Part shown: in pieces, positions 1 to 64,000 of the stretch
How the letters are laid out: the number at the start of each line of letters is the position of its first letter
Numbering within the stretch: the first letter of the stretch is position 1
DNA from: Membranipora membranacea
Taxonomy: Eukaryota > Bryozoa > Gymnolaemata > Cheilostomatida > Membraniporidae
Reading direction: 5' to 3'
DNA: 64,000 nucleotides
Assembly (NCBI GenBank): GCA_914767715.1
Contig: OU612072.1
Location: 17,486,001 to 17,550,000, forward strand
The notes under the pieces: generated by a model
Told to the model about the DNA's origin: nothing
Seen by the model: the letters and a program-made list of their open reading frames with translations, nothing else
The model's database searches: none
Program-made: the position numbers and the translations under genes

Positions 1-1109
1 CTCAGCAGTGCATATAACTATGTAATTGCTTATTGCAATTACTGCCTGCATGTAAAAACAGGTAAAATGGCGCAAAACATAGCATGAAAGCTCAAGTTTT
101 GGCTTAGAAATATGACAAACGAGGGCTGAATTGCGCCGACACTGCGGGGCACAGAGCCGTATTCCGAGTTGGGGAGTTTGTCCGCGGAGACCTCCTGATT
201 TCTGGGTCTACCTACTTGTCATGTATGAACACCATGTGAGAATGATTTGTCAAATTGAAACACGCCATTATTTGAATTGAATTATGATATTTTTTGTAAT
301 CTGAAGGTGTCGATGGCCAATGTGTTAGCTCTTAGTGGCAGCAGGGAGGGTGGGAGGGCCTTAATTTTAAGGTCCCGTATTTGTTTTGTCTTTGTATCTC
401 AAACAAAAAAAACCTCCGGCACACAATTTTGTCCCATTGATGGGGGCATTCTACTCTACTCACCAGGAGAGTAGCAAGGTGATGCACAACCAGATATAGA
501 GCCCAGCCAACTTGTCATGCCTTGTTCTCTTTGGATTAAGGCATTGGTGGCCATTGGCTAATGGTGACAACTGACAATAGAACCGAAGATAACTGTTTGG
601 ACCAATTCCACACAAAATAAGGAGTTATCTTAGAAAACTTTTTTGTCTAGCCCGAGTTCTGTTGTGGTTTACAACGGACAGGCCACTCGAAATCGCATTG
701 AGAGGGACAAGATACACTACATTATAACTTCCGATATTTATGTGAGCATGTACAGCTTAGTAAATAGGGAATAAATGTAACATAGACATATTGCTGCCTT
801 GAGTCTTACATTTTTAGGCCGTGTATACCTTCCCACCTCATATGCATATGAACTAGTAGCTCCTCAATATGCTTTCAATGTATGATGAGTGATATGTATT
901 GACTGACTGATGTTGATGATGAAGGAAAAAGGGTGGGATCTGTCTGCTCACACTCATACTCATGAATGAGTCATAGTCATCAAGTCAAGAAGTTGGAACT
1001 CCTTGCACTCATTGAGATTTCTGTCCATTAAGGATGGGGGGGGGGGTATTTGAAAAACTGTGTTTTGAAACTGCTCTCTAAAAGGAGTAAGAAAGACAAC
1101 CTATCCATT

Positions 1110-1270
1110 CTATCGGTCACTGAGGTGACTGGAGTCAATGAACTCCATCTTCCGGGAGTTCATTGCTGGAGTAAACAAACAACAATGAACTTGGACCAAG
1201 GACTGGAGTTTTATTCCTTGCATGAACTGAGTTTGTTTATTCAATGAGTATTACTCCAAGTCCTTGGTTT
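1110..1270. repeat. Nested foldback (MITE-like) repeat
   Basis: ACCAAGGACTGGAG near 1195 is mirrored by CTCCAAGTCCTTGGT ending near 1268. A second inner inverted pair surrounds GGAGTCAATGAACTCC and GGGAGTTCATTG at about 1132-1163. The layout looks like a small non-autonomous DNA element. The terminal ACCAAGGA sequence recurs in other short palindromes of this window, near 51.4 kb and 60.95 kb. Confidence 0.45.
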
Positions 1271-1325
1271 ATTATTATTGTGTGAAAAGTGCATTACTAC
1301 AAAAATGTAGCTTTAATCACAGTCA

Positions 1326-1365
1326 GTGCCTGGCCCAGTGGTCGAGGCCTCCACCACTGGGGCAC
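1326..1365. repeat. Short hairpin
   Basis: GTGCC..CCCAGTGGT is followed after about 12 bases by ACCACTGGGGCAC, giving an inverted repeat with a 13 bp near-perfect arm. It lies in non-coding sequence and its function is unknown. Confidence 0.5.
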
Positions 1366-2329
1366 TCAACCACATTCACTGGGCTTGCACCAATTACAGA
1401 AGGCTTGTGTTAATTAAGTTCTTATGAAGCTCTCAAAGATGTTGTGTTTTGATTAGAGAGAGTGAGGGACGCCTTGCGTGGGGAGTGGCTATTCGGGAGA
1501 TATACGGAATAATTGTTGTGATGGGTACAAGGTCACACGTGACAATATATTGCAAAAAGTCGTTAAATGACGTTGGCAGTATCGCTGCTGAACCAGGCTA
1601 TGGGGAACTAATGTATTTCATATTTTTACCTTCTTTGTCTGAAATTTCCCAAGGTCTGTGCCAAGACACAACAACTGGACCTATCTCACAATATTTCAGA
1701 ACTTGGTTTGGTCTAATGAAAGCCACGCACTAAACAATTTGTATGTATGTCAATATTGTGAATTAGGCGCTGTTGGTGATCTTGACGAAAGCCTTTTTAA
1801 ATTTCGGGCCAAGTACTTCCCTCTGCTTTGGTGCAGCAGGAACACCGCTATACTTTGTTGTCAACTTTTCACAATTTATATTGCGACCTTATACCATTCA
1901 AAAGGAAAAATATGTAAAGTAAAATAATAAAACACAACAGGTGTTATGCATCATCCCACTGCAACAAAGATGAGAGATGTGCTGACTGGATAATTAGTCA
2001 TCATCGTGAGGGCGTGCTATTATTCAATGTCAATGACCAGACCACAAATACCTGCCACCTCGTATGAAAGTATTCTCACCTAAACTCTTAGAGACATGAT
2101 ACTTAGGCAACTTAAAGGTTCCAGGAAGAAATTCTAAACTAAAACAGCTGAAGCCCCAAGTAACAATCGGTGGTTTACATCAGCAATACCTGAGAAGTTT
2201 GGAGAGTTGGAATTGCGTTCAACATTGGCGTCTAGACATTTATGGTTTCTGAACTTCAAAAACAGGCCAAAAGCTTATAGCCGAAACCCTGAATCAGCAT
2301 TTTAGGAGAAAGTTCATTGTCGAACCAAT

Positions 2330-2450
2330 GAACTAAACCTCTTAGTTTAGTTCATTGGTTTAGTTCATTGGTCGTTGGAGGTCATTGGTCATTGGTTGGT
2401 CATTGGTCGTCGTTGGAGGTCATTGGTCATGGAGGTTTAGTTCATTGGTC
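2330..2450. repeat. Tandem block of CATTGGT / GGAGGTCATTGGTC units
   Basis: The heptamer CATTGGT, alone or in units such as TTAGTTCATTGGT and GGAGGTCATTGGTC, occurs about ten times in 120 bases. On the minus strand each copy contains CCAAT. It lies about 300-400 bases upstream of the first recognisable RRP15 coding exon. It may be plain low-complexity expansion or a clustered CCAAT-box promoter block; the sequence cannot decide between these. Confidence 0.7.
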
Positions 2451-2754
2451 GAACAAGCCTGTTATCTTGTAATCTGGAAACGACTACCTATCATGAAGCA
2501 AGAGAAGTTACGAGAAATGTGAGGTTCAATTGGTAGATCTTATGTCCCAACTATATGTTTTTGTCTCGACATATTGGCTTAGCTCAAAGTGTCACTACCA
2601 TTGGCTGATTTTCTGCAAGTCCTGTATCCAGCCGTGTTCATGCAACCGATACCATCAATACCAGGAATAGTTCAGAAGCTAAATATGCCTGACCAAACCC
2701 CTATATCCCTCACAAGCTAATATATCATAGTATGTTGTCATGTTGTTTCAGGAA

Positions 2755-5700
2755 ATGATTATGGACGCTGAGAACCAAAGTGTAGATCATGATGGACACA
2801 TCAGTGATGAGGTGAGTTTCTGTCCAGTAAACGATCTTTCATAAACATATTTTTTCTTCCATTATTGATATACATAAATTCAATGTTTGACTCCGTGTCA
2901 TTATGATCTAAATCATCAAATTATCAGCTTCAAAACAAGCCCAATATTGACACTCTTGTACAAACGGAAGATGTGAAACAAGTTGTCGAATTACACCCAT
3001 TCAGCATTTGTCTGTGAGAAGGGTGGCCCCTAGTGTGAGGTCACATCAGGGTTTCGATCAAGATTCGGTATTGTTTGTATATGGAACTGTGAAAGTAAAC
3101 TTTTTCCACCTTAGAACGTGAGTCAACCTGATGGCTTGAACTATGTTAGGCTACAACTAGTTTCATCAAAACTTATACTTAACATCTATGATAATAACAT
3201 TGGATCCCCCATACAGACTCTTGAGTGGGCGTCAGCCATATCTTTAGCCCTAATTTCCCTAGTTTCGATATAGACCCACCGTTGCATAGTCAACTGCTAA
3301 CCAGTTTGCATCTTCATATTATATTATTGTGTACTTGTTCTGCTCATTGCCTATATAAATGTATTTTGTAATGTTATCTTCCAGATTAAAGATGAAGATG
3401 TTGAGGAAGGTAATCAGGGTATGGCCGCAGTCATGGCTAAAATCCTCAACCGGGGTACCAACAGTACCACTACAGCGTCTGCTCCTGCTTCAGATTCTGT
3501 TATCATGTCTAAAGCTATCACAGAGAAACAGTCAGCAGCTAGAAAACGCAAGCACTTGGACAACGGCACTCAGGTTAGACCTTACCACTCGGGTTAGACC
3601 TTGCCACTCAGGTTAGATGATATCTCTCGTGTTAGATCACAGCATCACACACGAAGCATGCAAGCATGCACCAAACACCTCATGCATCACACACAAAGCT
3701 GCAAAGAATTGTATATACTTTCCATACGTACATTGGCATGAAACCCTTGAGTCCTGTTCTCAGACTAGTGTATGATCACATAGAAACGTTATCATTGTGA
3801 CAGACTGATAGATATATATTTAAGGATGATGGTATAGAAGAGGTTAATGAGGATGGAGATGTAAAAACAGACTCAGGTGAGCCCTCAGTAAGAAAGAGTA
3901 AGCTGAGGAAGACGCGCAACACTGTCAACTCCATCAAACTGGTAAGTCTAAGGTTCTTTTTTGTTGTAACAAATATTTTCGTATTCTTTAAGACACAGCG
4001 TCAGCAGATAGTGATTTTGCATCATTTTATCAAAAAATGAGGGTGAGAAGGCTGTTTTATCAAAGTGGATGACGGAATCGATCAAATTGCAAGAAATTTC
4101 AAAACAGGTGATTTATTCAAAGATCTATAGCCTAAAGTGACTTTTTATGTCACTGCATGATGTGATCATATAATGTGAAATTTAGAGCCAAAACTTTTTA
4201 CATTTCCTCTTGAGTGCTGTTTAAATGACACCAACTTAAAACAGTATAGCTAATGTATCATCTTCAAAGGCTTATGCGTCGTGTGTAATTTTTCCCACAA
4301 CAGCAAAAATGCTGTCTGAAGGGCGTTTATTGTGCCCACAGGGCTTTTTCTATGAAGTTCTCAAATATGAAGCCGCCCATGGTCAACCAGGAAATACTGA
4401 CAGACATTTCTTTGTTTTTTTTTTTATTTACTTTAATATCCTTTCAGTGCTCCATGTCAGTTTTCCTCAATTTGCACACAACAGAATGCCCAAAACAGTC
4501 ATTTTTTGGGGGTTTCAAAGTGTTTTTGGGCATTCTACTGTTCGCAATTCTGTATTTCCTGTTTGTACTATGGTTAATCTAAGCGGGTCCATATGTGATA
4601 ACTTCCAAGAAAAAGCTGTGTGGACACAATAAACATCTTTTCAAAAGCATTTTCGTTGTTATGGAAAAATGGTCTGTTGTGGTCTGTTGCACTGCTTTAT
4701 TCCTGTGTGTATGTGTCATTTAGCCCAATTTCAGAGGAAACTAGTTAATGTTTTGGTTCCAACATCTTTGATCATTGCTTAAAATTTCACATTACATCAT
4801 CAAATTTATAAAACCAAAAATTATAGTGAGCTTTATCTCTTAGAGTAAATATCAGCTGTTTTGAAATTACTTACAATCTATTTTACTCCACCATCCACCT
4901 TTTAGGCCCACATCTCTTTGATAAAATGAAGAAACGTCAGTGTCAATACCTGTTGTATCGTTATTAATTGTCGCTTGCCTTGAAAAAAAATGTTTGAGCA
5001 CTTCAGGCTCACATTGAATGGCTCACATTCAATAATGTCCTTCGCGAAAAAATTTACTTTTCTTGTTCATTGCAATGGCAAAGCTTTGATATGAACATTG
5101 ATTGTTTTTTTGCTTTCCGAGACACTCTAAGTCATGGCATAATGTGCCTGATTTTTCAAATTTGATGATAGTATGTGAAATTTTGTTGGAGCCATAGCCT
5201 TTTATTTATTTTGCTGAACCAAAAATTTTGATGAGCTATATCTCTTAGAACTATCATCACCCCTTTTGATATTTCTTGCACTCAATTCGACTCCACCATC
5301 CACAGCCTTTTCTGCCACATCTCTTTGATAAAATGAAGAAACGTCAGCCACAGTGTCTTCTGTTGCATTAATAGGCCTATTAATTGTTGATTGCCTTAAA
5401 AATGTGTACCTAAAAGGTGTGAGCACATCAACAGTCATTGTAAGGAACTTGCCCTCTATCCCATTACATGTCTGCTTACACAGAACCATGTCCATATAAA
5501 TACTTTATATATTCATATTTATATAATATATGTTTATAGATAGAACATGTTAAGGAGAATTCGTGCAAGACAATATACATTGTGTTTTGCTAAAAGATAT
5601 TGATGATTTAGCTTCTATCATGACTAAGTGATTGATAATCAAAGTCATCTCTTGTACATATGCACACATCTTTTGTTCATTTGTGCACATCTATCATACA

Positions 5701-7979
5701 TTGTTTAATATTCTTACAATTAGAAACAGGAGAGAGAAGAAATGTGTCACGTAAAGCCAGATGCTCTTGACAGAAATAGAGAACTTAATCTTCTCAAGAT
5801 AGCCACTAGGTAGGAACCAGTGTGCCTACATATAGATTGCGCAATGTCTAGATGATTTTTTTTACAATTTCCAAAACTCCTGCGGTCAAACTGCGGTTTG
5901 TTGTTAAAGTTAAAAGAACTTATTTTAGTCTCTTAATTCTAATATGTGACCAATTCTCTATGTGTACTAGCTATAACACTATTTATTATATACATGCTGG
6001 AGGTGTTTACTGGTGGTCGAGAGAAACATCATTTGAATGCCAGTTTGAATTCACCTGTGTAGAGGTGAAGCTCGATTTTTGTCGGTATGCTGTCTGATGC
6101 TTGAATCTGTTATTACATGTCTTTTTTCAGGGGTGTTGTGCAGCTTTTCAATGCTGTAAAACAGCAGCAGAGCAATATACGGAAAAAAGTCTCGCAGGTC
6201 AAGAAGTCTGTCCGTAAAACTGATAAGGTAAATATATCAGGTGTATGTGTTATAGATCTCTAGTCGCCCCTTAACACTTGATGCAATTAATACTCTATGA
6301 GAAAATAGGCAGGCGTAAAAAACAAACAGGCCTTTACCTAATATTTTACTAGAAACCTATTTCTCAAAATCTCAAACTTACACCTCAAACTTTCAATTTA
6401 CGATATTCTACACATACAGTCATCATGAAATCACAAAATAGCTTATAATATGATGTTGTTTTAGCAATTACTGGGCATATATAGGTATTTATGTATACTT
6501 TCCATCTACATATGGGTTTGTGTGTACTGGCCTGACACTGACATACATCCCACCCTACCTCCACTCCATAAAAATTCACAGGCACAATATTTGTGGAATA
6601 CTTCTATTGGTATAATTTTGTGTTCATAACTCGAAAATTCTCAATTTAAAACCCGGAAGTTTTTACATTATGTATTTATCTATAACGATTCTTAACTCAG
6701 ATATGATATTATACACAAGTGATGGTCCACTGGAGTATCACTCATCTGAATGATTGATCGAAAAAAACGAAATCATGTAACCGTACATAAATAGTCATAA
6801 ATTGTTGTGTTCAGATTTTGGTCCAGTATGTTCCCTATATCTTAGAATACATCCAAGTGCTTCCGTCATCCCTGATTGTTTTCATGGTAAGCCGAGCATC
6901 ACGGGTGAGATTGTCATTTTCTGTTTGTAGGAGATGTCTAAGTTTACATCTGGTGATTTTCTGGATAGGTTAAAATCTCAGAATGTCAAAACATCCACAA
7001 ATAATACAAAGAATCAATCTACGACTAAGTCTGAACAAACGAAACAAGAAGTGAAGGTAGGTAACTTCTCTTACCTAACTCTAACTCATAAGCCATATGT
7101 ATGTATGTAGCTACTATTCTCAGCACACTTCACAGGAGAGATTAATTCAGGGATGAGTATTTTACTACTCAGTTGAGTCAGGTAGTTTGGTACTAACTTC
7201 CCGGCTGAGTCCGGTAGTTTGGTACTAACTCCCTGGCTGAGTCAGGGTATGGGTATGTAAGATGGTATAAAAAGAAGGGAAAGGTAACTGCTATATTATC
7301 TATTCCGTTCTGTTATAGATGAAGTATTTAGATTGCACTTGTTTGAAGTTGTCTCCAACAGGCCCGTCACATATAGATGTGACACACTACATTAAATCCA
7401 CAGCTGACAACATATCGATTTTTCTTTGCTGATGGCGTTTTTATTTTGCTATGTTTGGCTGGATGAGTCACTCAATTATGGATTCTGATGACTCAGCAAA
7501 GAGATTACATCGCTGAACAAAACACAAATTGTTACACATAAAATAAGATAGTCAAATTAGAGAATTGATTATTGTTGTCAGCACAGACATAAGGACAAGT
7601 AAATAAATAATCTCTACAGTGTCCTGTGCTGGAATCAGATAATGTTTGATTCTACCTCTGAATTCACTGCCTCTGTGGTCGCCTAGCAGTGGGGAGACAC
7701 TGTGACAACATGTATTAGTATCGATAAGAGCTATTGCTCAAATAACTTGAGGAATAGCTACAAAATAGACAACGTCAAACATATAGCTGTTGGTGCCTAC
7801 ATTGTGGTATTCTCTGTATGAACAGCAATTTTTTGTACAACCATGTCGATGACCTCCAATGTTTTGATGATTTCACTGTTTCGACAGAGGAGTCAAAGAA
7901 GGAAGCTGTGATTAACGGCAAAAACAAGGGGCCGATTTCTGAATCTGTATTTGCTCATGATTACTCAAGGCCACTGTAA
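2755..7979 (+). CDS. RRP15: RRP15-like ribosomal RNA processing protein
   Basis: Predicted seven coding exons: 2755-2811, 3385-3573, 3825-3941, 5730-5809, 6131-6227, 6931-7056, 7890-7979 (251 aa; human RRP15 is about 280). All phases join. Recognition rests on three conserved blocks in order: GMAAVMAKIL (residues ~32-41), EEMCHVKPD (~124-132) and IATRGVVQLFNAV (~145-157), followed by FTSGDFLDRLK. RRP15 is a nucleolar factor for 27S pre-rRNA processing and 60S subunit assembly. The tail is basic and low in complexity, as in the family. The start is the first ATG after an acceptor at 2749-2751, so a non-coding first exon is likely. The last acceptor is ambiguous: AG at 7886-7887 gives an early stop, AG at 7888-7889 gives the 29-residue tail I chose. 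Confidence 0.85.
4000..5010. mobile_element. Foldback element in RRP15 intron 3
   Basis: Sequence at about 4040-4195 is the reverse complement, with roughly 70-80% identity by eye, of about 4785-4985. Matched segments include the TTTTATCAAAG block, a GGTGGATG block, CAAGAAATTTCAAAACAGGTGAT-like text and TGATG..ATAATGTGAAATT. About 550 bases lie between the arms, with their own smaller stem (AGAATGCCCAAAACA / TTTTTGGGCATTCT near 4480-4545). Long inverted arms around a non-coding centre fit a foldback or MITE element. I saw no transposase. Confidence 0.6.
5150..5430. repeat. Third, partial copy of the foldback arm
   Basis: This stretch repeats the right arm of the 4.0-5.0 kb element in direct orientation: the ATCTCTTAGA, TTGAT..TTTCTTGCA, ACTCCACCATCCAC and CATCTCTTTGATAAAATGAA blocks all recur in the same order, and GAAACGTCAG follows. 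Divergence is noticeable, so the duplication is not recent. The open frame of 97 codons across it on the minus strand is a by-product. Confidence 0.6.
7135..7255. repeat. Direct repeat of about 35 bases
   Basis: GAGTCaGGTAGTTTGGTACTAACT is repeated as GAGTCcGGTAGTTTGGTACTAACT, with a further partial unit ending GCTGAGTCAGG. It lies in the last intron of the RRP15-like gene. Two units contain the AP-1 type heptamer TGAGTCA, which is probably chance. Confidence 0.6.
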
Positions 7980-8001
7980 CAGGAACTATTACAGCCATCC
8001 T

Positions 8002-8007
8002 AATAAA
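8002..8007 (+). terminator. Poly(A) signal of the RRP15-like gene
   Basis: AATAAA lies 22 bases after the proposed stop codon at 7977-7979. A canonical signal this close supports the choice of last exon. Confidence 0.5.
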
Positions 8008-9436
8008 GTCCTTGACTTAATTATCTGTCACAAACATGGCAGAGTTTTGTGTATGAAATTGTCTATAGTTGTTAGCTTTGCCTGATCTGGAGGTCAATCG
8101 TGTTTGGTTAAGTGGGACCTACTATAGAGAAGTTTCAGAGTTATGAGGGGATTCTGTATAACTTATATTTCTATATAGAAGAGTGATGAGTGGTTAATGC
8201 TGTCAGTCAGTCATGCGGCTACTCTTTTGTTTTGGGGAAAAAACAAAAAAGAAGCTGCATGACAAGGTAAAGTATTGTTCCTGATTGAGGGATGTGCTAT
8301 CAAGGTCAAATTGAGTCCTGTTTTTCTTGGTAAGGAGTTGCTTTCCCTCCTCCGATGTGTTGTGTGACAAGAGCTTTTCCAAATGCGGGAAGATTTTATC
8401 TACCTCATAGATAGCTCATATACCCGATATGATATTGTGTCAGATATAGCGCTGACTGTGGCCGATTATGTTGATAGGATGAGCCTTGTTGGGACGCCCT
8501 GAGAGATGACTATATGATGACATCACAAACATTAAAAGATTGGGATAAACTTGAAGGTGAAGAAGCCTCTGCTGTGGGAACTGGTGCAGCAGATAACACT
8601 GACTGAGATATTATACTAGAACTACATCATTCATCACCATGATACAGTACCCAGCTTGTATTAGTGGAGGAGCAAGCGCGAAAGCCTGTATAAGGATACT
8701 TTGGTATGCCTTATATCGTCACCATATTACAGCACCCAGCTTTTATTAGTGGAGGAGGAGCAGTCTCTGCACTATACTGACACTAAGATATGGCTTTTAT
8801 CATCACAATGGGACTCATCTCTGTCATATTGTATCCAGTTTATTTTCAACTTATTCTCACCCCATCTTGTTTTGACACAGATATTGCAAAATGTTGATAT
8901 GGCAAGCAGTGTTCTTTATATGACTGCTTGCTTAATTCATTTTGAAGTGGGTTTCGCAATACAGCCATACACTATACAGCTATATACTATAGACTACATT
9001 TGAATGATAATTGAGCTGTACGGCACGAGCCAAATTTTGTTTTGCTACTCTTTATCCACTGATCTGATTGAGACAAACAAAGTGAAGTTGTTTGTGTTTA
9101 TCCAGTTTATCATCATCATTGTTCTACCAGTGATAAGCAACTTTTAAATCCTTGACTTAAATTATTGAACTGTTAGCAGGGTCAGTGATCTCGTGATCTC
9201 TTCACCCTCACATAAAAATTATGTTTTTCAGTGAATATTCAGTGACCTAAGTCATGAAGAGGAATGTTCTATTGCACAAGCAAGACCATGTTATTTATCA
9301 GGCGAGTGTGTTAATTTGCATCTGGATAAAATAGATTGCTCTGGACCAAGGATATACTTCCACGAATTCCATTTCTCATTTCTTTGGTGTTTTGTCACCT
9401 CCATTTTCACTTCAGTAAACGTCAGAACAACTTGCA

Positions 9437-9762
9437 TACCCTATAGGAGTTTAATTTAGCTAGAGTTTAATTTCGGTGAGTGAGTTTAAAATAAGATACA
9501 CTAAATTTCGCTAGTATGCTTACTAGCAAAAGTTTTTTTAAAATGTCTAAGCTGGGATTCAAACCCAGGGCATATCCCTCCATCTGATTGCAAGGCAGAC
9601 ACTTAGACCGCTACACCAGACTGCCTTGCATGCTTAGGTAAGGTGTATTCCTGGATAACTGTACATTGTTTATGAAACTGAGTGGTGTTTATTGCTTAGG
9701 AAGTAATTTCGGCTATCATACAATTTCGCTACTTAGGCAAAAAACTAAACTCCTGTAGGGTA
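9437..9762. mobile_element. MITE-like element with terminal inverted repeats
   Basis: The left end TACCCTATAGGAGTTTA is the inverse of the right end TAAACTCCTGTAGGGTA (one mismatch in 17). Total length is 326 bases. A TA target duplication is possible, since both ends finish in TA. Near the left end is a smaller stem, TTTCGCTAGTATGCTTACTAGCAAAA. No coding capacity is visible. A tRNA-like segment sits in the middle on the minus strand. Confidence 0.6.
9545..9625 (-). repeat. tRNA-like segment, probable SINE head
   Basis: On the minus strand the segment shows an A-box TGGTGTAGCGG, a B-box-like GGTTTGAATCC and a perfect five-pair T-stem CTGGG/CCCAG. The 5' end GGCAGTC does not pair with the 3' end CTTAGAC, and the anticodon arm has a mismatch, so it is unlikely to be a working tRNA. 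The longer variable region resembles class II tRNAs. It is best read as a SINE head or tRNA pseudogene, here enclosed by the inverted repeats of the 9.4-9.8 kb element. Confidence 0.55.
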
Positions 9763-9870
9763 GTAATGATATAATACTATGATATGGTAAAGTGAGTTAT
9801 ATTTTTATATGTGATAACAAATTCCTAGCATAACTTAGTTTGTGATAACTTCTACAATGTCACAGTGTGG

Positions 9871-9887
9871 CCTATATGGATGACTCA
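9871..9887. promoter_or_regulatory. CArG-like box next to an AP-1 site
   Basis: CCTATATGG (a CArG box shortened by one base) is followed after a single A by TGACTCA, a consensus AP-1 site. It lies about 450 bases upstream of the first ATG of the bZIP gene. Vertebrate c-fos promoters carry an SRE with an adjacent AP-1-like site, so the pair is suggestive, but short motifs arise by chance and the transcription start is not known. Confidence 0.3.
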
Positions 9888-10335
9888 TATTTGATCATCT
9901 AAATTCCTTTTATCTCATTATGTAATGATGGATCGTTCATAAACAACTTCACACGCACAGCTGTGAATAGTAATCATTAGCTGATTGTATTTACAATAGG
10001 TTATTTCTTGGCAGGTTATTGGCTTAAAATGGATAAACTTCCGGCTGTAGTCTCTAAGGCTATTTATCTTGGGTAGGGCGTACATATATGAAATTGTGTT
10101 ATGAAAACCAATAATTTGATGATTGCCACCAAGTTCCAGTATGAATGTCTTGTTTATCGAATATCAGACCACGTGCAGGGGAAATCTCTTAATAGACCAA
10201 TCACAGGTCTTATCTGAACTGAAAGTGCTTGGGAAAGCCCTCCATCCATGCTTTTATTCTGAGAAGCTTGAATCACCACAGCAGTCAGTCTAAAATCATT
10301 TAGAAGCTTTAATTTACTGGGATAAGATGTGAATC

Positions 10336-13300
10336 ATGCCAGTTCTAAGTTTACAACCTGAGTATAGCAGCCTTCTCATGGATTATCCAGCCTACGACGA
10401 TTCAAATGTAAGTAGTACGCAATACGCAAACATTTTCACTGGTGTTTGATTAGACATCGGCCGCTTTTTCAATATGATAGATAGACGGTATGGTAATTTT
10501 GGACAGTAGTTTCTTTCCCACTATGCGTTCCGGCCAATTTCAGAATGAAATCAACCTTACGATAACTATAGTTACTCTCGCTGCTGCCCGTGTCTGTTCT
10601 ATTCCTTGACATAATTTGAACAGACACACTCAGTATTGGAACTACGATATACCATCTGAGGCCGAACTGAATACACCGAGATTTGGACAGCTTCCAATCT
10701 GAGAAGTGAGGTGTAGCATTCTTAAAAACGGCCCGTCTGATTGGCTGTTTGAAACTTAGCGCGTTATTCATAAATGATTTCAGCGCTTGACATTAACTGC
10801 AGTGATTGTTATATAAAGTTGATGGTGCTCCACTTTCTTTTTCATATATTGATGTAATCCAATTTATACAGTGGTGAATCAGTGTTGTTATTTAGTTTGG
10901 TTGTTTGCGTGTTATCAATATATGAGCTAATGTTGATGAGCCGTCAGTACCTAACAGGGAGTCGCTATGCTGACATGTACAGGGGACATGATAACTCATA
11001 TCATCACACTAATGCTTCAGCGGCAGCAGCAGCACTGCATAGCAATACTACCTCATCAGCATCATCATACCTCAATAACAACCTCACATCATCGGTAATA
11101 TAGCTAACCTAGCTTCTCCTGTCACTTCGGATCGTATGGCCCCATCCGCTCTTCCATGTCAAGAGATGTATACAACTTAGTTGGCAAGAATAATGTTTAA
11201 AATGTTTGAGAAGGATCAATAATTTTAATTTTGTACCATATATTTTTTAGCCGGAGTTCTACAGCTCAAGTCCGGTGACAATGACCGGGAGCTGTTATGA
11301 ACCCCCACCAGTGGACCATCATGGACTCATGGATAGTCAAACTCACAGACAATCAGCTCATTCTTATGGATATGCAGCTTATAACATTCCTGTTGCCAGT
11401 GCTATGGATCCGAGTATGAACATGTATCACCACACATTATGGCAGAACTCACAGCAGGCTCTTATTGATGATAAGAGGGGCTCAGTCATAATGGGTCAGC
11501 CCCTTCCTGCTGCTGCTCCTCCTGCTAAACGTAAAGGTGGACGTAAACCCAAAGATGATCCGGTCAGTATTCTGTACATATCATTACTTACTTTGAGCTA
11601 TACTGAATCTGTATCTTCTGATATAACTCACTCATAGAAATATTAGAGTATGGCACTGTAAACAGTGAAGGCACCACCATACACAACAAAACCACATAAA
11701 TATTATCAAGGGCAGTGTAAGCAAGCGTACACATACATGTACTATATAACTAATATCAATTTTCACATAAGAATTGGATATCCTCTAATATAACAGTATA
11801 GCCAATTCCTGTTAGCTCAATCACATTATGTGCTCTCAACTTTGGTAAACAGCTCCTTGATCAGACTAAATGGTCGTTGATGTCGGATTTTCCTGGTTTT
11901 TATCATTTCTTAGAAGAATGTTACTGAAAAATTCCCAATTTATATGAGGAAAAATCTGAATGCTGAATAGATTCTATTATAGACTTATTTTAGGGGGCAC
12001 AATAATTTACTTTTCTTTTACCATATATGACATAAGCTGTATATGTGAGAATGTGTAAACACAAGCTGATAGCCATTTAACTCCCTGTTACAAGGAAATA
12101 ATAGTGCCAAGTCATCTGCTATTCGTAGTTTCCCTCAGATCTAAAAGCAAGCGCTACGTGCGTGGAAAAAGGCGAAATTACCATGCTAGGGGAGCAATCA
12201 AATTTGAGCGGGTAACTCAGCTTAGCTCAATGGGAGCATACTCGTAGTAGTTAATCATGTAATAAGCAGTGGAGACACTGTAAACAGAAGTTAATGCAGG
12301 CACAAGTGTTTTTCTTATCAATCATCAGTAATACTAAACCTGAACACATGTTATGCTGTCCAAAGTTAGACCCAGTACAATTCAGTTGTACACAAAGAAA
12401 CTATTCCTTACAGAGAATCATCATCTACACAAAGAAAATTATAAATCTAGGCCACTCCAGCACACAAAGGTACTTACAGCACACAAAGGTACTTACTGTT
12501 TATTGTCCTGGTATCATACTACTATCATCTTACTCTAGATCACACAAGCAAAATAGTCGTGATGCTGGTTATTTTTGTATCAATAATCTTGCTATATGGT
12601 TGTGCAGCGAAATTGTTTATTGTGTGGTGTGGTCAAACCAATGGGACACCGATTCTGTGCAAAACCTTTACCCAATTTCCTCAGGATTTCAACAGGATTG
12701 ATAGCAGATTTCCGGTATTAGGCAATAAACCACTATTGTTACATAATCAAGCTTAGAAAACCAGCAGCATTAGGGCCTGTTTTCATGGCCTGGTCTCCTG
12801 GTCTCATGGCTTGGTAGTGAAATCAGGAACGTAATTGACTGTCATCTGACGATAATTATTTCTAAGCAAAAATGTGAACGTAATTTTTTTATACACTGAG
12901 AGGTGTAATATTGTGTAATGATTGATAAATAAATTAACTCACACAGATGATCTGAGTTTGTACTCAATATGCCGGCTCTAAGGGGGAGCAACAAGCTGTA
13001 CCTAGTCTCAGTACAGTCACAGCTTTGTAAAAAGCTGTTCGTAAAATCTTTACTCAGCCATAAAAAATTTGAAACAAAGAAAGTACATTGTTGAAGTGAG
13101 AACTCTTACGAAGGGCTCATGTAACAAAGTACACATTGAGTGCAGTGGCATTGTGTGACCTTACGATAATCAATACTCAAACACAGGAGTCTGAATTGAG
13201 TGTAATCCTTTCACCACATAGGTGACTGTGCTATGAATGTTGGAAAACAAGCGGAAGTATTAGTACTGAGTGGTGCCTCTTTCATGTAGTCCTGATCATG

Positions 13301-16300
13301 AAAAACAACAAATGAACACAACACACACAATGCCACCATTCACAATGAATGTACAGATTTCAGTGCTGAGGACTGGGATATGAGTTTTTTCAGATACCAT
13401 CCTTATAAAATGTACTTAGAGCTGGATCATTGCCTCCAGACAGTTAAATCCTAAACAACAGTACATTACAGCTTGTCCTGTAATTATTGCTTTGACCTGG
13501 AATACCCTTATTTTCGGTACTTTGGAAAAACATGTTGTGGTAAACATGTTTTGCTTTTAGCTCAATTAATAAAGAATGTCATGCTCCAACTACCAGCTCA
13601 TTTTGTGTGTTATGAGAGAGGTATGACATGACCCCAACGGGAATCAGTCTATATTATTGCTGGCATACTCTAATATCTTTTTAACACGGCATGTGGATCT
13701 TTGAACAAAACTGTCAACTTCAAACATGTATCCAGATTGTAAATAGGCAAAAAATGAATTACAAGAGCCATTGGGATATCCCTGCTGAATCAACTAGAGA
13801 GAGGGAACCCCTTAACATGCCGGTTAGCGCCCAAACAACGATTATATATCCAAGTTATTAACCTGATCAACCAATCCAACCTTACAAAATTTACCGTTTT
13901 ACCTTTTTTTTAAATATAAATTATCATCATCCAAATATATAATTTACTTACTATATTACCCATCGGTGTAACTGTACTGGTTGTAAAGTTAGAGGATAAT
14001 GATTATACATATTATTATTATCATTCATAAGATACTCTGCATTTTTACTAGAGAACTTTAACTCTTACAATCAGACAAGGGCAATGGTACCTTTAACTAT
14101 CTAATAACATTACTCCTCCAGTACACCACATTCTTACGTCCAAATATAAATATATTTTACTGCATCGAACATTTGATATGCAAGATTGTTGCCAAATTTT
14201 AAATTATTACATTTGACATCATAACGGCCAAACAATGATTGCCAAAAGAGGTGTTGACACTGGAGGAAGATTGCGGAGATTTGCGGTAGACTTGTGCGGT
14301 TCAAGTAATTGTCGCTGCACAGTGTTGTTTGAAGTCAGGAGGTTTGAGATATTTGATTTGGGTGTGGATATTATTGGTACGCCTTCACACCCTAAAATGG
14401 GATTATTACACAAACCAAGACACAGCACTGCCTGATCATCATCTAATCACTTGATAATCTTATGGGCACAGCTATCTCACCACAGCTATGTGTGTGTCGC
14501 AAAGCTTGTCAGATTTACGCAATGTTATAATAGCCAAGATATGATTGAGATTAATTATATATCTCTTAGTTGGTCAGTCAATGTTACCTTATAGTCAGTA
14601 TTAATAATGAGATGTTTGTGGATTTTGTTTAGAATTTACCACCCATAGAGAAAGAGAAGAGAAGATTACGCAGATTACGTAACAAAGACGCAGCGGCTAA
14701 ATGTAGAGAGAGACGACTTAATCATACATCTGGTCTATTACAGGTAACTATACATCAGCTTATATTACCTCAACCCCCCCCCACACACCCCCCCCCCCGC
14801 TCAGTTAAACATATCTCCCTGTGTCCAGGTTTGTGTATTCACATGCTGTTTAAACTCTATAATATTACAGAAAAACAGCTTAGTTGGTTGACTAAAATTC
14901 TCAACCCCCCCATCCAATAATATATATATTTTAGCCCATGAATGAACTTTTCCATGGACCTCTTTATATGAAACTGTGTTTGTTGAGTTATTTCTGTGTA
15001 CAACATTACATGTTGTTTCCTGAATCTTCATTATGGCAGCGACTGCCAACTGATGATTCCAAACTGAGGCATGCTGTTTCTTTGTACCCTGTATATGTCA
15101 CTTGTTTTTATGAATCGTCATCATTACTCAGCCGACTTCCTCTCAAAAATTAAAATCATTCTCCCCAAAATTTCCTCTAGTGACCATCTGCTCAAATTCC
15201 TAGAATTCTTATTCATAGAGATTTCTCGCTTATATAATTTAGCTCCATCAAAAATAATTTATAGTAAATGTTTTGTGGTTAAAATATTTCTAAATAGCAA
15301 AATATTTATAGAGTGACAATGACAAAATATTTATAGAGTGAATATGATTAATATAAAATCTTTCATGGTAAATAAATAAATTTTGAATCTGTTTAGGTGC
15401 TTAGGTTTGGGGACACCGACTTTGAGAATATGAAATAGATTGCAAAACATTTCAACACCGTAGCTGTATTATTTGGGGTTGGTTAGAATCCTAAGAAGAT
15501 ATAAGCCGTGGTCGCTCAGCCTGCTGTGTATGATGAACACGATTACAAGTATCTCAATAGCTAGCCGCTCTCCAATGGAGCTAGTCTATTTAATTTTCCA
15601 AATATCTATGAAACTAACATAGCCCGGCATGATATTTGACTTCACACAAATTTCATCTAAATTTTTTTATAACAGATAAGCTAGATACCTTAAAATTCCT
15701 TATAGGTATTAAAAACTTGGAAATTAGAATTACGGCCAAGTTTTAAAAGATAAGACAAAAATGAAAAGTCTCTTAGAAAAAGTATTCATCGCAACTCAAG
15801 GTTGAATTGATCTTAGCATTTTGCAAGTCATCAATACATTGAGTATACAACAAGAACAAACTTTTTTTAAACTACAGTGAAAAGGCTATTAATGAACTGT
15901 AGCTATTATCTAGTAATAATATTTCACTGATCATTTGAAATAAATTTGACTATTGACATAATTTAATAAAAAATTCTTTATGATTGGGGAATCAATTTTA
16001 TAGATCAGTAGTCAGTACCATCTCGATATAAGATAGAATCTAACACCAGTATCTGTACCAGTATCAGTCACAGGGGAGCACTCGGCGTGCTGTGAGCTCA
16101 CAAACCTAAACGGTACTATAACGGTACTACCAGTATTAACCTTGTCTTGTGTTGTTGTTTTGTTGCTTGGCTGATGACTTGACTGTAGGCAGGATTCAGT
16201 ATTGCGTCATAGATGTATCATATCACAGGAAGCTGTGATTTGCCACTATGGCTTATACTGGCACAGCACTGTCAATTACATAGGATGAATTTATCAGTTC

Positions 16301-17936
16301 TCATTCTTGGCAGTAGCCCACTGCTCTGTCTAGGATGTGTGTAAATGCATGACGTGGTACTCAAATCTCTGTTCTGTGTTATTTTATGAACCTTCAAGCC
16401 AGAGTGTTCAGATCTAACAAGTATATGACTCGGGTCGGGGACAGGGAAATAAGTGAAAGGCCTAGCCTACTTTTAAAACCAAATTTCAATTGTAACTCAG
16501 CATAAAATGACCTAAAATATTGTTGTTGAGTTTTGCACTACAATTAAACCCTAACTTTGGCTTTGAATATCAAAATGTTGATCAGCTCCAAATAATAATG
16601 ACCATAGCACAGTATTAGTCATTTATTGCTTCTACAAAAGTTTGGCAATGATCTTGTTCTTTGTCTGGTTTAAAAGATAGCAGCTGTTTTCGGACTTGTC
16701 TCAGTGAATGCAATATTATTGTTGAATTGTGATTCATTTTGCCAGAGTTCGGATTCAGGTGTTTTGTTCCAAATTGATAGCATAAAAATAGTTCATTTAT
16801 TAGACATGATAAAAAAAGTGACTGATAAAGAAAAAACTGCACCGGTTGTACTCATTAAATATATATTCTTTTTTATTATTGTATTTTCAGCAAAACTTGT
16901 TAAAGTTCTAAGTCTCAAACCAAATATCACCCATGAGACAAAACCATTGAATTTCCAAATGTCCTAATGAATTGTCTGGCTCAGTATTAAGAGAAACCCA
17001 ACTGCTAATGTACCCTATCTGGTTATGGGAGCCCTGGCGACAAGACAAGTCTTTGATGAGCAGTCACCCCTCACATTGTGTGATATTTTACATTCTGCAA
17101 TGAGTCAACCAGTCAATTTTGTTGTTCAAAGCTGGTGATTCATTCCATTGTTACAGTTAATTTCGTTCTATATCATAATATCCATAGTGGACTAGAATAA
17201 TACTGTCCACTGTTATGAGGCCTAATCTAACGGACGGACGAGGGGCAAAAGTCTGGGGGGCTCAGACTAAGTACTGACTGGAGGTGATACTACCATACCA
17301 TAAAACTACTGCTAACAGTACAAGCCTGGAATAATACTTCCTCACCACCAATTTCTAGGGCTTATCCATATACTAAGTCTATATTAAGTCTATGGGCTTA
17401 TCTAATGCAGCATCTTATCAATCAGCCAAACTATTGGTATCACTTTCATACATTTCACCTTTGCATTTCAGCAAATTGAGCAGCTGGAGAAATCTACGGC
17501 TACATTCGAGGAGCAGATAACAGAACTTAGGCAGCACAAGGAGACATGTGAGAAGTTACTTCAGTCTCATCAAAATGACTGTACTAAATCATTATCATCT
17601 CCTGCCGCTACCTCAGTAAAGAGTGAACCGGCCAGCATACGATCTCCGCAAGGAGTAACCTCCCCTACTGCCTCCCCACCTGCCAGTATCAACACCCCCT
17701 CTCCTCAGCAAAGCCCTGTTGACTCTGTACATCACAGCTCTCCACCTTTGGCAGATCCTATGTTCTCTCCAGCTCAGCCTGACAGTGTGATGGTACCCCC
17801 TCCCTCCAGTTCGCTGAGTCGACGTAAGCAGGCCACACCGAGAGGTCTGAATCTGGATATCAGCTGTGCGGACAGTCATCGCCGATCGAGCAGCTCAAGC
17901 AGCGGAGATCTACAGTCTCCTAAAGTCATCATCTAA
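10336..17936 (+). CDS. Fos/ATF3-type bZIP transcription factor
   Basis: Five exons, all in phase 0: 10336-10407, 10948-11094, 11251-11562, 14633-14743, 17472-17936, giving 368 aa. The basic region (residues ~194-205) reads RNKDAAAKCRERR, with the bZIP N-x7-R signature and the AAAKCR core of Fos, ATF3 and JDP2. The zipper has d positions L212, L219, F226, L233, C240, and ends EKLLQSHQNDC, close to the Fos/ATF3 ending with H and C. An intron cuts just after the first zipper leucine. The N-terminus is rich in Ser, Ala, His and Tyr; a basic KRKGGRKPKDDP block ends exon 3. The C-terminal 120 residues are Ser/Pro-rich with several SP sites and a VKSE sumoylation-type motif. It should dimerise with a Jun-type partner on AP-1 sites. 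The exact orthology (Fos, ATF3 or an ancestral form) is undecided. Confidence 0.85.
12450..12495. repeat. Small direct repeat in bZIP intron 3
   Basis: AGCACACAAAGGTACTTAC occurs twice in tandem. The bZIP intron that contains it (11563-14632) is otherwise without any feature I could support. Confidence 0.5.
15285..15345. repeat. Tandem 20-mer in bZIP intron 4
   Basis: CAAAATATTTATAGAGTGA is present twice, separated by a few bases. The rest of the intron (14744-17471) shows no gene or recognisable element. Confidence 0.5.
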
Positions 17937-20572
17937 TACCCGGCAGCGGCAGCAGCTGATCACATAGAGAGTAAGGAGCAGCATTAGTTATCAGTCAGTC
18001 AGTGTCTACAAGCCATTGTGATAATGTGTCATCATCATAGTCTTCATTGATAAGCATCATAGTCAGACATATCAGTATAAAAAAACCTCTCACATATTTA
18101 TCATCTTCAGATTTATCTTATTATCCATACAGCTGCTGTTACAGTATTCTGTGTATTGTAGACTTGGTATGTAGTTCACTTACCTTCGCATTCTAATATA
18201 GAACATATTGTCACTAGGTATAACGCCTAGCACTACTTCTGTGCCAAACCTACACAACAAGATATCGTTTATATCCATTTAAAATAGATGCTAAATGTCA
18301 AAGATAGTTGAAGGGCTGTAGCCTACACCACAATATAAAAATTGTGTTTTCCTCTCACTTTTGTGTTGTAATTTTTTATGTCGAACACCAAATTTGGAGT
18401 GCATTTTCAACTTTTACTATTATGCCACGATTTTTAGCCATTCGTAGTGTTAGGTATTATCTGTATGAGAGCGTCATGAATGTGATTTTATGGGATTACC
18501 AATACTGTTGAATCAAAGAGTTTGGGATAACTTCCCTCGTTGCATGGACTTCCAAACCCAGAAAACTGAGCACCCATCTCCTAGTATATTATCGTTTGAG
18601 TGAGTCCGAGTAGTTGTTGGATTGTGTGTTTATTTTAGCTTATATAAAAAAGTCATACTTTTGGTGCAGTGCTTGAATTACCATACTTATTCCGTTTAGA
18701 TCCATTTTGTACAATTGTGAATAATTCCTTTGACTCTCGGTCAGCACAATTTTTCCACCTATTACAGCAGCCATCCAAAGCATTGTATTGTATAGCAGCC
18801 TATCATAAACTAGATATATAAGTTCAATATTTAAATTAAACATTTTATATTTATCATTAGTTGTGATAACTTAATAAATACACTCAAGTTTGGCATACTG
18901 TAAAATAAGGCTGGATGATTTTTTTATTACACAGCCTCGCTCTCAGATAAATCAATGTAATGACTTATATCAAAACCACCACCATATCTGTGATATCTGC
19001 CATTTGAATTTTTGGTTGATTTGTAATGGTTCCCTTCTTACCAATATCTGCAGATCATTGTTTAGTTGAGGTGGTCCTCAATATCTTTGATATGGTAAAC
19101 ATGTCAATATTAATAAGGATATTGCTCTAACCCGTAAATCTCTTCAAGTTTCTATTACCTCATATATTATGCATCTCGACTGGCCACATTCCTTATCAGA
19201 AAATTCATCATACTGTGATGCAATGCACAGTACAGTAAGAGACAGACATCCTAATCCGTATACCAAATATTGTGAACATGCAAACCTAGTTAGTACCACC
19301 ACTAAGTATTTATAGGCCACAGAATCATTGGATTACCAAATTAATCAACCGATTGGTACACCTTGGCTCAATCTGGTTCCTTCAGTTGGATAATTTTGCA
19401 ATTTCCCGCGATTTGAAAATACCTAAATTTTAAAATTATATGGAATTTCTCACTAGAAGCTTAATTTAAACATAGAAAATGCTAAAACAAAAAATGATAC
19501 GCCAGATCATGAGACTAAAACAAATATCATTGAACATACAGATATCTTGTGTTCTTAGAATGTTAATAATAGGTTCTAAAGTCTCATATACTGATATACG
19601 GATGATGAAATCTCAGGCAAATCATACTTGTTGCGTCACAGGAAGTAAAAATGATAAACACAAAAACAAGAAGTATGTGATTCAGCCTGCCTTACAGGTT
19701 TTTCTTTATGTTGGCTGGCCAGACAGGGACGTGGGTGTTGTCCACCCATGTGCCCGTCATCGTTGGTCCTGAGCAGTAGGTACCAAGGCTCAAATTATTT
19801 AGTGATTGAAGTCCAACTATCATGTTATCCTTTGTTGCGACATACTTTCTCAAACTTTTACGATGATTATTATTCATTCAATCAATTTGGAAAATTGCAA
19901 AATTGAGGAATATCCTCATTCTCAATCAAATTGGGCGCCATATTATTATATCTATTCTATATAAACAGGATCTAACAGTCCTGCAGGGGGAGGCAACTTC
20001 TTAACTAGCTGACAAAATGAGCCTGCATTTCTACATACAGGTCACTGTGGACGCACATCAGATTTCAATTTGTGATGTTCTCCCTATTATGACAAGAAAA
20101 AACAATTGATAATATCACATGAAAAGCATGCAAGCAACCGAACTCAAGTTGTCGACAAAATTCATCTACGTTGGGCGAGATTTGATACGAAATGGAGGTG
20201 CTGTGCTGTGCCGGGCTTTGTTGAATATTGTGGATAGTCTGATCGGAAATGTTTCTTTTAATGTGCGCAAAAAAACATCCATTTAGCTTTCAAATTTTAA
20301 AGCTGAATCTGTCCTGCAGATTTTCGTTTTATGTGACAATGACCCGCCACACAGATTTTTGGTTGCTACGAACAAAATTTTATATGAAGAAAGTCTCAAC
20401 AATCGGTCTGACGGAAAAGTCTGCAGTATAAATGCAGCTTTATAGAGGCCATCTCGGTTAATCACTTCCTCATCACAAAATTCATCTCATAGAAAATCAA
20501 CAAGCTCCATGAGAGGCTAAGAAAGGCCGTTTGACATGCTGATATATTTTAAATGACTGACAATGTTTGGGA

Positions 20573-20665
20573 CCACTTTCCAATGCTAGGGCACTTTGCT
20601 AGGGCACTTATGCTAGGGCACTTTCCAATGCCAGGACACTTTCCATGCTAGGGACCACTTTCCAA
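20573..20665. repeat. Degenerate tandem repeat of CTAGGGCACTTTCCAATG units
   Basis: The phrases GCTAGGGCACTT and GGACCACTTTCCAA recur about five times in 90 bases with slippage-type variation. The repeat directly abuts the 5' edge of the hAT transposase remnant, so it may have expanded inside the dead element. Confidence 0.6.
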
Positions 20666-21140
20666 CATTGAAAACCTGCATTGAGAATCCAAATACAGGA
20701 GAAGTATGCGACAAAGCTAGCAGATTCATATCTGAAGTAGAACAAGATTTCTCAGAACGATTCGGAACTTGTAAGAAAATCGAGGGCATAATAGACTTGA
20801 TTACAGTGCCACAAGCTGAAAATCAAACAAAGTGGAAGTAACAGCCACCAGAATTCATTACCGACATAAGAGTGGCAGATTTGGAGTTAGAAATGTGTGA
20901 CTTCGCCGCAGACAGAGCAACACTTCACAAGTTGGAAACGACAGCTATTTCTACATTTTGATCCAACGTTGCAGTACATGAGAGCTATCCCATTCTTTCC
21001 AAAATCGCTTTAAAACTCATGACGGCTCTTTGGCAGCACATATTTATGCGAGAGCCTCTTCAGTAAATTGAATTTCATCAAGAACAAGTATCGCTCAAGG
21101 CTCACTGAGGAACATACAAGGCAGCTTCTAACGATAGCCG
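20660..21140 (+). pseudogene. hAT-family transposase, C-terminal remnant
   Basis: The 3' part translates, in one frame, to a clear hAT C-terminal dimerisation domain: LFGSTYLCESLFSKLNFIKN (from about 21026), then RSRLTEEHTRQLL. Upstream, in another frame, is TLKTCIENPNTGEVCDKASR-like text followed by YPILSKIALKLM, which fits the region just before this domain in EPM2AIP1/GTF2IRD2/ZBED5-like transposases. It is dead: there are in-frame stops (one TGA where the family has the Trp of the FW motif), and a one-base frameshift between LM and LFGST. No terminal repeats were identified. Confidence 0.75.
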
Positions 21141-22619
21141 TCTCCAAAAGAGAAGTAGATTTTACGTTTCTAATCAGAGAGAAAGGACAATTACACGTCT
21201 CCCACTAATCAAACTGTTACTCTCAATCGTTTGCTCTCATACACATCAACTGGGGATGATTGTGTAATTTACATTGTTCCAACTGAGTTTATACTATTCA
21301 AACTGTGTGGAACGAAAAAAAATATCATAATATATCATCATATATCATTATAGAAAAAACTGATAGCTATATTGTATTTATCTGTCCGAAAATAAAAACT
21401 GTACAGTGCCATCTCAAGTCCCATTTTAGGACAAGTATATTAACATATATAATGGTATGGTGGTATAGGGCAGCGTACATACTGAGAATATGTATCTACC
21501 GCTCACCATTATACTACGGAGACAAACAAACTACACAATGTACCTCAACAAAAACTTACTACTGCACAGGATGGTTAATTTAATATAGAAAAAGTGTATT
21601 ATCCATAAATAGCACCAAGCCTCCATGAAAAAAACTATTAACATTAGGATAGAAAACCTGACACCAGCAATTTACATCTTATAAGAGTGAATACAGCTGT
21701 GGGAAAAATCTTACATTACCAAACCATCACTTAAAACTGGGGTTGTGGTAGTTGGGGTAGTAGAGTACTTTAGATCATTACTCACAGTCTGAAAGGTATT
21801 TGATAGCTACCACAAACAAAATTAATGGTGACACAGTGAGAAGAAAGGGAGCATAATCCTCAGTAGGTGATGGTAACACGAAGTAGTCATAGTAGTAGTT
21901 GTGGTGGTAGTTAAACACAAGGTTATGAGGTAGTGTAGTACTGCAGGTATATTAGATCATGGTTATGAATTACACTGTAGTCATGATACGAATAAAGCAC
22001 AGATAGCAAAATACATCACTGAAACAAGGCATGGTATGAAAATTACTGATGAGCTACAAAATATACAAAAAGTTAGTAGTGATAGTTACTGGTAATATCA
22101 AAGTCAGTCAAATATAGTTATGGTCAGCAATACACAACGCAACAATTATATGTGAAATCTATACAATAAAGTCATGAGTATGTCATAATAATGTAGTATG
22201 TAAAAACTGTTAGCTGAGTTACCTGCGACAGTACCAAGTCTCATAGCCTATACAGCCACTTACGTTATGTTATCAAACAGTTATACACAGGAGTACAGAG
22301 CCCCTGACAGGTACGCAGGAGTACAGAGCTCACAAAGTGTACAGAGGACCAGGTATATCACCTGACCGCCTTGTCACTGCTGTCAAGGCAGCTCACTACC
22401 AGATGGGGAGTTTTTGATTGATGATGAAACTGTATATAAATTAGAATAATAAAGACCTCTGATTAATTTCCTGTAGGTTTCATTAACATGCATGCTGAGT
22501 GTATACTGCCCAGTACGGATAGTACTATACATCATCAGCTGCCGCTGCTGTAATAGTAGTATTATTACATATTACAGTAGTAGTGTATATATCCTGCTCC
22601 ATAGGGAGCTTAGTGAATG

Positions 22620-25600
22620 CTACAAGGAAGGAGAGGTGCTGCTGCACTTACCAGAGTTATCTGGTATATGTTTAGCTCCCCAGTAATGTTCCTGTTTACC
22701 CTGATCTAGACACGCTTTACATGGTTTGTGACATAATATACAGGGCAGCAGACAGCTTAGCACAGTGATTACTGTTTTCCTGCGACACTGACGCTCAGGC
22801 GTCTCGGGCACCTGCTGGTTTTCGTCCATATGCGCTCGATTATATTGTCCTCGTGAGTCTGTTGTACAACGCTTGAGACAGGAGTTAAGTGCTGGAGTAC
22901 ATGTACATACTTTCACTACCTTATCTATACTAGTACGCTGACTAGCACATGAGCCTTTTACATTGCAACTCTCATAGAACCACTGATCACAGGCCTGACA
23001 GAGTACATGCCTCTCACCGTTCAGACCTGCAGCTTGTCTCTGTCCGTTATCTAGTCTCGGTGGTGGAGGAGGAGGTGATGGAGATGGTGCTGGGTCCGAT
23101 GAGGAGGATCCAGTGAAGCAGCACAAGAGTGAGCTGACTTTGAGTGGTCTGCGTCTGCGTGTAGGTAATACAATCTGCTCTGACTCAGACTTACAGCTAC
23201 TAGATGTTGTATGTAGTGAGAGTGAGTCAGACTTCTTCACAGCGTCATCATCTGCTGTAGATGATAACAGCTTAGTGCTGTCTGTACCTACGGATTTTTG
23301 TGCTGTTTTCTTTTTTAGACTAGGGCTCAGATGCTCCTGGTACTCATCTCGATAGTCTCCGTATTCTCCAGGTATTTTCTTAGTCGTGGTACGTACTGCT
23401 TTCTGCACCTACATGATAGTAATAATTTAGTTAAAAAATATATATCATGTATATCTCATATTCACATCGCATAGTTCACTGTGAGGTTGATACAAAATTT
23501 GTCAAGTCTTTGGTTGAGAGCGGATGACTCCTTATATAGAGCTGTAGAATAAGCCTTTGCATGCCAAAATTAAATTTTACAGGGACTGCCATTTATGGCA
23601 TAATGCTATCATGGCCACCCAGGAAGTGTCATTTCAGAGTTATTGATATTGGTGGTGGGTGGTCCTGCCATTTCATCAAACATTGTTATATCAGTGTTTA
23701 TAGCTACAAAGCCTGCGGCTTCATTTCAAGGCGGAATATAACAGGGTAGCCTGACCCAATAATGCCTGCATAGTTTGAAATTAACATGATATCTCAAATA
23801 CCCATCGTATCAACTTACATTTTAATAAACTAGTTGAAGAAAACTTATAGAGAATCATTTTGTTCAATTTGTAATTTTCTAGAATTAAGAACAAGGCTAG
23901 TTTCTTGAGACTCTTAAACGTGTAGCCAGCTTCATCTCAAGAGGTTTACTCAACACTCTGTGAGAGCAGCTAAGATTGATATTTTGTATTTCAATTTAAC
24001 ATTTTCTATGTAATAAATGATGTATAACTAAACTTTTCTATCTAATTTATCACATTTTAAGATTTATTACCACCTGAGTTGTTACCATGTAAATACTTAT
24101 CGCCATATCACACAGCACAGATTGGTAATTCGGATTTTGGAATGAGCAATGTTGAATCCAAATTTGGAAAATTAGACAGACAATAGTGACATTCATTGGC
24201 CTGCACAGGATACTGATTGCTGTTTGGGAATATGTATGTGCCGTACCCACAGAAATATTATGGATATCAATTGGAAAAAGAAGCTGAAATTTCTAGCAGC
24301 TGATCATGGAGGCCATATCAAGCGTTTTCTATTATGACAGTACTACAATAGACTTTGCCGATTCAAATTTACGACAAGCAGTGGAAGTGGAGTCGATTTC
24401 CTTATTAGACATATAAACAGCACTTTGCTGATCATTTCAGAAGCTTCATTGAACATGAATTAATTGCTCAGTGTGTGGTGTTAATTTTTCTATCTCAATC
24501 TCATGATATTAAATGACTGTATATATTACTCACCGTGACGGCCCTGTTGCTGGGTGAGTGCTGATTTAAATGCTGTGTGTTCTGAGTTCTGTGAGTGGTT
24601 ATTGTGAGGGTAGTCGGAGGAGGATTATGACTATGAGTTATATTGTGCTGCTGGTGATTCTTCTTCATTCTCTCTAGATTAGCAGCTCGTGTCGGATTGG
24701 AGTGTCCCTGTGTGACTGCGGCTGATGTTCTTAGTTGGCTATTTAATGCTGCTGCGGTGGGGGGACGATGTGGGGTGGGCTGTGTTGTAGTGGAGGTATG
24801 CTCAGTCTGATTATGACATTTGTTAAGAGTAAGTGAGGAGGGGATGATTGTAGGCTGATGTGGTGGTATAGGTCTAGTAGATGGTGCTGCTGACCCTTGT
24901 CGTGTCTCTATATCCACTATAAGTTTAGTAGGATGATGTATGTGGGGTGCAGTGCAGTGAAGTGCTGTTGAGTGTTTAGTCAGTGCTGACTGTGTATTAT
25001 CTCGTATCTGTGAGGAGTGGTGCGAGCCACCAGCAGTGTGACTGCGTAGTGTACACGGCTTCTCAGCTAACGGTGGACCAGTAGCTCCATGGTGTCTTCA
25101 ATAAAAGAAATAATTAATACTAACACCTCACAAAGATAAATATAAAGATATTGCAGAGTGAGTATCTTAAGCAAACTGTAATTGTCATGCTCGACGAGGC
25201 AGGGTAACCTTGTTAGCATCAGCTCCTAAGTTCCTATCTTCCTCATCAGAAGCTGCCGTATTTCTACAGCGCTGTTTCATCTATTACAGCAGGTAATTCA
25301 CAGAATCACACAGATATAGTTATATTAATACCTGGGAGGAAGCTGAGGGGATTCATTCTCACAATCTGAGCTGCTACCACTATCCAGGGATGGATTTATA
25401 CCCCCACTGTCACTGTGTGGGTGTATATTCCCTGTTCCGTTGCTATTACCACTATGGGATGACTCTACAGAATCATTCCTCCTATAAAAAAAGGGTTACA
25501 AATTCGAGTTATGTTCTCTCTGAACTATAAGTTCAAAGAGTGGACAACTACCAAATTGTTGCTTCATATTCTGATGATTTTACCAGAAACCAAAGACAAA

Positions 25601-28029
25601 AAAATCATTGCATAGCAGTCATTGCTGACAACCTATACTCAAGCAATATGACATATCCATCCATATTGTTTGGGGGGGGGGAAGGGGGTTATGTATAACT
25701 ATCGTTAGGGTTATGGAAATAAACGGAGCGACACTCTTTCCTAATCAAGCAGCAATGGTTTCTGATGCACCGATTTATGAGAGGACATAATTACTTACGG
25801 GGATCTAGTGACAGATAATGATAGAGGTTTTGTAGGTCTTGGTGGAGTAGTCACTGCCTAAAATATAAAGTTATGTACAATGTTAAACAATCGATAAGGA
25901 TCCAGTTCAGAACAATTCAGCAAACTGATTGACTGAGCTCACAGGAAATCAACTTATTACAAGTTCATTGATGGCGTCAGATAAGCAGGGTATCATTGAA
26001 ATAATTTGATTTTGTGATTGTGGTTCCCATTTTACGTATGTGTATGTTGAACCATACTTCAGAGTAGAGTAACATAAATAACTGTATGCCCCCATAAATA
26101 TCGGGATGTATATGACTGCATGTAACAACGTACTGATACTGGTGCTGTGACCAAAACTAACTCTCTCATGGTAATAGGCTGATTTCTGATACAGCTAACT
26201 TTGATCTCACTATCTATCAGCTGCCGGAATAATCAACTAAGTATTTACAGGTAGGACAGCTGATAGCACAGCTTATATACACAGGTGTGTAGGGAGACGC
26301 TGCCTCTGATTGGGACAGATATTTAATACTGACCTGATGAAACCCAGCAGCAGCAGCGGCAGAAGGTGGTGATTGTGATGGTGGCGAGGACTCAAACACA
26401 TCTGAATCTGAAGAGTCTGAAAGATATCAAAACTTCATTGTATATATATATATATATAGAATATATATATACATGGCTAACAGGATCAAAACTTAATTTC
26501 AATTCACTATTTTGTCAAAATTGTTTGGTTTAGTAATAGTTTTATTATACGAATCAATGCCGACTATCAGACCATATTATGACTGAGTAAATGAGGCAAC
26601 TGTCCTAATGCAATGACCAAAAGCAGCTATCTACTACGGCCGATAACTGTGAACAGGAGCAGAACTGGTGAGAGAATATTATTATAGATTCTGAGAATAA
26701 TACTAGAGCTCTAATCATACATGATGCTCAAATGCGCACAGAAAAGGCTGGCAATATTCTATAACTAAATCAAATATCCACCAAGGTTGGACCTAGAGAT
26801 TGTGGCTTCTCTATCACACACTCATGTAATACCAACGAATACGTGCAAGCAGCACAGTTAATATGTTTAAAATAGATTCCTCACTTTAAACACAGAAAAG
26901 CTTAGAACAATAGTTAGCTAAAGCTAAGCTAAAAATTCAGTACTGGATTACTTTAAAACCACAAACCGTTATTAGGGGTGCGTCTCAGTGAAGATATGAT
27001 TTGGTTCATCTGCGAGCTAAATTTCTCTGCATTGCTTGTTAGGATAAAGTTAAGACGGTGCTCACAGCCCTTAGGGCAGGGCTGACAGCCATTAGATTTA
27101 TTACACCAGTGTATTATCAGTGCGGGTTTTCCGCTCTTATGGATCTGTGTATCAGCTGTAAGTCTGCATCTTATAGGTTCCTGTACAATAGTATAAACAG
27201 TATTATAGTATAAACAGTAATTATAGTATAAACAGTATTATAGTATATACAGTATTATAGTATATACAGTATTATAGTATATACAGTATCATAGTATATA
27301 CAGTATTATAGTATATACAGTATTATAGTATATACAGTATTATAGTATATACAGTATTATAGTATATACAGTATTATAGTATATACCGTTCGCAGATATA
27401 TAATATTAATGAGTTAATAAACTTGAAGCGTAAATCACAATCTCACTGCAGCAATACAAACAAGTTCACAATGTTTACACTGTAATCTATATTAAAGATC
27501 TGAGTTGAGCTATTTTACCCTAATAGATGCAGCTATGACGCAGAAGTTAACCGCTTGTCTGTCTGGTTAGCTCTGTTCACTTACACACCACAGTACTATA
27601 CCAGCCTATGGTCTATACATGTCACAATTATAATATGCCTAAGTAAGGGTAGCCATGTGTGCTATTCCATTCTGGGAATTGTGAATGAATAGAACTTGTT
27701 CGTTGGCTCGAGTTTGGAAGTCAATTTAGAGGATAACATCATTTCTTTTTGCTAAATTGGTACGATCAGCCTTATGTAGAGCTTCAGGGTAATATCTGAT
27801 AACCTCCACCTATAATGAGGGAGGGAGGAGTTATATTACTAACCGATACTATGTCATCCTCACAGTCACGTCTGGCTATCACATCAACTCCTTCAAAGCT
27901 TACAATCACCAGACTATTCTCTTTATCCATGTTCCACATGTTTGGCACCTGCTCATCTTTAACCATGAGGCGAGCTTTCAGCTCCAGCCCCTTGGTCAGA
28001 GCCAGCGGCCTGTAATCAACATTAAACAT
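22620..28029 (-). CDS. Spred-like protein: EVH1 plus Sprouty domain
   Basis: Seven exons, from the 5' end: 28029-27850, 27180-26967, 26416-26334, 25857-25799, 25481-25332, 25095-24534, 23408-22620; 678 aa, all phases consistent. Residues ~12-125 fit an EVH1 domain: LKARLMVKDE matches the VRVRAVVMTRDD strand of Spred, IRCRLTADTQIHK..ALIIHW matches VVLECVLKKDL..FHHW, and LNFILTSNAEKFSSQMNQII matches the last strand and helix. Residues ~552-670 are Cys-rich and follow the Sprouty pattern (LCQACDQWFYESC, VCTCTPALNSCLKR, VLSCLLPCILCHKPCKAC). Spred proteins sit at membranes, bind neurofibromin through EVH1 and damp Ras-ERK signalling. The linker is much longer than in vertebrates (about 440 aa in total there) and rich in Ser, Thr, His and Gln. 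The start ATG at 28029 reads straight into the exon; the same spot is also a good splice acceptor, so an upstream first exon remains possible. Confidence 0.75.
26430..26472. repeat. TA dinucleotide microsatellite
   Basis: About 20 TA units interrupted by one GA, in the intron between the second and third Spred exons. Confidence 0.8.
27190..27390. repeat. Minisatellite, 17-base unit AGTATATACAGTATTAT
   Basis: About eleven near-identical tandem units, the first three carrying AAACAG in place of ATACAG, with one unit reading ATCAT for ATTAT. It lies in the first Spred intron, starting a few bases upstream of the acceptor of exon 2 (acceptor CAG at 27183-27181, minus strand), so the array nearly touches the branch-point region. 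It is not a CRISPR: there are no unique spacers. Confidence 0.9.
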
Positions 28030-31000
28030 ACATCAAAAAGTTGTACGCTACACTACATCATCACATCTCATGCTGTATCATATTCCATAATTGACACATA
28101 TCGCATCACACACAAGCTAGCTATAACATTCAATGGCAATGTTGTGTTTCTAGAAGAAACATGGCAAGATGATGTATAACCACTTGGAAAAATCGGTTAA
28201 CTGATTATATATGTACATCTCCAATATGGATAATTAATCTAATGGAATCAACCCCCTCTGGAGGAATCAGGATCATGCTTTGCAACAGGAAGTGAGCATA
28301 GTTCATTCAGAAAATTGTACAGTGACAAACATTTATATGCTAAAAATCAATACTATTGAGTTCACACTGTTTGTGATTTAATAGCTCAGAGCGTATTATC
28401 AGTCAGGTACATTCTAGCAGTGCTACACACTGTTCTCATACAGGCAGTCCTTCCCATACAATATCCACTTACATATTATGTTATGTCTCCAGGCATCCGT
28501 GGGCCTGGTCAATTATAATAGCTCATAATTTGAGTTGTATGTAAAGTGAAAATTATCATTCAGGACATTATATACATATATCATCAGCTGTAAATACATT
28601 TTGTCACCATGACAGGATTAGACACCCTTAAACGTAGCCACAAATTTTGTAGGCTCTGTTTTAGGTTAACATGTCTAACACTAACATCTGAATTTAGTAT
28701 GATTGAAGAAGAGTTGTGTGTTAATTATTCATTCAATGACTTGATTATCCTGATAAGCAAAAGTTCCTATAGTAAGTGGAATAAAAGTATGACAGTGACA
28801 TCACTACGGAATATGCAGCAGCACCTCATCAAAAAAATATACACATACCACATGCCACACATACTAGGGCCTGCCACACACATGCAAGAGTATATCACAA
28901 AACTAATCAGGACTACCACCAGCATTCTTCCCCTTTTCAATATTTGATCTAAGTTCAACCCATCCACACCCATTAATTTCCCCCAAATCAACATGACAAT
29001 ACATTTTCCCTTGAAAAACTCAACAACTTAAAATATCAAAGCCACCCTTCAAACCCACCAATTTGGTCGCTTTCTACTATACATAACAAAACGATCACTT
29101 TAAAGACTTCAACAATCACACATGTTTTTGTGAGTCCCTCCCATTGGTGGCTACGGCATCCACACCAGTTTGAGCCTACTATGAGTATCATTTACTGTAG
29201 AAAATTTACTACTTTCAGTGTCTTTGTCATTCCTTGTTAAACTAAATCACTTGTCGGCTAACCATATTGCTCAATGAAAATATCGTTTTTAGTATTCCAC
29301 ATTATTAGGCCTATCTATACAGTTTAACTGTACTACTACAACATTCTTGAATGATTGACAGATATTGCCTTTTATGTGACTGGATACACAAAACACACAC
29401 AGGCAAGTGCCTTTAAAATTTGACTAGGATTCCTCTGACAAAATGAGTGTTTAAGTATGTCCATTGTTGATGCTTGTGAACATTTGTTAGTTAAAGTCAT
29501 TTTGGGCCACGCTTCTCAAGTAGGCCCCCTACACAACCAACTGCTCACATACAGTGACTAGTAACTGAGAGTGTGGAACAGCGCCACTCAATTTTATCAG
29601 AGGTGGTGAATTTGTGGTAGTTGCTAGTAGGTTTAGTTAGCAAGTAAACTAATTAACTACTAACTAAGTACAGCCTGAGTCAGTGGAGTGAGTGACCCTG
29701 ACTGATATGAATGATGAATGATAGATGATTGAGGGAACAACATTTCAGTTCAACAATAAACTTAATTCAGAGATACGCAGTCACATACCCAGTCACTCTG
29801 TCAAAATTTTCAGGTATCCCAGCTTAAAAATAATTACTTTTTGCTGAAGACTTAGACTTACTCACACTCACAGTCACTTGACTTGGACTTTCCCTGCTGC
29901 TGAGCTAACAACATTATTTATTATTATTGTTTATTCTCAGACATACACCCTTTGCTTATAAATTATCAGTTAAGAATGCAGGGTAGCAGTCCAACATCCA
30001 TTTCTTATGCCCCACAAGTACAACATTCACAAACAAATGCCCATATACTCCATAAACTTACCCTTTACTTGCACTCATGTTGTCATCATTGTGGTGGCCA
30101 TGAAAATCTGCTCTCAACTAAAGTGTTAATTGAATCCCTCCGCGACTATAAACATTATGGTTGAAGAGATTACTTCAACAACAAGAAGAAAATCTGTGTT
30201 TGAAATAAGGTAAGACGTGGGTTTTTTTGTTACATTATGAGATACTGGTGACACTTCTGTCCAGTTCATGATAAATCAAGATTATGGAAGTTGATGACTT
30301 CCTGTGGCGTATGAATCATATAGTAGATCTGAAAATTAGAAAGAAAAATAGAAATACCACCACTGCATCAGCATATTGAGTTCATGAATGGGCTGACAAT
30401 GCCTTAATGTGGCAATGTGATCATTGTTAAGGTTTCACAGGTAACTGATATGTATGGACTGGTGGTATGCTACCGGATTGGCATTTTTCCAATACAAGAA
30501 TGTAACTTGTCCATAATAGTTGAGACATAATAAACGTATTGCCAATATGTTCATTCACAGATCTAAACTTTCCCACGAGCATGACGTCCGATACACAGTA
30601 GTTATCATCTCTTTTCAGTGATGTTTTGTGTTCAGCTGGTTTATAATCTAATGAACAAATTTACTGTCACCAAATTGTGAGAGAAGCTGTCTGGACTGGA
30701 GATTGATGATGATGATTGACCTGTAAATAAATGAACCTGTAAATAAATAAATGTCAGAATTATTTATTTATTTATTGAGGTTTTCTAAAAGTTTATAATT
30801 AAAGCAAATTAAAAATAACTTGTTGACCTCACACAAATTATCATAGATGCAAAAAAATGACTTGAATAAAAAGATATAAGTGGTAGGGTGTTACATACTA
30901 TATAGTGAGTAGGATAATGAAAGCATGGTATCATAAATTGTGTGAATAAGATGAAAAAAGAAAAGAAGAAACAGAGAGTGGCAAACAAAAATACAAGTTA

Positions 31001-31039
31001 ACAACATTAGGTAGGATTAAATGATAATGATTCATGAGG

Positions 31040-31400
31040 CTTGGTTGATTTAGCTACAAATGTACGAAAAATATTTAAAAAGGCTGATTTGCCTAGGTTT
31101 GATCTAAATAAGGGTTTAATTATTGCACAGTTGCTACGAAGTGATCGTGTATGTCTGTTTGATTTGCTAACGAGATGAAGTATGTGCTTGGATGCACGGC
31201 CTTTATGGACCCTCGATTTGACACACTTGTGAAAAAGAAAATTCCTTCTACTGTGGAGAGTATGTAAATTTAGGAGTAAGCGGCCAGATGTGACAGAAAA
31301 TTGTTTGGGGGCTGAAGTTAAAGCATCATAGCACCTGCGCCTCCCAACCGACGTACCAAACCAACGTGGGCCATAACGTAGCTTTCTCTCTCATCAGTAC
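31040..31400 (-). mobile_element. Degenerate LINE-like reverse transcriptase tail
   Basis: On the minus strand a largely open frame contains GRLLLNLHTLHSRRNFLFHK, later SKSNRHTRSLRSN and FRSNLGKSAFLNIF. The order (an L-x2-L-x2-RR block, then an NTRS-like block, then a GK-SF block) resembles the region after the polymerase domain of non-LTR retrotransposons. Conservation is weak and there is no catalytic motif, so this is a tentative call. Confidence 0.35.
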
Positions 31401-32034
31401 ATGGTTAATTTTGGTGAGTGCAGCCACCAGGGGTAATGTACAGGAGTTGATTTCAATGCTGCGTTTGTGTTATTACGTTGTAGGAAATTTGTAATAGATA
31501 TATTTGTTTTTGCGAATTATGAAGACTCAAAAAATGGTTTGATATCCACTCACAGAAAGACTTAAAGAATTATATACTGGAGTGTAGTTCTGGTACATTG
31601 AACAAAAAACCCACTTCTTTATTTTCAATAATTATAATAATATGATATTGATTATTAAAAATAGTGCAGTAGGATCTTATATAGCCAATATGTAAATCTC
31701 TATATTATAGAGTATCGGTGCATAATTCCATTTATGGCCACACCAAACTCTGGAGGTGACTTTTCAAAAATAAAATTAGCGTTGGGTGGTGCTCGATATA
31801 CTCACACGGTCCAAGCAATCAAATGGATCGTGATCATTACTGAAAATAGTAGGATTAGCTTTTTAAATAAGTACTATTTTATGCTGTGCACCAAAAGTTA
31901 TTTTTCAAACTTTTTATTTAAACTCTATCATTTCATTGCAGTGTTGTTATTGATTTGACTGAAATATAATTAAAATATAATTAAAGCAGAATGCTTATGA
32001 ATGAATTTGTCGAATTTGTAACAGCAGGAAGGGA

Positions 32035-32112
32035 GTTCTTTGGAGGGAGGCCATATCAGGACTGGGAGGCCACATCAGGACTGGGAGGCCATATCAGGAC
32101 TGGGAGGCAATA
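32035..32112. repeat. Tandem repeat, 19-base unit GAGGCCATATCAGGACTGG
   Basis: Three and a half copies with two substitutions. It lies about 600 bases upstream of the first supported exon of the receptor gene. Confidence 0.85.
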
Positions 32113-32700
32113 ACAGGCACTGAAGCAGGTGAGAGTCACAATCAATCTCTCCAAATGTATTCCTTGCAGCTATCAATTTAAACATGGTACGAATCAAATT
32201 TCAAATCTCTTTAAAAATCTTTTATAAACCCACCCCAATATTTAATTATGCCGATTAAAAATGGGTGTTACATAAGAATCCATCTTCAAACAGTTAATAG
32301 TAATTGAGACACAAATTTGTCTGGAAGTAAATAAATACCTATATCTTTTGCTAGTATAAAACTTGGTGTTGACTTATTTTTAACACATAATTAAGTGAGG
32401 GATTGTTGGACCTGTCAACCAAATGCCTTCTAACTAAGATCATGAGAGCCACTGGATATGAAACAAATATAGTAAGTTGAACTGTGCCTAAGTAATCTAT
32501 ATATGACGCTACTGTTGTTATAGCCAGTGACAAATTACAACATTACTACAGCTGTTTACCTAGCTGCTTCACTTCATTTTTAATGATTATTTCCAATTTT
32601 TCCGATTTCAGTGTTCATAGTGTTTATAGTTTCGTGCTTGTTTATTACCACAACATCTTTTTGGTAATGAGACCTGCTGTGTTTTATTGTGTTATTTCAG

Positions 32701-33446
32701 AGCATTGTTGTATTGCTGTTGTCAATCTGGAGTGGTGATGTTATCTGTCAAACTGGGACGACAGGTATGGCCATTCAGGCTTCATATCAATATCTTTGTA
32801 TTTGTCATCTGAATATCTCTAAACGCTCTGGGTAATTCTGGTCGTACTGTCAAATTAAGAATATATACTTTTTTTTTTATTGGCATCAAAAGTCATCTCA
32901 TTCGAAATGTTTTGCACTCAGTGCCAGAAAACAATTTTTTTTTTATAACAAAAAAGAGAAACAGAAGGGAAATAATATCATCAATGATGTTGGTCAAGTC
33001 GATAATATATGGTTGAAAAGTAAAGTTTTGAATGAACTGAACTTCTCTTTAGATCTCAAATGTAACGGTAAAGAATGACCACCATTGGTCCGGAAAAAGG
33101 AAAATGCCTGTGAGAGAGTCCCTGTGGCTTGCCTTATTTTCACATTTGGACAGAAACTGAATTCAATCCTTATTTAATATCTTCTCTCTTATGTAGTGAT
33201 CGTATCTATTACTATTTTTACTCAGAGTGCTGCACTCCAAATCTCTGTGAATGGTTAATACAGGATCGAGAGTTGCTCCCCTCTGCTACTAAGGATGGGC
33301 CTGAGTACAGTAATAAAACCTTAGAATGGTGTCTGAATGAGTGTCAGAAGACTACAGCCTTCACCTGTCACAGTCTGGACTATAATAAGATCACAGGCAC
33401 CTGCAGACTCTCCTCAAGCCTCGAACTGACCGTAAAATACATAATT

Positions 33447-33491
<45 letters not shown>

Positions 33492-36400
33492 TACTAATTA
33501 TCTTCACCCTAACTTCACAAGGTCACTATTTTTGCTTGAGACTAATTGTCTCTAATATCAGTACAAAGAGAGCCATCTGACATTGAAAGTATAGTAGTTA
33601 CCCCATCTTTGATGGATTTTTCCCGTGTATTAGCAGACAGACCGTAATATCATGGGTACTATAGTCATACAATATGTGCCGGTGCTATCAAAACCAACCA
33701 TGGCTTGAGGTGATTACATGTGCTGATTGGCCAATAGTACTTTCTGTTTATTTCAGCAAACTACACGGTCATCTGACACACACCAGTTTTATTTGATACA
33801 AGAGAGCACTTGCCGAATCGTGTCGGCATGTGAGGGACTGGTGGCGTTAGATAACTCTGTACATTCGACATCACAGCAGACATTTCCTAACTATGATATC
33901 ATCAACTTGGAATGTGAATATTGGTATGGTGAACCAGTTCATTATTTAACACACAATTCAAAAAATTGGAGGGGCCTTTAGGGGTCGACCTTGGTTGCCT
34001 TACTAGCTTCAAATACAGAAACTTCAGGGTGCAATGCTCTTGTTACAACGAATGTTATTTCATAAATTATCGGATTGTGATTATGTTAATGCTGTTGTAT
34101 TCTCTCATAGCTAGTTCACTGTATTCACTACAGCTCTAGTATTTCCGTCTGTTTTAGCTATGAGTATTTGAGAGGAGATGACTATGTTACTTGTTACTAT
34201 AATAGCACAGTTATGGGAGAGCCGTTAGTTTGTCAGCCTGCCTCGTGTAGTGTCACCTCACTGATTCCTAATTCTCACTTACAGTTCTGTAGGTTTACTC
34301 CTGGTCATGTTAGAATGCTACCAAGCTGTAATCTGTTACCTCTCAATGCACCGATCAGCTTTAATTAGCGCTGTGTTTTGGTAAGGGAATATCTCCAAAT
34401 GCTGCTAAATTTGGTTAATTTTAACTGGTTCTATGAATGAATTTGCTGATATGTAATAACTTAATGGCATATATTGTGTAACTTCAGCTGAACAGACGAT
34501 ATCATGTGGTGGAGTGATTACAGCTAGTTGTGTACAAGGTTACTATGCACCCACTCCATCATCAGATCTGATATGTGGAGAACGAGGCACTTTGTCTGGT
34601 GACCTACCAAACTGCTCAATTATAACATGTCCTCCACCTCAAACTAATGCCTCATCTAACAATACAGGTAGACTGGTCTATATTATCATTAACCTGAGAA
34701 TTAGGTTTATATTATGTAGATTGAACACTTGCCTATAAAATTCGTAATTCTGCGTAAGATTTAGATAACCAATTGATATATTTCAATATCAAATATTATC
34801 ATGAGTTATGTCAGCACAATAATAATGAGATTTCTTGATGACTACATTTTACAAAAGAGACAGGAATTAATAATTTGATTATCTCTTACAGCTGGCACAT
34901 GGGGGTCAGTGATTGAGTTTTATTGTACTAATGGAAATTATCTGTATAACAATGATACACTCATCTGCTCTGGGGATAATCAGTTTGGTGGGTGGATTAG
35001 CACTGCCACAAATACAGGTAACAATGATACATACAACTAACTACACAGTATGCTAAGGGTAACACTTTGTTCTTATAGTAATGCTGCTCTCAAGTGCTGA
35101 TGGGTCAATCTGGCCAATCTGCTTCCAAGCTGTCAACTGAAATTTCAAACATAAAGTTATTATTTTTTTAATATCTCATATTCTGTATATTGGCTGCTAG
35201 TACAATAGATTTCTTGTGTTTGATTATATAATTTAGTTTCAGGTAGCCTACCATACTGCGGTCCAGCTCCTCAGTGCTCACAGATTGCTACTAATGCCAC
35301 ATTCACAGCCTCAGAGTCTACATTCATGGCTGGCACCACCATCCGCTTTTCCTGTCCCTACAATCAGGTAATAGATCTATCAATTTAAATGCAATCAAAA
35401 CATAATTATGCAAACAATCCTGATATCTGATCTTATAGAATGCAATGTTCTATCTGATTAAACTCAGAAAACAGATATCATTCACGCATTGGCTTTGCTC
35501 CCAATACATGCTGTCAATCCAATCCTTTAGACTAAAATATAGTATGATGCTTTTTTATTGTCAGGATAATATTGTGTTCGATTAACTGCTCAAGTTTAAA
35601 TTACCTCCATAGACTTAGTAATTAAGTCTATGATTACCGCTAATGATGATATATATTTGTTTATGTGAGAAGTAGACAACCTAACTTGTATCTGATCTCA
35701 CCATAGAGTCATTATACACTCTATATAAGATTATACTCTATATAATAACTCTATCGTTGTCTGTTCACTGAGCAACAGCAGACAACTTTCATTGATCAAT
35801 TATTGCTTTTCTCAGTGGATGCTCAATATTGAAAAGCATCCTCAACAGTTTATTTAATTTTTTTTAATGCAGTACAGTGTATAGCTGATATGTCATTTGT
35901 AAAATAATTTGTACAGGTATTGAACATAACAAACTCCTCAAAGAGCAAAGTGATTTGTGAGAGCACAGGATCTGATACAGTGGGGTGGTCAGGCACCATC
36001 CCTCACTGCACCATGAGGCCTGTATGTTCTGTACCTCAGACTAATACAACAACAGCGTACAATGGAAGTGTCGGAGCGGCAGGAGAACTATTTGCTGGTT
36101 CTACCGTTCACTTCTCATGTAATTCTGATTCTAGATTGGTAAGTGAGTGAAGCCCTAGACTTTTGGTCATGGGCGCATGCAGGTCTTTAACAGGGTGAAA
36201 CATACATTTAACTTTTGTTGCAATATATTGTCAAATGAAGTCCGAATTTCTTGTTGCCAGGTTTAGCCTTTGTATATACTATCTAGGGTAGATAGGGTCT
36301 GTAAGGTCACTAAACCATGTTCGGGTATGAGTTATCTCATAATATATATCGCAGGTAGGAGAGGGGAGTCTACGTTGTGAGTATGATGATATGAGCAGAG

Positions 36401-39252
36401 TATTATCATGGTCTGGTGATATACCTTATTGTGAGCTGATGACCTGTGACCTCCTCTATCTCACTGATAAACTTACAGGTCAGTCACCAGTGTGCTTAGT
36501 GTAGTGAGGATCACTCTGACTGGTGTATTATATCGTTGTTTTGAAAGGCGAGTTAGAAGAGACAGTTTATTTGTTGGTATGTTGTATTGATATTTTGATA
36601 GTTGTTGGAGGAGAGATGATTTACTTATTGGGTGAGAGTGCAGAGTTTATATGTGAGTATGGATACACCCTTCAAACCAACAGCACACTGGTATGTCTGT
36701 CTAACTCCACCTGGTCTGATAATATCCCACAGTGTGAACTGATAACATGTAACACCTCACTAGCAGACGATATACATGTGATATTACCTAATATCTCTCT
36801 ACCTTCAGTGGGTAAGCATTTAGTGCATTCTACAATCGTCTAATGAGCTGCTGACTGCACAATCTCCATGTCATTTTTGTTGAATAAGTTGTAAGATTAT
36901 GAGAGTTGTCTCCATTATTGTTCTTATTGTTGATTATATGACTGCATATAAACATTCATACGGATCACCACAGATAGATATAGAAGATAACGTGTAATTT
37001 CAGGTAGTATTGGCGATGTAGTGTGCAGTGACAACAGAACGCTCTCTGCTGATATGAGAGTAAGCTGTCAGATGAATGGTGAATGGAACATATCAACATC
37101 AGATTTACTAAAGTCGTGTATATCCGAAGCGGTCTTGCCTCTTGCCAATATCCGTATGTTATTGTTATTTATATTTTAAGTATCAACCTAAGTGGCCTGG
37201 TCAGTATAGAAATAGGATAATGAACAGTTGTTTTTAGGTCTGAAACACAAGAGGGCCATTTCTTCTGGCGGTGTCCGAAAAGACACCTGTTGAAATTATG
37301 TATGTCACACAACATAAGGTTGACATAAGGATATCTTGACCACGTTCATGGCCATGTTTGCTGTATTCTATATAATAGCATATACAACATCCTACTACAA
37401 TAAAATACATGATGTTTTCCTTTTATTTATTCTATATTGTTTGTAGTTGAATCTGATAACAAATGGTGGATATTAGTTGGTATATTGGGAAGCATGTTTC
37501 TAGCAGCTCTCATAGCATTCCTGTGCTGTTATTTCGATTGCTGCGGTTGGTTCGGAGGTGGACTTCGTCGCAATAAGGAAGATCCGGGAAAACGAATTGT
37601 CAAATATTCAGAGGTAAGCTCAGTAAGGTAATGTTTCTTTGCAATGTGCACATTTTCTTCAAGGAATATTAAACTAAATTTCATAATCATATTACATCTG
37701 TCAATTAGTCACTGAGTTATGCTCTCCTTCATATGTCATCATTAAAATTGTCTTCCATTATTTCTAACAGCTGTATCGAGTACTTTTACATTGATACCTC
37801 TTGTTTCATACGTTGACATTTTAGACAGCCACTAAACCCCATCACACATCATGTCTATGCGCAAAATGTGTAGGGAGTAAGCACATATGGGGCTGTACAT
37901 GCAAAGCCTGTCGCAGTTATAACTCTCTTACCAAGCACAATATGTGGTTATGTGCTCACTGTAATGTATCATTCCTACACAAGAGTAAAGATCTACTGTG
38001 CAACTGTAAAACCTGCAACACAAGCTCTCAGCATTCTCGTAAGTTCACCAGTAATATAACACCAGATGATACAAGTCCAACAACACATTCAAAACTCATT
38101 TGGATATAATAATAATAATATTTTTAGTGTGATTATGCTGCTTTTGGTATGAAGAAAGTAAAGCCCAATAGGTAATTATGAGTTTATTTTGTGACATACA
38201 TATTCCTTGAAAAGTGAGCGAGCAAACGGAAATTGAATGGTTTTTTTTGTTGTTTATATACCACAGTCAGTTGTGGATGTATGTGTCGGTGGTGTCAACA
38301 GTCGAGGGAACATTATCTACAGACAGTGTGTGACTGTACTACATGTAAGCAGGGAGAGAGTCATAGACGCGACATGACCCGGTGTAACTGTGCTCAGTGC
38401 AGAGAATTCAGATCTCACTCAGGATTTAAACTCTTACAACACACACAGGCCTGCACTGCCTGTCAGGTAAGGCTCATTACAGTCATTCCTTCTCCTTATT
38501 TGATGGACTCTGCTTCACAGCTAGCCTGTGTTGACAAGCTTTGTCAAGACAGGCTACTTCATAGCCAAACTCAAAGTTCTTTTCAGATATTCCATACACT
38601 ATAATATATACCTATTTATATTATAAACAGGTATGATTCCATCTTGTGATTCATGTTAAGCTAGACATGCTGTGGTGAGATGAATTTAAACATCAAACAA
38701 ACAGCGAGGTATCATAAAACAAACTTACTACATAAACCTGTGAGTCTGGGACAGCTACCGTGTCCCTCTATAGACATGGATGTCATACGTGAGACTTGTC
38801 TATCTCTGAGCTTTTTCTAAACTGAGCCACAACTCCGAGATGTACCAAGAAATGCTGTTGTAATACAATGTTAGAGCAATGAACTCCCTCTTGGTTAAAG
38901 CAGGGAGGGTGAGAGGGGGTATATCACACCCTCCCTGGTTAAAGTGACATTAAGTTAATGGTATTATTTGACTTTTATTTAAAATTCTATGATTATACAG
39001 ATCTCAGTGTTGCATGCTTTGGAGTGGACATGTGACTGCGAGGTGTGTTGTAAGGCTGTGAGTCACAGACAGCAGAATACATGTAGCTGTCGAAGCTGTG
39101 CTGAGTCACTCCAACATCATCAGAGGCTCATGTGTGCATGTCATACTTGTACAGTGAAATACCCTTCTCTCAAACGTATACAGTTCACTCCTAACTGTAT
39201 TTGTCCTATGTGTGAACGCATGGATTCAGCTCAACACACATGCAACTCGTAA
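32701..39252 (+). CDS. PAN/sushi single-pass receptor with tandem Cys/His tail (5' partial)
   Basis: Fifteen exons: 32701-32764, 33226-33431, 33757-33923, 34158-34327, 34488-34667, 34892-35017, 35243-35367, 35917-36138, 36355-36478, 36602-36811, 37004-37153, 37447-37613, 37825-38038, 38267-38466, 39001-39252 (858 residues; the ATG exon is not found). Order: hydrophobic IVVLLLSIWSGDVIC as the end of a signal peptide; a PAN/apple-like domain (CLNECQKTTAFTCHSLDY..GTCRLS); about six sushi/CCP modules with the alternating C and a W before the last C (for example GWSGTIPHC, TWSDNIPQC); a transmembrane helix WWILVGILGSMFLAALIAFL; then a 230-residue cytoplasmic tail of C-x-C-x2-C repeats. The ectodomain has many N-glycosylation sequons. 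All junction phases agree, but the donor of exon 4 (34327) is weak and forced by phase. Sushi/PAN ectodomains suggest adhesion or recognition at the cell surface. I know no named family with this tail. Confidence 0.75.
33442..33490. repeat. AT dinucleotide microsatellite
   Basis: About 20 AT units just downstream of the donor of the second receptor exon (33431). The array lies in the intron; read through, it would encode only alternating Ile and Tyr. Confidence 0.9.
37825..39252 (+). other. Tandem C-x-C-x2-C-x5-H repeat region of the receptor tail
   Basis: Three exons encode about twelve units of roughly 17 residues. Examples: CNCKTCNTSSQH, CMCRWCQQSREH, CDCTTCKQGESH, CNCAQCREFRSH, CDCEVCCKAVSH, CSCRSCAESLQH. 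A His follows the last Cys after exactly five residues in eight units; two units lack the first Cys (LCAHC and CTAC) and one lacks the His (CACHTC). Three Cys plus one His per unit is what a small zinc site would need. The unit that spans the junction of the last two exons (CTACQ | ISVLH) keeps the x5-H spacing, which supports that splice. The region follows the transmembrane helix by about 30 residues. Confidence 0.8.
38522..38556. repeat. Palindrome TAGCCTGT..ACAGGCTA
   Basis: TAGCCTGTGTTGACAAG and CTTTGTCAAGACAGGCTA are inverse copies with a central AGCT, in the last intron of the receptor gene. A longer palindrome at 58150-58221 and a shorter one at 61462-61487 share its ends, so it is probably a family of short inverted elements. 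Confidence 0.6.
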
Positions 39253-40576
39253 AGTTAATAAGAGTTGTGATGTCATTCATAGGTACACAGTCTAAAATCT
39301 ATATAAACCAATCGGACTGATTGCTTCAATAATAAGACTTTGAATATTCATCATATTTTACAATATTATAGATGTGATGAAATTTATTATGACTTTGGTT
39401 TATTAAAAATTGTTCAATCGTTTTACTTGTAAAAGGATAGCCTTGTCTCAGGTACCAAGGTACAGCCTTGTCTCAGACACAATGTTACAGCCTCGTTTAT
39501 CAATCGGTCATATTCATATACCATAGATACCATAATGTACTCAAAATAGGAGTGATATTTGAATAAAAATAAGGTTACTGATACTGATAATTCTAACTCA
39601 GTAATGGGAGTTCTATAAAAAAAACATGAGAATATCATCTCACAACGTTCAACTCAAAAACATCGCACAACATGACACTGATATGTAGACAAAAAAGGTA
39701 AAAACATGAGATATGATGACGTTGTTAGCATAAGTGCTATTCTGTTAATACACAGTAGGATACGGGTATTATATTGAGCATCAAATAATACACAAACAGG
39801 ACAGTATCAGACTGTGGGATTACCTATAAATTAGTCAAATCAAAAATCCTCCCATAAGCCATACCTGTGTGGTATAATGATCTGTAAAACTATGCAGTCA
39901 TACAACATAGATGAGAAGTTAGCTCTATAACATAACTTACGCAAAAAACAAATCTTAGAGAAATAATAGTAAGAGGCACACTCAACTATGTGCATGCTAA
40001 CAAATAGACAGCGGGCAGTGATGGGGTGAATAAAAGAATCAACAGCTGGAAGCGTGCAAATTTTACAATAGATTATTTCAAGGAGAAGTTTAGTAATCGA
40101 TCAACATGGAGTTCAGTGTAATGGTCTGATAAGAATCATTACGAGCAGTAGTCTCTTGCACGCAGTGATCATGATAATGCATAGCCTGTATTCCTGATCT
40201 GTAGTTTATAGAGGAACATGGGAATGTGTAATCGACTTATTTTACCTACGGTAGTATAGCTTTGATATGCTTAAAGTTGTCTAACTTAGATATGCTTACA
40301 GTGTTGTCTTATCTTACTTATTGTAGACAGGCTGGTCTAAAATTTATATATAGCGTGTAGCGTTGAGTGAAGCGTGCTGAGTGATGAAGCCTGTTAGTTT
40401 AAGTATTATGTCTATGTATAATAGCTGTGATATTCAGCTATGCCCCATATGCTCATACATGTATGTGACATACAGGAGAGCAGATGTGGAGCTGTCTGTA
40501 TAACTACGCTTAGGAAGGATTAATGATGACCAGCTCAGGCATAGCTAAGTTATATTATTGGCACAATGTCACCTCT
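39253..40576. other. Convergent intergenic region between receptor and Numb
   Basis: Expected to hold the 3' untranslated regions of both genes. Only short repeats of TAGCCTTGTCTCAGGTACCAAGG type at about 39438-39480 stand out. No gene is seen. Confidence 0.5.
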
Positions 40577-43500
40577 TCACATTGATATCTCAAACTCTTT
40601 ACTGAATTGTTGGTGAGAGTTATTTGTAGATGTAGTTGTATTATTACTGGTAGAGCCTGTAGTTGTAGCAGCCCCTGCCGAGGCTGGTAGGAATGGGTTA
40701 GTAGATGATGTGTTACTCCTCAGAGCCCATGCAGTATCAAATGGGTTCTGTGGATTAGACACAGGTGGGGGAGGAGATATGATTCCTGCTCCGCCGCCTG
40801 TACCAGTACCTCCATTAACTAGAGAGCTTCCTGATATATTATTGTTCACTGATATATGATTAGGTGAGAATGTCTGCTGGTGTGTGCCTCCTCCGTTCAC
40901 AGTGGGTTGAGCTATGGACCCCGCATAGGTGTTAGAATGATGAAGTCCAGCTGTGGGCCTAGGTCTAAAATTAAGATTTAGTTGAATCATTTCTGCCACC
41001 ATAGAAAACTCATAGCAAATAACTGTCTCATAGACCATAATAATATTTCGAGTCACTTTACAAACGCTATCAAAATGTTTCTTTTACTGGCTAGTGGCTG
41101 GTATGTACAAAAGCATAATGCCGCACAAAGAGAAATGAAGCCCTGATCACACATATATACCTGGCAGTTTGTTGTACAGCAGCTACATTGGTGGAGCTAG
41201 ATATTGTAGTATTCTTAGTCTGAATCGTAGTTATATTAGTCTGGGAACTACTACCCGCAGGTGGTAGCCAGAAATCGTTTTCTTGTGGTGCAGGCGCAGC
41301 CCAGGGGTTAGGCTGCTTAATCGGGTCAGCTCCGTTTACTGTGTAAGAATAAGAATATGGTGAACAGTGTTGTTAATATTTTGTGGTAGGATTTACCAAA
41401 AGTTGTGTGCCAACTTGGTAGGATAAGACAAATCTGAATTGTCATTGCATTTCTATGCACATGAAAGCAGGGAGGGTGAGATATACCCTCCCATCCTCCC
41501 TGATGAAAGAGCCTAAAATTGTAACTACATTATACTGTTGTTTAGTACCTGGTATAACATAAAACACACTCCTTTTTTAGCTTGATGAAGGATTGAGAGA
41601 CTGCTATTATAAGTATCTGAACCAACATAGGACGATGACTTATTTCACATCAATACCCATTTATGAATGATGTTGTATTACCCAAACTGTTAGACTAACT
41701 ATACAAACATTACTGAGAGTATCAGAAGAAGAAGAACATACCAGAGACAGCTGCAGTAGTATTAGCAGCAGTAGTATTAGATTGTGTAGTGGTAGATACA
41801 CTACTCTGATGTGTTACTGTAGTATTATTAGTAGATGTCTTATCATCGTTTAGTCCTGTCAAGCCTTTAGTTAACTGCTGGCACATCTCAGCTATAGGGT
41901 CCCATGCCTCTACAGCCTGCTTACTGGGAGCAGAATCTGTAAGAGCTGAGGCTAGAGTAGAGACCGGCTTCTGTGGAGACTCTGTATGTATAATACAGTA
42001 AGATAATCATTACTGACACTGGTAGTGAGAACTTATTTAGGCATATCTAGTGTTACAAATATTATTTTTGTCATTATCTTTACCATTAGCTAGCTGTTTA
42101 AATGAATTGTTATCACTGTCTCATTCGCTGAGAAGATGTTAAATTTGAAAAAAATCACAAGTGTGGGTAGTATGATCATAAGAGAGATGTGTACTATGAA
42201 CAGTCAAGTGATCAAACCTCCATTCCTTGTTACTGTTAGCGGTATTGCTCTAACAAGCACCTGTAGTGCATGAAGCTGTATTAAAGGGGAGGATTCAGAG
42301 GGCAGATGCATGTTTTGACTGCACCTTATTGTGGTTTGTACTGATGTTATAGTTATAACAAGTGGTCGAAAGTCGAATATCAAATATTTATATATACTGC
42401 ACAGAAAGCTGATAAAGTAATAATGATGTATATGTGGGTATATATGTGGGTATATATGTGGGCATATATGTGGGCATATATGTGGGCATATATGTGGGCA
42501 TATATGTGGCATATATGTGGGCATATATGTGGGCATATATGTGGGTATATATGTGGGTATATATGTGGGTATATATGTGGGTATATATGAGGGTATATAT
42601 GTGGGCATATATGTGGGTATATGTGGGTATAAGTAATGGCACAGTTTACTCTAACAATGCCATTGTGACTGTATTATATAGTACACTATACCTGGCTCAT
42701 CACCCTCTATGATGGGTATGTTACTTCCTGTGATCGGCTTATCAAAGTCGGCCTGCTGTCTCGATAGATTACTCGGTAATTCGTTCAGTCTCAGTGATAA
42801 GTTCCTCTTAAACGGTGATGTTTGACTGTAAAAAGTATAATAGGACTATGGCATCACAAGGCTATTTTACATTCATCAATGTTCAAATTTTATGTTTTCG
42901 TTCTGTTGATCTTTAAGCTCATTTCTACAGGAGACTCATATGGGGGAGAATTAAGGAGTCGTTGCAAGACACAATTTGGATATAGAAAGAAAGCTTAAGA
43001 GGCCAAACACCCAATTAGCTCCTCGATGTGAGCACTAAGCATCATCGCAACCATAAACAGCCAATCAACAACAGAGAGAGAGAGTAGAGAGGAGCGGATA
43101 CCGTTTTCTCGACTCGATCACTTCCTGCCACATGGCAGACATAGGATCTTCACTGGATTTGTACAAAATTAGGTTATCATTACCATAGCATGGTACATAT
43201 TGTGATAATATGTGTACAAGATGGACATTATTATTAGATCAACATCACAACACATTTTTCAATTTAAAAGCGACAACTTTTCAGTTAAAGACATTGCTTA
43301 ATATGCTGCTTGCATCTGGTTTGCTACCTGTTGAGTTTGTTAAATGTGTTGAAGCTGCCTTGTCTGAGTAGCAGATTTTGAGATGCATGCGGCCTCTCTA
43401 CCTGGGCTATCTCCACATTAGCCCGAGCAGTAACCGGAGAGGCTGCGGCAGCCGTAGGGTCCACAGGCTCCACTATTTTTGTTGATTGTGGATCAGCTAA

Positions 43501-46500
43501 TCGCTCCGTTAGTGTGGCCTGGCGGAATGAACCTAATCTAGCAAAGCCTGTAAATATAAGATATAAAACTTTGGTCGAGTATTAGGAAGTTGTCACATTA
43601 ATATCTCAGGATAGATAACTCCCGAGTTACATGTGACTGCTCAGCATAACTAAAGCATAACACTCAAAGTCAGAGGAGGGCGACTGAAAAACAGATTCCA
43701 TCAAGGTGCAAGTCACTAATATAGCTTATAGCTCATTAACCTTTATTAATGACGTTCATCGTATCAACTGTTCAGACAGTGAACTATACCACCAGTGCTG
43801 GAAGCTTTACCAGAGAGAATACATAGTTCTGTGAGTTCATTACATGAAGGTCATATTATGATATGGTTATGTACTATGAGTTAGAGATAAGAGAAAACAT
43901 ACTAGTTTTATCATCATTATAAGATACAGATACGGCCTCCTTCTCTCTCTTCTGTTTCTTCTCCAAACATACAGCGAAAGCACATCCGACAGCATGACTT
44001 AACCTCTCTCCCTATATAAACAGTAATACTACGACATCACATACAAATATCACACAAGGGTATTCTACCATTGAAACACCTATCTCAAAATACAGATAAT
44101 CGACTATGTAATTTTATTTGACTTTAACCAGAATTAATCAAGCTTTATCTGCATGGCTTCCTAACACACAGATATAATCTTATGTTGAGAGACTACCTCA
44201 ATAATCAGATAACTGGCCTACACTGTACAACAGATTTTGTACCCTGTAGAATATAACATGTGTTTAAGGTAAGCCCTACTGTCAGTGTGCTTGTTAAACA
44301 ACAGTGATATCGCTTCATGGTAAATTTACATGCAATGATATAAGAGACATGCTTGCTGTTAAAAACCCTCAGCTCAAAATGAACTTTCTGAACTCAGCAT
44401 AGAGTGAGGACAGCCCGAGGAGAGCCCCGAGCTGAGACCTGAGGAGAGACCTGAGGAAGGACCTTAGTACAGACCTTAGTACTGAGATAAGGGGGTTCAT
44501 ACACTCATCATGAGAAGGAGATAGCGGTATCGCTCATTAACAGCGAGTAAATCAGAATACATAAGATGAGCCTAGTCCCCAACTCGTTATCATTTACCAA
44601 CAAGAAGTAACAGTCAATGAATATGTAAAGGTTAGTTAGTGATGATTGTGAGGGATCTTGTTATAATTCAGGTGGTAGCATATAATACATGCTGATGTAG
44701 ACTACAGAAAACACAGGATTGTTGGTTTACTTATGGATAAGTTGAGAGGTTAACAAACATCTTCATCACATAAGCAGCGAAGTATAATTACATGTAGAGA
44801 CACTGCCCAAATAAATATCCAATATAAAAACAACAAGAGGGAATAACAACCAACCGTCATGGAGGATTTCAGCTGGAACATTTGACACACATTTATCATT
44901 TCAGTAGTAAGATTGTTATGAGACACGAAGAGATTGATTCACTACCGGGTAAGTTTCAATGAGAATTTCTGTCTACAGGGTTTGTCGACCTTTGTTCATC
45001 CCACCTAGTTAGTGAGCTAAGGCCAAAGTTTAACTTAGTAAATCTTGTAGAGTTATCCAATGTCATCTTTATGACTTACTAACTCCCCCTCCCCCAACTG
45101 ACTTGCAACAATAGAAAAATACATGGTTATCTGCTTCACACAAGACAGTAGACACTTGGTATATATGATAGTATCTGAGTTACACGCTCTGATCCTCTCA
45201 GTCTGGTATTATATAATATAATCAGAGTGCGCTGAGTGCTGACGATGATAAAGGGGACATACATACCGATTCTTTGAGGGCGAGGAATCCATGACACATC
45301 CATCTTCTAGTTGTACCATCTCTACATATATATGAGAATCCTTTCTCGTGATTACGATCTGGTGCACAGAATGAGACCTTCTCAATCGTTTGATCGACTA
45401 TCAAACCCTGTAATACATCATCACCATCAATATAACAGTGCTGATAACCCATCACCATCCCCATGTAGAGCTCATATAAACAACAGGCTAAACTCGTAAC
45501 AACAAACTGGCCACTCAGGATTAACCAGTAGTTTTTGTAGGCTTGATGCCTTTTCACAATCTGTTAATTTGTTTGCTGTTCAATATTTGGCATAAGATTT
45601 CAAAAAAACATGTGCAGACTAGAATCTAGGTCAATTGCTAGTTTCTACTGCATCAAAATCCACAACAAAATGATAATGAAAGCAATGATACTAACAACAT
45701 GATGCTGTAGATCACATAAAATCACAACATTTTACAACAAAAAATGGCACTTCACAGAAAACTAAATGATTTATTGGACTAACAACCATTGGCTTTGTGA
45801 AAAAGAATGTCATTTAAGGTTCACATTAATCTCAAGCTAAGGTAGCCAAAAAAGAGGTCAGGCATTCCAACTTGTATTAGGGATGCTTGCCAATTTTGGC
45901 ACGATCAATCTTGAAAGTGCATGGGGCATGGTTTTAGTAATTTTGTATACACAGTAGATTGTCTGAATGCCAGACAGACAGGGAAGGCTGTCACATCATT
46001 ACCTGGCCCTCATCAGTAGTTACACCAGCCTTGTCTTCTATAACTCTCAGAGAATCACCTGACACATAAATAATAGCCTGCACGACCTTAGGCCTCTTTT
46101 TACTTTTCTTACGAAAACTTAATCGGTGTGATTTCTTCATGTTCTAGAAAATAATTATCATAGCACGTGCAGCACAACAACGAATATCTAAAACAGGGAG
46201 GAACAATGGAGTTACTACGGTAAATAAAGCATAAATCTGAACACAGCGGATGGCGCGGGAGGTAAAATCAGCTCTGCAGTAACTGCCACACAGGAAGATA
46301 GATAGTATGGATATGATGAGGTATCACTGTGTATGACAGACTTCACTGAGATTAACCCAATGATGATAACAACGAAGTAGGTAAGCATGAGTCTTACAGA
46401 CTATTACATGATGTCTCCGATGTCAAAATAAATGTTGATAAGATACCACGAAAGAAAACAATTGTTATTATCCCAGGGATGGATAATGGCTTATTGAGTA

Positions 46501-48726
46501 AACTTTGCCGGTATTTATCCCCTTATTTTGAGGTCACCAATAACTGATGATTCACTAAAGATCTATGTGATGAGTGGGATATTTTGTCATCAAATCTAAC
46601 AGTATATACAGAGCTGATTTCACCACTCCGAGTGCCACCCCTGTCTGAGGCAAGGCCATGGTGAAGTAGAGGTATTTGTAACACTACCGTCACAATTTTT
46701 AGCTGAATGTTCTCAGTTTATTAAAATTGAGATTTTTCCCATAAAGTTAATGCTCTGTGGCTTTGTGATTTCACATTCCATACCTCAACTTCACAGAGAC
46801 CCTCAAATTATAACACAATATAATCATGTATATACAGTCAGAGTCATCGTCTCGAGCAGCAGCAGCAGCGGCTGATAACTCCTGGTACTATACAAAGTAA
46901 GCATGCTATCTCTAGTATCCTGATGTCCCTGCTGCTGCTGCCGATCAATCAGCTGACAGTGAGAGAGTATAACATGGTAACCACAGCTGGGAGCTGGCAG
47001 TCACAGCTGTAGGGTTCGGGGGGGGGGGGGATATTACAGATACCTTACTAATCTCATCTACGACTCTGAGCGCATCACCAGATACATACAGAACAGCTCT
47101 CTGATATTTGCCTCGGCATTGCTGAGCGACACATAAAATGTCATGTTATTTAGGCTTTCTTTGGAGCCATCACCAGAAAACATGAATGGACATCCCCTTT
47201 ATGCTAGCATACATCACAATCAACAAACTGTTACATGATATCAGCCTATTTTCAGCATTTTTTTTGGGAAATTAGTTGATATAAAATAATGAGTACATTT
47301 CTTTCTGATTTCTCAGAAATACTATTGAATACCTATGAATTTGAAGTTTTATAAATGCAGTGCTATGAATATTATCAGCATCACTTATACAGCCTACTAG
47401 TATAAATATGAGAATTTAGGTTGATTGGGTTACCTGTCTAAGTATTTTGTGTGCCTCTTCACAGACCTGCATTCCTCTGGATTCAAATACCTCTACACAG
47501 CCGAGATACTGTAACAATACATAATACATGCAATTATATAGTAGCAGATCAGGGGATACAAATCATTCTCAATGTTTATCTTAGTGTACAGACTTCCTTC
47601 ACAGATAATCATCCATAAATGGTATCACAGCTCATCCCCCTTTTAACCTTGTTATATTAGCGCTTTCAAAACCCCAACTTCAAAGTGGATTTCTGATGAT
47701 TATAATTTTTTCATGATAAACCAGGTGTACTAAATATTTTTCATTTCCCAATTTACACTTTACCTCAAATTAAATGAAAACACACTGAAACATGTTTCTA
47801 GTTAAGGTTCTAAAATGTTGATTTTTTAAGCCCATCCAACCCAGTAGCATGCCAAAAATACAGAGCTGGAGATATTTATCATTATTTTCGCCATCATAGA
47901 CTGAGCGATCAAGGATTGAAGTTACAACCTGTTTTTCCATCCCGATACAGTCTTATTTATTTGCATACATATACATTCCATGTGGGTATTTTTTCTGTAC
48001 ACCAAGCATACATATTTATAACTAAACAAGTGCTATCAAACATGATTGTAATCAGAGCGGTCTGTGACCTGTCTATGGTAATAGTGTACCTCATTAGTGA
48101 TATTACTGGAGTTATTGTATGGCAGGACCACCCAACACTAACATAGTTGACATCAAGCTATCTGAAATGACACCTTCAGGGTGGCCGTTGAATCAGTAAA
48201 TATTTTTTTGTGGAAATAATGCCAAACCAGAAGTTCAATTGACAGTGGAACCAATAATTTATAGACTACCAAATTCAATTTTGAATTTGAAATGAAGTTA
48301 GAAAATTATACATTTTCATTGCATCACGAAACCTGCTTGATTCAATAAGTCTTGTTGGACTGAAATTATGTCGAGTAGCATAACAGAAAATCCCAAGACT
48401 GACAATACGTACAAAATGCGCATCAACTTGGAAATAAGTATCCCAATGTCAATGACTTTGACATACATCCAGAATATTATCACATTGTGTCATCATCATA
48501 CATCAACTTCTCAGTGTGTACTTACAATATGTGGATTAGTTGTATATTGATATCATTGTGATTAGACCCGATTGAGAGGAGAACTTACTTTGACTTGAAA
48601 GCTACAGGTACCCTCTCTAACCTTCCTTTCGTCCTCCTGCCATTGATGAGGTTTAGCTGATTCTGTCTGTTCTTTCCTCTTCTTCTTACGAGATCTGAAG
48701 CTTAGAGTTCTCCTCAGCCTATCCAT
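40577..48726 (-). CDS. numb: Numb, PTB-domain endocytic adaptor
   Basis: Exons 5' to 3': 48726-48589, 47508-47434, then either 47121-47044 or 46143-46003, then 45407-45267, 44011-43903, 43547-43328, 42825-42692, 41981-41742, 41338-41161, 40964-40577. Length is 566 or 587 aa (Drosophila Numb 556, human about 650). All phases agree. Start: [18 protein letters not shown], a basic membrane-binding end, then [19 protein letters not shown]. The PTB domain continues with [54 protein letters not shown] and [19 protein letters not shown], nearly identical to vertebrate Numb. Two GSF sites (RLGSFR, RQGSFN) match the aPKC/14-3-3 sites, then [16 protein letters not shown]. The C-terminus has two NPF motifs (NPFDTAW, NPFL) for EH-domain proteins and ends EFEISM, matching the family's FEIEL end. 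Numb links cargo, including Notch, to clathrin endocytosis and is asymmetrically inherited in dividing cells. Confidence 0.95.
42424..42640. repeat. Minisatellite, 12-base unit ATATATGTGGGY
   Basis: About eighteen tandem units alternating TATATGTGGGTA and TATATGTGGGCA, with one unit short by a base and one GAGGG variant, in the intron between Numb exons at 42692 and 41981. Long open frames on both strands across it are a consequence of the 12-base period and are not genes. Confidence 0.95.
46003..46143 (-). other. numb: Numb alternative exon 3b (long form)
   Basis: A 141-base exon (47 codons, phase 0 at both ends) with acceptor TTCTAG and donor CAG|GTAATG. Its middle, [19 protein letters not shown], is a second version of exon 3a. 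It starts with a basic stretch, [18 protein letters not shown], and ends with an acidic VTTDEGQ. It can replace exon 3a without changing the frame. The basic stretch also resembles the N-terminus of the protein itself, so use of its ATG as an alternative start cannot be excluded. Confidence 0.75.
47044..47121 (-). other. numb: Numb alternative exon 3a (short form)
   Basis: A 78-base exon (26 codons, phase 0 at both ends) encoding QCRGKYQ then [19 protein letters not shown], the direct counterpart of vertebrate Numb AVLWVSADGLRVVDEKTK. The acceptor is CTCAG at 47126-47122 and the donor AAG|GTATCT. Using the nearer CAG at 47103-47101 would drop seven residues but keep the frame. Confidence 0.8.
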
Positions 48727-50904
48727 CACAACTTAGTCTGAGAATGTCAAGGATAATACAGTCACTCTCAGCAAACTAAAATACAGTAAACACAGTGTAA
48801 CCGTCGCAAATCCGCATAACTAGAATTGTATGAGTGGCTAATAGAGAATGAGCAGACTGTTAAGTCAGATTAATTCCGTAGTGTAACTCAACTTTGGACA
48901 ATAATACTTCAGTAGGTTTATTTTATATCACCTCACATATGACTAAAAGAGTATGATTCATGAAGTGTTTTATCAAAGCTGTCTGTGCTACAGTCACATT
49001 GGCTACTCCACATACAGCTCATGTAATAAAAGAGTCATTATAAAAGAGCAGCTGTCATTCATTTTTTTGTGCTGCCAAAGGTCATATTTATAGTATCAAC
49101 TTTCTCATGTTGCAAGTGCAAAGTCTGCTGAACAGTCACGACATTATCATTAATACAATTACAGTACCTGGGCCTGGAGTGTATAACTTACTGTAGGCTA
49201 TGCCCACAACATGAGAATTCACTAAATCTAACAGGCAATATGGATGTTATACCTATATCGGAGCTAGTAGGGCTAGTTATCAGATAAAAATGACAGACGG
49301 TAGGCCAAATGACATAAAATTATGGTAGTAAAGGCATTACAGTAAAAAGGAGATTCTCTGGAGACTGTACGCTATTACCGACTACTATAAGGAGAAGGAA
49401 AGCTATGCTCTGATGAAAACCAGTGAAACATTGTATGTCTTACTTATAACAATGATCATAGGCGTAACTGTGTAACATAATCTCAGTCTATCCAAAGTGA
49501 TAACCTGAATAGCCCTATCATTGCTAAGATGACATGATTACTCCTTTGGCATTATGAAATAACTTTTACTTAAAAACTCTACTGATGACTAGAGAGTATA
49601 GAGGGTTTGGTAATATCTCAGGCCACTAATCAAAACTTATCCATGCTTCTAATAACCCAGTCATAGAAGCCTTTAAACATTACTCCATACAAACAAATAC
49701 CTAGCCAGTGTAGACATCATTAAGTGAGTGGCATAGAATAATTGTCATGGTTATGGTTGGTTAGACCAGGAGATAATGCTAGAATTGGTGATATAGGAGC
49801 TACCATACTCTGCATCGGAATATTGTGAAGTGAAAGCACAACCCATGCCCAAGGTATTACTCACCCGAAGCTTTGGCATAAAAAAATCATGAGTGCTGAA
49901 TTTTAGGTCATATAGATCATAGTGCTGGTAAATAATTTCTCACCGGAGATTTGATGTCGCGATGTTCGTAGGTCTCCTTCAGTATATTAATGATCTCGGT
50001 TGCCAAGAGGGGCTGATGCTAAGTTGAACAACAGCAATATCCTGATATGGTATTCAGCTGTGGTAGACCTACAACAGCAAACTAACAGTAAACAATAGAA
50101 TCTAGAATCATGTTATGATAATCTGCTGACATCACCGCCGACGCTTTATTAATCCGGTTAGGAATGAACATAGAGTACAATCCCTGCAAATTACTGGCAG
50201 CCCAAAAGTGGAGTTACAAGCATCAGGCCTATGCTTGAAAATGATAGGATGATGCTTGATTTCGGGCCAGCCAGGGAACTCGGTAAATCTCATATTGATA
50301 TTCAGTTATCAATTCAGATTGACTTTACTAGTCAATAGCCATAATAGGCATAATATTAATAATTATGCCAAAATAAAGATGATGTGTGCAAAAGAAAGAG
50401 TCTTGAGAAATTGAGAAATCTACTTCTAGTTAAGTTATGCGTATGGTAATGTTGTAAACAGCTTCCAGATATTCATGACCTATAATAATAATAAAGCCTA
50501 CTAACTAACTATCTGTTGGTATGTGAAGTTGTATCACTGGCATACTGTTTAGTATCACTAAACTTAAGCTGAAGGAGTTAGCTACTCTACAAACTACTTA
50601 TTTAGGTCCCACTCCAAGGATTCTCAGAGTCAGCTCAGGGACTGAGAAAGTTGTTGGAGTAGTAGTAGGTAGGTAGTAGAGTCAATAAATAATTATTATA
50701 ATATAGTAATCACAGCAACAATGTTGAATGAATGCAAGTGTTGTTCAATTGTTATGCAGTGAGTAATGATGAATATCATACAGATATTAGATAAATTAGC
50801 TAATGCAGAAGTACATAAATCATCATCATCATTATTCACTCACACACAGTCACTTCACTGATCATAATAATGTAGTCACTCTCTCATTCAAAATCAATCA
50901 CAGA

Positions 50905-51000
50905 CTGACACAGACTAGTGAGTGTGAGCAATGAACTGAGTTTAGTTCATTTTAGTTCAGTTTGACACAGACTAGTGAGTGTGAGCAATGAACTTAGTTT
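50905..51000. repeat. Direct repeat TGAGTGTGAGCAATGAACT
   Basis: Two copies of a roughly 30-base phrase starting GACACAGACTAG, separated by TTAGTTCA-rich spacer, in non-coding sequence between Numb and the kinase gene. Confidence 0.7.
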
Positions 51001-51404
51001 ACCTTCTATTCAGTATAGGTTGTTGTGAAGAGATAAAAAAAAGTTTGCTTACAAAAAAAGAAAATTCACACTGAGCTTCTATTATTGACCCAGTTTGACA
51101 AACAGCCTCATTTTAAAACTATTGTAGCGGTTCAACTTAAAGTATTTAAAGCAAACCGGAACCGATGTACACCCATATAAAACCGACTCGAATAGCAGAT
51201 CAGTAAATAGTTCTCATTGGAGAGCCTGATACTTACAGCTAGAGGATCAATTGACTTGAGGGAAAAAGCTAGTGAGTATGAGAAAAGACAGCCCGCATTG
51301 CTGTCGGGATACTTCAATATATAGACCTACAAAGTACCAATGAATGTGTTAGCTCTGAACTACAGGGGCCAGCACATACATACATTGTGCTGGCTACTAG
51401 ACTA

Positions 51405-51480
51405 GAGTCACCAAGGAGTCCTTGCTACCACCAAGATCAAGAAGTAACAGGGGCAATCATGTTACTCCTTGCTTCCACCT
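51405..51480. repeat. Short inverted repeats of the ACCAAGGAGTAACA type
   Basis: CACCAAGGAGTCCTTG is a small palindrome, followed by AAGAAGTAACA ... TGTTACTCCTTG, an inverted pair. The same CTGTTACTCCTTGGT phrase recurs at about 58928-58943 and at 60946-60977. Confidence 0.5.
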
Positions 51481-53265
51481 ATACGCATGTGCCCTAGCAC
51501 TTACATGCCTTTAATTTGCCAATGTCAGTGTGAACCATCAAAAAACACCAAACTGGTTGTGGAATTGTTTGGTATTTTTTGGGTAGTTGAAATACTAGCC
51601 TCATCTCAAAGCTAGTATCATTATTATCAACCACCCAAAAATGCCTTATCTCAAAGGCTCCTTTTTTGTTTTGTTTGTCATGTTTGCGCTGATGAGTTTT
51701 TGGGAATCAAACCTCCTTGCACTGATTTGGCTTAGAGTACAAGCATGGGAGTGATCGGGCGAACATTGTTGTCGTTGAGACAATGAAGAGTTGGTAACCT
51801 CCCAGATTGCACAACAGCGTAAACACACCGATTATGTCAAAATACCAAAATTGACAGTATGAACGAGAAGAGATGGATTGAGATGCTCATCAACACACAG
51901 GGGTAGGTTCATGCAACTGGGGCCAGCCATGAGGAGGTTGTACTAGAGAAGGCCTCGAAACAGCGCTTGACTCATGGTTTCCAGCTGAAGACCTATGTGT
52001 TGTGCAGTGGTATGCGCACTACTGTATGTTTTATCTAGTATGCATTCACATCAGGGAAGGTGTCTGACTTCATAACTTTTCAAAGGTTACTTCATGATTA
52101 ACCTTTGATATTGTATGGAAAAGACGGTTTATTGGTTCATTTTGTCATAGAACAAATACAATGATGAATAGTGGGAAGTGAAAATAAAATCATCGTCCAT
52201 CACTTATCACACTTCGATTAAACAAATGATGCGAGTCTGATCTAAACTACCGCTAGAAACTTTCCCATAGGCACTGGTTTCTCTTGGTTATTCTGTGACA
52301 ACAATTTTATGTATAAGACTCAACCTGAGAGTTATCACCAGCATACGATTTTTATCATCTCTGTCATGATAATGTATGTTCTTACAATACATCCATACAT
52401 TCATTCATACAATAAGTGAGAGGCAACGGGTGAGTTTAACTATTACATTTCCATCCCTATTTATTTGTTTCCATTCCTCCATACTGTTTCCTTGAAAGCT
52501 TTTTCATATTGTGACATATAAATCAGATGACCTCGTAAAGGACCATGGGATTCGAAATAAGAAGAGACAGTGGAGCTCAGACAATACTTCTTCACCGGAT
52601 TTTGAATGTTTTCGTAGTTAACTTGGAACATCACCATTGTCGTTTCGTAAGTGGACCATGTTGACGTCCGTTGTTTATGGTACTGAATTAATTGTTGTTT
52701 CCTATGACAAGAACACGTTTTTTCGAAGTGACATTTCGATATCATAGAAAATAACTAATGTACAGTTCACGTGTTTTGGCCTGCAGTGGCTACTATAAAA
52801 GCGCTGGGGGCCCAATGCATGAAAAGCTTTTTGGAACCAAAACTTAAAGCCAACACACACATTGGATAAAAGACTGCTGTATTTTCGTATCATAGATTAC
52901 TGATTACTTATCGTCATACCAGGTTGGTTAAAATAAAATGTAGTGAATCAAGTAAAAAACAATAAGTTGGATTTCTTCTCCCCTGACCTCGTAAATAGAA
53001 CCTGGATGATGAACGAATATATCGTACAATATACCTGCCTGAAAAAAAAAACAATCTGAGATTCAAGCAGAGAATGTATGTAGCCGACCATAGTTTCATT
53101 TGGTCATCATAACCACAGGTAAACTATTCCCTACCCATCTAAAATACAATACCACAGGTCAAGTTTGCCGAGATCTTGATATTTAACCTCTTTGATTATT
53201 TATGTGTTTGCTTTACAGGAGTATTAAGATAAGTCAAAGATAATTGGTAAACTGACACAGATGAG

Positions 53266-55601
53266 ATGATGGCAAAAGTTCCTGTATTCGGTTTAGGAGG
53301 GTGAGGCTTGACATGTCAGGTTTAAGCAAGTCACTCTCATAATTTTGCAATTTTTTAGGCAAATTATGAGCACTATAACATCTGAACCATTAGTTCCTGG
53401 CAAAGACCAAATAATTAACATGACATATCACCAATTAAACAGCTTAGGTGAGGCATTTAATTGTGGGTTAAGTCACAACATGGAATGTGAAATCATTTGC
53501 AGTCCACTTTTCAGGTTTTTCATTGATAACTCGATCAATTTCAAAAGCGTTTTAAATCCAAAAATTGTAATTGATTTTACAGCTTTGTGCGATCAATATG
53601 ATATCACATAAAGATGAGATTTTAGGTAAAGCTGGATATCATCTTTGATATCAGGTCAACAAGCTTCTGAATCTGTTTCAGTTGAAATTGATCAGGTTTT
53701 CAACAAAAGTTGATGGTATCACCCATATTGTGACTTCACATATTCATCGTAGTCTCAAGGTGTATTTTGGACTGATATTTTACAGTGTATCATGTGGAGG
53801 AAAATCTACACTGTCAAGTATGATACGCAAACATATAGGAGAAGATCGATGTAAAACTTTCAACCAAGATGACTACTACTGGGTAAGTTGGATATTCAAA
53901 CATTAAAACAAAAAAAATCAGTCAGACTATACATCATGATGAGTACACAGGCTATTGAAAGTGTTGTTATGTTTTGTTAGCCTGAGGATCACAGCTACTG
54001 GAAGAATGATGGTACCGATAATTGGGATGGTAAGCTAGTCTATGTATCATATCATGTTAATTGTCTTTATCTGTGTGGCGAAGTTGGGTTCTTATCAGGA
54101 TGGCAAGATATAAGGCAGTGCACTCACCATGAAAGTCAGTAGACAAGTGCCCATGTGTGTCTCATCAATCAAGGTCACGGTCAAGTCAGTCTCTGTCATA
54201 TATAGGTCATGGTAGCTGATGGTAACTCCTTAGTATGTACAGAGAGGGCAACTCCAAGATACATGTACAAAGTACATGTATGACAACATGACAACAAACC
54301 TTATGATAGGACTACTCCACAATCTGTAGTTAGAGCTCCCACACACATTAGATGGGACATAGAGTGAGATGAAATGACCTGTTTTGAATATGAGAAAAAT
54401 CAAGTAGTTGGGAGTTGTATGTCCATTTTTATTGGGGGTGCAACTCAGTATTATGTTATTCCTTCGAAGACCAGCCAAGAGCATTTTTAGTGTGTGTGCT
54501 ATCCCAAGATGCTTGATTGTGAATGTGTAAGCTTTGTTTAGCTATAGAGTCTTTTGATATGGACAGACTAATCAGGGATGTGAGAGAGAAGATGTCTTGT
54601 GTTGAAGTAAAACTCATCATCATAGAGGGTATTATGATGTATGAGGACAAGTATGTATTATAATTATATACATCTCATTTTATATAAGCACATTACTTGT
54701 GCTGTATGATTAGAAGTAAGTGTAAATTGTGACTTTTTTAAAGCCTAGCAAGAGCACCGGTATTATTTCAGCTGTAGACGCAAGTTTGAGCGAATGAACA
54801 GCTGTTTGTTTTTAATGGGAAATAAATTAAATGCTTCTGGTGTAGAATTTTTCTTTTTATTCAATATGTCTCATATGACTGAAACAGATAAGCCACTTAT
54901 CATATATTTTGTTTGAAGGAGACTTGATGAGCTGATCGAGTTTAAGTATTTTATCACACTGCCATTCGATGTCTGTAAGTTGAGGAGAGTGAAGCGTAAC
55001 TACATTCCTCCAGAGCCTTTTGAGACTTACTTTGAAGATATATACTGGCCTGTGTATGAGGCTCAACTGGTAGAGGCCAAACAAAGACATGACCTTAGTG
55101 AGTGACTTCTGATCTTCAACATAATACTATGTTGACATTCTCGTGTAATATCACCTCACACGCATACATTCATATCTTACCATATCAATGTCTCAGTGAG
55201 ATGTGTGTGGCCTGTCTCAACATTGCATTGTGGGTAAAGACATGTGGTGGTAAGCAGAAAATTTTCCTTAAATTCCATACTGAGAAATATAGATCATTGT
55301 GGCCTCATTTAGCTACCTTTTTTTTAGTAGTTAGTTTATAGTTTTCCACTCAATAGGGCCTTGTGTTATACGCAACGCTAAACAAATTTTATAGCGGGTA
55401 ATCAGAAAGGTGGATTATGAATTATAATACGAGTGAACCCCATTAAAAACTTGAACAGATGTATTATTAGAATGTAAAATCTGTGTTGATTTGTCAGCTA
55501 ATATATCACTTTCTCTTGCAGCATTTGTAGATTCCACACAAAGTCTTGCTACACTTGAAGAAATTTTGCGGAAAGAAATCGACGCCAGAGTATCATTTTA
55601 A
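53266..55601 (+). CDS. NMRK: Nicotinamide riboside kinase
   Basis: Six exons: 53266-53300, 53786-53882, 53981-54029, 54542-54650, 54919-55097, 55522-55601; 182 aa (human NMRK1 is 199). All phases agree. The first two exons join to FGLGGVSCGGKSTLS, a P-loop (GxxxxGKS), followed by a QDDYYW block matching the QDDFF substrate-binding motif. Next are LIIIEG (cf. ILIIEG of NMRK1), KYFITLPFDVCKLRRVKR (cf. YFLTIPYEECKRRRSTR) and EDIYWPVYEAQL (cf. GHVWPMYLKYRQ). The enzyme phosphorylates nicotinamide riboside (and nicotinic acid riboside) with ATP to give NMN, a cytosolic salvage step towards NAD. The start is the first of two adjacent ATGs. Compared with NMRK1, the segment between QDD and IIEG is a little shorter. 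Confidence 0.9.
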
Positions 55602-57229
55602 GAAAACAAAGCATTTTATGTGATTTTTTTCCATACCTCATTATTATTTTTTGTAATATTATGTTTTGTAACATATAATATTTTGCAAGGCATTGGATAA
55701 AAGCTGAACAGTTATTCCTGTGTTCAACTCATATAGCTGCCTCCATTAGCTTGACATAACAGATGTGCAATCATCTTACTTTCACCGCATACAGAAAAGT
55801 TTTCTTAGGGAATATCAATATATATTGCATCAGTTTACTTGAGTAGTCCAAATTGCCTATAAAATCTACACAAATACAATCAGTTTGAGACATAAACATG
55901 CAAATATTTTAAGTTTATGGTTTGAGGTTTCGAGGTTTTTCGATTCTAGACTAACATTTATTCATTTTGATTGAACGTTTTTTATGCAACTGTTACTATT
56001 ACTCTTTCAGTATCTGTATATGTAAGAGATGTACAACTTGATTTATGAGTTTTGTAAGGCATCATCAGTAATGAATAATAAGTGGCCAACTATCGCAGTC
56101 ATGACTGCTAGATATGGTGTCCGAATTCACTGCAATCCAGAGAGGGATAGGGAGAAAAAAGATCCAATAGACAAGGTGTCATTGTCAAAAATTCTTAGAA
56201 TAGCTTTAGAGAGATTTTGGTTTTGTTTGAGCTAGTATACTCTCTTTTTTAGAAGACTCTTCTGTCTGTTCGTTGAAGGTGATCATACTTCATAGTCAAT
56301 CTGCATTCACTATCCTTTCTACAAAACTTATAGAAGTTTTTCAATCTAGTTTTGATTTTATAATCAAATTTTTCTGAAAACTCAAATTAAAGGGCAACCA
56401 AGGTTTCAAACAACTTCTCATTGATGGCCATTGATTAATAGCAGATTGCACCTTCTGCATGGGGAAAAAGACAAAATATAATTCGGATGATTATTCAGCC
56501 AGAATTCTTGTGAAACATTTCTTCCATCAGGTACTCAAACTCAGCTAAAAGAGAATACCACATAGCAGTTTCCTGTTCCTGTTAATATTTAGCCTGTGCT
56601 CTATAATTATTAGAGCAAAGTCTTGGAACCTCCCCTAAACTGAAGTGTTACCCAGCATAGAGTCAGCAACTACTTTAAGTTTTGCATCGCGTAATGCACA
56701 AAGCTGATGCTGCCCAGCACATTATTTGCTTCCCATTAATGCATTGCTGCGAAACCTTGGTTGCCCTTTAAAGCAGCTGAATGGGGAGGGAGGTGATAAA
56801 TTCTTTTTGTTTCCTTTCCAGTGGTTATTGTGTTTGCCCATTATTGCTCTGTGGTATAGATGGTCAGATCAGCTCAAAGTGGGCACTGCTCACTCAATGA
56901 AGCTTGCAAGCCTTATGCATATCACGACATGACATAGCAGTGAGATAGCTTTGAGAAGCCCATCTGACTCTCAAGTTTGACAAATAAACTCTTGTCCCAA
57001 AATGTATATTTATTGGTTGTTTTGTTTGCCATAATTTCCGAATTCTGCGCCATATATGTGCATAAACCTGCCTGCATAGTGATATCGACTGTTTTGAAGC
57101 TGCTATAAGCCAACATTGTCAACAAGTCCCATGGTTTTCACAGCATCAAAATCTATATTAACATGCGCAATAGCTTTGACAATGTTGCAGCTAGTCAAAG
57201 CACAAGGCCAAATTGCCATGCGAGACAAG

Positions 57230-57870
57230 GCAATCAAATTAATTAAAATTGATTATTATGAAGTAAGACCAAGAGGTGGCACCGGAGAGCAGCCGACTCT
57301 TCGCTGGTTTAAGGTTGTCAGGCACCTTGTTCCACAGTGCTGCCATTTGGAATGAGACCCTTTGTTGGCGTAATGAAACTGGTTGTGGAATTGTATAGAT
57401 GAAGTTTTATGCTTGATTTTCGTGCATATAGTAGACATGATTAGAATGATGGTATATATCAGAGGAGTTTTTTATGGGCACTAATTAGTGTTTTAAATTC
57501 ATAAAGCATTTATCCTGAAATATTTGATACATTGAATGTTGGGTTCATTAAGCTAATCTTTCTGATTTTTTTTAATAATACTAACAATTTTCCTTAGTAA
57601 AATAGCAGTATTTTATTAGTATGGGTCGCTGCTGCATTGCCCCATATCTCAATACAATAGCTCAACTTGGACAGAATGTATTTTGGCATACATTGTGAAA
57701 TTTTGTATATCAGAGAGGCTGCAGGTGCCTTGTCACGGGAACAATAAAATAGCCGCCTGACAAGGCTTGGCCGCAGGCATAAAAGATGCTCGCCAAAATA
57801 GACCCCAAGGAAACTCATGCTTTTTATTTGTTTAATTACTAATTATTTGTTTGGATTCTCTGAAATCGAC
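57230..57870 (-). mobile_element. Non-LTR retrotransposon (LINE) reverse transcriptase remnant
   Basis: Minus-strand open frames carry the C-terminal part of a LINE reverse transcriptase. SMSFLGVYFGEHL matches the FLGVxID box; RRLFYCSRDKAPAASLIYK and KLSYCIEIWGNA match the typical LSYCIEIWGN block of Jockey/CR1-like elements. After a break, in another frame at about 57400-57290, FQMAALWNKVPDNLK matches the ALWNSLP block that ends this domain. Frame changes and stops show it is dead, and the catalytic YADD region is absent. Confidence 0.75.
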
Positions 57871-58149
57871 GTTAATTTGTATTTCTCATCATGTAATGAT
57901 TTGTAGCCAAGATGAGTTATTGATAGTATTCACAGCAGGAAAAGATTGCCTTTTTGCATTGGCGTTAAATAAGCTAAGTTTTAGGCTAGCTCATGTCAAA
58001 TAGTTAGTTCTTGTTAACATTCACTCACCCTCATTAATTTATGCAGTCTCCACCTCAGCTAGCCAAAACTAAGTGCTAGGTAACATTTATTCACCCTCAA
58101 AGTTAAACTCGCTAATATTTATTCATCTAGGGTATGGAATGAATTAGCA

Positions 58150-58221
58150 TGTCTTAACAAGCTTTGTTCGGTGGGGGAACAAGCTTTGTCCCCCCCCCAC
58201 CGAGCAAAGCTTGCTAAGACA
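58150..58221. repeat. Long palindrome TGTCTTARCAAGCTTTG..GGTGGGGG
   Basis: TGTCTTAACAAGCTTTGTTC plus GGTGGGGG is mirrored by CCCCCACCGAGCAAAGCTTG plus CTAAGACA, around a centre AACAAGCTTTGTC that itself repeats the arm. It shares its end sequence with the palindromes near 38.5 kb and 61.5 kb. Confidence 0.7.
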
Positions 58222-58406
58222 GGCTAGAAATGAACCAGCCTCCCCGCTGAATGAACAAGCAGTTAGAGAACTTTTGAGTGTTTAAAAAAAAGAGTTTTCT
58301 CCTCTTGATCACTAGAAAACCCGATGTAGCTGCTATAATAAATGCTTGCATAGACACTAGCTTATCATGGCGCAGATAGTAATGATATTGTTTCTGTCTA
58401 TTACAG

Positions 58407-60371
58407 AGAAGTCAAGGTCATAATGTAGAAACAGATTTTGTTGTAGGTAGAACAAGTAAGTTGATGTTAATAATTTAATGCTTTGCACTCAACCAACGGG
58501 TTTAATGCACTCATTGATGAGTCAACGGCACTCATGGGCAACTGAATATGGACCCGGGCGTGTAATTGGTTCACCAAGCTCTCTAGTTTGTATAGATTCA
58601 TGCTAACTTTAGTGCTAGTTTGTCCCCAGACTTGTCTTGTGAGACTCTATTTTTATCTATCTATTTTTTTTTAAGTTTTACATTTTTTTTACATTTACGA
58701 TGAATTCTATGAAGGACTTATAGTTATATAGTTAATAATTTAATATGAAAATATTGCCCCTAATTTCATCTGCAATCATGTCATCCAGTGCCTGTCCCTC
58801 TTATTATAATTATATCTAAATACTAATATCTATATATTATAAATTATTATATAGTGGTAACAACTTTTGTACATTCAATTCCCGAGTCGACGTCTTGTTG
58901 TGTTGAAGGATGGTAGGTATAGAGTCCCCTGTTACTCCTTGGTAGATTAAAAAATTTAAAATACTCTGACACCACTAAATCAACTGCTCTAGTCTACTGT
59001 CATATTTATATGATTCTACCACATTGTAAGAAGACTTATTCATTTAATACATTTACGATCGGATATGTAGGTACTGCAAAGGAACGCAAGCGGTATCAAC
59101 TCGCAGCTACAGATCATCTGATCTGAAGTTTGGTTATACCCATGCCCGCCGCATACATCTAAAGTACCCCAGGTTTCCTTTTTATAGGCATCTGGAGTTT
59201 TGAGCCTTGCAAGCAGTATACTCCATTATTACAACCAGTGTGGAAAATTCCTGTTTATCCTGTGATTAATAACCACTAAGAAAGTTACAGCTTTCCAGGT
59301 TGATTGTCTTAGTTGTGGACCTGGCACCCAAAATGACCTCTACACTTATTGATAGAGCATTATTAGGCACACTGGCGCTGTTGGCTCCTGAGTACGTTTG
59401 CTTAGCCTTCCCTCAAAGGCCTCTTTTGTATACAAACAAAACAGAGGCCTTTGAGATAATATTTATTGGAATGCCAGTTGTAGCACTTGGAGTATGAATT
59501 GTATCAGTCTATCCCCCTCCCCATATCACGTCCACCTTCTCTGTCTCCACAGGTTTACTTAGTCAAGCAACTGTTATATCAAGTGCTTGAAAAATATTGT
59601 GAATTGGAGTCACGTTGACTATCAAAGTCTTGTATGGATTTTCCAGAACATCACCATCACCAATAATTTTATTTACTTAGGCCATATTGTGAATGGTAAT
59701 CAATGGTGATCGACACCAAAGCCAATACCCAAACCAAAACCCGATACCCAAACCAAAAGAAATATCATATATCCAGTTTACTTTGTGGGCTACCTAGTTC
59801 GTGGAGTTTAGGTTTGAAAATGGATATGTTTGTCAGTTTTGACTTTATTTTGATGGTTAAGTAGAGATGCTGACGGGCCGGTATGTTACTACAAAGGATG
59901 TTGTAGCAGGCTAGAAATTTGTTTCATACTCTGCTGCTATCAAACCTTCTTCTGCCATACACACTGTGCAATCCAAACGTAGGCTATGCTTCTTCCAAAA
60001 CAATTATGCATTGCAAGAAATTGCCTGCAGCTACAAGATAAAGCACTGAGTAATACACTGCTTATTTACTAGTGCTTGAGATAGTAGGGAACATCAGATA
60101 TATTGATGCGGTGCTTCCTCCGAACAATATGATTTCACCATCGTGTTTCAATCACCACATTTTATCAACATTGAGTTTTATAAAGATCAAATATATACCA
60201 CTTTTGGAATTGTAGTCAGAGAATGGTTGAGCATCGGTTCTGAATGGCACATGCTAATCTTCAAATAGTTTTGTCATTCAATATCACAGGCAATATGCTG
60301 ATCAGCAGATAACCATGTCACTTGAAGTATATGACTCTCTTATCTTAAGAGATTTAGATGATGACCCTTAA
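58407..60371 (+). CDS. Unrecognised gene, 3' exons (tentative)
   Basis: Four candidate exons with matching phases: 58407-58455, 58855-58912, 59071-59172, 60290-60371, together 96 codons ending in TAA. The joined reading includes VETDFVVGRT, VHSIPESTSCCVEGWYCKG, TQAVSTRSYRSSDLKFGYTH and SLEVYDSLILRDLDDDP. The acidic end after a hydrophobic stretch looks like a natural C-terminus. The donor at 59173 (GTTTCC) is weak. I do not recognise the family; a passing likeness of RYxKG..AVS to doublecortin disappears in this frame. 5' exons are missing. Evidence is limited to splice sites and phase agreement. Confidence 0.35.
59412..59455. repeat. Hairpin CTCAAAGGCCTC..GAGGCCTTTGAG
   Basis: An 18-20 bp near-perfect inverted repeat (CTCAAAGGCCTCTTTTGT and ACAAAACAGAGGCCTTTGAG) with a 6-base loop, in an intron of the tentative gene. 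Likely a short mobile-element relic. Confidence 0.7.
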
Positions 60372-60491
60372 ATCACACACACATTATCTATCTTGTATCA
60401 ACATCTCGCATCAGTAGTCCAGTTATTTAGTGTTAAGGTTAACCTGCCTTCCTCTCTCAAAGATTTGATCATTACATCGTCACCTCTCAAA

Positions 60492-63400
60492 ATGACGGAA
60501 AGTTTGACATGTAAGGATGCTAAGTCTTTAGCGTGTGATTCTAAGCCCGCACTGTGTGCTCAAAAATGTTCACTAGTCAGCGAAACAAGGTAAACACTAT
60601 CTTACTACTTTTTAGTAACATGCTGACCTGTGTGCCATTCGTATTTTTGACTGATTACATTATGATGCTAATATGACAAGGATTACTGTTGATTGATAGA
60701 TCCCACATCCAGACAACACCCAGATCTTACTGCATTAGTATGTATGGAAAACATAATCATATATGTTTGATCTTTGGTGGGTAATTACCGCTGATATGAA
60801 AGATTACAATTACAAATGGTGATGAGATTAAGATATTTGTTGAAGATTAAGTGAGTAGGCTATTATTAACATTCAGTTAGTAAAGGTGTAGCAAGTTATT
60901 CAGTATATCACTTTGACTGCAGCTGACAGGGTTGTGCCTAGTGTGTTGGTACCAAGGAGCAACAGCTGTTACTCCTTGGTTAGAACTGTGTTGGTGTTTG
61001 GGCACTTGGATATAACAGTATGCCTTTTCGTACAACAGCAAGGCGGTATGTATAACAATATGAGTACAAGAAGTGGTGGCTCAGTGCTACACTCTACCAG
61101 CTAGCACTGGCGTCAAAATTTGTTAGTTTTCGATACATTCTGTTTTTGTCTGGTCGTCTTAACGTTTTATGTGGTGTCATGTGTTTATCTTCATTTTGAT
61201 GGACTCATAGTCGAAGGTTGAATAGTGGCTTCTGATATATTTACATGTTGTGACATAGGTATTGCAACATAATGAAATGTTTCAAATCATAGCAATTTGT
61301 TAGAATGCAGGCAGGATGGTGGCTTATATGACATGTCATTACGTATTTTGGCTGAGGGCCAGATATGTAAACATGCAATAGTATTCACGAGTTGATGTAT
61401 GTATCTAAGTTAGATTGTTCATTCCTATCCTGGTGTTTGTGACTATAAGGTACTGTTGTACTAGCCTTGACATGAGTGGCAAGGCTAACTGTTGTATATC
61501 TTATTTTCTTGAACTTGGTAATACATCACACCAGTAGGCTATCCTGTCTTGGTGTAACTTCAAATTTCATTAGGTATTGATTCTGTTATCTAACATAGAC
61601 TTTGCAGGATGAGAGAGTATGCACCTGTTTATAATAGTCCTCTCAGGGCCCACATGATTCTCTCCTCGTGAGACATCTGAGGCTTGCATTTCTTTGTATC
61701 TTGCTTGATGTAAGACAGAGAGCCTCCATATTCTACTCGGGTATTGTGTCATGTTGCATGGTATGTGTACAGAGTGCTAAATCACTTTTGGTTTGATTGA
61801 TCCTGATGCAAGATGCAAACTAGGTGAGTGCTATGACAGTGAGCACTGGAAAATGTGAACTGACCATATCCTTTGATCATCATTATTCTAATGACAATGT
61901 GATCAAGTAGTGTAAATTAATAAAGAATTCATTTAGCTGCTGCAGACACAGCTGTGTGGCATTAGTAACATCCGCTATGTAACAATCAGACTGTCACAAT
62001 TAATATTGGTATTTATAAATCTTTTTTAAATGTAGGATTGAATTTTTAAAGGTGTAGAGATGATGATGTGTTGCATCTTCTGTGAGCTTGCCAGAAGGGC
62101 AAAAAGTGCAGTTTTGGAATGAAGGCTTTAGTAATGTTATATTTATGCTGTCCATTGCCATGTATATGCTGTTGCAAAGTGAAGTGTGCTGGGTCAGGAA
62201 ATTACCATCAAGCATACAATGCGCTCTTATTCAAGGAGGGCTAACTAAGAATATTGTCTGATATAACTGTCTGATGTTTTAACTTGGCATAGGCTACTCT
62301 ATTTGTTCTTATTTGTTGTTATCTATATTTGTCCCAGCTCTGAGATCAATATTGTTTAGTGTATAAAGTTGTAGATACATATGGTAATAAAAATCAGGGA
62401 ATTTTGTTATTTGAATAAGCTCAGTAGCTCTCCAGCGCTTGATAGGATTCAAACTGCAATAGACAACATCGCTATAGGTCCAATTTTCTAAACTTATTAT
62501 GGGATTTAAGTTGTGAATGATTTATTTATGTGCCTTCACTGAAATTGCTCTGGAATCATTAGATATATGAGAACAATGCCTGGATGATTGATCATACATA
62601 ATTTTACTCTGTGCCTGCTTTTTCCTAGTATACGAGATTATGTTTGTATCAGGTGGTCAGTAGTTGCAGTCATAACAAATAGTAATTCCAGAATATTGAC
62701 AGTATTGAAACTATATACTGTGTATTATATTTAACTATCTTCGATGAAGTTCATTTCAGTTAGCTGATTATATCATAGATGGTAAAATATTTATTACAAG
62801 AATATCTATTCTCCTGTCAAACTGGTGCTGCACTTTCTCATATGAAGGTCCAGCCGGTATGAGACAGTGAAGGTTGTGTTGGTGGAGTTTATAGGGTAGA
62901 AGATGCTCTAAAGGGAGCTGCTAAAACTGCTATTCTGCTAATTCTGCTAATATTATAGTGTTATAATATTATAGTGTTTAGTTTAGTGCTCAACATGTCT
63001 CTTTCAAATAAATATGGCTCTATTACGTTGTTCTAAGATTATATCACTATACGCTGCCTAGTTCTATTTGTAAGTATAGAGCAGCAATATTGTTATACCA
63101 AGTGGAAACACATTGATTTTACTACAATTGCACTTAGTGTCTATGCTGGTATGCGTTTATTATTAATATAGACATGAATGGAGAGGCTGTGTTTGTTTAG
63201 GCTCAGATTAACTCTGTATATAGCGCACAACTCAGTAGGGCTATAAGAAATAAAATCATTTGTGAGTGTAGTATGGATTATTGCCCAGCTGATGACTAAG
63301 GAAAGTTACGCTATGTGATATGTGGTTGTAAATGATCTATGGTTTATAACTTATGTAGATCGGAGATACACACTGGAGGAAGTACAGATGTTATATACAC

Positions 63401-63635
63401 AGTAACACATAAGGACAGGAGACAGTCACTTATACGTAGTACTGCTATAGATGTAGCTGATAATCACCTTATCCCCCCTGTGGTGATGTCATCATCTGTC
63501 TGTGGCAGCGGCAGCGCTGATGCTGGCAGACGTAGAGCGAGTATAACTAGACAGAATGCCAGCACAGAGAGTAGTGCTCATGAGACAAGTCCGAGTACGC
63601 ACATTGTACATGAAAAGGCTCCCATTGCAGGTTAA
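60492..63635 (+). CDS. Unrecognised Ser/Thr-rich protein (tentative two-exon model)
   Basis: Exon 60492-60589 (MTESLTCKDAKSLACDSK and on, five Cys in 33 residues) ends at AG|GTAAAC with two bases of a codon; exon 63359-63635 starts after ATGTAG with one base, so phases fit and the frame runs on to TAA at 63633-63635 (about 124 aa). The second exon has DVIYTVTHKDRRQSLIRS and RRRASITRQN, two basophilic-kinase-type RRxS sites, and a Ser/Thr-rich end. Alternatively GTTAAT at 63632 is a donor and the gene continues past the window, or the two exons belong to different genes. The frame is also open upstream of the ATG back to 60393. I do not recognise any domain. Confidence 0.3.
60946..60977. repeat. 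Perfect-type palindrome ACCAAGGAGCAACAG/CTGTTACTCCTTGGT
   Basis: Two 15-base arms with one mismatch and no loop. The right arm is identical to text at about 58928-58943 and close to text near 51.47 kb, marking a dispersed short repeat. Confidence 0.7.
61462..61487. repeat. Short palindrome TAGCCTTG..CAAGGCTA
   Basis: TAGCCTTGACATGAGTGGCAAGGCTA: eight-base arms TAGCCTTG and CAAGGCTA around a ten-base loop. The ends resemble those of the palindromes near 38.5 and 58.2 kb. Confidence 0.5.
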
Positions 63636-64000
63636 TAAAATATGATCATTTACAATCTGCCTCTAAAGCAGTATATTTTACTGTTTACCAAAAGAGCATT
63701 AACCTGTACCAATCATAGGAGACTTTATTATTAGCCATGAGATGTAACATGTCAAATGGAATGTATACCCGTGGCAGATGACTAATGTCAATGATCTGCT
63801 GGCAACACAGTCATCTTATTGTACTCAGAGTAAATCTATTCTACTGCTGGGTTGATGAAACCTCTTGGCAGTGGTACAAATAGCATTGACATTTATACTG
63901 TATTTGGAATTAATGATATAAAATCAAGCTCAAAGGTTTGGGATGTGTTTAATTGGCAGTTTGTATAATTTATTGGGGTCATTAGATCACTGATTTATCT
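63636..64000. other. Right edge, nothing recognised
   Basis: No exon, repeat or RNA gene could be supported in the last 365 bases. Confidence 0.4.

Follow-up and report, generated by a model that had tools for sequence, protein, structure and literature searches.

A Cys/His repeat array in the predicted cytoplasmic tail of a sushi/PAN receptor: a candidate chain of zinc sites

Introduction

To our knowledge, receptor tails seldom carry zinc arrays. Small Cys/His sites such as the CCHC zinc knuckle, with the spacing C-x2-C-x4-H-x4-C, and the B-box of TRIM proteins are the nearest points of comparison in ligand order for the array described here, and two further systems resemble it in its cysteine motifs. 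The tails of CD4 and CD8alpha contain a CxCP motif that completes a zinc site together with two cysteines of Lck (PMC12198760, in excerpt). In the metallothioneins of Tetrahymena, a CXCXXC-containing motif is one building block; metallothioneins are as a rule smaller than 7-10 kDa and devoid of His and aromatic residues, some atypical members excepted (PMC1808422, in excerpt). As far as titles and abstract openings go, no description of a receptor tail of the kind reported below was found in the open-licence literature among the matches listed.

Here, we analyse a gene located in a 64-kb stretch of DNA from Membranipora membranacea (the window). Its predicted product is like the sushi/CCP and PAN receptors of animals in its ectodomain (Sushi and PAN_1) and in its single-pass type I layout, and differs from them in its tail; a sushi receptor with such a tail was absent from three homology searches.

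Gene model and predicted receptor topology

An 855-residue protein is obtained from a 16-exon model that was assembled manually on the basis of open frames and splice sites (Table 1). All 15 introns are of the GT-AG type and the exon phases are consistent throughout, exon 1 being the least certain exon of the model. The coordinates that the sequence-only reading gave for the tail are right; they cover three coding exons, the last of them running to the stop codon, whose frames are open and in phase with one another. An in-frame stop that forms part of the splice acceptor directly precedes exon 14, and the first and only Met of this exon, tail residue 40, falls inside the array; exon 14 must therefore join an upstream exon. 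Exon 13, which carries the transmembrane helix, ends in a phase that fits exon 14 and has a good donor, and the intron between them measures 211 bases, the introns of this gene ranging from 123 to 549. Moreover, the GC content of the tail exons is 45%, versus 27-39% in the 15 introns. From the frames, phases and splice sites, we infer that the gene is spliced as drawn.

Table 1. Features of the 64-kb window, with positions counted from its first letter.
Feature	Position	Strand	Content and evidence
Receptor gene model	32442-39252	+	16 exons
Exon 1	32442..32471	+	Start codon and beginning of predicted signal peptide; GT donor, phase 0 join
Exon 2	32701..32764	+	Hydrophobic core of predicted signal peptide; hydropathy
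Exon 3	33226..33431	+	Bulk of PAN domain; PAN_1 5.6e-6 for the isolated domain
Exon 4	33757..33923	+	End of PAN domain and linker
Exons 5-12	34158..37153	+	Sushi (CCP) ectodomain; Pfam Sushi 1.4e-17
Exons 5-8	34158-34288, 34488-34667, 34892-35017, 35243-35367	+	Sushi ectodomain
Exons 9-12	35917-36138, 36355-36478, 36602-36811, 37004-37153	+	Sushi ectodomain
Exon 13	37447..37613	+	Transmembrane helix and basic juxtamembrane stretch; phase 0 end, GAG|GTAAGC
Exon 14	37825..38038	+	Tail units 1-4
Exon 15	38267..38466	+	Tail units 5-7 and Cys of unit 8; matched by three relatives
Exon 16	39001..39252	+	His of unit 8, units 9-12, final Cys, stop codon
Tandem repeat	32045-32122		19-base unit, 4.1 copies
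Numb homologue, PTB domain exon	45222-45560	-	Pfam PID 5.6e-9; PDB Numb 1ddm 7.6e-29
Open reading frame, possible C-terminus of Numb homologue	40577-41083	-	NPF motifs, no Pfam match
Sprouty homologue	22623-23408	-	Pfam 5.1e-9; own Cys-rich domain
Tandem array	27188-27386		17-base unit, 11.6 copies, 97% matches
Tandem array	42429-42631		12-base unit, 17.2 copies, 94% matches
Long open frame	17406-17933	+	Prefoldin 16.7 bits vs cut-off 23.2; no Pfam family above cut-off
Long open frame	11251-11634	+	No Pfam family

The ectodomain agrees with the earlier assignment of sushi and PAN domains. In the whole-protein scan, Pfam Sushi stands well above its cut-off (64.3 bits versus 20.7) in four stretches, and it was also matched in two pieces of the protein scanned apart, in two and three stretches, respectively. 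PAN_1 exceeds its cut-off (26.6 bits versus 21.4) in the isolated domain only; the whole-protein Pfam scan at E <= 1 lists Sushi alone. The N-terminus is hydrophobic (hydropathy 2.24 across 15 residues from residue 12) and is taken as a signal peptide on this basis, while the best 19-residue hydropathy window of the protein (2.66, at residue 587) corresponds to the single transmembrane helix that had been proposed, with a basic stretch directly behind it. Apart from these two regions, no hydropathy window exceeds 1.6. Judged by hydropathy, the protein would thus have the signal peptide and single transmembrane helix of a sushi/CCP receptor.

Sequons for N-glycosylation distinguish the two sides of the helix. 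The ectodomain contains 17, against 7.8 ± 2.4 expected, whereas the tail contains 2 against 1.6 ± 1.1, i.e., at chance. This contrast is expected if the ectodomain alone sees the secretory lumen, and points to a tail that would lie in the cytosol.

The neighbourhood of the gene includes homologues of Numb and Sprouty on the minus strand, which mark the DNA as animal. The open frame that may encode the C-terminus of the Numb homologue would sit tail-to-tail with the receptor gene, and the 19-base tandem repeat lies about 320 bases upstream of exon 1. Scans of the window for tRNA genes and Rfam families were empty.

The repeat array of the tail

The tail comprises residues 635-855 of the protein, 221 in all, encoded by three exons, and contains 37 Cys, 17 His, and 11 aromatic residues. 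Twelve units can be recognised, starting at tail residues 10, 24, 41, 59, 76, 93, 111, 132, 149, 166, 183, and 204, with a period of about 17 residues; units 7 and 11 each span 21 residues, unit 7 having a long spacer and unit 2 an irregular one. The sequence-only reading had proposed about twelve units of the form C-x-C-x2-C; the number of units stands, while full motifs number 10, as two units lack the first Cys. Numbered from this first position, C3 and C6 are present in all twelve units and C1 in ten, being replaced by W in unit 3 and by Q in unit 8. In 11 of the 12 units, C6 is followed by a His before the next unit begins. Exactly five residues intervene in eight of them, which is the number first counted, provided that the His described as five residues after the last Cys is understood as having five residues in between. 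The His has another spacing in three units (x4, x8, and x7), unit 11 has none, and an extra Cys is found two residues past the His of the last unit.

This regularity lies far outside what the composition of the tail would produce. In 10,000 composition shuffles, C-x-C-x2-C occurred 0.94 ± 0.94 times (maximum 5), versus 10 in the tail, and C-x2-C-x5-H 0.45 ± 0.66 times (maximum 4), versus 8. Likewise, the tail has 17 Cys pairs 17 residues apart, versus 5.6 ± 2.0 (maximum 14), a value beyond every one of the shuffles that substantiates the proposed period. In the six frames of the window, C-x-C-x2-C is encoded 21 times: 10 of these occurrences form the tail in one frame and the other 11 are scattered, two of them containing a stop codon. 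Non-ligand positions compared between units score -3.8 on average, versus -4.2 for random pairs from the same pool. Between units, only Cys and His are alike above chance, and the Cys/His frame is what was kept.

A four-unit super-repeat following the exons was also considered, prompted by the equal length of units 7 and 11 and by the single register that MAFFT gave to the three exons. This idea was rejected, as the non-ligand similarity at an offset of four units was not above that at other offsets (permutation p 0.89). Besides the array, the tail contains two YxxPhi motifs, YNSL (residues 32-35, exon 14) and YPSL (residues 192-195, exon 16), where 0.47 ± 0.62 are expected by shuffling; these could be sorting or endocytic signals.

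Relatives of the tail

The tail has few relatives in a very large protein database. In homology searches of 5.8 billion proteins, six candidates for the tail as query included two relatives, and five candidates for a profile built from the exons included the same two and a third. These relatives (P0001, P0002, and P0003; E 8e-28 to 3e-25) are open reading frames on ENA contigs of 707, 611, and 1880 bases, respectively. They match exon 15 only, with identities of 52/65, 52/65, and 50/62 (80-81%), P0003 being without the first three residues of the exon. The match stops at the predicted donor of exon 15; beyond it, the three sequences resemble one another and not the window. The relatives therefore look like unspliced genomic frames, and the position at which the match ends also supports the donor. 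Because of the sequence that they share past the donor, they are taken to be closely similar copies of a single locus or of a small family, amounting to about one independent relative.

The middle exon of the tail is conserved in these copies in a particular manner. Across the exon, 15 of 65 columns vary, including none of the 16 Cys/His columns and 15 of the 49 others, a sparing with a hypergeometric probability of 0.008 when columns are treated as independent. Neither a relative of exons 14 and 16 nor a relative with the ectodomain attached was found in the 5.8-billion-protein searches, a method that detects only proteins of similar length sharing exact words. A query with residues 580-855 gave 97 candidates, none at E <= 1. 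Moreover, 15 pattern matches of exon 16 in viral contigs and 40 of exon 15 in prokaryote-only genome contigs included no confirmed one.

Comparison with described zinc-binding families

In line with the sequence-only reading, no Pfam or NCBIfam profile matches the array above its cut-off. In Pfam and NCBIfam, none of the described zinc-finger families reached its curated cut-off for the tail, and NCBIfam gave no match at all, the HMMER filters discarding most matches above about E 0.1. The Pfam candidates that were rejected comprise DUF2769 (E 0.022 and 0.011; 15.8 and 16.7 bits versus a cut-off of 22.8), the LapB zinc ribbon (E 0.002; 18.2 bits versus 25.7, unit 2 alone), and, also below the cut-off, the YjdM zinc ribbon and FYVE_2 (unit 2), DUF7695 (unit 10), and the Topo zinc ribbon (unit 5). 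EABR, a sub-cut-off match to one unit or its relative, is not a zinc protein, and IBR was likewise rejected as the family of the tail.

In the PDB, single-sequence phmmer searches with the whole tail and an inner piece had no hits. A first profile search returned 23 sequences, none significant, with ARHGEF2 as the best (E 0.014) and interleukin-4 occupying 15 of the 23 rows; PRDM9, the estrogen receptor, and the A118 integrase were among the other non-significant matches. A second search gave two, the TRIM41 B-box (E 0.3) and ZNF28 (E 2.2), neither significant. Altogether, the rejected Pfam and PDB-profile matches span E 0.002 to 4.7, the Pfam ones being sub-cut-off where bit scores are given. 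Some of the sub-cut-off matches are zinc ribbons, FYVE-type fingers, and B-box fingers, and most of the PDB profile matches are zinc proteins by molecule, interleukin-4 not being one. The PDB profile matches fit short Cys/His loops and are not homology.

Two of the described modules deserve a closer comparison. The likeness to the B-box consists of a non-significant 14-residue C-x2-C-x5-H match to TRIM41 (chain 2egm); however, the B-box profile is not listed in the Pfam scans of the tail or its units, which places the tail outside this family. The CCHC knuckle has the order C-x2-C, H, C that the tail shows when read across unit borders. The tail departs from it in the x5 and x5/6 spacing and in the single residue between sites, unit 1 coming nearest (x4 and x3), and no such match is listed in the Pfam scans; the array is thus not a CCHC knuckle as defined.

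Probable metal binding and possible ligand pairings

Since Cys and His alone are alike above chance between units, and since the tail is presumably exposed to the cytosol, metal ligation is the best reading of the array, and the metal would most likely be zinc. The gene may therefore encode a type I receptor whose ectodomain combines PAN and sushi domains, with a cytoplasmic tail of about twelve 17-residue C-x-C-x2-C-x5-H units that, in the reducing cytosol, would hold zinc in a head-to-tail chain of about one ion per unit. The ligands would overlap the units: each ion would be held by the C-x2-C and His that one unit supplies and by Cys1 of its follower, in a pattern (C-x2-C-x5-H-x5-C) that amounts to a CCHC knuckle with somewhat longer spacing. 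Neighbouring sites would then lie one residue apart, making the tail a stiff rod or ladder whose loops could be presented to cytosolic partners upon ectodomain binding. We give this explanation, taken as a whole, an even chance. Within it, we infer zinc from the Cys/His frame and the presumed cytosolic setting, whereas the pairing of the ligands, the rod shape, and docking are speculative, and any function beyond that of a scaffold or docking surface would be a guess.

The same receptor and the same metal-binding tail could instead form separate beads, each using the C1, C3, C6, and H12 ligands that a single unit provides, the C3H set first proposed from the sequence. Strict C-x-C-x2-C-x5-H sites within units number 6, against 0.07 ± 0.27 by shuffling, and all four ligands are present in 9 of the 12 units when the spacing is relaxed. 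Read across units, C-x2-C-x5-H-x5/6-C gives 7 strict sites against 0.13 ± 0.36, and again 9 of 12 with relaxed spacing and the terminal Cys counted. Thus, the two readings fit about equally well, and the overlapping CCHC sites seem slightly favoured. Overlap would explain the lone final Cys, as the last unit has no follower, and the His kept at x5 in units 3 and 8, which are without Cys1; separate beads leave the former unexplained and sit uneasily with the latter, although neither point is decisive. In addition, placing three Cys from a six-residue stretch on the same ion makes a tight loop, which counts against the beads. Structure prediction did not yield the confident C3H sites named beforehand as support: AlphaFold2 models of single exons, computed without metal on exon-cut chains with alignments of 3 and 5 rows, reached a mean pLDDT of 43.5 for exon 15 and 40.1 for exon 16, values too uninformative to count for or against either pairing. 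The separate beads appear less likely than the overlapping sites.

A membrane-tethered buffer resembling metallothioneins would store or sense zinc, copper, or cadmium in clusters and would have no docking role. The abundance of Cys in the tail and the CXCXXC motif that it has in common with Tetrahymena metallothioneins (PMC1808422, in excerpt) agree with such a buffer. Nevertheless, the tail is neither small nor free of His and aromatic residues, of which it has 17 and 11, and it differs further from these proteins in its regular period with His in phase, which makes a buffer unlikely.

Equally based on cysteine pairs, a tail resembling a zinc clasp would bind zinc through CxC and CxxC pairs jointly with the Cys pairs of a partner, as CD4 and CD8alpha do with Lck (PMC12198760, in excerpt). 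The tail shares with these receptors the Cys pairs and the CxC motif, found in 10 of the 12 units, and unit 12 reads CICP. However, CxCP occurs only once, and the clasp is one intermolecular site, whereas the tail has twelve units, most with their own C/H set; since most units carry four potential ligands themselves, a partner is not needed, and this arrangement seems quite improbable.

Finally, that the array is an artefact of the gene model, belonging to another gene or being unspliced to the transmembrane exon, would suit the relatives, which show one array exon by itself, but is very improbable given the Met inside the array, the agreement of phases and splice sites, and an upstream intron of ordinary size for this gene.

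Conclusions

The array itself is genuine and unusual. The reading that we prefer, overlapping zinc sites in the tail of a PAN/sushi receptor, would probably add a new zinc-array tail to an otherwise ordinary sushi receptor. More tentatively, the array could represent an undescribed repeat family, a cytosolic ladder of about twelve overlapping zinc sites joined by single residues on a sushi/PAN receptor of innate type that acts as a metal-dependent signalling scaffold switched by zinc or thiol oxidation, a possibility that we hold at clearly less than even. In the CD4/CD8-Lck clasp, the case of tail zinc compared here, receptor and kinase share one site. If true, a long zinc ladder placed straight after the membrane helix would represent a new design for an intracellular scaffold, and it would raise a question about how receptors signal in the lineage of animals carrying it.
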